This document shows positions 1 to 64,000 of a DNA stretch of 64,000 bases, piece by piece (within the stretch, counting starts at the first letter, position 1; each line of letters opens with the position of its first letter). Source of the DNA: Marvania coccoides. Lineage: Eukaryota; Chlorophyta; Trebouxiophyceae; Chlorellales; Chlorellaceae. The stretch lies in contig OY978097.1 in assembly GCA_963854735.1 (NCBI GenBank), positions 2,790,001 through 2,854,000 of the forward strand, read 5' to 3'. The notes below the pieces were generated by a model. The model worked only from the letters and a program-made list of their open reading frames with translations. It was not told the origin of the DNA and did no database searches. A program made the position numbers and the translations under genes.

Positions 1-21
1 CTTTAGGGCGTCTTCATGCAC

Positions 22-528
22 TTAGTGAGTCTTCTCGCTGGCGCGGTGCTCAGCCTCCTGTCCGGCCTCCTGCATCCGATGCTTGGCCTCCTGGAAGCCC
101 TCGCCCACGCGGTGACCAGCCTCGTTAACCGCACCCTTGGTCTGTTCCCAGGCGCCACCAGCCGTCTGCAGGGAAGCGGGGAAGAAATAAAAATATTGTT
201 CAAAACAAATTGTTTCCAAAAATACAGACATACAAAAACATTGTAATAGTTTACCTCTCCGGTCTTCTGCTGGGCCTCGCCCGTCTTCGCCTGTGCGGTG
301 CCTGCCATCTGCAAATTGATTTAGGGAAAATTTATTAAATTATTTTCCGCTGCTGCCGGCTAAATAAAACAAAAGCAAAACTGCCACGAAACCGCCTTGG
401 AGGGAAGCTCTCACCTCCGAGACTCGCCCCTTAGTAGCCTCCCAGGCCCCTGCAGCACTTTCTCCAGCGCCCACCACGGCGTCCTTCATTTTTTGAGTAA
501 TAGGCTTGCTTTCGGGTTGTCCGCTCAT
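22..528 (-). CDS. LEA-like (group 3) stress protein, 103 aa
   Basis: Three exons (528-415, 308-255, 165-22) join in phase 0 to give a small, very hydrophilic protein rich in Ala, Glu, Gly, Lys and Gln, starting MSGQPESKPITQKMKDAVVG. It has no Cys or hydrophobic core, and short degenerate 11-mer-like motifs recur (AWEATKGRV, AWEQTKGAV, EGFQEAKHRM, EAGQEAEHRA). This is the composition of group 3 late-embryogenesis-abundant proteins, including those induced by cold hardening in Chlorella, which are thought to protect membranes and enzymes during freezing or drying. Donors are GTGAG and GTAAAC, and both acceptors are CAG. The family is assigned by composition and periodicity only; no catalytic role is expected. 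The promoter should lie just above 528. Confidence 0.75.
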
Positions 529-1164
529 TGTGTAGGGCTTTGCGTGTCTTTGGATGGCTTGAATGTAAACTGGATTAAATACAAGAACTATATAGTTGAG
601 CAAATTGCAGTTAACGCGTTTTGGGTGCCCACCTGTCACCAAAGGGCCACCCAAAAAGAAGTTAGGCAGCATCTAGAGGATTCGGATTCACGACAAGAAT
701 TCATCGCAGTTTCATCAATCAATTACACAAAACAAATAATTAAACATAATTTTGAATAACGGATGCAGCACCTGCTTGCTGCATATTATACTTTAACTAC
801 AGGTTCTCCTGGGGTTCACCAACTGCACCGGTGCATCCTGCCCCTATGCTGTTGTATGGGGCTCAGTATGTGTCACCATGGGACTGTCTTGTGTAACGAC
901 TTTGATTTCGCTCGCGAGAGTGTATGTGTATGTACCTGTGGTGGGAGCATTAAGCACAACACTCACACCGGCAGCAGCACTTTCTAGGAGAGATTCCTGG
1001 TCATTCTGAGCATTTTATAAATCACACCATTGTGTTCGAGATTATAACCGTCGCAATGGTTTTGGGGTGACGTAAAAATATGTAATTAATAAATAAAGCT
1101 ACCCTTGTTCAGCCATTGTATAATTATCCAGCACAGCCGCCATCCCTGCATCGCGCCTATGCCA
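529..1164. other. intergenic, no gene seen
   Basis: This AT-rich interval lies between the LEA gene start and the methyltransferase gene end. Short open frames here have no coding character. I see no repeat or RNA gene. Confidence 0.6.
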
Positions 1165-3495
1165 TCATTTCTTCCGGCGGGCAGCTTTTTTCGTATTCTT
1201 CTTCGGCGACAAGGCAGCCAAAATCCGCTTCGACTTTGACGGCGACTTGCTGCTCGGCTGAGGGGCAGGCGCAGCCCGGGGCGTGCGGGAAGAGCTGGGC
1301 TCTGCAACAGGCTCCACGGCTGCCGGAGCAGCTTTCAAGGGCTTCTCCTTCTGGCTCTGAAGTTGTATCGACGGTGCGCAGTCTGCAGCTTCTGCTGGCG
1401 CTGCTACCTCCTCGGTCGGTACCCGCACGCCCCTGAACCGCTCCACCTCTTTGAGGGACCTGAATCTCTCGCCAGTGGGGATGTGGGTGTACTTGCGCTT
1501 AACAATGCCAACTTTCCACTCCTCAGGAGGCCAAACGCCACGGACAGCTCCCTCCACCAGCCGTTCAGGGACAGGGACCCGCTTCCGTTTTGCCCAATTA
1601 CCGCCAGGGGCTGGCGCAGTGGTTCCGACAGGCGGCTGCGCTGGCACTGTTGCCGCCGGCGCTGCCGCTGTTAAGGTTCCAGCCTCCTCCACTGCCTGAC
1701 GCTCCGCTACAGGCTGCACCGCTGGAGGGGCTGCCTCCGCTGCTGCAGTTGGGGGCTCTATGGGTGCGGCCAGTTCTTCTGCTGCAGTCGCTTCTAAAGT
1801 CTGCCGTGAAAGCGCTGCTGCTGCTGGCGCTGGCACGCGCACCCCGCGGAATCGCTCCACCTCTGGGATTGACTTTAAGCGGTAGCCGGTGGGCAGATGG
1901 ACGTAGTAGAAGTCGCGCCCTTTCCCGCCCTTCCGCGGCACATTGAGGACCTCCCACTCTTCTGCGGGCACGGCGCCAGCCACAGCGCCCTCCACCAGTT
2001 TCTCCGGCATGCCGGGGTTCTTGATCTTTTCGATGACGGCGCTGGGGCGCCTTTTCGTCGGCGACGTGACCACCGCTGCTGCCGCTGCTTTTGGCGGGAG
2101 TCCCACTTTTTCGGCGCTCTCCTGCCGCTGCCGCGGTTTCTGCTGCACCAATTTTCTTGGTCGACCGCCAACCACGTACTCCTCATCGCTCTCAGCCTTT
2201 GTCCGCTTGGCGTTCATCTTCTTCTTCTCCTGCTGGCGCCTGCTCGGAGCCTCCTCTTCTGCCCCCTCCTCCTCCTCCTTCTGCTCCTCCTCCACCTTCT
2301 TGGGGCGACCCCGTTTCTTGCCGCTCCCCTGCTGCACCGGCTTGTGTGGCAGCGGAATGGCGATCGAAAAAGGTTCCCTGCTGCCCCACAAAGCTGTTGT
2401 TTCATCAGCCTCTTCATCCTCAGAATCGACGAATGCCTGCGTGAGGCTCCTGCACCCCCGCCGCGCGCCCCTGCCCATCCCAGCCAGCGCGTCCGCCTGG
2501 GCTGCAGCTGCAGCAGCATCAAAAACGGCAGCAGGGCGGATGAGCGGCACCGGAAGGCAGATGTCGACGGCAGACAGCTGAGAGCTGCCTCTCATGCCGT
2601 GGTCCAGAGGGAGCGGCGGCGTCAGCGTGGGTTGGTACTCCGGTTCGGTGCGGGGGCGGCTGGGGTCGCGGTTGAAAATGTAGGCTTTAAAGGACCGACC
2701 GCTGCCATTCATTTTCACAGAGAAAGAGTCCACAAGCGTGAGGGGACCAAACCCGTAATCATCCTCCATGGCCAGGGCAGGGTCTTTCGCGCGCACAGCC
2801 CGCTGCACGAGCGTGACGGAGCGCAGCGACTTGGAGGCGGCAAAAAGGCGACCGAAGCCCACCCTGGCGTCCACCGGTACTCCCTCCCAAAAGGAGTAGG
2901 CGTGGGTGTAGCTGTTCAACGTATGCATCGCCTCGATGGGCAGGTTGATGATGAGAGGCAGCGGCAGTGGCATGTTTGTGAGCCCCTTGCGTTGCACCGC
3001 TTGAGAGGCTTGTTTGACGAATGCCATGGCTTTGTTGCACTTGACGGGGTCCATTTCCACGCCCGTGGCTTCGCGCAGCTCTGTGGTCAGCAGCGCCTGC
3101 ATCAGGGGCCGGCACAGCCCCGCACCTACGTCCACCAGGTGGCTGGTGGCGCCCAGGCCGCAGCTAGTCGCCATCACATCCAAAATGCGCTGCATACCAA
3201 CGCCGGAGATGCTGCCGTACAGCCCCTCCACGCCCTCTCCACCCCCCAGGTTGTTCTGCAAGTGACGATAGCAAAGCGGCGGGGGTTCATTTGCCAGCAA
3301 AAAAAGTTGAATTAAAATAAGAGTTACTTCGGGAGGGAGGGCTGCTTTGATTTTGGGGTGTGTGTGGATGTGATGGATGCGTCGCAGCACGACTATTAGA
3401 CTGAAGAACGACCGCACCTCTATTGAGTTCATCGTATTCTGCAAGGAGCGCACTCGCTGCTCCTCTGACGAGCGCTCCTTCTTCGTACAATGCAT
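1165..3495 (-). CDS. DOT1-like SAM methyltransferase fused to AT-hook and two MBD-like domains
   Basis: One open frame of 776 aa. Residues about 90-290 form a class I SAM-dependent methyltransferase domain: YGSISGVGMQRILDVM leads into motif I (VDVGAGLCRP, residues 121-130), followed by an acidic GVEMD strand end and a YSFWEGVPVDAR segment as in DOT1-like algal and protist methyltransferases. Residues near 390 hold an AT-hook (KKRGRPKK) in a charged linker. The C-terminal part carries two related modules (about 493-552 and 638-690), each with W, a basic strand, an HxPTGxRxxS-type turn and VERFRGVRVP, which resemble methyl-CpG-binding domains. A basic tail ends in RRKK. A possible 72-nt intron (3327-3256, GTAACT to TTGCAG) keeps the frame, giving 752 aa if spliced. 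Likely nuclear; a chromatin substrate is inferred, not shown. The uL1 gene diverges 297 bp away. Confidence 0.7.
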   Translation of the reverse strand: MHCTKKERSSEEQRVRSLQNTMNSIEVRSFFSLIVVLRRIHHIHTHPKIKAALPPEVTLILIQLFLLANEPPPLCYRHLQNNLGGGEGVEGLYGSISGVGMQRILDVMATSCGLGATSHLVDVGAGLCRPLMQALLTTELREATGVEMDPVKCNKAMAFVKQASQAVQRKGLTNMPLPLPLIINLPIEAMHTLNSYTHAYSFWEGVPVDARVGFGRLFAASKSLRSVTLVQRAVRAKDPALAMEDDYGFGPLTLVDSFSVKMNGSGRSFKAYIFNRDPSRPRTEPEYQPTLTPPLPLDHGMRGSSQLSAVDICLPVPLIRPAAVFDAAAAAAQADALAGMGRGARRGCRSLTQAFVDSEDEEADETTALWGSREPFSIAIPLPHKPVQQGSGKKRGRPKKVEEEQKEEEEGAEEEAPSRRQQEKKKMNAKRTKAESDEEYVVGGRPRKLVQQKPRQRQESAEKVGLPPKAAAAAVVTSPTKRRPSAVIEKIKNPGMPEKLVEGAVAGAVPAEEWEVLNVPRKGGKGRDFYYVHLPTGYRLKSIPEVERFRGVRVPAPAAAALSRQTLEATAAEELAAPIEPPTAAAEAAPPAVQPVAERQAVEEAGTLTAAAPAATVPAQPPVGTTAPAPGGNWAKRKRVPVPERLVEGAVRGVWPPEEWKVGIVKRKYTHIPTGERFRSLKEVERFRGVRVPTEEVAAPAEAADCAPSIQLQSQKEKPLKAAPAAVEPVAEPSSSRTPRAAPAPQPSSKSPSKSKRILAALSPKKNTKKAARRKK

Positions 3496-3792
3496 GTTTT
3501 CAGCTCTATCGGTACATCAGTTCACCAGTTCTGGGCAATCGTGAGGTCGGGAGAGAAAAACGGTTTCGCTTGAGATGAAAGATTAAGACCCGAAAATGTT
3601 GTGTTCGCGGTCTTTCTGGGTAACTTGAAAAAATGGGTACCCAAATTTATTACAAGTTGGGTGTCTTGAACGTATGCGGGCCAATTTGAAATAAAAATGC
3701 ATGAACAAAAATTGGCGGGAAATTGCAATTTTCCGAAGAAACAGAAGCCGGGTGGTTCATATTTGTATCAAATAATTGAGACTCGATTAATA

Positions 3793-4813
3793 ATGTTGCG
3801 GATAGGTGCGAAGGAGTCGCTCACAAAAATTGTGACTGCGGTCCATCTCCGCGTGTTCTCTGCCGTAAGTGGCATTTCAACAGCCCGTGTTTATTCCAGC
3901 TAGTGCAATTGAGCCATCCATGCCGCGTTCTTTCTGTTTCATCCTCTCAACCCCACGCTCACTTTCATGTCTTACAAACCTTCTGTTCGAGCAGGAGGCA
4001 GCGCAGCTGGCCACCTCCGCAGACGCACCCCCCGTTATATCCGAGGATGCCACCGGCGGCATCCGCACCGTGGGCGGCCTCCCGCTGCCCCGTTTCGTCC
4101 TCACGCAGCGCCGCGATCGCCCCGCCCCCGCCCCCCTCATGGACGCCATCCGCACCGTCCAGGCCTCGAAACGCGCGCGGTTCGACGAGTCTATCGACCT
4201 GGCAGTCAATCTGGGCATTGACCCGCGCAGGGGGGACCAAATGGTGCGAGGGGCGGTGACGCTTCCTCACGGCACCGGCAAAGCCGTCAGAGTGTGCGTG
4301 TTCGCCAAAGGCGAGGCCGCAGAGGCGGCGCGCGCCGCGGGGGCCGACATTGTGGGCGACGAGGACCTCATTTCCCGCATCCAAGAGAGCGGCGGCTCTG
4401 GGCTGGCGTTTGACAAGTGCGTGGCTACACCCGAGCTGATGTCAAAGCTGGGCAAAATCGCCCGCATTCTGGGGCCCCGTGGGCTCATGCCCAACCCCAA
4501 GCTGGGCACCGTCACCCCCAATGTGGCGGAAGCCATCGGACAGCTGAAGCGTGGCCGCGTTGAATTTCGGGCTGACAAGGGCGGTGTTGTGCATGCCACA
4601 GTGGGACGCAGGAGCTTCGGGGAGGCGCAGGTGGAAGAGAATGTGGGGGCGCTGGCGGGGGCGCTGCTGGCGGCGCGGCCAAAGGGCGTGAAAGGCAGCG
4701 GAGCGGGTGGGTATCTGTTGGGGGCGGCGCTTTCTTCCACAATGGGCAGTGGCGTGCCGGTGACGATCGCCTCGCTGGTGCACGCTGCGCAGGTGATAAA
4801 GACCGGCAAGTAA
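3793..4813 (+). CDS. organellar (probably mitochondrial) ribosomal protein uL1
   Basis: Two exons (3793-3864, 3995-4813; GTAAGT donor, GCAG acceptor, phase 0) encode 296 aa. Residues about 75-295 are a bacterial-type L1 domain with the signature ILGPRGLMPNPKLGTV, the strand VEFRADKGGVVHATVG and an RFDESIDLAVNLGIDPR start. The protein binds 23S-type rRNA at the L1 stalk and helps release deacylated tRNA from the E site. The extension MLRIGAKESLTKIVTAVHLR is basic and amphipathic without acidic excess at its start, favouring mitochondria, though a plastid target is not excluded. The protein is longer than bacterial L1 (about 230 aa) mainly because of this extension. It is divergent from the methyltransferase gene, with 297 bp between start codons. 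Confidence 0.9.
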
Positions 4814-5193
4814 AGAGCGGCTGCGGAGAGTCCGCAGCCTGATAACGCGTGTGTTTTTATTTTCAATTCTTCTTTAGTGCAAGCGACTGCGTTATTATTA
4901 AATTTTATTGAACAGCTCAAAAGGTACATGCACGCAAGGATTGTGTTTATTATAAAGACACGTTTTTTTCCCCCATTCTTAATGAAACAACATCAAGCAA
5001 ACATTTGACAAATTATGACATAGAAACCTAGAGCCTTTATTCTCCGACTCTCGAAAATTACATTCAACCAAAAAAGAGACTCACACATAGGTTCATTAAA
5101 GGAAAATATTAAAGGGAGGAGGGGATGAGGCGTGCAGTGTTGCTTTAGTTGTGAAAAGGAGGGGAAGCTTCTTGAGAGCGGCGATGAATATCT
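4814..5193. other. convergent intergenic region, no gene seen
   Basis: AT-rich spacer between the 3' ends of the uL1 and FHA-like genes; no repeat or coding signal noted. Confidence 0.6.
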
Positions 5194-5396
5194 TTACGCG
5201 TGGGCGTGGACGTTGCGAAGCACGGTGTACTGAACGTCGGGCCCCATTTCAACGGTAGCTCCAGGGTGCAGCTTGAAGCGCTCGCCCTTCTTCACGGGGC
5301 TGCCATCCACCTTGATATCGCACACTGCAAACAAACAGCGGAAATGTGTATTAAAAATGTGAATTAGCTGCATTTCACGCACTTATAATTCAACAC

Positions 5397-5479
<83 letters not shown>

Positions 5480-5929
5480 AAAATAATATTGGATGGTAGA
5501 AGGTCATGTTGGTGCCCCTTACTTGAGTCGATGTCGGTCAAGAAAAGGACTGAAGGTGAGTCCAGCGGGCGAGCAGGCCCTTCGGCCTCGAAGAGAATGT
5601 GGACGCCGCCGTGGTCGACGACAGTGAGGTCCACAGCTTCAGAGCTCTTCGCAGCGTAGTCAGCAGCGCCGATAGAGCACACCCTGTAATAAAAAAAAAG
5701 CAAGTGCGGTAAAATGGCGTCGGGCAATTAAAAAATGTCCAAACTAGAGGCAAAGAAGTTGCTCTTACTTGCGGGATCCGATGACGCCCGTGAGGTCCAC
5801 GTCCTTGAGGTTGGCAGCCTTCACCTTTGGCGCAAGTGACCACAGCGTATTTGCCTGAATTTTAAGCGCCCGGCGTACAGGCCTGGGGAGGGTTACGCGA
5901 GACGGAGAGACGAACACGTTGGCACGCAT
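5194..5929 (-). CDS. small FHA-like domain protein, 150 aa, probably plastid or mitochondrial
   Basis: Three exons (5929-5769, 5683-5523, 5324-5194) with phases 2 and 1 give an exact 150-aa frame. The first 30 residues (MRANVFVSPSRVTLPRPVRR...) are basic and Ser-rich, like an organelle transit peptide. The rest resembles a divergent forkhead-associated fold: GVIGSRKVCSIG, a VDLTVVDHGGVHILF strand pair, FLTDIDSMCDIKVDG in place of the usual D-x-S-x-NGT-x-VNG loop, and a KLHPGATVEMG turn. FHA domains bind phosphothreonine, but the Arg and Ser/His contacts are not obvious here, so phosphopeptide binding is uncertain. Intron 2 contains a long AT dinucleotide repeat. Confidence 0.6.
5401..5475. 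repeat. (AT)n microsatellite, about 75 bp
   Basis: A nearly pure AT dinucleotide tract inside intron 2 of the FHA-like gene, close to its 3' side. It is likely length-polymorphic and could form a hairpin in the pre-mRNA. Confidence 0.97.
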
Positions 5930-6601
5930 CGTGGCGATGGGGAGAGCTGGATAAGGGGTTTCGCTTTGAATGGCTGCAGGGGGAGATGCAGAAATGTTGG
6001 GTGGGTGAGTGAAGTTTTAGAGCAACCGTGTTGCCCCACGGGCGCATACCTGGTAATAAAATGTTCGAGAGACTCAATTTCACGAGTGCCGAGATGATTT
6101 GAGATAACAGCGAGACCTGGAGAGAGAGAATTAAACAAAACTTTTTTTGCCGAGACCTGGTGACGTGGCAGAATCTCACAGTTACAGTCGTGCTGCTTTC
6201 ATTTCAAGCTTTTGATTAGCTAATATTTGGATTGTGGCGAAGTGGGTGCCCCAGGAAGCAGTCAAAACTGCTCAGAAACGGGCGTTGTCTTTGGGGTGCA
6301 CCCGCTGCTGGTGCTCTGTTGATTTTGACATCTTACATCCTTAATGTCCTGTTTTTTCTCGTTTCGCTTTCGGCTTAGGGGCTCCGCTGCGTCCCATTTG
6401 TATTCGGCTCTTTCCTTGAGAACAACAGGTTATTTGGTGGGTATGAGGTGGTGAGGTGCGACAGTGGTGGTGTGCTTGGGCATTCGTTTGTCCAGCGGTG
6501 TGACAGCGAGTGGTGAATGGCGATTAGTGCATGGAGAGAATGAATATTATGCATCTTAACAAACGGTTCTATATTTATTTTCATATCTCACAGTTTATAT
6601 C

Positions 6602-6925
6602 GTTGCATATTTGAATTGACGGCATGCATATCAAGCATATACGTACCTCACGGCATATAAAGGTTCTTCTACCGCATACAAGCTGATGTTTTTCTTCCAT
6701 CAGCGAACGGATACAGTGCATTTTCAACACCGTTCACATATTTATTTTCCTCTTAGTTTCTATCCGTGCATATTTGAATTGACGGCATGCACATCAAGCA
6801 TATAAAGTACTTCACGGCATATTCAAGGGTTCTTATACTTTACCGCATGTACCCTGATACTTTTCTTCCGTTTACGGAACCGCATATGCGTAGGCCTCAA
6901 CACTTATTTATTTTTATTTATTCCT
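6602..6925. repeat. imperfect tandem duplication, period about 163 bp
   Basis: Two adjacent units start at about 6602 and 6765. Each opens with GCATATTTGAATTGACGGC and continues with a similar ATCAAGCATAT...CACGGCATAT...GGTTCTT...ACCGCAT...TGAT...TTTTCTTCC order. Copies differ by substitutions and small indels, so the duplication is not recent. The units hold no coding frame; a satellite or tandemly duplicated element end is possible. Confidence 0.85.
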
Positions 6926-6946
6926 ACGCGCACGGCTTCCACAAGC

Positions 6947-7021
6947 GTGCCAGTCTGCTATGTTGCCTTAGTTGCTTCTTTGTGCGGACTTTAAACCTGT
7001 AATGTATGTATGTATGTATGT
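6947..7021 (+). mobile_element. retroelement-like 3' tail, copy A
   Basis: The segment beginning GTGCCAGTCTGCTA and running through GCCTTAGTTGC and TGTGCGGACTTTAAACC to a TGTAATGTATGTATG tail is repeated, with few changes, at 15604-15672. A shared body with a variable short-repeat tail is typical of 5'-truncated non-LTR retrotransposons. No reverse transcriptase frame is attached. Confidence 0.55.
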
Positions 7022-7337
7022 TGGCAGGATGGCAGTGCTGCATTCAGTATCCTTCCACCCTCCCGCCTGTATGCTGCATTGAGTAACGAACATAAGCAAT
7101 AAGGTGCGATTTAACTTTGAGCTACGTTTCATGTGTTGCTATGTCGACTTTTCTGCCACCGCCACCGCCGCAGCATTTTTCTTTCGATACTACAGAAGAA
7201 TTGGAATTGTTCTTTGATTGTGGTACACGCATTAAGTATTGGACGAGGGAGAACTTTGAGTAGGAACAGTGCACCTACTATAGGGCGTCCTCCCCCTGGG
7301 GTCTCTTTAAAAAAAAAAATTGTTGAGAAATAAGACT

Positions 7338-7378
7338 GAGCTTAATTATCCTCGGTGCTTATTGGGCATATGAAAAAA
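7338..7378 (+). repeat. short dispersed element, copy 1
   Basis: Sequence GAGCTTAATTATCCTCGG followed by TGCTTATTGGGCATATGAAAAAA. The same element occurs at 23184-23225, inverted at 23115-23158, partly and inverted at 8672-8698, and more distantly at 44958-44986. All copies lie outside exons. Confidence 0.8.
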
Positions 7379-7902
7379 GATACGTGGGCCTTGCTGATAG
7401 ATTTTCTAGTTTGGTTTGATTGCAAATTGGCCAGGACACTGCATTAATATGAAGAGTTATGCTGCGAAAGCCAGCTCTGCCGGCAGGAACCAAAAAAATG
7501 CGAGGAGTATAAGGAGAGGCAAGGGCTGCAGGCGCACCGCTACGGCATGTGTCTACTGATCTAGGCCAGACCATTAGGTTCTGCCGCTATCTACCAGCAT
7601 CTGATGCATGGGGCCACCCTCCTCAGGAGGCTCCTGGCCTCTTTCCAGCACTTCTTTTCAAAGTCTCGGAAATGGCCGACCGAAAACATAATCGGTTGGC
7701 AAAGTAATGCATGTATTTTAAACGAAAAAGACAGCGCAGAGACCGTCGGATAGCGTGCTTCCTCGTCGCAGCCTACGTTTCTTTCATGATTATTATTGCA
7801 AATTTGGTTCGCAAGTCTCCTACGTTACAGCCTTCCACCGATAACCGCTCAAGCCTCGAACGCAACAGATTTTTGCACCTGAACAGAACCACCCCTAGTC
7901 GG

Positions 7903-8438
7903 ATGAGCTCCCAAGGTGCGGGATGACTCTAAGAATTGAGAAATCGCTGGGGTTTAACGCCCCCGAGAAACTTCTCCTTGCATCAAAGCGTCCATTAACA
8001 CTTGAATTATATTTCTGCAGCAAAAGGGACTGCTGCGGCCACCGCCAACGGGCAGGCCCAGCCACTTCAGTACTCGCCCGATGGCCGCCTCCCTCAGCCC
8101 ACCAAGCTCAGCGCCGTAGTCACAGACGCCGTCCGACGGTGGTACCTTGAAACAGAACGAGAGGCCGAGCGTGGAGACGTGGTGAGTTGAGCATTCCTCT
8201 CTTCGGCATTTCTCTTCCAGCTGCTGCCAATTTTTTTTAAGCATTCACACAGCCTCATAATTTCTAATAATTTCTTTCTTTCCTATACCTTCAATTATTG
8301 CAGAAATCTCAGGCTTTGTTGGGGCAGATGTTGATCGAGGGGTATGGCTGCGAGGCAGACCCCACCAGGGGAAGGGAGCTCAGCGAAAAGGCCAGGAGGC
8401 GAGGCTACCGCATGCAGGGCGTGTATTGCGAGATTTGA
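7903..8438 (+). CDS. small Sel1/TPR-like repeat protein, 102 aa
   Basis: Three exons (7903-7915, 8021-8181, 8304-8438) join in phases 1 and 0. The first exon encodes only MSSQ plus one base, so it is easily missed. After an Ala/Thr-rich start, the segment TDAVRRWYLETEREAERGDV leads into KSQALLGQMLIEGYGCEAD and GRELSEKARRRGYRMQGVY. That is one clear Sel1-like repeat (A-LG-x-Y-x-G-GV-D-x-A-x-W-x-KAA-x-G pattern) with a preceding half unit. Sel1 repeats are helical protein-protein scaffolds. One repeat is very few; the gene could be a conserved small adaptor or a shortened family member. It is flanked by opposite-facing copies of the short dispersed element. Confidence 0.65.
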
Positions 8439-8910
8439 CTACCATAAAAATGAACCATAAATAGACGACGAACTGCGAAACAGCCTAACTCTTGAGCCTC
8501 CAAAAAATATACCCATTATTTTTCAAGTAACAAACTCGCCATTTTTATGCCAGCGGCTCCCCCGCTTTCGTCCTGTCTTGTACCCTCTTTCGCCCTTTGT
8601 CTTTTTTTAGTATATCGTCAGTAAAAACGTGTAAGTTTTCTTTAAGAGAAAGAGAGCAGTGATAGTCATTATTTTTTCATATGCCCAATAAGCACCGGCA
8701 TTATGCATGGGCAGCTTTGTAGCTGCACGGCTGCATGCAGGTGGAGCAATACTCTCTTATGGCCGTTGGCAGACTGAGGAATTATGTCCAATCTGTGTGC
8801 GGTGGTTGTTGTTGTCGTTGTTGTCAGCGGGTCGCAAAATTCGAAAACAAATTTCCGCGTGCGTTTCATCATTTCAATTACAATTTTGAATTCAAAATGA
8901 TTTCTGGGCG
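8439..8910. other. intergenic spacer with one repeat fragment
   Basis: No gene is supported. It contains an inverted partial copy of the short dispersed element at 8672-8698 and otherwise AT-rich unique sequence. Confidence 0.6.
8672..8698 (-). repeat. short dispersed element, partial copy 2, inverted
   Basis: Read on the minus strand, this matches the right part of copy 1 exactly over about 26 bases (CGGTGCTTATTGGGC then ATATGAAAAAA). With copy 1 it forms an inverted pair around the Sel1-like gene. Confidence 0.8.
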
Positions 8911-10338
8911 ATGAATCTCGACATGGGGGTGCGAGCAGCTGCAGTTGCGGGCTTTAGCGCAGCAGTTTATTCGATTCTTAAAGTTAAGACCCCAATGAAG
9001 ACACGCGTTCTTCCTCGGCACAATAAATTGGAAGGCAAATCGCCACATACAATTAGCATTGTGTCATACAACGTCCTGTGCGACACGTTTTCGACGCCCG
9101 ACAGGCTTCCCAACGTTCCGAAGCCGTGCCTCCAGTACCCGTACCGGTGGCAGCTGCTGCAGGTATCGGACCCTATACGTTGCCCTTTTGCCCTTTTCTA
9201 CTTTGCAGAGCCCCTGTTTTCACGATCCGTTAATGCCGTTTCACCATAATTTTTATTCAGAGGGAGCTGGCGGAGTTCGGGTCAGACGTCGTGTGCCTCC
9301 AAGAGGCATCAATTGACAAGTTAATTATTTTCCATTTACAAATTAATTAATGATGAACCACAAAATTCCTGGAAGCTTCCGCCGCTTCTTCTTTGTATCT
9401 CGCAACCTCATTTTTGCTGGCTCTTTCTTTTGGCACACGCAGATGGCAGGAGCTGAAGCAGTTCATGGCGCACCTCGGGTACGACGGCGTGGTGCAGCTG
9501 AAGCCCCACGAAGTGAAACTCGCTGTGTTTTGGCGGTGCAGCCGGCTGGCCCTTGTCTGGTGGGAAGAGCGCTCCAGAGCCGTACTCACTGAACTGGCGC
9601 TAACTATCGACAGTAGTGCTGCGCCTGAGACTGTGTATGTAGTCAACGTGCACCTAGAAGGCTCCCCTTATCGCTCGCGAGATCGCCTGTCACAGCTGCG
9701 CCACGCGCTGCAGCGGCTGGCGCACCACATTGAGGCCACCGGCCGGCAGGTTCAAACCGCGAAGCTGCTGTTAGTGGGGGACTTTAACTCTGAGGCTAGA
9801 GACGCGCCCAGCGTTTTTCTTAAGCAGGGGCACCTTCCGGCGGGCTTCAAAGAGCGGTGGCCGCTCCCTCAGGAACCGGTCACCACGGAGGAGATGCGTC
9901 ACCCGTTCGAGCTGTACGACGTGTACGAGGCGGCGCAAGCGGTGCCGCCTTACACCAGAAAAGTTGGGAGCTCCGGTGGGGCCAGGCTGGACTTTGTGTG
10001 GGCCTCTCAAACACTGCAGCTGGACGCTGTGCTCAGGCGAGTTTAAGATTCTTGACAGTTCGAGGGGTTTGAGAAAAAGTACGATGTTTGCACTGCCCAC
10101 TGTACTCCGAGGAGTATTAATTAATTAATTCACGGTATATGTTTTTCCCCTTCCTTTCAGGCCACTGCCGCTGGAGCACAGAGAGCTGGTGCAGAGGGCG
10201 GGGATGCCCAATTTTGCGCTGCCTAGCGACCACCTACCGGTGGGAGCGGTGTTGAGACTACCAAGCAATCAGCAGGGGGATGGAGAGGGCGACGACAGCA
10301 GAACTGCCGAGCAGAGAAGGAACCGTGAGCCAATATAA
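8911..10338 (+). CDS. nocturnin/CCR4-like endonuclease-exonuclease-phosphatase family protein
   Basis: Four exons (8911-9162, 9261-9319, 9443-10036, 10161-10338) encode 360 aa. All signature blocks of the Mg-dependent EEP nuclease fold are visible: SYNVLCDTF (catalytic Asn), VVCLQEAS (metal-binding Glu), VVNVHLEG, LLLVGDFNSEARD (catalytic Asp and Asn), LDFVWAS and PSDHLPVGAVL (catalytic Asp-His). The N-terminus (GVRAAAVAGFSAAVYSIL) is hydrophobic and may be an anchor or targeting signal. Relatives remove poly(A) (CCR4), act on NADPH (nocturnin) or trim RNA 3' ends, so the substrate cannot be read from sequence. The third intron must begin with GC at 10037, because the nearby GT would break the frame into the conserved PLPLEHRELV exon. 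Confidence 0.85.
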
Positions 10339-10523
10339 ATACGTGATGTGTAAAAGCGGCAGCTGCCTTATTTTGCCTCGTTTTGTATTGCTGAGGCATG
10401 CGGAAATTTTCATTTTTTGCTTTCGTTCGCCAGTCAACATTTTTCAGGACTACTAATTTTCAAATGGGTCTGGCGGCGCAAGATTGATTTTACTGTGACA
10501 TGTAATTCGTTAGAAAAAAAAAC

Positions 10524-11848
10524 GTGGATATCTATTTATTTGAGCAGCATACGGCGGCGCCCCGCACTTTGAGAGCGATGGAGGAGCAAAAATTCGATTG
10601 CTTCTTGCAAGTCCAAACGCTGGGGCTCGCACACCGATTTATGCTATACTTCAATGACCCTGAGATCAAGAAAAGGCTGTTTCCTAAAGGAGGCTGCGAA
10701 ATAATGGAGCACATTGCCCCCTGGGGGACCTCCACCGGCTCGTTGAAAACCCACAGGCACCACGACGTCCTGCTGCTGCTGCGCAACCTGGCAGTATCGC
10801 CAGCGGAGTTCAAGCGCTGGATAGACTCGTCGTTCTTCAAGTACTCGGTTGCCCGCATCTTCTTCTGCGCGGACCGCGAGGCCAGCAGCCAAGAGGTGAG
10901 CAAAGTGCCGCCACAGCAGGGCGCTAACAACCAATGCATGAAATGAGCGCTGGAAAAAAACACGTTTAATTTCTAGACGCTATGCACTTACTTACCTTCT
11001 TACTTTCTTTTACCCTTTCCCTGTCAATGCATCAATAACATTTTCAGGACCTCGTCCGCCAGCTCTCAGAAATGGAGCCCCCCAAAGGCCCATGCCGGCT
11101 CTACATCTACCCCAAAACCCTAGAGCGCTACGTCGCAGATCAGCTCGTCGAAGCGTGGGAGCTGCACCCCGTCACGTGCACCCACACTCTGCACGCAGTT
11201 GCTGTGTCGCCAACTTTGTACCGGTTCGCTGTCCGCCCGGCGGAAGAAACCTTCAAAACTTCGCCCGATGGGCCCACCCGCGTGGGGGCGCACTGCTGTA
11301 GGGCTGCAGCCAAGATTTCGGAGGCTCTGGAGGTGGCTGGGTTCCAGCCGGGCAGCGGAGCAGCAGTGGATGTCGGCGCAGCCCCCGGCGGCTGGACGGC
11401 GGTTTTGGCGGAAAGCATGCGCACCGTGGTGGCGGTGGACCCTGCAGACCTGGACGCCGACGTCGCTGCGCTGCCCAACGTGGTACACGTGCAAAAGAAG
11501 AGCCAGGACGCCATGGTCGATATTTTGCAGGCGTTGGACGGACAGCCGATCGATCTGATTGTGTGTGATGCCAACCGCCACCCCGATCAAATCAAGGACT
11601 TTTTGGCTCCCATGTTCTCCCTGCTGCGACCAGGTGGGCTGGCAGTGATTACTTTTAAATTTCGGGGGAAAGGGCAGGAGCGGGGGGACGGGACGCCGCG
11701 TGCGCAGGCGATGCTGGGGCCAGAGTTTGAGGAGCCCAGAGTGCTGTGGCTGCTGTCCAACACGCAGAGCGAGCGGACGGTGTGCGCCAGAAAAAAGAAT
11801 GAAGACGGATTGATATCGCCGGCAGTGGAGGGCTTAACTAGAAAATGA
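10524..11848 (+). CDS. FtsJ/RlmM-like RNA 2'-O-methyltransferase family protein
   Basis: Two exons (10524-10895, 11048-11848; GTGAGC donor) give 390 aa. The C-terminal half is an FtsJ Rossmann methyltransferase: motif I VDVGAAPGGWTAVLAE (about 231-246), VVAVDPADL, DLIVCDAN and the LLRPGGLAVITFKFRGK strand-turn. The D...K pair of the FtsJ K-D-K-E tetrad is visible in VCDAN and TFKF. The first 220 residues lack obvious motifs but match the two-part layout of RlmM, which modifies C2498 of bacterial 23S rRNA. A plastid or cytosolic RNA substrate is inferred. An in-frame Met at 10579 could also start the protein. The gene follows the nuclease gene on the same strand. Confidence 0.8.
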
Positions 11849-12344
11849 TATAGTATAAACAGAGAAATTGAATATGTAAAACTCACGTTCCCGTTTGCTA
11901 CTGTTTTGGACACCAGCGTCTCATTTCGCCAAGGCTAACAATTCTTCGCCGCCCACTGGGTTTTGTGGATGCATGGAGTGAGGGCGTGCTTGCATGTGGC
12001 CAGGGCGCTCCCCAAGGCAGAATGCAAGCCTGCAAACCACCTTAATCCCATTTCCAGCTGTGAGTGAAGGGCTTCCAGCTGTGCATTTTGGTCGCTCGAA
12101 ATTTTTCTTGGCTGAAAAAAGGAGCATCGATCGCTGCACGGCTGCAAATCAATTCTTAATTTCACCACACCTTTGTTAGAATTGGAAACATACCCTGTGC
12201 AAAGCTATCAACGCGTTTTATTGCACCCAATTCGTTTGAATCAACCAGGTACTATGACTAACGTTTAGCGACGCAAAATTTGAGCATCAATACAATTTGG
12301 AGACACCGTGCCAATCAATCAAAACTACCAGACGGGCCTGAGCG
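11849..12344. other. intergenic; weak small-ORF signal on minus strand
   Basis: Minus-strand frame 12168-11935 encodes a helix-like stretch (AQLEALHSQLEMGLRWFAG, then HSALGSALATCKHALTPC). No start context or partner exon was found, so I do not call a gene. Confidence 0.3.
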
Positions 12345-15042
12345 ATGCAGCATCCAACTGTTTCTGTTTTAATTGGCGACAAACCTGTGGCTTCCGCTCT
12401 CGACAGCTCTGACCCTGCCATCGACGCTGAGGTGAAAGCGGTGATCGACAATGCGGCCGCGCGGTGGCTCAAGAACGAGGAGGTGCTGGCTGTGCTGGAA
12501 TCGCTTCAAGACAGTGGGATTATGTGGCCCAAGGAGGCCTCAGAACGTCCTGAAGGTGCGTTGGATTTTGACAGTGTATTGATACATGCAGCGCCTGCGT
12601 GCCGGGGACCCAGCAGCGCAACTCCCTTCCTCAACTGCTGCCTCTTGCGTTCCTTGCCTTTGCAGGGGGGCACCTCTTTGTCTTCAACCGCAAGATCTGC
12701 CGCAGCTTCCGCAGCGACAAACACATCTGGCGGAAGAAACCAGGTGCGCCCGGGTGCTGGTTCAGCTTGTCTCCCTCTTTCTGGCATACGCAAGCGCTCT
12801 TCGCGTCCTCCGCCTTTCGCATTCTTTCTAATCTGCCACCCCCCCCTTTGCTGCAGACGGGCGCACGGTGAAGGAGACGCACGAGAAGCTCAAGGTGGGC
12901 GACAAGGAGCGCCTGAACTGCTACTACGCGCACGCAGAAGATGGCGAGGGGCTGCAGCGGCGTTGCTACTGGATCCTTGAGGCCCCCAAAGATGACATCG
13001 TGCTGGTGCACTACTTCAGGTCCACAACATCACGGGCGGGCACGCGCGGGCACGGCGGCTCGTCCGCTGTGTACACGGCAGCAACAGCAGGCGGGAGCAG
13101 CGGCGGCGGCGGGCGACGGCCGGTGCGCAGGGCGGCCCAGCGCAATGCCGCCGCTCTGTACGCCCGGGATAGCGACGACGAATTGGACGAGACCAGCGAG
13201 GACACAGACAACCAGTCGTGGCTGCCCTCATCCTCTCAGGGAGGCAGCGGCTCCATCGCCGCTTCCATGCCCGAGGTGACTCCGCTGGCGCAGGAGCAGG
13301 AGCGGGACGACGCCCTGACGCCTGAAGGCGAAGCCCGGGCCCTGATGTCGATGGACATCGGCAAACTCGACCCGCTGACGGCGCAGTTGCTCCAGGACAT
13401 GTCGGTGCCTGAAAATGCGCACAGTCTGGGGTCCCTGGCGGAGCAGTACGCGCGGAAGCAGGCGTTCATAAGCGGGGACCCGCTGTCGTTCAACGCCGAC
13501 ACGCTGGCAAGGGTAGGGACGCTGCGGCGACCGTCACTGCGGCGGTCTGGCGGAGTCTCTGGCTCTGGGCAGGACCCCCTGGGGTCTGGGAACCTCGCCA
13601 TTCCCGCCATGTCACTGGGCATCGAAGAGAGTGGCGAGGGGCTGCCGCTGTCTCCTGGTCAGATGGATACCGGAGGTTCGTCTTTCCGTCGCCCCTCCTT
13701 GGGCGGCGGGGACGGCAGCAGCACCATGGCCAGCGGGCAAGGGTCAGGGGCTGTGTCAGGCCCCCTGAACGCCGCGCTTGACAAGGATTCGATCATGGGG
13801 CTCGTTCCCTTCTCGGGGCTGCCGCTGGCTGGAGACTCCTTCATCTCGCAGCTGCCTTGGCGCAACTCGGACCTTGGGGAGGCCATGGCGTCGATAGAAA
13901 TGGCGGGTGGAAACCCTGCCATTGCGGCTGCTGCCGCCGCTGTGGCCGCCGTAGATGCCGAGGCTGCTGCAGACGCCGCCGCCTCTGCTGCAGCTGCGGC
14001 TGGCCCCGGCAACAACAGCCCTGCGGGTGTTGGCCCTACGCCGCCGCCAAAAGTGGAGACGCTGCGGCGGTTGGTGGCCCCAGGGTTCCGCCCGCGGGGA
14101 GGAGGCGCGCAAGGCAGCCTGGCTGACGTGGCGCGGCGCGCCAGCGGCGGGGGCAGCGGCGACGACGACTCCCCCGCAGGCGGCTCCGGCGGGCTGCCCC
14201 GCCGCAAGAACCCCACCTCTGCGCCCTCGCCGCTGAGCTCCCATGACCGCCTTGCGGCGGCCGCGGCCACCGCGGTGGCTGAGAAGGCGGAGCGCCGGGA
14301 GGAGCTGGTGCAGAAGCTGCGTCAGGCGCGGCAGCAGCCGCCCCCGCCGCAGCAGGGCCAGCAGCACGTGGACGATGCGGACGAGCTCATCGAGACCGCC
14401 CCCAACCCACTGTTCCGCCTCACCTCCCACATCGTGCGTCACCACGTCTCCGTGGGCGCTGAAAATGCGGGTCTGGATGCCGCTGACGCTGTCATTGCTG
14501 CTGCCGACGCCTCAGACGCTGCTGGCGCGCCACCGCCCACCGTAGAGAACGCGGGGATGCTGCTGCGCAACATGAGCATCGACGAGCGCACCGCAGACGT
14601 TCCACCTTCTCCGCTGCAGCAACAGCAGCAGCAACATGCAGGAGGATTGGCGGTGTTGCCTGGGGTCCCTATTCCATTCAACCTGCCACTGCGGGCGCCG
14701 GGTGGGGATATCCGGCAGTCTCCGCACGCGAGTATGGCGTTTGGCAGTTACATCCAAGAGGGCAGAGGCGGAATTGGCGGCGGTGATGATGGCGTTGTTT
14801 CCAACCAGCAGGCTGCGGCCTCGTTGTCGAACACCACCACCGAGAATGCGCACTCTGGGGAGCTGCAGGCCAGCAGGGACCCGAGCTTGAGCTCGCTGCT
14901 GGAGGCGACACTGAGCATGCAGGGCTCTAATCCTCGGCCGGCAGGCAGGGGACCCCCGAAGAGCGCCGTGGACGCACAGATACAGGAGGCGATGGCGAAG
15001 CACGCCGCCCGCGCAGCAGCTGCTTTGCAGCAGCAGCCTTAG
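12345..15042 (+). CDS. CG-1 domain (CAMTA-like) transcription factor lacking TIG, ankyrin and IQ regions
   Basis: Three exons (12345-12555, 12666-12743, 12857-15042) join in phase 1 to give 824 aa. Residues about 40-152 form a CG-1 DNA-binding domain: WLKNEEVLAVLESL, then GGHLFVFNRKICRSFRSD, HIWRKKPDGRTVKETHEKLK, RLNCYYAHAEDGEGLQRRCY and IVLVHYFRS. This is the DNA-binding region of calmodulin-binding transcription activators. The remaining 670 residues are low-complexity Ala, Gly, Ser, Pro and Gln-rich sequence with acidic patches. I see no TIG fold, ankyrin repeats or IQ calmodulin-binding motif, which plant and animal CAMTAs carry. It is probably nuclear, with the tail acting as a disordered activation or interaction region (inference). 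Both introns fall inside the CG-1 coding region. Confidence 0.88.
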
Positions 15043-15367
15043 TAAGATTATCGTATGAGATTATAAGCGCTTTAAAATGTAGTTAGTTAGTACCTCTGTG
15101 TGAATTTGTTTTACGCTGAATATGCTGGTACAGCCTTTGCTTTTTACAATTTGGATATTTTTCACTGGGAAGGAAAAATGCAACGTCACGGTATTTCGGG
15201 ATTGAAACCAAGAAAGCGTGGCGGATGGAGATTTGTCAACAAAGAAGAGACGTTGTCAAAATATTTTTTGCCACTCTGCCTGGAGACGGAAGTAGCAAGG
15301 ACCAGTTAGGCAAACTGTAAGGGTCTCTCTATCTGCTGAATTGCAATCCAAAGCTAGTAATTGATAG

Positions 15368-15536
15368 ATGGAACCAGCGGCCACAACGCTGGCAGCGGCG
15401 CTAACGACGAGGAGCCTGCTGGAAATGGCGGAGGCGGACCTCACCCCAGGTGGCGGCCCTGGTGCGGGCGCACCTGGATGGCGTGCAGGCGGCGAATGAA
15501 GAGAGCACAAGGAGAGAGAGAGAGTCAAGACTATGA
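15368..15536 (+). pseudogene. possible short gene fragment
   Basis: Two protein-like stretches lie in different frames: one reading SLLEMAEADLTP, then VAALVRAHLDGVQAANEES in the next frame, ending in TGA. A frameshift or unspliced remnant would explain the join. It ends about 70 bp before a retroelement-like tail and could be the end of that element's frame. Too short to name. Confidence 0.3.
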
Positions 15537-15603
15537 AATGAAGAAATTTTATATGGTGACATATTTAATAGATTATTATTTTTTATTTTCTGCTTGCACT
15601 TCG

Positions 15604-15672
15604 GTGCCAGTCTGCTACGGGGCCTTAGTTGCCCTTTTGTGCGGACTTTAAACCCTGTAATGTATGTATGTG
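15604..15672 (+). mobile_element. retroelement-like 3' tail, copy B
   Basis: Matches 6947-7021 closely (GTGCCAGTCTGCTA, GCCTTAGTTGC, TTTGTGCGGACTTTAAACC, then TGTAATGTATGTATG). The match ends in the variable ATGT tail, as expected for a non-LTR retrotransposon 3' end. Both copies are on the plus strand. Confidence 0.55.
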
Positions 15673-16384
15673 TATTATGCTTGCACATGCGGTGGTTCGT
15701 GCTCCCTACTAGTTAGCTCATGGTAGCTGCCAGTGCGTTAAATTTGGGTTGTTTACTGCACTGCGACGTCGGATGCATCACTTCCTCACGGTATCGTAGT
15801 CTCATCGGACGGGTACACAGGGCAGTCTCATCGGACGGGTACCACATATCTCTGTGAGTACACCAGGGTAGTACATCAAAAACCCGTATAGCCAGGGGTT
15901 GAGTGACCGCTGTAGATGGGAGGGGTGCTGGGCGGGCCAGCATTGCCCAAGCGCGAACCCCAAACCAGACGGGCCGTTTGCCGTTTGGAGAGTCACTGAC
16001 ATGGCATGCTTTCCCCTTTTATTTCTTAATGTCGGTCGCGCCGCTGGGGGACTCAGGAAGGCATGGGCCAGGGTCTTAAGCTGTGGGCGACGGTGCGGTT
16101 CTGGCGATAAGTGCTGTATCCGTACGCCCCCAGTACCTGAGGTAGAACCCACCGGTGGAAGGGGGTACTCCGCCTTACTGTGGCGGGGTGAGTAGCGCGT
16201 CGGCTTGCACCAACCTTGGTAGTAGAAGTTACAACCATATGTAAAACCTCCAAACCTCCAGTTTCTATATTTTTTTTTTTTTTTTTTTTTTTTAAAAACT
16301 CTTTTGTTTCTTCAATATACAGCGCAAATTTATTTCTGGCGTTGGATACATAATTCGTGATGTTGAATTAATTAATGAAGCCAA

Positions 16385-18949
16385 ATGCATCCCACTGCGG
16401 CCTATCCACTCCGCATTTCGCCTCGGTTTTATTTTTCCCTGCAGCCAAATGTTCCGAGGCTCCTGAGGCTGCTGTCGGCGCTGCTGTCCAAGATTCCGAT
16501 GCTACGCCGAGCTGCCGCCAAATCAGCAGGCAGCGCTCTCGCTTGGGCCCTGGTCAGGTACTAAGAAAACTTTTTTTTTTTTCATGCCGATAAAAATCCA
16601 CTTGTCTTCGTTATGCATGGATTAATGCGTGCATGCAGGCCCAAGCTGAGTTTCCTGCGCGTTTTTGAGCGCCGCATCGTTCTGGTGCGCCGCTGGCACG
16701 CCGCTGCAGCAGGCGCGCTCATCTTCAAGGCGGTGTGGTGGGCGGTGAAAAAATTCAGCGAGCACCGCCGTGTGGCCTCCCGGGCAAGGGCGCTGCGGCA
16801 GCGCATGAAGGAAGCGGACAGCTGCGATTCATGGTCTGACGCGGCCGCGGAGCTGGACCAGCTGGAGGGGCGTGTGTTGCCGCTGGCCGCTTTTTCTAGA
16901 GAACTCTCCAGCATGGCGGTTCGCGCGGACCAGATTGTGAGTTTTTATGTCTAAAGATTACATTCGGTTACAAATTTAAATAAATTACGTGTTTTCTACC
17001 GCGCATTAGTGATAATATGATTCAATGTGATTTTTTTCTTCTTCCTCATTCAAGGAGCGCATGCGGCAAGCTGACGACGTGCACGGCCTGATGTGGACGC
17101 TCCGGCAGATGACGTCCCGCCCAGTGGCTCACCTGCTGAGCTCCTTGGCAGAGGAGTGCCGCATGCACGTCTTCAGGCCGTCCGAAGAAGTTCTGCGCTA
17201 CGTCCAGGAGGTGCAGCGGGCGCTGCACCATGTCTGCCACGCCAGAGGCAAGTCTGAAAGATTTATCTTGAAACCCACTGGCTGTACTATCATATTCTCG
17301 CGTATCATCACAATTCGCATTAAATTGTTTTTTCTCGCCCCTCCCAGCGCTGCCGCTTGAGGAGCGCCTCAATTTCGTGCGGGAGCTGCGCCACGCCTAT
17401 GGCCGCACTGGTCTGGTGCTTTCTGGCGGGGGCAGCTTCAGCAACACCAATTTCGGGATCATAAAGGAGCTGTTCATCGCCGGTCTGCTCCCTCGCGTTG
17501 TTTCTGGGTCCAGCGGCGGCGCTATCGCCGGTGCTATGCTGTGCACCCGCTCAGACGCTGAGCTGACCGAGACGATGGACACCTGGATTCAAAATCCTCA
17601 CAACGACTTTTTTGGGGAGGACAAGACGCCCGCTGAGCTGCTATCTCACTATTACCAGAAGGGCACCCTGCACGCCGTCGAGGACTTTCTCATCCGGCTG
17701 AAGCGCCTCCTCGGCGATGATCTCACCTTCCAAGAGGCGTACGCGCGCAGCGGCAGGATCCTAAACATCGCAATCACTGCCCACGACACCAAAGAGCCCA
17801 ACCGCGTTCTTAACTACCTGACGGCCCCCAACGTGCTCGTCTGGTCTGCTGTCGCCTGCTCCTCTGCATTCCCGCTGCTGTTTGCGCCGCAGGAGCTGCT
17901 GGTGAAGAAGCCCACGGGCGAAATTGTGGGCCACTATCCCGCCGTGGCTGGCACCGGCCGGCTGCGGCGTTGGTGCGATGGCTCGCTCCAAGAGGACCTC
18001 CCCATGCGATGCCTGAGCGAGATCTTCGGGGTGAACTTCTTCTTGGTGTCCCAGTGCAATCCGTGGCTGCTGCCGATCCTGGCTGCGCGGCAGGCGCTGC
18101 CGGTGCGGTTTCGCGAGATCGCAGAGCTGGAGGTCAAGCACCGGTGCGAGCAGCTGCTGCAGCTGTTTCCAGGGCGGAAAATTCTGCGGCTGATTGCGCA
18201 GCCGTGGCGGGGCGACCTGAACTTTGTTCTGCCGCTGTCGACCTTCCCACTCCTGCGCTCTGCCGTCAACTTCACCGCAGAGGAGATGACCACGGCCATG
18301 CGGGAGGTGCGGGACTTTCCTCGCGTTCATTTATTTCCTAGTAACCAGTCAGGACTAGGCAGCACTTCAAATTTAGAATCGCTGATGGGTATTTTTTGCT
18401 CCTCCCTGAACGCAGGGCCAGCGTTCGGTGTGGGCCAAGCTGTCTGCGGTGCGCGTCTCGTGTGCCATAGAGGTCGCCCTGGACTCAGAGCTGCTCAGCC
18501 TCACCATGCAGTCCAAGGCGCTGCGTCGGAGAGAGGAGCACGTCGCTGCCCTCTCATCGCGCATTCGCGCATCCCTGCCGTCCTGGATGGACCTGAAATC
18601 GCTGGGCCTCGCCCATTCGGAGTCCTTGGACGAGCTTCTGCAGCGCGGACCCTCTCACGACCAGAGCATGGACAAAATTTCGGAGCTGGCAGGCATGGAG
18701 ACGGCCATCGCCGAGGGGAAGCTGGCAGGCGTTGGGACCATTGCCGAAGAAAGCGCGGCCGAAGCGGCGGCGATGATGGAAAGCGGTGGGTCGGAGGAGG
18801 TGGATAGGCCAGACGAGCCCTGGGAGAGCCCAGGCGTGATTACAAGTGGCAGTGGCGGGGGAGGAAGTAGGGTGGCGTTGGAGGGTGGCTGGGCAGTCTG
18901 GCAGGACCTTTCGGCGCTGACACTCGTGTCAGAAGGCCTTGCACCGTGA
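16385..18949 (+). CDS. SDP1-like patatin-domain triacylglycerol lipase
   Basis: Five exons (16385-16557, 16639-16936, 17055-17247, 17348-18306, 18416-18949) give 718 aa. The N-terminal part contains paired hydrophobic/basic helices and the DUF3336-type segment preceding patatin. The patatin domain shows the oxyanion loop SGGGSFSNTNFG, nucleophile elbow SGSSGGAIAG (Ser near 275) and the catalytic Asp in CDGSLQEDLP (near 431), forming a Ser-Asp dyad. Downstream GQRSVWAKLSAVRVSCAIEV matches the family. SDP1 and yeast Tgl proteins hydrolyse triacylglycerol on lipid droplets, releasing fatty acids for beta-oxidation. The start at 16385 is the best in-frame Met but a further upstream exon is possible. 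Intron 3 begins GCAAGT, a GC-AG intron required by phase. The tail after 600 is low complexity. Confidence 0.9.
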
Positions 18950-19323
18950 ATTGCACGATTCTTCTGCTCAGAGTGACTGTCCAGCCTGCTTTTTCGGACG
19001 AGGGATGTAGACATCTGTTTTGCTTGTTTATTTCATTTGGGGCTTTTTATACCCCCTGGGCTGCGTAATTGGCATGCTTTGATTTTACTCGTTTTTTTAA
19101 TGCGTGCTTGAGCTAGTCGAGGTGCCTTTCTGCGTGGTGAATCCCTCGCCCTGCTTCTTTCGGGATAGTTTTTGAGGGCGATTACCCCCCTCACAACCGC
19201 CAATTCGTGATAGTAAAAATTAGAACTTTGACGTCCAGCTCCTCTTCTCCATATGAAGAGACCGCTGGCACCTGCAAATAATTTTTGAAAGTTTAATTAA
19301 TTAAATCTGAGCGTCCGCTGAAC
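18950..19323. other. intergenic spacer, no gene seen
   Basis: Moderately AT-rich sequence between the lipase stop and the RecN start; no repeat or RNA gene noticed. Confidence 0.6.
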
Positions 19324-21646
19324 ATGTACGCGTCCCAGACGTCGCGTTACCCACAATTGACATCCTCAAACGCAGCGAGACTCCACCCACCGATGCATGT
19401 CCACTTCCGCGGCCCTGCAAGAAGATGGCTCGAAAGAAACAAATCTTTCGTGCCATTGCCCCAGCGTTGCGCATCGACTAGCAACGTGATCGACAAAGCT
19501 TCACGCACGCACCCTTCAGAACACCAGTTTGGGTCCCAGCTGACCCCCATCACCCACCTGAGCGAGATCCACATCACCAATTTTGCCCTTGTCGCCTCCC
19601 AGCGAGTGCGCCTCTCTCCAGGCTTCAACGTCATCACTGGCGAGTCTGGAAGCGGCAAAAGCGTGCTCATCGAGGCTCTGGGCCAGCTCCTGGGCTCCCC
19701 AGCCAGCGAGGACTTGATTCGGCCGCCTGCTACTGCTGCCGTGGTGGAGGGTGAAGTGAAAGTTGCTCCCGCCGACCAACCAGCGCTGCGCCGCCTGCTG
19801 CTGTCGCTGGGACTGCCCCAGCGCAGCCTCAGCAAAGGGTTGGATACAGTCTCCATTCGGAGGGAGATTTCTTCTGGCAGTGGAGGTGGTGGTAGCGGCG
19901 GCGCTCGCAGTCGCTGCTTCTTGAACGGCTCGGGGACCTCCATGCGGGTTTTGCGGGAGGTGGGACGCGCCCTGGTGGACGTCAATGGCCAGCATGCTTC
20001 AGTTAGCCTCAGGTTGGTGGTGGTTTTGAAATTAAAAAATGATTTTTTTTTCCCGAGATGCTTCTTCTCTTTTTTTCTTCTAAAATTGGTCATATTGATT
20101 GATTTACAGGGATGCTTCCGCGCAGCTGGCTTTGGTAGACCGGGCAGGGGGGTTGACGAGCATGGCATCAGAGCTATCAGCTTCATGGAGAGAGCTCCAG
20201 GCTGCACGCGCTGGGCTGCGTGCCCTGGACGCCCTGGCAAACGAAGAGGACAGATCTGGGCTGCAAACCCTTGTTGACGACGTTTCAGCTGCCAGAATTA
20301 GCCCTGGAGAAGATTCTTCGCTGCGGCGCCGCTTGCGGCAGCTGGATTCGCGCAGGGACGCGGCGGAGCGCTGCCAGCTGGTGGCTGTCGGGCTGGGCGG
20401 CGGCGCTAGCGACCGTGGGGGCGTGGCGGAAGCCCTGCAGGACGTAGAGGCTCACATTAAGGCGGTGTTATCCCAAGAGGACCGGCTGAAGGCCTCAGAG
20501 GATGGCAGTAGTGGAGAAAACAACGATGACGAGGGTGGCGACGATTCCGAAGAAGGAGAAGGAGCGGCGGCGCTGCTGCGCGGCGCGTTGGAGCTGCTGA
20601 ACGCAGCTCAAGAGACTTTGGATAAAGCGGGGGAGGCAGTACAACGCTACGGGGGGCGGTACAGATTTAATCAGCGCGAGTACGATGAACTGTCTTCGCG
20701 GCTGCAGGAGCTGCAGCGGCTGCTGAAAGAGCACGGGGCAGCATCGGCGGACGAGCTTTTGGAGAAAGCAGAGCGCGCCGGGAACGCCCTGGACTCGTTC
20801 TACTCCACTGAGGGCCGCAGGGAGGAAATGGAGGGCGAGCTGGAGGCGCTGGAGGTCCTCATGGGACGGCACGCGACGGCGCTGAGCGCAGCACGGCGAC
20901 GAGCGGGGCAGCGCCTCAAAACCGCCGTGGCGGAATTGCTGGGCGAGTTAGCCATGCAAGGGGCAGCGTTTGACGTGCGAATATGCTGGGCGCCGGCTGC
21001 TGCAGGCGAAGGGGTGTCTGTTGACGCTGACAGCGCGGCAGCGCATGGAGAAAGCAGCGGGACGTATGCCATGCGGGCAGGTGGCTCGGGGCTGGACGCC
21101 GTCGAGTTTCTGTTCGCTGCTGGGCCCGAGGAGCCACTGCGCCCGCTGTCTGCGGTGGCCTCCGGCGGAGAAGCGGCGCGGGTGGTGCTGGCAATGAAAG
21201 CCGCTCCAGCATTCCTTCCTGACGACCCAGGGCCTTTTTCTGCGCCGGATTCTGGTTCTGAAGACCCTGAGCTGGCGCCTCCCATCGTGGTGTTGGACGA
21301 AATCGACTCTGGGGTGGGCTCCAGGCTGGGAACCCCAGTTGGACGAATATTACGAGGCATGGCTGCGGGCGGTGCCAACGCAGCTGCCCAATCTTCAGGA
21401 AGCGGGCGGCGGGCGCAGGTGCTGTGCGTTTCTCACCTTCCACAAGTGGCAGCGCACGCCGAGCACCACATTTGCGTGCGGAAGGGCGTGGATGGGGACG
21501 GTGGGCGGGTTGTGTCCCGCTTTGACGCGCTTTCTACCAGGGAGGAAAGGCTGGACGAGATCGCTGCCATGATGGGCCCGGGGATGCCAGCTGGTGCGGC
21601 TGAGGAGCTGATGAGGGCCGCGGAGATGGGAATCAAGCATAACTGA
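19324..21646 (+). CDS. organellar RecN-type DNA repair ATPase
   Basis: Two exons (19324-20012, 20110-21646; phase 2) encode 741 aa. After a basic 75-residue extension, the SMC-like N-terminal half-ATPase shows the LSEIHITNFALV start and Walker A GESGSGKS (106-113). A long central charged region has heptad-like character. The C-terminal half shows the signature-like LSAVASGGEAARVVLAMK, Walker B VVLDEIDSGVGS and VLCVSHLPQVAAHAEHHICV, diagnostic for RecN. Bacterial RecN (about 550 aa) promotes double-strand-break repair by bridging DNA ends. A nuclear-encoded copy with an extension suggests repair of plastid or mitochondrial DNA. Gly/Ser and Glu/Asp-rich insertions (around residues 180 and 375) explain the extra length. 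The gene is convergent with the dehydratase gene. Confidence 0.9.
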
Positions 21647-21989
21647 ATGAACTGCCATTTTTTTGAGAGATGAAATGAATTTTTGCTCTGTTGAAATGAG
21701 ATAGGTTTCAAGGTTTATCTTTGGGACGAGGCGGTTTTTATCCTTTCAAAATTGCTAGTTATATTTTAACGCGATTTTAGCACGTAGGAAAGGAAATTTG
21801 TGCCTATCATTTCTATTGGGCGCGCGGCATGGCCAAAACTGAGGCTTGCCAGCCCACCCCCTTGCCTTTCTTTCCTTGGTTTCTGAAGAAAAGAAATAAC
21901 CATCGCATGAACATGATTTGTTCCTTCTTTTTCATGAGAAGAAAGTGCTGAGGCGAACATTGCCTGCAATTTAAAGTTGAAACTAATTC
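21647..21989. other. convergent intergenic region, no gene seen
   Basis: Spacer between the 3' ends of RecN and the dehydratase; no distinctive feature seen. Confidence 0.6.
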
Positions 21990-23582
21990 TCAAGCCATGT
22001 TCAGCCGGGTGCTCAACTTTCTTCGCACCGCCTCCATGGGGGGCGCCAGCACCGCCATCGCCTTGGAGACCGGCTGGGCGGTGGGGTGCGCCTCCAGCGC
22101 CGCATCCACACTGCCATGGTCCCAGTAGCTCAAAGGCGTTGCCATGTACCTGCAGTAACAATGAAACTACGCAGAGTAAACGGAAAAAAAAGAGAGAGAC
22201 ATAAAACACTCAGCCCTCGCCCCTAAAAAAATAAAAGTAAACGCACCACTCTACCGTCTTTCTGAGGCCCTCCTCCCAGCCCACCGTCTCGCGCCACCCC
22301 AGCGCCTCCAGCTTCTTGTTGCAGATGTAGTACCGGCGGTCGTTGAATGCCCGGTCACGCACGTGGTGCACTGTCTGGGCGGGGTCCAGCCTGAAAAGGG
22401 CGCAGAGGTCTTGCGCCACGTCCAGCACGCTGCGCTCTTTCGTGGTGGCAATGTTGTAAATTTCCCCCACCTTGCCCCGCAGCAGCACGCACATGAAGGC
22501 TTCAGCGACGTCCTCCACGTACAGGTAGGACCGCACCGCCAGGCCATCGCCGTGGACGGGCAGATCTTGGCCTCGCAGCGCCCGAAGCGCAAATTTCTGC
22601 ATGGAAACACGATGAAACCAAAATGTACTTGTAAATTGCCATACTGTTTGATTATTAGTTGTTGTTGATGGAAAACGTACCGGGATGAGCTTCTCAGGGA
22701 ACTGGTGAGGGCCGTAGACGTTGTTGCCGCGAGTGACAATCACAGGCAGCTGGTAGGAGGTGTAGTAGGCGCGTGCAATGAGCTCCGCACCCGCTTTTGC
22801 AGCGCTGTACGGGTTCGTCGGCTCCAGCGCCGACGTCTCGCCCAGGCCAGCTTCCTTGCCCAGGGAGCCTTCACCGTACACCTCGTCCGTGGACACGTTG
22901 ATGAAGCGGCGGATTTTGCCGTACACCCGGCACGCCTCCAGCAGCACGTGCGTTCCATGGGTGTTGTTCTGCGTGAACGCCAGCGAGTTGCCGAAGCTGT
23001 TGTCGACGTGAGTTTGGGCGGCAAAGTGCATCACGGTGTCGATTTTGTGCCCTTGCAACACGTGCATCACCTGAAGAAACATCGATTGTTGATTGGTTTA
23101 GGTTTGATTGTACTTTTTTCATATGCCCAATATATATACTCCGAAGATAATTAAGCTCGTCTTGTTTTAGAACTTTATTCATATAGAGCTTAATTATCCT
23201 CGGTGCTTATCGGGCATATGAAAAATATAGAACTTTATGTATTTCCGGCGCACCAGGTCAGTGGAGCAGATATCTCCCTTGACAAATTCGAAGTTAGGAG
23301 AGTCCCACACTGCCCCCAGGTTGTTGAGAGTCGCGCAGTAGTCCAGCTTGTCCAGAACCACTACCTAAATTAAATTAAATTAGGAGAGCAAACTCAATGA
23401 CAAAATATGGTTTTTGAAGTTTGAGTGGTGAATTTCCGTGTTCATATGAAAAGCGCGCTGACCTTGCAATCGGGGAGACGGCTCATGAGCTTCACAGTTA
23501 CATGCGAGCCAATGAATCCCGCTGCGCCAGTAATCAAAACCACGCGCGGCTCGTAACAGCTCAACTCCTCCTCAATCGTCAT
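21990..23582 (-). CDS. UDP-glucose/dTDP-glucose 4,6-dehydratase (rhamnose synthase type)
   Basis: Five exons (23582-23463, 23364-23254, 23070-22681, 22596-22247, 22149-21990) give exactly 376 aa. It is an extended SDR enzyme: NAD-binding LITGAAGFIGSH (residues 16-27), VVLDKLDYCATLNNL, MHFAAQTHVDNSFGNS, NVSTDEVYGE and the catalytic NPYSAAKAGAE with YxxxK. RGNNVYGPHQFPEKLIP and HGDGLAVRSYLYVEDVAEA are typical of dTDP/UDP-glucose 4,6-dehydratases. It converts a nucleotide-glucose to the 4-keto-6-deoxy sugar, the first step toward rhamnose. The epimerase/reductase domain of plant RHM is absent, so another protein must complete the pathway. Intron 2 (23253-23071) carries two opposite copies of the short dispersed element. 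Confidence 0.93.
23115..23158 (-). repeat. short dispersed element, copy 3, inverted
   Basis: On the minus strand it reads GAGCTTAATTATCTTCGG, a diverged centre, then TTGGGCATATGAAAAAA. It sits in intron 2 of the dehydratase gene, facing copy 4, so the pair could fold as a hairpin of about 110 nt in the transcript. Confidence 0.8.
23179..23228 (+). repeat. short dispersed element, copy 4, with possible target duplication
   Basis: Nearly identical to the element at 7338-7378. It is flanked by the direct repeat AGAACTTTAT (23169-23178 and 23229-23238), which looks like a target-site duplication of 10 bp and supports insertion of a mobile element into this intron. Confidence 0.75.
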
Positions 23583-23927
23583 TTTTGTACGCTTATCTCC
23601 CTTGTTTACAATTTATATTTAAACGCGAGTTTTTTGCTTAAACGTGCTTTTAATTAAACGTGAGCTTAACCTGTAATAACCTATGAATGCGCTCTTTGTT
23701 CTTTGGCGGTCAAAACATAAAGAAAGCGGCGGTCAATGCCGCATTTTGAACTCGGTTCAATACATTTTTTTTCTTTTCTTAATGTTTCATTTAATTGTTT
23801 AGCAAAGTAAAATCTATGAAGAATATAGAATCAAAGTCAAAGAATCAGACGCAGAAAAAAGAAGGCGGGTTAACATCGGGAAAAAAAATTCTCGTTGAAA
23901 AAGCACACAAGCTGGCGTGCAAACTTC
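23583..23927. other. intergenic spacer, no gene seen
   Basis: Short AT-rich spacer between the dehydratase start and the helicase stop; it probably holds the dehydratase promoter and helicase 3' UTR. Confidence 0.6.
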
Positions 23928-26603
<2,676 letters not shown>

Positions 26604-26822
26604 ATTGCAGAAATGAAAAATGAAAAAATAAACAAGGCGGCGTGGAAGAAACTCGTTTTTTTTTTTGGATTTTTTTCTATCATTCACGAAACGTCATCAG
26701 CAAAGCCTAACTATATAGATAAAACTCTCGATTTTCACCACACGAAACCTAGGGACAGCGCCGAACACGACGAGCCGAATTATCGTTTTTTTGGGCACAT
26801 TTCCATCTCCCCTTGTCCCACC
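26604..26822. promoter_or_regulatory. putative bidirectional promoter (helicase / SecE)
   Basis: Only 219 bp separate the helicase and SecE start codons, which point away from each other. Both promoters must lie in or overlap this AT-rich segment unless transcripts start inside genes. No specific element is identified. Confidence 0.5.
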
Positions 26823-27442
26823 ATGAACGCCCGCTCAGTCGCAGTAGCCGCAGAACGCACAGCGCCATCCGCGCGACCACCGATGCCGGCGACGTTGGCA
26901 AGGTCCCAGCTGCCCGCATTGCACGCGGGAGCTCGCCGACGGGTGGCAGCCTGCAACGGCGTTGAGCGCAAGAAGGAAGGGACCTCGACAGAGAAAATGC
27001 TGCAAGTCCCAGACGCAGCACTGGCCAAAGACATTGACCCCACAGAGCCGGCGCAGGCTGGCTCTGCAGGCAGCGGCAGCGAGTCGGAGGGGGAGCCGCA
27101 GGCGAAGATGACTGCAGAAGAGATCGGCGCGCAAATGTCGCAGCTGCGCGCCGCGGCGAAAGAGCAGCAATCCAAGGACGGATTCGTTGAGGTGAGCGCC
27201 TTTCACTTCAAATTCATCTGATTTGATTGTTATTGCGATGAACGTTGTACTCATTCTTATTGCTCTTCCCTCTGTTATAGGGCGTGATGGAGGAGGTGCG
27301 CCTCATCAAGTGGCCGGAACCCAAGTCAGCGTTGCTCAACACGGTACTGGTGGTTACCGTGGTGGCTGGCACGTCGGCTGTGCTGTTTGGCGTGAACACG
27401 TTGCTGGCAGAAATCTCGAGAGTAGTGTACTCGTCGGGCTGA
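26823..27442 (+). CDS. secE: plastid preprotein translocase subunit SecE
   Basis: Two exons (26823-27191, 27281-27442; GTGAGC donor, phase 0) encode 176 aa. The long N-terminal region is rich in Ala, Arg and Ser with few acids at first (MNARSVAVAAERTAPSARPP), typical of a plastid transit peptide, followed by an acidic linker. The last 55 residues are a single-span SecE: GVMEEVRLIKWPEPKSALL, then the membrane helix VLVVTVVAGTSAVLFGVNTL. The amphipathic helix with WP is the SecE hallmark. SecE with SecY and SecA moves proteins into thylakoids. The intron separates the targeting region from the conserved domain. Confidence 0.9.
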
Positions 27443-27814
27443 GGGGGGCTGAGGGGGGCATAGCGTGTCGTGACGCGCGACAAATGAAGTAATTGTATGA
27501 GAATTGTGTAACACGTCAATTTTGAAACAGCCAGCCTGCAGGCTGCAAGCAGCTGCTGTTTTTTCCAGGACTAATACAAAATTGCAACTGCACTATGCCC
27601 ACTGGGCGACGGGCGACTTCAGGGTCTCCGCCACCTCCAAAGGCTAGGGATTATTTTTCAATAATTTTTCTCCCCATTTTCTCTTGCGAGCGCCTCTGAT
27701 TTTGCGTCTCACCTAATCTCGCTCTCGAGGGCCGTTGCGTTGTTTTGGGAGGAAGGACCGCCTCGTTCGTTGGATGTCGCCCGTCGCTCCACTATTCATA
27801 TCAGTAAATCAATA
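27443..27814. other. intergenic spacer, no gene seen
   Basis: Between SecE and the GRAM/VASt gene. An in-frame Met at 27740 could extend the next protein upstream; otherwise no feature seen. Confidence 0.6.
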
Positions 27815-30405
27815 ATGGAAGAGAGCGCAGAGAGTGCCCCTGTGTTGGACGCGGTCGAGGAGGCCGTCCCGAAAATAAAAAACCTCGAGCGTTCACCGAG
27901 TCCCCCCCAAGATGAAAACGAAGCGCCCCAAGGCCAAGCCATGGACAAGCCGTCCTCCCTCCACTGGGCCCCGTCGAGGTGTGCTTCTTCTGGAATTCGA
28001 CACTCTATACTAATCCAAATTTGTATAATAAACCAGTTTATTTGGGGGTATTTCACCCGTGTACCCCCTCTCACGCCTCTCCCACACTCCATTATCCGGA
28101 TAGGTTCTCCCTCCCGGCTGCCAGCCCGCAAACCAGCGCAGCAATGTCAGGAGGCGGCGGGTACCAAGGCCCAGACACTCCTGCCTCCCAGAACCCCTCC
28201 CCGCGCGCCTCCGACGGCTCCAGCTTCCTCACACGCCCCCCTCCCCTCCCTTCCAACGAGCACCAGATCTCCAGTCAGAAGAGCTGGGCGCGGCGGGTGC
28301 AGTCCCGCACCAACGAGCTGCGCCATCTCTTCAGCCTGGACGCCACCGAGCAGCTGGTGGACGACTACCTGTGCGCCCTGCGCAAGAAGGTGCTGCTGCA
28401 GGGGCGGCTGTTTGTGTTCGAGCACCACCTGTGCTTCTACTCCTCGCTGTTCGGTTACCACAAGGCAAAAGTCGTCCCGCTGGCCGCCGTCCACGACATC
28501 AGCAAGAAGAAAAACGTGGGGTTCCCGAACTCCATCCAAGTGGTGTGGGACGCGGGGTCAGCGGGCGTGAAAAAGGAGTTTTTTACCTCGTTTTTGAGCC
28601 GGGAAGACGCGTACCGGCTGCTGCTGGGTTTATGGGGCAGGTGCAGCGAAATAGGAAGGGAGCGGGCGGCTGCGGTGCTGGGACCAGGCACGGAAGACGA
28701 CGAGAACCGCAGCGGGCTGAGCAAGCGTTGGTCAAAGTGGAGCCGCGCAGCGCCTGCACTCACCGCCGTCGCAACTGCCCCGGCCGCCATCTCCGCAACG
28801 CCGCTTGAGGAGGCGGAGAGGGACGAGCGCAACAGCGACAGCAGTGGCTCGGCTACAGGGTTGACCCCCACCGGTGCGCAGGCCGAGGAAGCGACGTCCT
28901 GCCCGTTTCCGTGGCCGCCTGGCCTGCCTCCCGTCGCTCACCACGAGGTCGCCACGCTGTCGGACGGGGACGAGCTGCCTGGGCGGCAGTCCATACTGCC
29001 GGGTACGTCGGTGCGCGAGTTCGAGGAGGTGTGCTGCGACCCATCAACCGTCGCTAAAGAATTTAATTCTGCCACCGAGGCGGCGCCGCCGCTGCCGGCC
29101 ACCGTGCTGCCCGTGCTGAAATGCAACCTGCCCACCACCCCGCTGGGCTTCTGGCGCGCATTTCTGTGCCCCACTTCCGATTTTTTTGTGGCGTTCCACG
29201 AGCGGCAGGGCCACCACAGCATCGAGCTGTCGCCGTGGCAATCGCACTTCAAGGTGGGCCCAGTGAGGGACCTGCGGTTCGTGACGCCGCTCAAGGGGTG
29301 GCGCATTGGCCCCCCGCAGGCGCTGTGCCACCAAACCCAGCGCTTTCAAATTTTCAAAGACAGCCACCTGGTGTTTGAAACGTCGCAAGTCATGAACGAC
29401 ATCCCTTACGGTGACCATTTCAGGGTGGACCAGCGGTGGGACGTCACCTCGGGGCCCTCCCCAGGCACCTGCGCGCTGGAGGTGCACGTGGCGGTGCCCT
29501 TCACAAAATCGACGGTGTGGAAGAAAGTTATCGAAAAGAGCGTGACGCAGAGCACGCTGGAGGCGTTCAACATGTTTAAGGACCTGGCGTTTGCGCAGCT
29601 GGCGGAGTTGGATAATGACGGGGAGGCGGCTGGAGGAGCGGTGGCGGGAACGCCAGGCCCAGGGCCAAAAGCGGGGGGGATGCCCCACCGTCGCACCCCC
29701 AGCCGTCCAACCAGCCCCGAAGAGGCGCTGCCCGCGAGCAACGTGGAGTGGGAGGCGCTGCTGGCGCAGGTGGACCCGCAGTGGAGAGGCGGCTTGAGGG
29801 CACTTCGGCGGTCGCAGATTGGCGCGGCTGACAGCGGCGGGGAGCAGCAGGGTGGTGGCATTTTGCTGTCGCCTTTGCCTGGCGGGACGAGGCATCGACG
29901 GCGCGGCAGCCGTGTTCCCCGCAGCATCGATGCCTCTGCCGCTGGCGCACAGTTTGGCTCCCCCATGGCGCTGGCTCGTGTGCCCGAGGGGACGCTGGGC
30001 GAGGAAGCCGCCGCCGCTGACGGTGCTGCTTTTGCAGCTGCCTCTGGTGCCCCGCGGTCGTTTTCTTCCTCTTCGTTTCTGGGGCAGCGGGGGCCGGTGC
30101 TGCTGCTGTGCCTGCTGTGTTCTGTCATCATTGGCCTGCAGCTCACCCTGCTGTACCTACAGTTCGGTCGAGCGGCGGCCGGAGGGGCGGAGGCTTTGGG
30201 TGGCGTTTCTCAGGCAGCTCCGGCAGCAGCCGGGGTGGGAGGCAGCGGTGATCTGGCGCAGGAGGTGTCCTGGCTGGCCACTGAGTTTCAGCGGTTGCAA
30301 AGGGAGGCTCAAGAGTGGTCCACCAAAGCTGACGCTCTCAGCGCCGTGGCCGATCGCATCGTGCGCTCGCTACAGGCTGGAAATGCAGGAAGTTCGTTAG
30401 CTTAA
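27815..30405 (+). CDS. GRAM and VASt domain membrane protein (Aster/VAD1-like)
   Basis: Two exons (27815-27978, 28104-30405; phase 2) give 821 aa. A GRAM domain lies at about 127-215 (LFSLDATEQLVDDYLCALRK, GRLFVFEHHLCFYSSLFGYH, VPLAAVHDISKKKNVGFPNS). The VASt domain lies at about 357-555 (FEEVCCDPSTVAKEFN, HERQGHHSIELSPWQ, FQIFKDSHLVFETSQVMNDI, STVWKKVIEKSVTQSTLEAF). A single membrane helix near 717-744 (VLLLCLLCSVIIGLQLTLLY) is followed by a short coiled-coil tail. This is the layout of GRAMD1/Aster, yeast Lam and plant VAD1 proteins, which sit in the ER at plasma-membrane contacts and move sterols. The linkers are unusually long and low in complexity. The start at 27815 or the in-frame 27740 Met cannot be separated by sequence alone. 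Confidence 0.9.
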
Positions 30406-30856
30406 CTTTTATCTGCCCTTGAAATTGGGCAGGGGCGATACATTTAATTTCGTTAATTTTTAACCAGGTTTTATCACCTGTGATGTGTGCCGCTGCCATA
30501 GCTCGCGGCAGCGTTGTGAAAAAGGGAAAAGCGAATGTCGATACTGTTTATCCGTCTTTCTTTCTTTTGTTTAATTTTGAGTAGAGTCGGTTTGGACGTG
30601 GGTCCATAGAATTTTTTTACACCGTTTGCCTTTTTGGATTTTTTCACCTCGCGTCCTAGTGGTAAAAATTTTGCATGCATGCATATAAAAGAATCTTTCG
30701 CTTTTTTGCTTCCGAACAACATCATTTTCCACCAAAGAGAGAAATATTTTTTTCTAGGTGTACATTTGTTGAGTAGTCATTTTTTCTTGTCCTTCTGTTT
30801 AAGAACAAACCAAGAGTTCAATATATTCATTCTAGCAAGAAAAGAGATCCACACAT
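30406..30856. other. convergent intergenic region, no gene seen
   Basis: AT-rich spacer after the GRAM/VASt gene; no intact gene or repeat noticed. Confidence 0.6.
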
Positions 30857-31696
30857 TCAGCTGGCGGTATCCACGTACTGCAACGCTCTCGCCAGCATTT
30901 TCTCCACTTCGGCAAGCGGTGTATCTGTTGTCACCGCGCTTTCCAGCTCGTCATGTACTCTTCCTCGGACAAAAACACGCCGTTCCACGGTCGAAACCAT
31001 CTGAGCCAACAGCTCTTTTCTAAAGCAGGGACACTGGCCCAAAACTCTGCGGTCTAGCGTGAGAGAAAGACGTTTCACCATTAAAATCCCCTTCAACCGT
31101 CGCAGCAAGCCTCCTCGATTAGCGCCTCCAAGTAGTCGAGCCCTGTCGCGAGCGCCCCCAAATCCGTTCCCATTTGTGCATAGACATCTCGTACTCTTCT
31201 TTTCATCTCGTACTCTTCTTTTCATCTCGTACTCTTCTTTTCATCTCGTACTCTTCTTTTCATCTCGTACTCTTCTTTTCGGTGTGGGAGATAAGGATTA
31301 AACGCCACAGCCAGCGGGACACCTCGTCCGCTGATGGCCTTCCTTCCCGCGCACAGCTTCTCCAGCGCACTGCAAGTGTCTAGCGCCCGTTTGTTTTCAG
31401 AGCCGCTGACAAGGATTGAGACAGGTGGCTTCTGTGGGGCCTCCATTGCGTCAAGAAAAGAGGTCGGCGGTGGAAAGCTTGCACCGGGGTGCGCGGGTAG
31501 TTGTGGCGGATGCTATAATGTTGACAACGATTAGACATTGACTCAGGTTGTCGTCGTTGGCTTTGTTGGTCAAAATTACCCCCTGGAAGGCATGGGAGTG
31601 GGCTTGCAAGAACGGAAGTTGTTTCCGTAGCTCGCCATCGTTTTTGAAGAACAGCTCTAGCCTCCATGCTGCCGCAGGGCCTGGAATTACTGCCAT
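30857..31696 (-). pseudogene. decayed gene resembling methylenetetrahydrofolate-reductase-like proteins
   Basis: Coherent protein segments lie in order on the minus strand but in different frames: WRLELFFKNDGELRKQLPFL and GVILTNKANDDNLSQ; then HYSIRHNYPRTPVQAF; then FLDAMEAPQKPPVSILVSGS through VPLAVAFNPYLP; then QMGTDLGALATGLDYLEALI; then FRKELLAQM; then RFRPWNGVFLSEEEYM; and finally TPLAEVEKMLARALQYVDTA. No intron set I found joins all of them; one 67-nt intron (31579-31513) could bypass the first two breaks. A 19-bp minisatellite with an in-frame stop interrupts the centre. The order of segments resembles an uncharacterised eukaryotic TIM-barrel family annotated as MTHFR-like; that name is tentative. 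Assembly errors are an alternative, as a gap lies 1 kb away. Confidence 0.55.
31185..31279. repeat. 19-bp minisatellite, five exact copies
   Basis: Unit CATCTCGTACTCTTCTTTT repeats five times without mismatch, implying recent expansion. It lies inside the decayed gene. Because 19 is not a multiple of 3, each copy shifts the reading frame. Confidence 0.98.
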
Positions 31697-31984
31697 TGAT
31701 TATTCAAATCAGTTTGTGGTGTGTAAGGTGCTCTGGCGTCTCGTGCTGCTCAATTTGCTTCTTAAAAGAATTGATTCTTTCTCATCAAGACAACAGAAGC
31801 CTTCAATTGAGCTCAACGAGGCAGTCAAGAACTGGTTTACCTCTCGATTTCCCAAATTCCTTTCGATGGCGTTCATTTTGTTTATTAAATTTATTTTAAA
31901 ATACAGCTTACACGGAACTATATATGGCATTTGCCCCCTCCATTCCTACAAATTTGTAAAGTAATATTCAGCCCCTCAGAAAAA

Positions 31985-32500
31985 ATGGCTCTTCGCGCGG
32001 CTTCACAGTCGGCGCGCAGCCTCCGCAATGCCAGCACAGGGATATTTTCGTTTGTAGCACGCGGCACAGAAGGTGAGATTGGATTTCCCCCTACTTCTCG
32101 TTTTACAACATTTCTAACCTCATTCCCTTGCAAAACTCTCACAGCCGGACCCTCCCAGTCTTCCGAATGCTTGGCAGCCGCGTGTCAGTGGCAGCAGACA
32201 CGATGGGCGTCCAAAAAGCAGGGCGGTTCTACTCAGAACAACAAGGACTCTCAACCAAAGTACCTTGGGCTGAAGCTCTTTGGCGGCCAGCTCGCAGCCC
32301 CAGGCAACATCATCGTGCGGCAACGCGGCACGGAGTTCCACCCTGGGTTGAACGTGGGAATGGGCAAGGACCACACCATCTTTTCTTTGGTTGACGGCCA
32401 CGTGAAGTTCACAAAGGACAAGCGGCGAAAGAGGACCTTCATCAACGTGCAGCCGCGCGCCCCGCCAGCGACAGCCACGCAGACGACGGCAACACCATGA
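31985..32500 (+). CDS. organellar (probably mitochondrial) ribosomal protein bL27
   Basis: The spliced model (31985-32072, 32145-32500) encodes 147 aa. The 72-nt intron has good borders (GTGAGA, CTCACAG), but its retention also keeps the frame (171 aa). The N-terminus [19 protein letters not shown] is a typical mitochondrial presequence. The L27 core follows directly: [60 protein letters not shown] and [21 protein letters not shown]27 sits near the peptidyl-transferase centre of the large subunit. A TGTAA motif follows the stop by about 50 bases, a possible green-algal poly(A) signal. Confidence 0.92.
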
Positions 32501-32643
32501 TTGTGAACTGGATTGGCGCGTATTGCATATTTAGTGACGTTTCTACACAAAATGTAATGAACAAACGAGAAGAAAAAAATGCAAATTTAGTTTTATTGAA
32601 AGAAAACCCAAGGGGAGTATTATTGCAGCTATTGTTACATGCG

Positions 32644-35381
32644 CTATCGGGGCGATCGTCTTGGGCTGCGAGGTGAGCCGCTGCTGACCTCAGAAACCGC
32701 CTGAATGAGCNNNNNNNNNNNNNNNNNNNNNNNNNNNNNNNNNNNNNNNNNNNNNNNNNNNNNNNNNNNNNNNNNNNNNNNNNNNNNNNNNNNNNNNNNN
32801 NNNNNNNNNNNNNNNNNNNNNNNNNNNNNNNNNNNNNNNNNNNNNNNNNNNNNNNNNNNNNNNNNNNNNNNNNNNNNNNNNNNNNNNNNNNNNNNNNNNN
32901 NNNNNNNNNNCCCCCAGCCTCCGTAGCCTCCGTCTCGGTCGCAGCCAGCCGCCTCTTTGCCTGCTCCACCTCGCCAGCCAACCCCTCCCGCATGCGCTGC
33001 AGTTGCAGCGTCTTTTCCTCCTTCGTCCCAGGCGACAGCGGCTCCCGCAGGTCGATCCCCTGCAGGATGGTGCGTCGCCTGACCACAGCGCTCAACAGAG
33101 CTCCGCCATCCGTGAACCGCCGAGACAGCTTCGCCTGCCCAGGCTTCAGCGCCCCTTCCTGAATCTCCAGCTTCATGGCCTTGACTTTGGCGGCCAGAGA
33201 GCCAATGTCCACGGTGTGGCCGCCCTCGCCGTGGGATGAATCCCCGTTGAGCACTTTGTCCAAATCCTCGCCCACCAAAATGTCCAGCAGCTGCAGCTGC
33301 TGCCGCAGATGCGCCTCTTCGAGGAAGGAAACCTCGCAGGGGGAAGCGTCCCTGCTGGCATGCCTAGAATCCGCTCGCTTGCTTCCTATACTGCTGGTGC
33401 TTGGTGCATGCTGCTTCGATGCGATTCTGTAGGCTGTGGCGACCTTTGGGTGGCTGAAATCTGGCTCAAAGGAGGCCAGAGAGTGCACCAGGTCGATGCG
33501 CTGCTGCAGGGCGTGGTGCATGGAGGACGCTCGGCGGATGGAGGCGCCCACCGTCACAGCGCTGCGGGTGCGGCGTGGCAGCGGCGGCATTTCAGCGTCC
33601 ACAATGTCGGCAAACGGGTTTCGATGGGCAGTCGGGGCCCCATTCACAGCCCTCCGGTGTGCTTCTGAGGGAGGAGTGAGCCCTTCAGAGCTGGAGCTGT
33701 CGCTGGTGATTTCTTCGGTATGATTAGCGCTGCTGTGACCGCCAGCCAGCGGCGCTTCTTCAGCGACAGCAATCAAACCCAGACGAGAGGGCGACCTTGC
33801 GCCCAGCAGCTTCCCCAGAGGGCTGCGCGGGCTGCTTGGGGTGGGGGGCCTTCGCAGCAGCACCGGAGATGGAGAATGACGGGGGCTGCCGAGAAGCTGC
33901 GGCGTCCTGGAGGCGGGAGGGGTGGAGGGGCGGGTGGTGCTGTTGTTGAGTACGCCAACGAGCGCCTCTGCCAGAGACTGGGAGCGGCTCAGCGGCGCTG
34001 TGCCTGCCCCCGCCATTGCCAGCTCAAAGCAGTTTTCCAGTTCCGAGTCGCAGCTGAACATGGACTGTTTATGGGGAAGTATTGAAAAATGAGCAAATGA
34101 TTCGAGAATGTTGCAAATGCTTCATTCCATAGCAGCAGGAAAAATGAAAAATGAAAAGCAAAAACTTGCCTCCATGGCGCGCATGACCTGGGGACGGTAT
34201 TTATCGCGCAGCACGCGCAGCGCGGCGTCCTTGACGTGGCTAAACCCGATGCAAGCGGTGTCCACCAGCCTGCTGGCGTCAAAGCTCATGGGCCCCATCG
34301 CCTGCAGCAGCAGGTACGCCTCGCTGCTGTCCGTGGTCTCCAGCAGCGCCTGGCTGTAAATATCGACCAGCGCCAGCCCCACGCGAAACAGCACCATGGA
34401 GGACATCTCGAAGAACAGCACGTCCCATACCCGCAGGCAGCTCTCCAGCGGCAGCGACCCTAGGAACGCAACGATGAACCAGGTGAGCGTGGTCGAGGGC
34501 AGGTCCACCCGCAGCTCCTCCAGATGGCGCGCCACCCGGGGCAACGCGCTGCGCAGCAGGTGCTCGAACGCTAGGCCGTCCACCTGCGGGGCCACCATGC
34601 GGGCATCGAAAAACCCCATCAGGAGATCCTCCACCACCACCGCCATGCACCAAAACGCCTCCTCCTCCTCAAACAGCAGCATGAACGCCGCCGCCAGGAA
34701 GTTCATGCCTTGGCAGTACCCCACGGCAATGTTGCGCACGGAATAGGCCGCCAGGATGCGGCGCAGACCGGCCCTGCCGCGGCTGTCCATGAAGGGGTGG
34801 TTGGGAAAGGTCCGGTGCAGGTCTTTATCGATCTGAGACAGCCAAGTCTCGGGGCTTTCGGGCGGGAAAGCGATGGGAGAGGATGCTGGGTGCGAGGCAG
34901 GCATTTCTGGCGGTGCTGCTGAAGCCCCGTTTTTTTCTCCGTTGAGAGCCTGCTCCACCAACCGCTCGTACTCCCCAGGCACGCGTTTCGCGCCCACGTC
35001 CAGGAAAGCCTTCCAGAACTGAGGCCGCAGGCTCATGGGGATGCCCATCTGCACCAGCGCCTGCAGCTGCTTCAGCAGGGCGGCAGCGTACTGAGCAGGG
35101 CCGCTGGTCCCGCTCTGGCTGAACTGCGCCAGGGCGCGCTCCAGCACCTGGCTGTCGTCCTCCCAGCTGCCGTCTGCGGGTGGGTCCACTTTGCGGTAGG
35201 CCTGCAGCCACTGGCTCCACCGCTTTTGGCGTTCCAATTCCTCCTCAGCCCAAAGAGGGGTATACTGGCGGTGCAGCTCAGCGTACGCGGGGTGGACGAC
35301 GAAACCGTATGCATCTCTCAGCGTGCTGCCCTGGGGCTGCGCCTCGTCGTGGCCCATTTTGAAAAACCAAGCCACGTTCAT
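32644..35381 (-). CDS. TBC-domain Rab GTPase-activating protein, interrupted by a sequence gap
   Basis: Exon 1 (35381-34170) encodes 404 aa with a full TBC domain: the arginine finger in QIDKDLHRTFPNHPF (near 185), the glutamine finger in VGYCQGMNFLAA (near 222), then FWCMAVVVEDLLMGFF, LPSTTLTWFIVAFLGSLPLE and CLRVWDVLFFE. Such proteins speed GTP hydrolysis by Rab GTPases in membrane traffic. Exon 2 starts at 34064 after a GC-AG intron (GAG followed by GCAAGT) and encodes a Ser/Pro-rich tail with a coiled coil (LQLQRMREGLAGEVEQAKRR). A run of 200 N (32711-32910) cuts it. Beyond the gap one frame ends soon at 32644 (SPRSPRRSPR then stop); this end is tentative because the true gap length is unknown. 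Confidence 0.88.
32711..32910. other. assembly gap, exactly 200 N
   Basis: The round length suggests a placeholder of unknown size. It falls in the C-terminal coding part of the TBC gene. Confidence 0.99.
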
Positions 35382-35695
35382 ATTAAATGATCGTTGGTCT
35401 CAAAGAACAGGTGTGTGCGCGCTCGCCTCGATATCCGCATGGTTGGGTACAACGCCACCGCTTGCCCTCCAAAGTGCATTGGAAAATGTAAAACAGTGTG
35501 AAAAGAGTGGTCAAACGGGGCAGATTGATTCAAAAATGTTTCTTTTTTTTTTTCTTCTGTCAGCAGCGTGGTTCCTTCTCAAGGAAGAAATTGTTTTTGT
35601 CAATTAAACCAGGCTAATTGAATTGCGGAAGCTAGCTGCACGCGGCAGACGCGCACACCTTGTTTTAGGAAGTTCAAGTTTTTCAACAACCAAAC
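35382..35695. promoter_or_regulatory. divergent intergenic region between TBC and ISWI genes
   Basis: 314 bp between opposite start codons; it must contain the promoters and 5' UTRs of both. No specific motif recognised. Confidence 0.45.
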
Positions 35696-38600
35696 ATGGC
35701 CGAGGAGGAGCGCCCCGAGCAGCTGGACCAGGAGATGGCGGATCACAAGGCTGCAGAGGAGGATGAGACCCCCGAGGACGACTTCTTCGAGGCCGACGCA
35801 TCGGCCGAGCTCACTGAGGATGAAGCCGATGAAGACTATGAGACGGAGGACGAGGACCACGCAACGGTGCGTTTTGCGGAGGTTCAGCGATTACTGCATA
35901 TTTGGGACGGCAATACAGCGCTCGTGGCCGGGCGTTTGGACGCTAAACAACAGATCAATGTGTGGCAAAACTTCTGAATTTTATTCTCGTTCCATCCAAA
36001 CCGCAGGCGCTGGAGAACGCGATGGCGCGGCAGGTGGCTCAGAAGGAGCGAGAGCGCCTGAAGCTGCAGGAGAAGCTCAGGAAGGAGCAGGTGGAGAAGA
36101 TGCGTTCGCAGCTGAACACCGACGCTGCTGCTGGCGAGGTGAACCCTGTTCTTCGCGTTTTTAATTCTTCGTTTAGCTTTTCATTAAAACACCCTGTCAA
36201 CCACGCACGCATTCACTATTTCCCTTTTATCGCCTTAAAAAAACGCAGGCTGCCCGCGGCCGCAAGCGTCTCGACTTTTTGCTGCGCCAGGCGGAGGTGT
36301 TCCAGCACTTTGCGCCCAACGCCGCCTCCGCGGCCGCCTCCAAGAAGAAGCGCGGCCGCCACGGCGGGTACACTGAGGAGCAGGAGGACGAGGAGCTGCT
36401 GCGGGATGAGGAGGACGGCGGCGAGATGGCAGGACACCGCCTGCAGGTGCAGCCCTCCATCATCGCACACGGCAAGATGCGCGAGTACCAGCTGCAGGGC
36501 CTGAACTGGCTCATCCACCTCTACGACAATGGCATCAACGGTAAGAGAAAAAGAACCCCTCAAAACACACGCACGCGCACACGCACACATATTGCCCTTA
36601 CCCCCTTCCCTTCCCAACCTGTATTTTTCCTTGCGTGTTTTGTCCCACAGGCATCCTGGCCGACGAGATGGGCCTGGGTAAGACCCTGCAGACCATCTCC
36701 CTGCTGGCCTACCTCCGCGAGTTCCGCGGCATCGCCGGGCCCCACATGGTCATCGTCCCCAAGTCCACGCTGCACAACTGGCTGGCGGAGTTCCGCCGCT
36801 GGTGCCCCGTCATCAAGGCCGTCAAGTTCCACGGCAACGCCGAGGAGCGCGCCCACCAGAAGGACACGCTGATCCAGCCCGGCAAGTTTGACGTGGTGGT
36901 GACCTCGTACGAGATGGTGATCAAGGAGAAGAACCACTGGAAGCGGTTCCACTGGCGCTACGTCATCATCGACGAGGCGCACCGCATCAAGAACGAGAAC
37001 TCCATCCTCTCCAAGGTGGTCCGCATGCTGCGCACCAACTACCGCCTCCTCATCACCGGCACCCCCCTGCAGAACAACCTGCACGAGCTGTGGGCGCTGC
37101 TCAACTTCCTGCTGCCCGAGGTGTTCTCCTCCGCCGATAAGTTCGACGAGTGGTTCCAGATCAGCGCCGAGGAGGGCAAGGAGGCGGAGGCGGAGGTGGT
37201 GCAGCAGCTGCACAAGGTGCTGCGCCCCTTCCTGCTGCGGCGGCTGAAGAGCGACGTGGAGAAGAGCCTGCCGCCCAAGAAGGAGACCATTTTGAAGATC
37301 GGCATGTCCGACCTGCAGCGCAAGCACTACGCGCTGTTGCTGCAAAAGGACATGGAGGCGGTCACCGGCGGCGCGGACCGCTCCCGCCTGCTCAACATCG
37401 TCATGCAGCTGCGCAAGTGCTGCAACCACCCTTACCTGTTCCAGGGGGTGGAGCCAGGCCCGCCCTACCTCACTGGCGACCACCTGGTGGAGGCAAGCGG
37501 CAAGATGGTGCTGCTGGACAAGCTGCTGCCCAAGCTGAAGGAGCGCGGGTCGCGGGTGCTGATCTTCTCGCAAATGACGCGCATGATCGACATCCTGGAG
37601 GACTACTGCATGTACAAGGGGCATCAGTACTGCCGCATCGACGGCAACACCTCGGGCGACGACCGCGAGTCGCAGATCGACGGGTTCAACTCGGAGGGCA
37701 GCGAGAAATTCGTGTTCCTGCTGTCTACCCGCGCGGGAGGCCTGGGAATCAACCTGTACACTGCCGACATCGTGGTGCTGTACGATTCGGACTGGAACCC
37801 GCAGATGGACCTGCAGGCGATGGACCGGGCGCACCGGATCGGGCAGAAGAAGGAGGTGCAGGTGTTCCGGTTTGCGACCGAGAACTCCATCGAGGAGAAG
37901 GTGATCGAGAAAGCGTACAAGAAGCTGCGGCTGGACGCGCTGGTCATCCAGCAGGGGCGGCTGGTGGAGAACACTAAGAGCGTGAACAAGAGCGACCTGC
38001 TCAACATGGTGCGGTACGGCGCGGAGATGGTGTTCTCCAGCGAGGCTTCGAAGATCACCGAGGAGGATATCGACGCCATCATCAAAAAGGGCGAGCGCTC
38101 CACCAAGGAGCTGAACGACAAGCTGCAGAACTTCACGGACAACGCCATGAAGTTCACGATGGACGGCGGCATCTCTGCGTACGAGTTTGACGAGAAGGAG
38201 GCGGAGGAGCCGGTGCCGGAGCAGGTGGACCAGCTGAAGCAGCTCATGGGCGCCAACTGGGTGGAGCCCACCAAGCGCGAGCGCAAGCGCATCATCAGCT
38301 ACGCTGAGAACATGACCGCCACTCGCAAGGAGGGCTCCAAGCCCGCCGGGCCCCGCCTGACCAAAATGCCGAACCTGCCTGACTACCAGTTCTTCAACAC
38401 CGCGCGCATCACGGAGCTGTACAAGAAGCAGGAGGTGCTGGAGCTACACCAGCACACCCAGACGCAGACGGAGAACAAGCTGCGGGAGGCAGGCGAGGAG
38501 GAGGAGGCGATCGCCGCCGCGGTGGCGCCGCAGCCGGACGACCCCCAGCCGCTGACCGAGGAGGAGGTGAAGGAGCGCGATGAGCTCCTGGGGCAGGGCT

Positions 38601-39283
38601 TCTCCAACTGGAGCAGGCGAGACTTCAACTCGTTCACGCGCGCGTGTGAGCGTCACGGCCGCACCGCCCTGGGCGAGATCGCCAAGGAGGTTGAGGGCAA
38701 GACCGAGGCGGAGGTGCGCGAGTACGCCGCCGTGTTCTTCTCCCGCGGACCCACCCACCTCAACGAGGCTGAGCGCATCTTCAAAAACATCGAGCGCGGC
38801 GAGCAGCGCATCCAGCGGCAGGCGGCCATCATGAACGCCATCGCTGCCAAGCTGGACGCCTACGACAACCCCTGGCAGCAGCTCAAGCTGCAGTACGGCC
38901 CCGCCAAGGGCAAGGCCTACACCGAGGAAGAGGATCGCTTTTTGGTGTGCATGATGCACAAGCTGGGGTACGGTGCTTGGGATGAGCTCAAGGCGGAAAT
39001 TCGCAACTCGTGGAGGTTCCGGTTCGACTGGTTCATCAAGAGCCGCACGCCGCAGGAGCTGGCTCGGCGCTGCGAGACGCTGATCCGCCTGATCGAGAAG
39101 GAGAACGAGGAGAACGAGGAGCGGGCGGTGGCCAAGAAGCGCGGAGGCGGCGGCAGGAAGCCGGCGACGGCGGCGGGTGAGGACTCCAAGGCGCCTTCTG
39201 AGAGCGCGGGGCCGGGCAGGAAGCGCAAGGGCGGGGAGAGCGCCGAGCCCTCCGCTGCTGCTGCAAAGAAGACTAAGGAGTAG
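35696..39283 (+). CDS. ISWI-class chromatin remodeling ATPase
   Basis: Four exons (35696-35866, 36007-36138, 36249-36540, 36651-39283) give 1,075 aa. An acidic N-terminus ([13 protein letters not shown]) and a basic [12 protein letters not shown]utoN-like segment precede the SNF2 ATPase: [38 protein letters not shown], the DEAH box [66 protein letters not shown] and [11 protein letters not shown]. The C-terminal third contains HAND, SANT and SLIDE domains ([39 protein letters not shown]). This is the complete ISWI architecture; these motors slide and space nucleosomes. Codon use is highly GC-biased, as in highly expressed genes. Its antisense 424-codon frame is a by-product of that bias. Confidence 0.97.
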
Positions 39284-39796
39284 ATGAGTTCGTAGGGATT
39301 GTGTAGCTGGGAGGAGAAGAGACTGAATTTGTGTGTTGAAGGCTCTTTTCCCCCTTTCCCTGTAGCATGATTTTCCTGGCTGTTTAATTCATTTCTTTCT
39401 TGTCCCACTCTTTTGTGATTTTGCTCCGCCCCCCTTTTCATTTTCTGCATAGTTTACTGGACAACATTCTGCATCGACAACATCACCACCTTAGCATAAC
39501 TTACTTTGCTCGACACGACACAAAAACTTCTTCTCGTTAAGCAGTAAAAGAAATACACTCATTATGTACTGAGAGGGGAATGAGCGCTGGCCGTCTTCAG
39601 GCTGTCCGCTCTTTTTGAAGGCAAAACCATTCATTTCAGACATCATTGTATACGGTCGACTATGTAAACGACCATAAAAAAAGGAATAAAAATAGCTACT
39701 GCGAAAACTGAGGTGGCTCATGCACCACCTTTTTTTCGGGGGCCAGAAAAATGTCGATTTTTTGCTGGAAACCTGTAGGTTTACCCCCAATTTTTT
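39284..39796. other. convergent intergenic region, no gene seen
   Basis: Between ISWI and the ApaG-domain gene. AT-rich, with no repeat or gene recognised. Confidence 0.6.
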
Positions 39797-40879
39797 TCAA
39801 CGGGGTCCGAGCCTGGGTCCCTCCGCACTCAACCCAAATTTGGCAATGCCCACCAGGAAAGAGGTTGTCCACTGGTCCTGGGGTGACACTCGGCTGTAGA
39901 ACTCGTACTCGCCCTCCATGCTGCCGTCCTTGGTGCGCAGCTGGCACGAGCTCTCGTAAATAAACTCCTCCCCAGGCGCCTGCATTAGAGATTGCAAAGG
40001 AAAGTTAGGGCGAGAGATAAATTCCAAGGGAAATCAATTTAATTAATTGTCAAAAATAGCGAAAATGAAGAAAAAAACGAGCGAGGGAAACAGTTTGAAA
40101 ACACCATTGTTACGAGTGAGATACTAATTGAACCTCTCACCAGCTCTGGCTCCTCTCCGACGACTCCTCGCCCCCTGACCTCCTGCTGCCTGCCCTGCGC
40201 GTCCACAATCACCCACCGCCTAGAAACCAGCTTCACCGTGGTGGGGTGCGCCTCATTCACGATACGAATGCGGTACGCAAACAGGTATGACGACATCTCA
40301 GGTCTGCTCCGAGCAGGCACGTAGAAGGACTCCACGGTAACGCGGATGCCTTCAGTGATTTTGTTGCTGGTCAGCTTGGGGGGCTCAGGGGGAGGGGGCG
40401 TCATTTCCTTGATCTGGTCGCGCAGCATTGCCGCGTCGCCCTGCATCACAGCACAACCATAACCGCTCGTTAAATTAAGGCTTAATTTGTGGAGAAAAAG
40501 GCGGTAGAATTTTGACCCTTTAAAAGCATATCGCAGCATCGTTTGGACTCACGTATCGCTCCTCGGCGACTGCGCGCTCCAGCTCTACCTCCAGCGACTT
40601 CAGCGGGTCTTTCTGTTCAAGCTCTGCGATTTCCCTCTGAAGGCGGGCGGCTGCCGCGTAATCCTCCTCCACCACCGCCTGTTTCAGTGCAGCGCGCAGC
40701 AGCTCGATGATCTGGACATCCACCCCGGTGCCCACTATCTCGCCAGAAGCCCGAGGTGCCCAGTTGAAGATGGGTCTGCTAGCACAGCGGCGGTGAGCCA
40801 CTAAACCAAAAGCTGGCCGCAAAATCGGTCTGCGCGGCACCCCTCTGGCCAACGAGGGCCCCAAGACGCCGTTTATCAT
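39797..40879 (-). CDS. ApaG-domain protein with UvrB/UvrC-like motif, probably organellar
   Basis: Three exons (40879-40553, 40440-40141, 39979-39797), all phase 0, give 269 aa. The N-terminus (about 45 residues, Arg-rich, RPILRPAFGLVAHRRCASRP) looks like a transit peptide. Next comes a UVR-like helix pair: LLRAALKQAVVEEDYAAAAR, LQREIAELEQKDPLKS. The C-terminal half is an ApaG (DUF525) beta-sandwich: GIRVTVESFYVPARSRPE, FAYRIRIVNEAHPTTVKLVS, RRWVIVDAQGRQQEVRGRGV and EFIYESSCQLRTKDGSMEG. ApaG domains occur in bacteria and in eukaryotic F-box and polymerase-delta-interacting proteins; their ligand is unclear. UVR plus ApaG is known from plant plastid proteins. The last residues after VGIAKFGL are poorly conserved in character. 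Confidence 0.85.
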
Positions 40880-41392
40880 TATTCACAGGGTTTGCTTTCG
40901 ATTATTTTGTTTCGAAAGGGAACAAAAGATGCAAATGTCTTGTTCGATCGAGGGGGCATTCAAGACCCCCGGAAGTGCCACACGTCACCAGGAGTCCAAA
41001 AAAATGTTGGATCTTTGTATTGTTTTGATTCTGAGTTTTGATTTCGAGCTTGAGGGCAAGATTTCCTTTGCAGACCTCAGATTTTAAAATCAAGCACATC
41101 TGTCCCAGTCTCCTTCCTGCCTTAATAACCAATTGCCTACCTTAATACCAATTGTTCACTACTATAAATACCCATTAAACTTTTCATCTGGCCCCACAAT
41201 TGATGCCTGCACATCAAAACAAAAATATACATTTCTCACAGCCTAAGGCTGAGCCTTCTCTCTCTGCCTCCGTCGCCTATCTTTCACAAGCGCCTCACTT
41301 TCCCAGAATTGATTCCCCCCCGTCTGCAACTAATGACCCTAATAAATATGTTATACTTGTTCGTTTTACATAATATTTCATATCACCCCTGT
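40880..41392. other. intergenic spacer, no gene seen
   Basis: Upstream of the ApaG gene and downstream of the glycosyltransferase-like gene. AT-rich; no feature recognised. Confidence 0.6.
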
Positions 41393-43126
41393 TTAGGAGG
41401 GCATTTGAGCCGAGTAATCGGCTCTCAATTTTGCTACATAAGTGAATAGCACGGGGCCCGTCTGACCCAAGGTGCTGTACAACTGGGCTTGATTTTTGCA
41501 CACCTTGTACCGCGGCCCCGCGCCGTTCATGTTTTTTATTTTGAACTGCGTCCGCATCACCGTCCCCGTCTTGTGGTACGCCATCGTCATCCATGTGTCG
41601 CTCAACCAGTTGTGGAAAATATAAGGGTACAAAAACCCGAAAATCTCAAAGTGTTTCTTGGACACGAACGCTTGCGTCAACACTTTTTGATTATCGACAT
41701 CCAGCGGGCCAGCCACGCCCAAATACGGAAGCTTGCTCTTCTGCACGGTCTCCACCAGGCCTCTGCCCCAACCAGGGTCAATAAACACGATGTCGTCGTT
41801 GATTTGAAGGAAGAAATCGGTGCCCATGTTGTACGCTGCCTCGTACAAGCCATTCCATAAGTACACTACCCAACCCCTGGAGAACGAAAACCGGATGATG
41901 TGGAACTCCACAGAGAGGCCTGGGGTGGCCTCCGCCACCAGGGTGCGCAGCTTCTCCTGGTTGGCGGCGGCGTCGTACAAGGTATCGCCTTCGTCGATGC
42001 CCATCAACAAAATGTAGTGGATGTCGTCAGAAGGGCTGGTGGTGTTTGCAAATGACGGCAAAAAGTACTTCATGAACGCGGTATCCATGAGCGAAGACCC
42101 GGGCGGCATGCTCTTGCTGGTGGCGGGGAAGCCGAGGGTCACGATGGGCTTTCGGTTGGTGATGTTAACGCCAAGGGTGAGGTTAGCGGGGGGGCGGAGA
42201 GGACGGGGGGCCGCAAAAATGATGTCCTCGGTGTGCCGGATGAGGCACTCGGAGCGCTCCTGCCGCCCAGGCGCCTGGAAAATGTCGGCAAAGAGCGTCT
42301 GGCACGAAATGGCCTCAGAATCGCCGTCCCGCGTCACAAGTTTCTGTCGATTCACTTCCAGTAACAATCGATAGTCAGGCGTGTTGCACTGCCTGTGCGC
42401 GCACTCAATCTGAGGAATTAGAATGTTTTTATAGGCAAAACTGCCGCGAACGAAGCCCTGAAACCGTGCGTCGCAATTCACGGCATGAGGGGCCCCAACT
42501 GGGTCATCCGACAATTTCTTTAGGAACAGCGACCCCATGGTGCTCAACATTTCGCTTACAGGCGCGAAAGAAAATGCGGCGTTGAGAATCACGCTGCTGT
42601 CCAAATAAACCACTCTGCCCAGCATGTCGGCAGCGTGCTTGATGCAGTACGGCCGCCACTCCTCTGTGGTGCCCATCGGCGGGTCGGGGTCCGAGAGATT
42701 CCTCATTTTGATGAAATCTGATACTTCAAAAACGGTGACTTCTTCCCACAAACGAGCCTCGCTCACAAACAACTTTGGGAGGCCAACAGAGTAGAGAACC
42801 AACGGGGTGGCAAGGCAGGGTCCCGACTTGCATGCGGCGCGTATCGAGTGGACCTGGCTGATGAAACGCCGTAAGTCGTCCTCTGCGCCAGGGCTTGCCA
42901 CCGTCATCAGGGGCAGCACTGGCTCGACGCTGCTGTAATTGCTGCTAGAAAAAAGGCTCGACATGCCATAGGAAGGGGGGTCGCCTTGCAAAAGACGGGG
43001 ATTTTTCAAATAGACGTAGGAAAATGCAAATTGAATACAAATAAGTACGAGAAGCACGATTCTATCCACACGACACGACCACCTCGACTTCATTTTGGGG
43101 TGAAAATTCATGGTGCAGGCTGGCAA
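41393..43126 (-). CDS. type II membrane glycosyltransferase-like protein, intronless
   Basis: A single 577-aa frame. A short basic cytosolic segment (MKSRWSCRVDR) precedes one signal-anchor helix (IVLLVLICIQFAFSYVYL), the layout of Golgi glycosyltransferases. The first lumenal region contains WRPYCIKHAADMLGRVVYLD, similar to the donor-site strand of DUF1647-like proteins. The second half contains WNGLYEAAYNMGTDFFLQIN followed by DDIVF, a likely metal-binding D-D motif after the strand. Several N-glycosylation sequons (NYS, NLS, NLT, NTT) fit a lumenal domain. Donor sugar and acceptor are unknown. Mets at residues 6 and 12 are alternative starts. It is one of the few intronless genes here, and its codon GC looks lower than that of its neighbours. 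Confidence 0.7.
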   Translation of the reverse strand: MPACTMNFHPKMKSRWSCRVDRIVLLVLICIQFAFSYVYLKNPRLLQGDPPSYGMSSLFSSSNYSSVEPVLPLMTVASPGAEDDLRRFISQVHSIRAACKSGPCLATPLVLYSVGLPKLFVSEARLWEEVTVFEVSDFIKMRNLSDPDPPMGTTEEWRPYCIKHAADMLGRVVYLDSSVILNAAFSFAPVSEMLSTMGSLFLKKLSDDPVGAPHAVNCDARFQGFVRGSFAYKNILIPQIECAHRQCNTPDYRLLLEVNRQKLVTRDGDSEAISCQTLFADIFQAPGRQERSECLIRHTEDIIFAAPRPLRPPANLTLGVNITNRKPIVTLGFPATSKSMPPGSSLMDTAFMKYFLPSFANTTSPSDDIHYILLMGIDEGDTLYDAAANQEKLRTLVAEATPGLSVEFHIIRFSFSRGWVVYLWNGLYEAAYNMGTDFFLQINDDIVFIDPGWGRGLVETVQKSKLPYLGVAGPLDVDNQKVLTQAFVSKKHFEIFGFLYPYIFHNWLSDTWMTMAYHKTGTVMRTQFKIKNMNGAGPRYKVCKNQAQLYSTLGQTGPVLFTYVAKLRADYSAQMPS

Positions 43127-43772
43127 ATGAGCTCAGCTACACAAGAGTGAATTGCCAGACATAAGTAATCGAATTTTATAAAATTAATAAAATTTAGACG
43201 ATTTAGGGCGCGTTTCGCTGCTCCAATAGAACACTTTAAAATCTGAAATAGTGCGCAAATAATTTTTAAGAGCATTAAAAGACGAAAAAATCAGAGGGGT
43301 TTTGAATATGCCTTCCTTCCCCCTTTTTCTGATGCTCCGCCTGCTGCGCTGCATGGGCATGGTCTTTATTTGCTTCAATGGCAACATTTGTTGCAGAAAT
43401 AATGGGAAAATCAAGAGTGAGAGGGGGGTAGTGCCCACTCTTTTTATCACCGAATCAGCATGATGCGTTTGACGGGGCATGCCCAATTCAGAAGCAATTT
43501 TCTCCTCGACGTGGCCAGGTGGGAATTTTTCATATTACCGAGAATTTCATATTAGCTTACCGAGGGACTGGCAATGAAAGCCTTTGGAGCATTGTACAAG
43601 GGAGAGACCTACCATTCCCATTTACGCTTGCAGCAGTCTGAACTTTTTTTTGACACAGTGAATTTTTGAATTTGAGAGCTGTTTTTCAGCGAGGTAAAGC
43701 TGTCATTAAGATTGATAATTTATTTAAATGACTAAATGCGTCAATTTATTTCTTTGAGGGGAGGATCATCAT
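43127..43772. other. divergent intergenic region, no gene seen
   Basis: 646 bp of AT-rich sequence between the start codons of the glycosyltransferase-like and carrier genes. It probably holds both promoters. Confidence 0.55.
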
Positions 43773-44792
43773 TTGTTTTCGCCATTTTTGTCAAAAGTGA
43801 TCGAACAATTGTTTCCCTCAAAAGCAAACTTCAGAAGCCATTTCTCAATGAACTTGTCCCAAAACTCAGCCTTGAAAAAAAAACCGCAGCAGATGCAGAA
43901 AAGGGAGGGAGGAGGAGACGTGGGCCCTCGCGTAGTCCTATCAGCGGCATCAGCGGGGATTGCAGAAATGACCACCTATCCTCTGGATTTCATCAAGACG
44001 AGGCTGCAGCTAGACAGGTCCTGCGCCCCCCAGGGCCTCGTCTCCAGAGTCGCTGGCATCGTGCGAAAAGAGGGCGCTTTAGCTGTCTACGCCGGACTCT
44101 GCCCAGCAATCCTTCGACAGCTCGCCTACACCCCCGTCAGAATCACAGTCTTCGAGTCGCTGAGCAACTGGGACAAGCGGCGGCGGCAGGGCGACAGTCC
44201 CCCTGCGCTACCGTCTCTCCTAGCGTTCGGTTTAATTTCCGGCGGGCTTGGGCAGCTCGTTGCTGTGCCCGCAGACCTCATTAAAGTGCGGCTGCAAGCA
44301 GACGGAGCGTCGGTAGCGTCGGTAGCCCGCAGTGCGCCTCGATACGGCGGTATTGGCGATGCTTTTCGAATAATCTTGAGAGACGACGGGGTGCGGGGGC
44401 TGTGGCGGGCAAGCCTCCCTGCGGTGCAGCGCTCCGCGTTGGTGAACTTGGGGGAGCTTTCTACCTACAGCTCCGCCAAGCAGGCCATCCTGCGCAGTGG
44501 AATCACCAGCGGCGACAATCTTTACACCCACGTTGGCAGCTCGATGTGCAGCGGCCTGGTGGCGGCGCTGTGCTCCACCCCCGCGGATGTTGTTAAATCG
44601 AGGCTGATGGCGGAGGAAGGGAGGGCGAGAAGCGGCATGGTGGACTGCCTTCGCAAAATTTTGGCAGACGAAGGCGTTGCTGCACTGTACAAGGGTTTCT
44701 TTCCTACCTGGGCCCGCCTGGCGCCGTGGCAGCTGGTTTTCTGGGTCAGCTTTGAGCAGCTGCGCAAGCTGCAAGGCCTGGCGAGCTTCTGA
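43773..44792 (+). CDS. mitochondrial carrier family protein (uncoupling protein / dicarboxylate carrier-like)
   Basis: One exon, 339 aa, with three carrier repeats of two helices each. Signature motifs are TYPLDFIKTRLQLD, VPADLIKVRLQADG and TPADVVKSRLMAEE, each followed by a G-x-x-x-L-Y/W-x-G element (AVYAGLCPAILRQ, GLWRASLPAVQRS, ALYKGFFPTWARL). These proteins move anions or other solutes across the inner mitochondrial membrane. The second and third signatures carry PADxxK rather than the strict PxD of other families, and the overall match is closest to UCP/DIC carriers; the substrate is not certain. The Met at 43848 is a likelier start than 43773, since carriers usually have short N-termini. 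Intronless. Confidence 0.88.
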   Translation: MFSPFLSKVIEQLFPSKANFRSHFSMNLSQNSALKKKPQQMQKREGGGDVGPRVVLSAASAGIAEMTTYPLDFIKTRLQLDRSCAPQGLVSRVAGIVRKEGALAVYAGLCPAILRQLAYTPVRITVFESLSNWDKRRRQGDSPPALPSLLAFGLISGGLGQLVAVPADLIKVRLQADGASVASVARSAPRYGGIGDAFRIILRDDGVRGLWRASLPAVQRSALVNLGELSTYSSAKQAILRSGITSGDNLYTHVGSSMCSGLVAALCSTPADVVKSRLMAEEGRARSGMVDCLRKILADEGVAALYKGFFPTWARLAPWQLVFWVSFEQLRKLQGLASF

Positions 44793-44837
44793 TAATGATT
44801 TTTTTAAACTATTACAGAGTGATGTTCTTCGTTCATG

Positions 44838-44949
44838 AAATGAAATGATAATCAACGAAATGAATCCGAATGGCTGCTAGTTCTTTCTTCAGGAAATGAA
44901 ATGATAATCAACGAAATGAATCCGAATGGCTGCTAGTTCTTTCTTCAGG
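44838..44949. repeat. tandem duplication, two copies of 56 bp
   Basis: The unit from AAATGAAATGATAATCAACG to GCTAGTTCTTTCTTCAGG occurs twice with no mismatch that I can see, just after the carrier stop codon. It looks recent. Confidence 0.95.
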
Positions 44950-44957
44950 TTTCATTT

Positions 44958-44986
44958 AAGCTCAGAATGTACTGGGCATGTGAAAA
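44958..44986 (+). repeat. short dispersed element, diverged copy 5
   Basis: AAGCTCAGAATGTACTGGGC followed by ATGTGAAAA resembles the right half of the other copies, with several changes. Confidence 0.45.
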
Positions 44987-45103
44987 GCGCTAAAGCTAAG
45001 AGTATCCGGGGTAGATAGATTTATGTTGCCACGTGGCAGCGTCTTGGAAAATAACTGCGACCCAGGGTCATGCACCGAGCGGAATTTGAATTTGGGGGAG
45101 CCT

Positions 45104-46170
45104 CTAAGACGTGGCCACCACCTCTTCGGGAAGCTCGTACAGGACCTCGTTGCGGCGCATCCAGGCGGGGGCGAAGGGCCTTCAAAAAAAGAAAGGAAAC
45201 CGACGGATGAGCATCACAATTGTCATTTTCACAGTTTCCAAGTTTCTTTTGTAACCAAGTGAGAGACAAATGAGTAGGAACTCTGAGAATAAGTCAAACA
45301 CGGCAATGGCGATCAACCCCCCCACCCCCCCCCACCCCAAAAAAAAAAAAAAAAAACTCACGGGTGGTACTGCCACAGGTGGACTGGGCCGGAAGGGGAC
45401 AACCCCGCCCTCTCCAGCAGCGCCCTCAGCTCTGCCGCCTTGGCGTTCATCACCGCCTCCGAGGGGCTGCCCCCGCGCCACCCCAGCGCGGCCATGCAGC
45501 GCGAGGGGACCTCTCGGATGTGCACGTCTTTGTTGATGGGGGTGGGGAGGGTGTCCTTGGTGTACTGGGACGGCATAATGAAGGAAACCTGAAGGAAGCG
45601 GAAAGTTTTATTGTTTTTTTTAATTATGTTTTTAAGCTGTTGGGAAATTTTATTATTACGTCACGAAAAAAGGAGGCAGAATGACAGCATTTAAGTGGTG
45701 GAAGGACGGTTTAAAATAGGTTTAATTGAACTCGCCTTGTACTCATCGTTGCCCACTGCCTCGGCAGTCACCGGTGCCGTCATTGCAATCTTGGCGCTAG
45801 CGGGTTGGCTGGCCTCCAGGGTGACGGGGCTGGTCATGGCCACCTTGGCGCTGTCGGAGCCGCCGGGGGCGGTGTTCTTGCCGAAAATAAAGCCGGCAAT
45901 TTGGCGGAAGCCCGTGCCCAGTGAGGCCCGCATGTCCATCCCCTTGAAGGCCACCTCAGCGACGAGGACGGGGGCGTAGCGGCGCACTTCCGCCGCCGAC
46001 CGCGACCGCCCCAGCCAGTCCTTTTTGGACCCCAGCGTGCGCACCACAGCATACTTTGGCCTTTCACACTTTACGTCAACCTCCCAATACGTGAGCCCAT
46101 GCCAAGCAGCCACCAGGACGGCCACCACCCCAGCTGCGGTGCCAACGCCAATTGCTGCGCCGCTGGTCAT
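45104..46170 (-). CDS. SOUL heme-binding family protein
   Basis: Three exons (46170-45736, 45588-45362, 45179-45104) give 245 aa. A hydrophobic N-terminal helix (GVGTAAGVVAVLVAAWHGLT) is a signal or membrane anchor. The SOUL core follows: YWEVDVKCERPKYAVV, EVRRYAPVLVAEVAF, KVAMTSPVTLE and KIAMTAPVTAEA (the duplicated MTAPV motif), VSFIMPSQYTKDTLPTPIN, and AWMRRNEVLYEL at the end. SOUL proteins bind heme or tetrapyrroles and occur in cytosol and plastids, including eyespots and plastoglobules of green algae. Intron 1 starts with GCGAGT at 45735; phase requires it, so it is GC-AG. Intron 2 contains C-rich and poly(A)-like runs. Confidence 0.9.
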
Positions 46171-47091
46171 GGTTTGCTGGAAATAATTTTCGTAGGATTA
46201 ATTATTAAAAACCAGTTTTGATCGTGATTCGCTTCCTTCTTTACCTACGCTCTCCGTAAAGAAGATGAATTGGCCTTTGAATTGAATACATTTGTTTCGT
46301 AAAGAGACTTGTGTGGTCCATGGCGAACGCTTTTTATTTTTCAAAAAACATTCTAGCAGCTTCAGCAGCAGCTCTTACACACGTGGCTGTTCTGAATCCA
46401 TCATCTTTCCCTCGTAATATATCCTTTAAAAAAAACGATTTTTGAAACGCAGGCCAGGAAACCTGGCCAATCGCACCATAGCTGACAAGAACCAAGTTGG
46501 CGAAGATCAAGTTTTGACATCCATCACCAGGCTTATTGAACAGCTGTTCACGTTATATTGAAGTTACATATTTGTTTCAAAATTTTCAAGCTGGCTTGCG
46601 GCCATGAAACTCCACTAATTGCATCAAATCAAATTTCCCACCGATCAATGGCTCTCCCTGCATTCCTCCTCCTGACCCTGCGCCACATACGCAGGGTCAG
46701 GCACCGCCACCACCCGCTGCCCTGCAGGGATCACCTCCCCCCACCCCCCACCCCCACCCCCCACCCCCCCCACACACCCCACCCCCACCCCCCTTTTCCT
46801 TTTCTTGCACGAACGAGGACGCTCGCTAGAATCCGTGCAATTTATCACTTTTCGCACTCATAATTGCCCTTCATATAATGACTCGTCGACATAGCCCACC
46901 GTGGGTTTGACTAACAGCTGAATATTAATATTAATAATGAAAATTTAAAATTTGCTGATGCATCATCATGTTTTTCTCGACTCGAACGAGCCCTTTAATT
47001 TAATAATTTCATTTTAATTTTTGCGATCGCCGCTGGAAGCCGCAGGCGCGACCACTTCTACGCACATTTTCAAATAGAATCAACCACAAAA
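46171..47091. other. divergent intergenic region with a C-rich tract
   Basis: 921 bp between the SOUL and fibrillin starts. It is AT-rich except for a C-rich tract at 46735-46797. No gene or transposon recognised. Confidence 0.55.
46735..46797 (-). other. G-run tract on minus strand, G-quadruplex prone
   Basis: The plus strand has at least eight runs of four or more C separated by single A or ACACA spacers. The complementary G runs meet the usual quadruplex pattern. It could act in the fibrillin or SOUL promoter, or be a simple repeat. Confidence 0.7.
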
Positions 47092-48558
47092 ATGAAAATC
47101 TGCAGCCAACCTCGCTCGCATTTGGTGCATTTCCCTCTGGAGAGGCACGCAAACCCAAGAATGGCGTTGCAATGGCGTCCTTCGCGGACCCCAGTCGCGC
47201 GTGGGTTTGTGGTCACCGCTGCTGCTGCCGCCGCACCCGCTCTTTTCACACCCTTACCCACCGCCAAAGTCCCCGCCAAGCTTGAAACCGCGCAGCGCAC
47301 CATTCTCGAGTGCTTGGACGGCGTGAAAGGCCGCGGCAAGGGCGGCATCAGCCCTGACGCGCTGCCCAAATTTGATGCAGCAGTGGTGGAGCTGGAGCGC
47401 GACGGCGGCGCCCCTGCCCCCGCATGTTCCCCGCTGCTGGAAGGCCGATGGCGCCTGCTGTATACCTCCCGCCCCGGCACCGCTTCTCCCATTCAAAACA
47501 GCTTCACCGGTGTGGAAGCGGTGTCGGTCTTCCAAGAGCTCCTCTTTTCGCCCAACGTTAAAACCCCCCGAGGTAAGCAACGAGCAGTTCATTTATACCG
47601 TTTCCATTACAGATAACGGTGTAGCTATTTGTTTCTTAAATGCAACTCCCGCTTAGTCTCACCTCTTTCTTCCCTTCAATTCTCCGCCAAAGTGAACAAT
47701 ATCGTTGAGCTGCCCAGCATCGGATCCCTCAAAGTGGAGGCCGAAGCCTCTACCCTGGCGCGGCCCCTGCCTGGCTTCACCCCTCGCGAAGGCAAGGGCC
47801 TCCCCTTTGGCATCCTTGGCGTTTCTTCCAACACCCCTCCCTCCTCCCCCGACGTCAGAATCGATTTCCAGTTCGACTGCGCCGCCTTCTACTTCAAATC
47901 GCTGCCCTTCACGATCCCCTATCCCGTGCCCTTCCGCCTGCTGCGCGATGAGCGCAAGGGGTGGATCGACGTCACCTACCTATCAAAAGACGGAAAATTC
48001 AGGTTGTCGCGCGGAAACAAGGGCACGCTGTTCATTCTTGTAAAGGACGATCCTCCCAGGCAAAAACTGCTGCAGAACATCGCCTCAGGCGCAAGCGATG
48101 CCGAGATAGAGGCCCTGGTGGAGGCAGCGGTGGCGGAGGGCGGCAGCGAGGGCGTGAAGTCGCCGGCAAAAAGCCCAGTGGCTGCTGGAGGGTGGCGACT
48201 GATTTGGACGAAGCAGGGCGACACCGCCAACCCGCTGCAGAAGCAGCTGGCCAAATCGGTGCGAAATTGGCAGATTATCTCGGAAGACGGCTCTCGGTTG
48301 GAGAACAGGGTGGACGTGCTGCCGGGGGTGCTGCGGGTGCGGGCTTTGGCTGCTGCTGAGCCTGACAGCGCCACCCGCACCGGGGTGGTCATCGACCAGG
48401 TGGTGGTGGAGCTGGGTCCGCTGGCACTACCGCTGCCAGTGAGCACCGATGCCAGAGGCTTCGTTGATTGGCTGTACCTGGATGAGTCGATGCGGATCAC
48501 GCGCGGCAGCAAAGGCTCGCTGTTTGTGCACCTGCGGGACCCCAGCGTGGAGGAATGA
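47092..48558 (+). CDS. plastid fibrillin (PAP) with two PAP domains
   Basis: Two exons (47092-47572, 47693-48558; phase 1) give 448 aa. The N-terminus to about residue 60 is an Arg/Ala-rich transit peptide; a second Met at 47161 is also a good start. The first PAP/fibrillin domain (about 65-325) shows LLEGRWRLLYTSRPGTASPI, VNNIVELP, FKSLPFTIPYPVPF and WIDVTYLSKDGKFRLSRGNK. A second partial copy (about 360-445) repeats GGWRLIWTKQGDTANPLQ and WLYLDESMRITRGSKGSLFV. Fibrillins coat plastoglobules and thylakoids and bind lipids and quinones. Two-domain fibrillins are a known plant/algal subgroup. The acceptor at 47692 is AAAG, weaker than the others but it gives the right frame. Confidence 0.88.
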
Positions 48559-48768
48559 ACGTAATTATACTTTTGCTGATAATTTGTAGTGCAAGAGGCA
48601 AAATGAAAAGTATGTCATGAATGTATCATCCGTCGCTTTATTCTTTGAAGTTCCCACCTTTTGTTACTCTGATAAATCAAATTTCATAGGCTACTCATTT
48701 ATTAATTTTATTATATTTTTGTTTTGTTTTGTCGTCCACATTAAATTTATTGTCAAATTAGTCAGCGG

Positions 48769-49595
48769 TCATTCAGACTTGACAAACGCGTGTTTCTTAT
48801 AGTATCGCAGCTGCTCTATCGACTCCTGAATATCGGCCATCGCGGTGTGTGCCTGCTGCTTCTTGGGCGCCCGCCCGTAGGTCCGCGGCAGCCACCGCCG
48901 TATGCACTCGCCGATGCTGCTCACGTCCACAATTCTGTAGTGAGCATACTCAACTATCGACGGCATGTACTTCCGCATAAAGGCGACGTCCACGTGAACC
49001 GAATTCCCAGCGATTTGGGCGGTATTTGGCTCTGGCACGTGCTCCATAATGAACTCTAGGGTGCGCGCTTCAGCCTCTGCCAGCGAAATGTCGCTGTCTC
49101 TCACCGCCTGCGTCAGCCCGCTCTTGCCGTGGTTCTCTACGCACCACTCGTTCATTTCTGCCAGCACGACCTCGTCGTGGTGGATGACGTACTCCTTGCC
49201 CTCCACTGCGGTCTTCAGTGCGCCGTCCGTGATGATGCAGGCGATCTGAAGGATGGTGTCCTTTTCAAGGTCCAAACCTGCAATAAAACTTGGGCGGGTG
49301 CATTTTAAAACGGGCAGGTATATACGGGCATTGTTAAACACGTACAGAGATCTTAAATGGGAAAGTGTAATTGCAGTTCAGGAGCGTGCTTTCATTCATC
49401 AACTAACCTACCTGTCATTTCCAAGTCGATCCATATCAATGGGTACTTCAAGCGAGGCTTTTTAGCAGGCTGGGAGGGTGCTGGCGGCGGCGCTGGGCCC
49501 TCTTCCGCAAGTCCCACTAGCGCTGTGAAGTAATTGGCGTTGCTGCTGTTGCTGCCGTCCGCAGCGGTGTCGTTTTTTGGGAGGGGTCCCACCAT
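48769..49595 (-). CDS. orn: oligoribonuclease (DEDDh 3'-5' exoribonuclease)
   Basis: Two exons (49595-49412, 49277-48769; phase 1) give 230 aa. The catalytic DEDDh residues are visible: D and E in PLIWIDLEMTGLDLEKD, D in NSVHVDVAFMRKYMP, and H and D in KKQQAHTAMADIQESIEQLR. RIVDVSSIGECIRRW matches the family. Oligoribonuclease degrades 2-5 nt RNA fragments to mononucleotides; eukaryotic REXO2 works in mitochondria and cytosol. The first 50 residues are Pro/Ala/Asn-rich and may include targeting information. An upstream in-frame Met at 49691 would add 32 residues; I chose the inner Met because the upstream stretch is AT-rich. Head-to-head with COQ9, 307 bp apart. Confidence 0.92.
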
Positions 49596-49902
49596 GCCTG
49601 GATGTTTGATGAGCAGCCGCTCAGTTATGTAGTAAATGCAAAGTTGGAAACTTGGAATAAGGAGAAAGTCGAGGTCCCACCTCTCCAACAAAAAAACTGA
49701 TCAAGCAAATTTGACAAAATGAGGGGCAGGAAGGGCCTGGGTGCTGAGAAGCCACAGTGCTTTTGAATAATTTTAATAATATAAAAGTATACACTTCGTT
49801 TTAAAATGCGCTTGATTCCATTCCAAATTCCAACAAAAAATTTCAGTCACAAATATATTTTTATTTCAAGAATTGCGCATTATTATTATTTAAAAATTCG
49901 AC

Positions 49903-50788
49903 ATGATGAGAAGAGATCTATTTACTCTGGTAAGGCGGCTCCAGCAAGCAGTTTGGTTTGCTCCTCCCGCAACAATTGGATCACAACAAGCCCTTTCGAG
50001 CGCTACCCCATCGGCATTTTCCTGCCTCCCACCCCTATCAATCCCACACCATACATCCTTTCACGCATCGACTGCCCAGCGACTGGCTGGACATGACCAT
50101 GCCTCTGAAGAGGACGACGTTCATGTTCACGTCTTAGAAGCAGCTATACCGCACGTCTTCACGCTGGGGTGGTGCAAAGCCGCACTGGAAGCGGGAGCAG
50201 CGGATCTGGGGCTGTCTCCAGCCGTGGTGGGGTCTTTTCCTAGGGGAGCAGGCCACCTGGTGGAGCAATTCAACTCCGAGTGCAACAGGCGGCTCAAGAC
50301 GCTGCTGCGGGAGGAGCAGGAGGCGCTGAAGGGCATGCCAGTGGAAGAGAGGCTGGAGTTTGGGGTGCGGCGGCGGCTAGAAATGCTCATCCCCTTGCTA
50401 GGTAAATAACTAAATAAATTAATAAATAAATTAATTAATTTCTTGTCTCTCGATATGTTTCAAGGCTCTTTTTTCTCACTTCTGATTACTTGCGGCGTCT
50501 TTGTTTCCAGAAACCTGGCCCGACGCCCTAGCAGTGCAAGCGATGCCGGCAGAGGTTCCCACGGCGCTGCGCAACTACGGATCCATCGTTGATTTAGTCA
50601 TCAGGGCGTGTGGCGACACGTCGACAGGCGTAGACTGGTACGCAAAGCGAGCGGTGCTATCAGGGATCTACATTGCTACTGAGATGTGCCTGCTGACGGA
50701 CCAGTCCAACGACTATCAAGACTCGTGGAATTTTTTGGCCAGGCAGATTAGGACGTTTCAGCTTGGCCAGACCATCGCCGGGCACTGA
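49903..50788 (+). CDS. COQ9: COQ9 family ubiquinone biosynthesis protein
   Basis: Two exons (49903-50401, 50511-50788; phase 1) encode 258 aa. A basic mitochondrial presequence (MMRRDLFTLVRRLQQAVWFA) is followed by a His/Asp-rich linker. The COQ9 domain then shows VLEAAIPHVFTLGWCKAAL, AADLGLSPAVVGSFPRGAG, LVEQFNSECNRRL and a C-terminal helical part: NYGSIVDLVIRACGDTSTGV, DWYAKRAVLSGIYIATEMCL and LTDQSNDYQDSWNFLARQI. The domain belongs to the TetR-like fold but binds lipid, presenting quinone intermediates to COQ7. Human COQ9 is 318 aa, so this is somewhat short. Divergent from oligoribonuclease. Confidence 0.92.
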
Positions 50789-51218
50789 ATTTAGATAGAA
50801 TTAATGAACATAAATTTGTCGTAAATTGAAATTTCTTTATTCTTGAAGTTTCGACGATATTAATGTCGGTAGTCTAAGGAATTGAGATCTCTCTTTAGCA
50901 TTTCAAACGCTACCGCTCTCCGGGCCAAAAAAAGTCTCCTGTGTTGGCTGGCAGCTGGTTCCGCGCGGTTGGCCGCTTCCGACTCGTGTTGCAGTCTGAC
51001 ATTTGTATAAAATTATGAAAGAATGCTATATTCTGGCTGACAGCTGAGCTAAATTGCAAAAGCCAGCCGCCATTTTTTTTTCATTTCATTTTCATTTTTG
51101 GTGTTTAACACGCTAATAGCTCCTCGATAAATTTTTTTAAATATTTTCTTATAAAAATAAACGCACTGTTTTCTAAACTACCCACTAGCGCATCGGAAAT
51201 GCACGGCATTTTATAGGC
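50789..51218. other. intergenic spacer, no gene seen
   Basis: AT-rich spacer between the COQ9 stop and the TrmA start; no repeat or RNA gene noticed. Confidence 0.6.
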
Positions 51219-52843
51219 ATGCTCAGTAAGATCAATCATAACAGTTTATTTCGCAGTGTCTGCAGACTTCCTTTACTGCGCATTCAGCCCCATCGCACCA
51301 ATAAGATGGCATCGGCATCGGCACCCGCTGCGGAGGAAGTAAAATTTGAGACATTTTTGACGCACGTGGATGTGACATCGTATGCAGCTCAGCTGGCAGC
51401 CAAGCAAAAGCTGGTAGAGGATCAGTTTGCTGAGTTCAACCCACCACCAGTGGAGGTTTTTCAGTCCCGACCAGACCACTACCGCATGAGGTGTGTGCGC
51501 TTTAATTGTTGTTGCCAATAAAGCAGCTGGCTGACGGCAGAGGTGTCTGAACTCATTACGCTGAGTTTGTAGGGCCGAATTCAACATCTGGCACGAGGGC
51601 GACGACTCTTACTACGTCATGCACAAAAAGGTTAGCTGTGCACACAAATCATTCTCATCCGTCTTTCTCAAAATAAAAATTCTACTCTGTCAGTCACCCC
51701 CGTCCTCCTTACTTTCTACTTTCATTTCCTCTCTCTACCGTGTCATCTCGTTTGTTTCAACGCACCCCTCTCTTTACTCACGCGCAGGACGAGACCGGCA
51801 AGCCCCAGAAGTTTCGTGTGGACACGTTTCCCGTTGCCTCGGAGCTCCTCAACGAGCTGATGACCCGCGTGATCGCCGCGGTGCGAACCAGCCCCGTCCT
51901 CCGCAACAAGCTCTTCCAGTCGAACTTCCACACCACGCTGGCAGGGCACTCCATGGTGACTCTGATCTATCATCGAAAGCTAGACGATGCTTGGAGCGAA
52001 GCTGCGAAGGCGCTGCGGACGCAGCTGGCGGAGACGCCCGGCGCCACATCGACGCCGCACATCATCGGGCGCAGCAAGAAGCAGCGGGTACTGTTGGACG
52101 TGGGGGAGGTGGTTGAAGAGCTGGAGATTCCGGGGAGAGGGAAACTGCAGTACGTGCAGGTGGAGGGGGCGTTCAGTCAGCCCAACGCGAGTATCTGCAC
52201 CTCCATGCTGGGGTGGGCGGTGGACGCCACGAAGGGCAGCCAGGACCACGACCTGCTGGAGCTGTACTGCGGCAACGGGAACTTCACTGCTGCAGTTGCC
52301 CCAAATTTCCGCAACGTGGTGGCCACGGAGCTGAGCAAGTCCGCGGTGGCGGCGGCGCGCCGCAACTTTGAGTCCAACGGCGTTGGAAACGTGTTTGTGG
52401 CGCGCATGAGTTCCGAGGATTTTGTGGAGGCGTGGCACTCGGGGCGGCAGTACGAGCGGCTGAAGGGGGTGGACCTGAAAGCCTGCAAGTTTGAGACGCT
52501 GCTGGTGGACCCCCCTCGCGCGGGGCTGGACGAGGGCACCACCCAGCTGCTGCGCGAGTTTCAGCGGGTGGTTTATATTTCGTGCAACCCTGAGACGCTA
52601 AAGCGGGACGTGCGGGCGGTGTCTGACGAGTTTGAGGTGGAGAGGTTCGCCATATTTGACCAGTTTCCGTACACGTCGCACGTGGAATGCGGAATGCTGT
52701 TGAAAAAACGGGCGTCGGCGCAGGAGGACCCAGCGGCGGGCGAGGAGAAGCAAGCGACGGTTGAGCAAGGGGAAGGGGAGGGAGACGGCAGCAGAGGGGT
52801 GAAGCGAAAAGCTGAGGGGGATGCGCAAGCTGAGGGTGCATGA
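51219..52843 (+). CDS. trmA: TrmA-type tRNA (uracil-5-)-methyltransferase
   Basis: Three exons (51219-51490, 51573-51630, 51788-52843) give 461 aa; exon 2 is only 58 nt. The N-terminus LFRSVCRLPLLRIQPHR is basic and could target an organelle, whereas translation from the Met at 51306 would give a cytosolic form. Core motifs are SRPDHYRMRAEFNIWHEGD, QSNFHTTLAGHSMVTLIYH, the SAM-binding LLELYCGNGNFT, LLVDPPRAGLDEG, the catalytic Cys in YISCNPETLKRD (near 373) and the Glu in HVECGMLLKKR (near 407). TrmA makes m5U54 in the T loop of tRNAs. Nothing like the TRAM domain of RumA or Fe-S Cys cluster is present, supporting TrmA over RlmC/D. The tail is charged and low complexity. Confidence 0.92.
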
Positions 52844-53131
52844 GTTTTTTTTTTTTTTTTAAGTGTATTGGCTACTTTTTAAAAGGTTACGCAGAAAAAT
52901 GGATCAATCAGCATTTGAAAGTATAATTATTCAATACAATGGATAGCATCATCCTTAATTGATTCGGTTTGGTGTGGTTCGACGGTAGAAAAGAGGAAAG
53001 CAGAGATCAAATCGGCATGAGATGGCAGCGGTAGAGGGGAAAGTAAAACACAAGCCAACAGCGGCAATAGATACAATGATACAGCAACGCAAAATTCCAC
53101 AATTGCAACGGAAATTTTATATGAGTGGGGT

Positions 53132-55551
53132 TTAAAGCTGAAGCGGCGGCAGCACACGTCCAATGCGGGGGGCGCTGGGGCGGCGGCGGAAGGGGCTCCC
53201 GCACGGCGCTTTGGCGCCTTGAGGCAGCTGCACGGTAGCTACCATCCCCTCAGGGAGCTTGTCCTTGACGTCATCATCGCCGCCCAGGCCGGTGCAACAC
53301 GTGAGATTCAAATCTGCGAGGCATTCCAAGCTGGAAAGCGTGGGCAACCCTGCCAGAGTGAGATTTTGGGCCCCGTCCAAATTGAGGCTCGTCAACTGCC
53401 ATAACGCAGTGCCGATGGTGTGCAGAGTGTCATCGGTCACGGCGTCGCCGCACCGCGCCAGGTCCAGGCTTCGCAACATGCGCAGCATGGGCACAGCAGC
53501 GGCAACGCTTTCTACTCCAAGCGCCCCTCCCCCCGACAGCTTCAATGACGTCAAGCCAGGGAACGCGGCGCCCAGCTTCTCTGCGGTGCCTCTTGCCAGA
53601 GCGCTGGGGCAGTCAGAGATGTCCAGCTCCCGCAGGGGAGGACAGGTGGAGGCTGCCGCTGCTGCCACCGCAAGCAGGCCAGCGATGGTTACGCCCCTGC
53701 CACTCCGCGCCAAGCGCAGCGTCTTCAGGTTAGAAAGCCCTGAATTCGCGAGCTGATCCAGGCCAGCGTCGGTAATTCCAGTGCCGCTGAGGTCCAGCAG
53801 CTCCAGGATGGCAGCAGAAGCAACCAAGCCGTCTGCCGCCGCATCGCCCACCCGATTGCCACCCAAATTAGCCTCCTTCAGACCCTTCAGCCACTCCAGG
53901 TGGCGCAGGTGCTGGGGGGTGAGGCCGCAGTCGGCCAGTCGCAGCGTGTGCAGCGCAGTCAGCGCCCCCAGCGCCAAGGCAAATTCCTCAGGCCCTGGAG
54001 CTGCCAGGTTGGTAGAAACGTCTGCCACGGCGGCACGGTAGGGCGCTGGACCTGGCATGAACACGCCAGAAGACCACAGCCGGCCAGAAGCACCCATACC
54101 AACCCCCCGCCCACCGATGAGCCCTCCTCTGGGTGACAGCTCGCAGGAAGAAAGATCCAGAGCCTCCAACCGCGGGGCTGCGCGCATGAAGGCAACTGCC
54201 GCCTCCAGTGGCATGCCGGTGTGCGCGGCGTTCAGCGCCTTGAGCTGTTTCATGCTGCGGGCCGACTCAACGAGGTCTTGAATTTGGCGCTGGGGGAGGC
54301 GGGAGAAGGGCGGGCGAGCGGGGGAGGCCTGCGCGGTCAGAGGGGCACTGATGTCGAGCTCCACCAGGTCAGAGCCGCATGTAGCTGCCAAAATTTTCAG
54401 TTTTGTGGCACTAAGCTGCGACCCTGCGAGGTTGAGGCGTCGCAGCCGAGGCCACCGCCACAGCGCCGCCGCGGCGTGGTCTGGAATGGCCGTTTCATGC
54501 AGTAAATCAGGCGTCCGAGCCAAACTGAGGTCCTGCAGGCTGCTGAACCGCCCCACAGCCGCCCAAGCTCCTTCCCTGAGCCCGCTGCATCTCTCCAGGT
54601 CCAAAATTTCAATAGTTTGGCCTGCTGGCCCCGCAGCGAGGTCCTCCAGGCCAATTTCGGTGAGGTTATGCGCGTCCCGCAGGCCCAGACCCTTCAGATG
54701 AGGCAGCTGGCCCAGTGCAGCGGCCGTGGCGTCGCAGGCTGCGTTGCCGCCAACGTCAAGCAGCTCCAGAGTAAAGATCGCCGCCAACGCGCGCCCCAGG
54801 TGAGGGTTCATGTGCAGCGCCAGCGCGCAGTCGGCAAGGTCCAGGCGGCGAAGAGTTTGCAGCTGCGGGGCTGCGGCTGCCATTCCGCCTAAAAACTCGC
54901 CGCGAAGAAACGCGCAACCTCGCAGGCTGAGGGACTCCAACGCCAAATTGGGTAAAACTTCATCCAGATGTGCGTCCTCAATCGTGGTCAGGTCTAGGCA
55001 GAGGTGGGTTAGGTGGGAGAGGTCTGCAAGCGGGGCTAGTGCCTTGATGCGGTACGCGCCGGTCAGGTCGATGTGCGAGACGCGATGGGCGGCAGCGCAC
55101 ACTGCGGCAAGCTCCTGGTCGTCGGCTGCCGGGCCGTGGCCTCGTGCGTGCAAGTCAACGCTGGCAACGTCGGAAAACAGATAGTAGTGCCACGGCAGGC
55201 CCTGTGATTTATATTAAGATGAGGAGATTGAATTTGAGAGAACAGGCGACGGTGCATTTAATCCTGGAAAGATCGAGTAGAGACAAAAACCCTCACCAGA
55301 GGGGTCAAAGCGGTGTTTAATGAAGCAACGCCACAACGCCAGTGCCTGCAGGTCTGCCGCATCGCGGAGGCGCTATCTTCGGAGGATGCCAGGCATGTTG
55401 CAATCTGAAAGTAAAATGCGGGGCGTTAAGGGGTGAAATCTGAAGCCAGTCATCTCCGGATCTTGATTTTTGTGTCGCCCACCTGCTGAAGAACCGGCAA
55501 GGGAAGGCTGGCCCAGTCCAAATGATGCTTCAAGGTTGTTAAGCCGTCCAT
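53132..55551 (-). CDS. F-box and leucine-rich-repeat protein, 748 aa
   Basis: Three exons (55551-55483, 55404-55297, 55201-53132), all phase 0. Exons 1-2 encode an F-box: LDWASLPLPVLQQIATCLAS, then SAMRQTCRHWRCGVASL and LPWHYYLFSDVASVDL. About 20 LRRs fill the rest, with the RNase-inhibitor/cysteine-containing style LxxLxLxxCxxLTDxxL (DLSHLTHLCLDLTTIEDAHL, LRRLDLADCALALHMNP, AILELLDLSGTGITDAGLDQ, LTSLNLDGAQNLTLAGLP, LADLNLTCCTGLGGDDD). Such proteins are substrate receptors of SCF ubiquitin ligases. The large exon begins GGCCTGCCG at 55201 and lacks its own ATG, so the two small exons are needed. A few LRRs are separated by a longer Gly-rich insert near residue 380. The target protein is unknown. 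Confidence 0.88.
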
Positions 55552-55849
55552 TCGTCTGGGTCGCAGGGCAGCGGAAGCTCGAGGTTGGGGGAGTAGTCAA
55601 AATCTTCCAGATTTACAAAATAATTCATGTTTTGCGTCGACCAGGCTCAGACATAATTGTTCTTGATGCCGAATTATTCTTTTTGAGTTGTCCGGGCCTC
55701 CGACCTCCGGCTGAGAAAAAAAAAACCTTGTTAAAATTCAAATTGCATTTTTCTGCTTTTTATACCCACCCGGGGTGCATCACAATGCCAACCTTGTTAC
55801 AGCAGTACACACAGGCTATAAATAGACCAGAGGGTTACTTCAGTCGCTG

Positions 55850-57569
55850 TTACTGCTTTCCGCAGATGTTTGACTTCAGCTCTTCATCGTCGGAATAAAG
55901 GTCGCAGGCATCCTCCAGGAGCTGCACAATGTTGGGCTTGTCGAGATACGCCTTGTTATTTCCAAAACGACTGGCGCCAACAACCTGCATGCCATGGCCA
56001 TGCCAGCGCACTCTCAAACACCATGTTTCTTCTTATTGCCGGCAAGGAAACGATGAACCAGCTCCCCATCTCACCTGTTCGCTGGTGGCATTCCTCGCCC
56101 AGGAGCTCACGCCCACCACAACGTTGCCCAAATCGTCGGTGGCGTCCGACTCGGAGGGGCTCGCGTTCCGCCACCCAAAATTGACAATCCATGGTGCGCC
56201 CGAAAACCCGCCTCTTTGCGCTGACCCCGCTTGCATTTGATTAAATTCCTTGGTGATTGCCAAGCTATCCGTCCTTATCATTCCCAGTCCGCCATCGACA
56301 TTCTTAGCGTACCCCAGACTGGTAATTTGAGCGGCAGAAGCGCCCTGGTAGAAACTGGAGGAAAAGCTGTAGCCATTCCACCTGCATGTGCATTTAAAAA
56401 CGCGTAAATTACGATCAGACTTCAAGCTATTTATTCACATTAACCAAAAACTCTCAAAGTAGCATAGTATGGCGTTCCTACCCGTATGAGTACCACCCAA
56501 CCTCATCACCAGCATACCGGCCGTTGCTGTTGGGAAATAGCGTCAGCACCGCCAGGTCGTTTTCGCACACTTTGCCCGCAGTGTTAGGGTCGCAGGCATC
56601 CTTTCCGTTGACCCAAACGCTGGGCACAGTAAAGACCCGGACCGACCAAGACCCATACGGGGCAGAGTTGTCAAAAAAAGCGGGCTGGAAGAGAGCAGAT
56701 GAGGGGAAATTGCTGCTTCCATACGGCCTGCATGCGTCAGGAGAGGGAGCCAAAGGTGAGTGAGCAACACTGAATTCGGAAAGGAATGACAAAAACGGGG
56801 AAACCCCTCACGCACATAATGCAGCTGGCGGCAGTTACCAGCACCCCAGGCCTGATAAGAGACGCGCTGCAAAAGAAGGCGCCGTCGGTGCGGTTGACAT
56901 TCAGTCTGCCAGTGGCCCTCCACGGATATTCTTGCGTTGGCGACGGTGACGTGGCAGTAGAGAATGAGTAGGCTGCGCGGGTGGTGAAGGGGTAGTAACT
57001 GGTTCCAAAAGCAAGAGAATTTGCTGACTCTGTTGCCTCTACTCGAGGTGCAGCAGTAACAACATCTGGCACGCGCATATTTTGAGGGCTGGAGGCTGCG
57101 CCAGCAGACCCCGTACCAGCACGCTGCAGCCCAGACGCCTCCCTGACAGTGGACAAGTCCTGGGTGGGCGTGAAAGGCGCGGGATTGACCGGGGCTGGGA
57201 GCGCTGCTGCGGAGATGGCGTCAGCTGCTGCGGCGGTGCTCGCGGCTGCTGGCAATGCCATCACGCGATAAACCTCGCTTTTTGATGACGAGACATCTGC
57301 TGTTAATTCAGCGCAACCTGAAGCTGCCGATGACGAGTTATTGCCAGCAGCAGCAAGGCGGCGGCGGGACAGCAGGGGCGCGGCAAAAGCGGTTGGCAGC
57401 GCTGCAGGCAATGATAAGGTTGCGTATGATTAGTTTTGCGAGCTTGTATGCCATTATAGTAAGGTCTAGGTTAACGTTTAAGTTGAAATGTTGGAAAAAA
57501 CTCACTTTGCAGCAGACCGCCGAGGTCTAGAATGGCCATCAGCACAAAGAGAGGCAAGCGAGAGCCCAT
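55850..57569 (-). CDS. secreted trypsin-like (S1) family protein lacking the catalytic His
   Basis: Five exons (57569-57506, 57401-56816, 56727-56482, 56381-56075, 55984-55850) join exactly to give 445 aa. The N-terminus MGSRLPLFVLMAILDLGGLL is a signal peptide, followed by an Ala/Ser/Pro-rich propeptide-like region. The protease-like domain shows GAFFCSASLIRPGVLVTAASC, where S1 peptidases have TAAHC, so His is replaced by Ser. The Asp region ENDLAVLTLF and the Ser region RGGFSGAPWIVNFGWR (usually GDSGGP) remain. It may be a pseudoprotease, or the His may come from elsewhere. The C-terminus (VVGASRFGNNKAYLDKPNIV) completes the domain. Located downstream of the PIN gene on the same strand. Confidence 0.75.
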
Positions 57570-57682
57570 GGCGATGCAGAAGGCGTCACAATAAAAATAC
57601 AATGAAAAATACGAGATTCAAGGGAAGCTGAGTTCTTTCTTTCTTTAAGTATGCGAGATTTCTTTTTATTTCTAGACACTTT

Positions 57683-60568
57683 TTATCCCCGCCACTTGAG
57701 AACTCGGCTCGCTGTCTGCACCGACCGCAGCCTCGCCTCCCATTCCTTGAGCCGCCGCTGCACGTCTTCAACCCCCAGCGCCTCTTCTCCTGTCGCCTGC
57801 GATGCCAGAGCCTCTCGGGCCGCCACAATCTTTTCGCTCGCTGGAAGAGATTCGTCCCCCATAACTGCCAGCACAATGCTCTCCTTCTTCCGGGATTCAA
57901 CCAGGGCACCAACGGCAGCCTGAAGAGCAGACAAAACAACACAGTGAACACACACACACACACCTTCACACACAATAAGAACAAACATTTCGTTACCTTC
58001 AAGCACGCCACTGCCCCGTCAAACTCCGTCTGCAGGCTCCTGGCAGCTACCTGACCCAGCCCTGTGAGCGCTGAGTCCCGCAGGGCAGCACGCACAGCAG
58101 ACGCCGTCAACGGCTGCCCAGCTTTGACCCCAGAGGTGAGTTCTTTCTTTTTAGCAGCCAGCTCCGTCATCAGTACAGCAGGCAGCCCGTGCGCCCTCGC
58201 CAGCCTCGCCTGACCGTTGTCTGAAGTTAACAACACCACAGGCATGAGCGACGAAAACGAAGAAGAGCAGGCGGCCATCGCCGCCATGCACTCTTGCTGA
58301 AAGAACAGCGCCACCTCCACTATTCTGTGGTCTGTGCGCTGGCCCTTGGACGCCACATCAACGCCTCGAGAACCCGCCACCTCCGCGCTGTGCTCAATCA
58401 CCAGCCCCTCCCCCTCATGCGCCGACAGCACCGACAAAAAATCCGCGCCTGCAGGCCCCATTGCATCCAGGCCCCGCCCCATAAAACGCCGCACGGCTGT
58501 TCTGGCTCCAGGCTCTGTTTTCAGCGCGTCTAGCTGCGTGGCCACGCTGGCAGGCACGATCACAAACGACTGCTCTGCCGGCGGCAAGCTGCGCCCAAAC
58601 TGGCCCTTTTCCGCGAGCCCCAGCAGCCACTGCAGCGTAAAAAATGTGGGAGGGGTCATCGAGGCCTCTGCGCCCACCATGGCCAGCAGGGCGCTGGTGT
58701 CTGGCACCAGCAGCAGCGGCCCAACTGACGCGAAAGAGGGCGGAAGAACAGCCGCAGCAACGGGAGTTGCTGCTGCCGCTGCCGCATCTTCCTCGCCAGC
58801 GGCTGCCGGCTGCTTCTGCTGCTTTGGGGGCTTGCTGGTAGGGGCAGCGGCAGCGGCAGTGCGGTAAAGATTTTTGGCGGTCTGCAGCACCGCGGCTTCC
58901 GAAGGCACCTCAAACTGCGAAGAAAGCCAGGGCAGGCGGCAGTGGCACTGCTCCAACACCGGCACCAGCTGATTGCGCTGTTGAGCAGCGCCACCAGAAA
59001 ACAGCGGCTTTCGGGTTTTGCCTGGAGAGACCTCTTTGCTGCTGACAGCGGCAGCAGCGGCTTCTTCCAGGTAGCGCGGCAGGCGCTGCAGCGGCTGGGC
59101 GGCTGCGTCAGGCCTGCAGGGAGAAGGGATGTCGGCAAGCAGGCCACGCTGCGCGTGCTGCGTCTCCAGCACGCCGATCAATCCTGGCATCGAGATTCTG
59201 TTCCACTCCAGACGCAGCCACAGCGGGGAGCTCAGCCGGGAAGCTTCTGTGGGTACCGCCTCCAAAAATAACCGAGCCCCGACCAGCGATATCAAATTGT
59301 GGCTAAGATGGACCTCCGTCAAGGTGGCGGGACACGCCTGCAGCACCCTGGCAGCCGCTGCCGCCCCCTCGTCCCCCAGCCGGTTGCCAAACAGCCACAG
59401 CTTCCGCACCTCAATTGCTCCGGCTGAAACTGCAGCCTCAACCCAGTCTGCCACCAGCGCAGCATCGCCGTCCGTCAGTTCCAGCCCCTCCAGCCGCAGC
59501 GACAGCTGCATGGGTCCCGTTGCAGGGTTTAATAGGGGCCACCACCCCCGGCTCGTTGCTGCAGCATGCGAAGCAGCCCCACCGACAGCACTAGCAGGCT
59601 CAGCAAGCTCGGCAGCAGTGTCTGCTTCCACTTTTGCGTCTTCCACAACCGCAGTCGTCTCTGGCGTGGCAGGCCAAGGGGTCGGCCCAAAGCCCGAAGC
59701 ATCGGATACTGAAGGGGAAGAAAGTAACTGCTGTTGCAGCTGCTGCGATGGGTCAGCCTCCTCAGTCACTCCAATTCTGCTGCCGTTTCCGCTGGACTGC
59801 GGCGTCTGGAGAGTCCTCTCTTCGCTGGTGTCCTCCAAAGCCTCCGTTGAAGGAGAGAAGTGAGGTTCGACGGCGGCAGTTTCGCTCTCTCCGCTAGTAG
59901 TTTCGACGCCGGTTTCGCTGTCCTCCGGTGGCGCGATTGCCAGCGAGTTGAACTGATCTTCAAGCGCCGCCGTTCCGTTTCCTCCTTCTTCTGAAGGCGC
60001 GCTGTGCTGCTTCCCCCGTTTGAATTCCACAAAGGCTGTCAGCCCCCGCAGGAAAGCTGCGAGCTGAAAGCGCTGTCCCTCCGGCGGCCCAACCTGAAGG
60101 AGGGGGGCATTATCATCAGCCCATGGAGGTATTCTCATTAACTCATGGTTGATGTTAATGGCAAAAGCGCGAGAGAAAGGGCAATGATTTCGCTGACTGA
60201 CCTTCCATACATTCTTGTTCTCTTTCTCGTACCGGACAGCCTCCAGACCCGTCCCAAACAGCGCACAGTGGTCACGAGCTCCTTTTGAGTGGAAATTCGA
60301 GGGGAATGGAGACCTGCCCCGACCCCTACTGCCTCTGCCCCGCCGACCACCGCCGCTGCTGGGGGTGGTGGAGTTTCCACTGGGCTGCTGTCCTGGGGGC
60401 GGTACGGCGTTGTAAGATGGGCCCGATCGCCCTCCCTGCGCATTTAGGGCAGAGAAAACAGGCGGGATGAGCCATGATCACCAAGTATTTCGGTTTTGAT
60501 CAATTCACCCCTCCTCCTCGTCCTCCCCTTCCTCGTCTGCCTCTTTCATCGCTTCTACCTCCTCTCAT
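57683..60568 (-). CDS. RGG-rich, LRR and PIN-domain protein
   Basis: Four exons (60568-60509, 60435-60202, 60093-57997, 57919-57683), phases all 0, give 875 aa. Exon 1 and early exon 2 are RGG/RG-rich (MRGGRSDERGRRGRGGRGGG, RRGRGSRGRGRS), likely RNA-binding. After a low-complexity region come RNase-inhibitor-type LRRs (LSLRLEGLELTDGDAAL, VRKLWLFGNRLGDEGAAAAA, LTEVHLSHNLISLVGARLF, LWLRLEWNRISMPGLIGVL). The C-terminal region is a PIN nuclease-like domain: LLVPDTSALLAMVG (first Asp), DHRIVEVALFFQQE, and VVLLTSDNGQARLARAHGLP (last Asp), similar to SWT1-type PIN domains. A helical tail follows. The parts suggest an RNA endonuclease that binds RNA by its N-terminus and a partner through LRRs (inference). 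Head-to-head with SFT2, 113 bp apart. Confidence 0.8.
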
Positions 60569-60681
60569 TTCAAATCTCGGTTAATGTAACGTATTTTTGA
60601 GAGTGATTGGTTATGTGTCGTTTTTGAAAATTTATCCCTGTTTGTTTATTTTGCGAATTTTTAATTTATTTAATAAAATTC
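60569..60681. promoter_or_regulatory. very short bidirectional promoter candidate (PIN protein / SFT2)
   Basis: Only 113 bp separate the ATG codons of two diverging genes. The segment is AT-rich and must carry both 5' UTRs and initiation sites unless one transcript starts inside its neighbour. Confidence 0.5.
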
Positions 60682-61681
60682 ATGAGCAAGATGCAAGCTC
60701 TTACTGGCTGGTTCAAGGGCTCAGCCCCCGACCACGAGCCATCGTCATCGGTGCTTGCCGAGTGGAAGAGCTACGCTGACAATCCAGGCGCGGCATCTTC
60801 TTCCCAGAGCGATAGATTGTTGGCTAGCGCCGAGGAAGGGTCGGCTACAGCGACGATGGGCAAGCTGCTGTCTTCCACTTTTTCCACCGTCGCCTCAGCT
60901 GCCACTGGGGCAGCCTCGTCGGTCAGCAGCGGCGTTCAGAGGTGCGGCGTAGCAGGCTTCGGTGTCTGCAACCCTTCTTTCTAAAAATATTTCTTATTCT
61001 ATTTACAAATTCGCAAATTCACCGCCATAGAACAAGTGTATTTATTGCTTTCTCCCTGCCTGTTTTCCCATGCAGCGTGCCCGGCACCACTCAATGGGTG
61101 TACTTTGCGGCGTTGGCCGGCACTGGGGCGTTGCTCTTGATGCTTGCTTTCTTTATTTTCCTTCCCATGATCATCCTCGTGCCATCCAAGTTTGCCATCA
61201 CGTTCAGCCTGGGCTCAGCGCTCATGCTGGCCTCGCTGGGCGCGCTCAAGGGGTGGCAGCAGATGTTTGGCCAGATGGCCTCCAAGGAGCGACTCCCATT
61301 CACAGCAGGTCAGCAACATTTCATGCGTTATTTATTAAAAATGTATCACGACGTTTTTTTATTAGTACTGGGCTGCATCTTTTCCATTTTTTTTTTAATT
61401 TTATTGATGCCATTTCTTCCCTCGTTCTCACATATATCTCATCTTCACAAATTGCAGCGTATCTGGGCAGTCTCCTGGCCACGCTGTACGCGTCGCTCAT
61501 GCTGCAAAGCTACGTCTTCTCCCTGCTGTGCTGCGTCGCCCAGGTGGTGACACTGGTGTACTATGTCGCGTCTTTCTTCCCGGGTGGGGCTTCGGGCGCG
61601 CAGTACGTGTTTGGAACTGTGGGAAGAGGGACGCTGTCGCTGGGAGGGGCGGTGCTGAGGGGCGTGCTCAGCCGGGGATAG
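60682..61681 (+). CDS. SFT2-like vesicle transport membrane protein
   Basis: Three exons (60682-60941, 61076-61308, 61458-61681) give 238 aa. After a soluble, Ser/Ala-rich first third come four membrane helices typical of SFT2/GOT1: TTQWVYFAALAGTGALLLML, FFIFLPMIILVPSKFAITFS, SLGSALMLASLGALKGWQQM and YVFSLLCCVAQVVTLVYYVA. The strongly conserved LPFTAAYLGSLLATLYASL spans the last splice junction. SFT2 acts in Golgi/endosome membrane fusion with syntaxin-type SNAREs. A Met at 60691 is an alternative start. Confidence 0.9.
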
Positions 61682-62249
61682 AAGGGGGGGGGGGACTGAA
61701 AGACATGGTAGATTTTTTAGGTCTGGAATGGAGTGGTGGTTATTTGTTGGTGTTTTGGGTGCTTTTATTTCACATATTTGATGTTTCATGCTTTGCCATT
61801 GAACTGAAAGAAAAACGCGTATACACGAGGCAAGAAAGGACAGATTGACAGTTACTGTTGAGACACTGGCACCATGGTCCGCCAGCAGCATGCCTCTCTG
61901 TCTCTCCCCCCTTCAGCTGGCATTTCTGCTCTAGCAATTTCCGTCGGCGGAAGAATGACAAAAGGAGAATGATTGAGAGCCGCCGACGCATGCAGCACGC
62001 TCTACTCGAGCGCCATGCTCTTGAATATGCGATGGGTGCCACGGCTGCATTCCCGCTTCCACGGCTGTAAAAAATGCTCCCGAGGCTGCGGTATGCCAAC
62101 TTCCACGCCAAGAAGCGAATATCTTCACCAGCTGCGCCATTCGTTGCAACGCAAGCCTCGCCACACTCGCGCATTTCTGCGCTTGCCCGCTTGAGGAAAG
62201 GGGGGAAAATGTAATTATCCATCTCCTACCGCACAGCTGCACCTCTCTG
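61682..62249. other. intergenic; no gene supported
   Basis: Minus-strand frames around 61770-62242 have moderate hydrophobicity but no consistent motif or splice model. A G9 run directly follows the SFT2 stop. Confidence 0.5.
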
Positions 62250-62639
62250 CTAGGTTCGATGGAGGCCGTGCAGTCGACCCACCGCTGTCTTCTGCTGCGC
62301 CTTGGTGTAGGACACCACTAGCACCCCGCAGGCCAAGTAGTGCAGCGAAACGCCCAGCCGCCGACGCTCAGAAACGGCGAAAAGGTAGTTGTCTTCGGTG
62401 CGGACCACAACCAGGCGCTGTCCGGCGATGTCAAAGTGCGTGGGCGCCTGCGAGAAGGCGGCCAAGAGGTGCTGCGGGGGCGGCGAGCGGGGGTTGTCCG
62501 TGCCGGCGTTGTCCGGCCAAAATTCGGGGGCGAGCGTGCCAAATGCGCATTCCACGCTGCCAGAGTGGCTGATAAGCGCATACCCTGAGATATGGGCCTC
62601 GTTCAGCATGATTTGAAGCTCCTGCAGCGGATCGCTCAT
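62250..62639 (-). CDS. small conserved-looking protein, 129 aa, profilin/roadblock-like fold possible
   Basis: One exon starting MSDPLQELQIMLNEAHISGY. Alternating strands and helices are suggested by ALISHSGSVECAFG, QHLLAAFSQAPTHFDIAGQR, LVVVRTEDNYLFAVSERRRL and GVSLHYLACGVLVVSYTK. An N-terminal helix, a GYALIS strand, a second helix and a self-contained sheet resemble the profilin and roadblock/longin-type folds, but no family signature is certain. An additional 3' exon cannot be excluded, since the last residues (AVGRLHGLHRT) look unconserved. I cannot assign a function. It lies between SFT2 (convergent) and the oxidase gene. Confidence 0.6.
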   Translation of the reverse strand: MSDPLQELQIMLNEAHISGYALISHSGSVECAFGTLAPEFWPDNAGTDNPRSPPPQHLLAAFSQAPTHFDIAGQRLVVVRTEDNYLFAVSERRRLGVSLHYLACGVLVVSYTKAQQKTAVGRLHGLHRT

Positions 62640-63413
62640 CTTTTGAGGTTTTATATATTTATAGGGAAAAAAGACAGAGAGACCGCTATCTGCGGTTATA
62701 TACACACTATACAATAATAAAAACTGCCTGATTTTGTGCGAGCTCGCTGCAAAAGTGATTTATTACATTAATTTTTTTCAAATTCATTTCAGGCTGTTTA
62801 AACTGCAATCAATCACAAATTTGTGATTCCATTTTCCCAGTGCATTTTATCCGACTTTCTGAAACAAAATAATCATCAATAGTCTTAGCCGTTGATTATC
62901 GGCGTGGCGCAGGCTCTGGCAAGTAGTATTTGGAACATCTCATGAATCCCCCACTATCGCTGCCTCTTGACAATCTCCAGAACTGGGTGCTCTGCTTTAC
63001 AGAAGAAAAGGGGAAGAAAAATGCTAGGTATGAGTTCAGACGATAAGTTTGACTATAGTCATATTATCATAGGGAAAAGACATTTAGAAAAAAGAGAAAA
63101 CTAATAAGGAGACTGCGTGCACCACTGCAATGGGCGCCCATGCAACCTATTTGAGCTATGAACATGACGGGAAAGGGAGGCACGGCAATCGTAATAATTT
63201 AGCGAGCAAGGGACGACTAACAGCGAGAGGAAACCGAAAAGAGCAAAAGAGAAACCAAAAAGGTAGTGGGAGGATAGACAGCAGTACGCTCAACAGAAAT
63301 GAAACTTCTAATGACACGTACAAATTGTGATAAATGGAAAGAATTAAATGGTTGTTGAAGATCAAACGAGGACGAAAAGGGGTCTTGGTATCTCATTTCA
63401 GAGAAGGGATCAT
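62640..63413. other. intergenic region, no gene seen
   Basis: 774 bp of AT-rich sequence, purine-rich near 63150-63300. No gene, repeat or RNA recognised. Confidence 0.6.
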
Positions 63414-64000
63414 TTAGGCCATCGCCAGCTTCCTTCCAGATTTGGCCTTTTTCTGCTTTGGGGGCGGGGGAGGCTTGGGGGTCTTCACCTTCTTGTTGTT
63501 GGTCGCAGAAGGCACAACCACGGTCTGGACAGTAGGAGGGGGAGGAGAGGCGACAAATGCGGGCTTGACAGCGGGGGGAGGGGGGGAAGAAGCGACACTA
63601 ACGGGCTGCACGACGGCAGGGGGAGGGGGAGAGGCAACCGCGGTGACGACGAGGGTGGGCGGCAACTGAGCGCAGTGGCCCTTCCACTGCGCCTTCCAGG
63701 GGTTGTTGGGTCCGCTCAGAATGGGATTATCGGTGGCATTGGGGTAGAAAATGCGGTACCAACTGTCGGCCAAGACCTTGCTCTCGTACGCGGCAGTGAG
63801 GGCGGGCAGCTCTGCAGTGGGCTTGGCCAGGGTAGGAGCAGCCATAGGGTCTACGTAGGCGAAGTTATTGTAGACGATCTCATTCACCTCGATGAAGGCG
63901 GCAGCACTGGCGGCGTTGGGCCCGGTGGCGGTGACCTTCATCGCGCGCATCATGTCGTTGTCTTCGTGCCTCAGGTTGTGGCAATGGAACTGCGCAGAGA
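63414..64000 (-). CDS. multicopper oxidase, C-terminal part, cut by window edge
   Basis: The visible 3' end begins at or near QFHCHNLRHEDNDMMRAMKV, the type 1 copper site motif HCHxxxHED-x-x-M of multicopper oxidases (laccase, bilirubin oxidase and CotA types), with the axial Met. About 100 residues later comes a Pro-rich tail, with repeated SPPPP blocks like extensin, then a Lys-rich terminus. The exon probably starts at 63989 (TGCGCAG acceptor), with upstream exons outside the window. These enzymes oxidise phenols or metals using O2; the Pro-rich tail suggests a secreted, cell-wall-associated protein. The end before the window boundary is unknown. Confidence 0.8.
   Translation of the reverse strand, partial: SAQFHCHNLRHEDNDMMRAMKVTATGPNAASAAAFIEVNEIVYNNFAYVDPMAAPTLAKPTAELPALTAAYESKVLADSWYRIFYPNATDNPILSGPNNPWKAQWKGHCAQLPPTLVVTAVASPPPPAVVQPVSVASSPPPPAVKPAFVASPPPPTVQTVVVPSATNNKKVKTPKPPPPPKQKKAKSGRKLAMA

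Follow-up and report, generated by a model that had tools for sequence, protein, structure and literature searches.

A single minus-strand gene in a 64,000-nucleotide stretch of the Marvania coccoides genome (contig OY978097.1; hereafter the window) is predicted to encode a DOT1-like, seven-beta-strand SAM methyltransferase domain followed by an AT-hook and two MBD-like modules. We tentatively propose, at a little below an even chance, that its product is a chromatin-tethered methyltransferase whose tandem MBD modules would favour methyl-CpG DNA. The features of the gene are collected in Table 1.

Table 1. Features of the predicted gene (window positions).
Feature	Position	Strand	Description
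Exon 1	3418..3495	-	26 residues, MHCTKKERSSEEQRVRSLQNTMNSIE; with the 162-nt intron spliced out, up to 19 residues align with relatives (P0008, from residue 8)
Intron, probable	3417-3256	-	162 nt, GTGCGG...TTGCAG, in frame, stop-free
Seven-beta-strand (class I) SAM methyltransferase domain	3255-2668	-	DOT1-like family of core chlorophytes
Motif I (SAM binding), VDVGAGLCRP	3106..3135	-	From alignment; relatives read GAGLG
Family signature YSFWEGVP	2875..2898	-	Motif IV position; invariant in 14/14 members
AT-hook KKRGRPKK (residues 393-400)	2319-2296	-	RGRP core read from sequence, basic flanks
Degenerate AT-hook-like motif VVGGRPRKL	2149..2175	-	Second motif; GRP core
MBD-like module 1	2007-1831	-	59 residues; Pfam MBD 19.3 bits, E 8.6e-4, under cut-off 21
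MBD-like module 2	1569-1417	-	51 residues, 8 shorter, L1 loop missing; Pfam MBD 14.2 bits, E 0.033, under cut-off
Basic C-terminal tail	1168..1293	-	SPSK and SPKK motifs, from sequence

Open frame and gene model

The sequence-only reading had placed the methyltransferase, the AT-hook and the two MBD-like modules, in this order, in one minus-strand frame. This part stood: the stretch from 3495 to 1165 contains 776 codons without a stop, opening with an ATG at 3495 and closing with a stop at 1167-1165, and all the parts were located in it. When the bases of the stretch were shuffled (n=300; three frames, one strand), the longest stop-free run reached at most 308 codons, with a mean of 153. Because the frame stays open, the reading of the methyltransferase, the AT-hook and the two modules as one gene is favoured.

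The protein was compared with 13 relatives, which together with the query make up 14 members of a core-chlorophyte family. From YSFWEGVP on, the fraction of K+R is 0.12-0.17 and that of D+E 0.05-0.09 in the relatives, as against 0.16 and 0.12 in the query. This more acidic tail would suit two separate genes, one for the methyltransferase and a small one for the MBD modules, sharing a frame by chance, as would the absence of MBD matches among the 13 relatives and the fact that the gene model is built from sequence alone. However, such an artefact would have to produce an open frame far longer than any seen in the shuffles, the codon-position composition shows no clear shift between residues 290 and 490, and the tails of the relatives are basic too, with a GRP core outside motif I in 3 of the 13 (one canonical, KRRGRPPGT in P0004). 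Hardly any weight can be given to two genes, and we continue with one.

Within this gene, an intron had been suspected at 3256-3327. Its acceptor at 3256 is consistent with the relatives; the donor, by summed blastp scores, probably lies at 3417 instead, where the exon ends in GAG and the intron opens with GTGCGG. The resulting intron of 162 nt is probable because its removal joins RVRSLQNTMNSIE, the end of exon 1, to NNLGGGEGVEGLYGSI as in relatives, the equivalent in P0002 being RLRALYSVMQSIE then NKLGGGEGVEGLYGSI. Over the 13 relatives, the best blastp scores summed to 2331.8 bits with the 162-nt intron, as compared with 2284.4 bits for a 72-nt intron (donor 3327) and 2276.4 bits for none. 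Relative to the 72-nt model, the 162-nt model gained 3 to 14 bits in six relatives (P0002, P0003, P0006, P0007, P0008 and P0009), scored equally in four (P0004, P0010, P0011 and P0014) and lost in three (2 bits in P0005, 0.6 in P0012 and 7 in P0013). The Gonium model P0005, with MQSFEVRG...PAQNKLGGGEG, seems to have read through this same intron, which would account for the absent gain in this relative. Being free of stops and in frame, the intron cannot be recognised from the frame by itself. The GC3 value is 0.45 at residues 41-80 and 0.68-0.82 at residues 81-280, a difference that is unspecific, since the value is again 0.45 in the Ala-rich linker (residues 561-600). The spliced protein is predicted to have 722 residues.

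The methyltransferase domain

The earlier description of the domain as DOT1-like was borne out by structure and fell short by profile. The top VIA structural match was bacterial DOT1L (9ne1), ahead by 1.6 Z, with DOT1A and several DOT1L entries also among the matches listed; the DOT1 fold is present, and the predicted seven-beta-strand model is confident. In contrast, the Pfam DOT1 (PF08123) match stayed under the cut-off of 23 bits, with 14.4 bits for the whole protein and 17.2 bits for the domain alone. At the position of motif IV, the NNF-type motif, which we take to be the one expected there in DOT1, is absent, and YSFWEGVP stands in all 14 members. The kinship of the domain to DOT1 is remote. 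No SET family was among the four Pfam matches of the whole protein at E 10, and of 88 stretches that fitted a pattern for viral relatives of the methyltransferase none was confirmed. Long low-complexity insertions separate the SAM-binding half from the YSFWEGVP half of the domain in P0011, P0012, P0013 and P0014.

A generic class I fold could have DOT1 as its nearest named profile while acting on a non-histone substrate, whether RNA or another protein. We regard this as rather unlikely, since DOT1 is the sole family that matches all 14 members at E 1, one of five relatives scanned singly (Gonium P0005, 24.7 bits) passes the Pfam cut-off, the structural matches are led by bacterial DOT1L, and the DNA-binding motifs of the tail point to chromatin.

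The query is the most divergent member in its invariant columns. Motif I reads GAGLC where the relatives have GAGLG, an H to Q change lies nearby in the alignment, and the query departs from 7 of 70 columns on which the other members all agree, the most among the 14; it also forms the longest branch in the family. Such changes are what a pseudoenzyme would display, that is, a domain no longer catalytic in a protein acting as a scaffold on DNA. On the other hand, the alignment shows motif I with its Asp and first two Gly, GVEMD with its acidic residues and the YSFWEGVP signature all intact, the predicted fold is confident, and class I enzymes do not strictly need the third Gly of this motif I. 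Loss of catalysis is thus improbable, and the domain is treated below as a putative enzyme.

The tandem MBD-like modules

Whether the two repeats match the MBD profile, as the sequence-only reading had it, depends on how they are counted. Jointly they do: the whole protein passes Pfam MBD (PF01429) with 23.3 bits and an E of 5.1e-5 over a cut-off of 21, two stretches being counted at a lax E of 10. Singly, both stay under it (Table 1). The modules are true repeats of each other, with 35 of 60 aligned positions identical (58%; BLASTP, E 3e-20), and the DNA-level direct repeats within 1000-3700 are short and located away from them. In a Foldseek search with module 1, the first two rows were AtMBD5 and AtMBD6, at a weak E of 0.44. 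A regular expression for the MBD core, written after the modules had been seen and so not independent of them, had no match in the window other than the two modules, and none in 200 shuffles.

According to the available text of PMC8811898, R111, R133, D121 and Y123 are essential in MeCP2, and a Glu steadies the second arginine finger in AtMBD6. We read the corresponding residues by eye from alignments, in which the modules were compared with ten MBD chains including MBD3. In module 1 they are R, a K at the second arginine finger, an Asp displaced by one position, Y and Glu; in module 2 they are R, R, Y and Glu, the Asp being deleted with the L1 loop. With a Lys finger in the one and no loop in the other, the two modules appear to be impaired in different ways. 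The C-terminal DNA-binding hairpin is absent from both, the MBD matches reaching no further than profile position 52 of 77.

It is possible that the tandem modules bind methylated DNA cooperatively and weakly, and methylation-blind binding to DNA or protein is nearly as likely. MBD3 and several plant MBDs are methylation-blind tethers. By the same architecture, the modules may serve to anchor the enzyme on DNA or on partner proteins, DNA methylation playing no part, and we hold this to be a serious possibility, if well short of an even chance. It draws on the missing second arginine finger of module 1, the missing L1 loop of module 2 and the absent hairpin, and on the weakness of CpG depletion, which is mild in the window (observed/expected 0.91 for CpG and 1.27 for GpC). 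Yet neither module has lost the Tyr, the first arginine or the supporting Glu, and module 2 has both arginines. Moreover, AtMBD6 still selects methyl-CpG without the hairpin; its binding is specific with reduced affinity, for which the authors partly blame the missing hairpin (PMC8811898, available text, where individual MBD units of AtMBD7 are also mentioned). A preference of the tandem modules for methyl-CpG DNA is the reading that we carry forward.

The tail and its origin

An AT-hook is defined by an RGRP core with basic residues on both sides. The linker that holds both AT-hook motifs of the query is acidic as well as basic. SP(x)K/R motifs, counted over the whole protein, occur in 12 of the 13 relatives.

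The same domain order was looked for in the relatives, with a negative outcome: none of the 13 relatives found has an MBD match at E 1, and the region of the modules is almost wholly gap in them in the alignment. Because 13 relatives were found and none matched MBD, the MBD tail looks like a lineage addition. Most simply, the tandem MBD modules would have been acquired in the query lineage by an ancestral, basic-tailed methyltransferase; a loss of the modules in the other lines is possible. The first protein search scored 7995 candidates sharing most words. Searches for the same architecture gave nothing at E 0.01 with residues 485-700 (7996 candidates sharing most words), probably because the Ala-rich linker filled the candidate list, and nothing at E 10 with residues 640-698 (75 candidates). 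A relative comes within reach of the protein searches only if it is of similar length and has exact words in common with the query, which limits them to close relatives; their nulls therefore do not establish that the fusion, seen here in one genome, is unique.

Genome context and DNA methylation

The 22.5-Mb genome contains a DNMT1-like frame with BAH domains (L004), further DNA_methylase pieces, and a CMT-like frame (L005, G000:C6:42112-45495) with DNA_methylase and chromo domains, both names being given by domain content. Since the genome has these two frames, a methylated ligand is plausible. There are four SRA places, three of them over cut-off, and one lies in a frame whose cysteines look RING-like by eye. 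Histone H3 with the K79 segment was found in 8 of the 12 histone loci read.

In a six-frame search with five candidates, only one other MBD place passed in the genome; the query's own gene was left unlisted, so that weak copies are missed by this search. The place that passed, L001 (G000:C7:291669-294809), is a second MBD protein, whose frame 1-2001 has two Pfam MBD stretches with 47.3 bits in all. It has a Cys-rich CGVCRTCLNPQLKKGC segment, CXXC-finger-like by eye and without a Pfam match, and seemingly also a Lys at the position of the second arginine finger (KRHKS, by eye). Searches with the modules returned no further copies in the genome at E 10 besides the two themselves (two candidates scored per search), and the whole protein returned only itself (four candidates). 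The genome search for DOT1, which also left the query's own gene unlisted, gave two candidates that were rejected: both are under cut-off, L002 looking by eye like a protein-L-isoaspartate methyltransferase and L003 like an RNA m5U methyltransferase. NCBIfam and PADLOC gave no match at E 1.

In the window, nothing was obtained from Rfam at gathering scores or from the tRNA search. A plus-strand frame at 3869-4813, head to head with the methyltransferase gene, resembles organellar ribosomal protein uL1 by eye. By eye, too, about 37 AT repeats at 5401-5475 lie inside an apparent intron of a minus-strand gene (about 5170-5930), and minus-strand exons at 22-530 would encode a small, LEA-like repeated-helix protein.

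Proposed mechanism

The activity, substrate, DNA binding and methyl preference that we infer for the protein would combine as follows. The N-terminal domain would bind SAM and, as a DOT1-like seven-beta-strand enzyme, would probably methylate a chromatin protein, a histone lysine being the first candidate. The tail, presumably disordered, would keep the enzyme on DNA. In it, the AT-hook and the SPKK motifs may contact DNA unspecifically or contact AT-rich DNA, and the two hairpin-less, plant-type MBD modules may jointly favour methyl-CpG DNA. Repeated weak MBDs are thought to act jointly in AtMBD7. The tandem MBD would have been added in the query lineage to a tail that has only basic motifs in the relatives found.

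A coupling of 5-methylcytosine reading to chromatin methylation, as first suggested for this protein, is only plausible, because each module lacks a feature of methyl-CpG readers, the kinship to DOT1 is remote, the SAM motif is changed and the activity is putative. In its most specific form, a DOT1-like methyltransferase would be steered by tandem methyl-CpG-binding modules, and 5mC would direct methylation of the nucleosome core at H3K79 or a neighbouring residue, in parallel to the 5mC-H3K9 loop of SRA-SET proteins; we judge this form distinctly unlikely. If the tail does read methylated DNA, 5mC and a DOT1-type mark would be connected within one polypeptide, possibly a new way of steering a methyltransferase along the genome. 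A conserved algal methyltransferase would then have acquired a targeting module in nature, and the protein would give a handle on what this core-chlorophyte family methylates.

Comparison with known systems

The closest proteins are the core-chlorophyte 'DOT1 domain-containing' proteins of Chlorella ohadii (P0002), Micractinium (P0006), Gonium (P0005), Raphidocelis (P0007), Trebouxia (P0010) and Scenedesmus (P0011). The query shares with them a methyltransferase domain that is 50-58% identical over the core columns, the same signature motifs, a basic low-complexity tail and an exon junction that fits in 6 of the 13 relatives. It differs in having an MBD match and GAGLC, whereas all 13 relatives lack an MBD match at E 1 and read GAGLG. 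Unlike the DOT1/KMT4 enzymes (human DOT1L, yeast Dot1, T. brucei DOT1A and bacterial DOT1L 9ne1), the query is under the Pfam cut-off and has YSFWEGVP where DOT1 presumably has the NNF-type motif, and its H3K79 activity is only putative.

We know of no fusion of plant MBD5, MBD6 or MBD7 to a methyltransferase. The units of AtMBD7 are several and weak, and the query resembles it in having repeated modules. The modules differ from those of plant MBD5/6/7 in that one has a Lys finger and one is missing the L1 loop. The short MBD core without the C-terminal hairpin is common to these plant proteins and the query, as in AtMBD6 (PMC8811898, available text). New domain partners of DOT1-like enzymes have a parallel in the brown algal subfamilies DOT1.2-DOT1.5, from lineages in which DNA methylation is lost (PMC13076208, whose main text, in the portion available, lacks the string MBD).

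No DOT1-MBD fusion was found in the titles and abstract openings of the literature searched. In SETDB1 (MBD plus SET) and SUVH/KRYPTONITE (SRA plus SET), as in the query, a domain of DNA-methylation-reader type is fused to a methyltransferase; their catalytic domain is SET, whereas that of the query is seven-beta-strand. To our knowledge, a link of 5mC to a methyltransferase within one polypeptide is known only for SET enzymes. Because SRA-SET proteins and SETDB1 already fuse a reader to SET, the reader-writer principle is not new, and the pairing of a DOT1-like domain with MBD modules may be. The SRA-SET proteins are present in chlorophytes as well (PMC5725981, available text).
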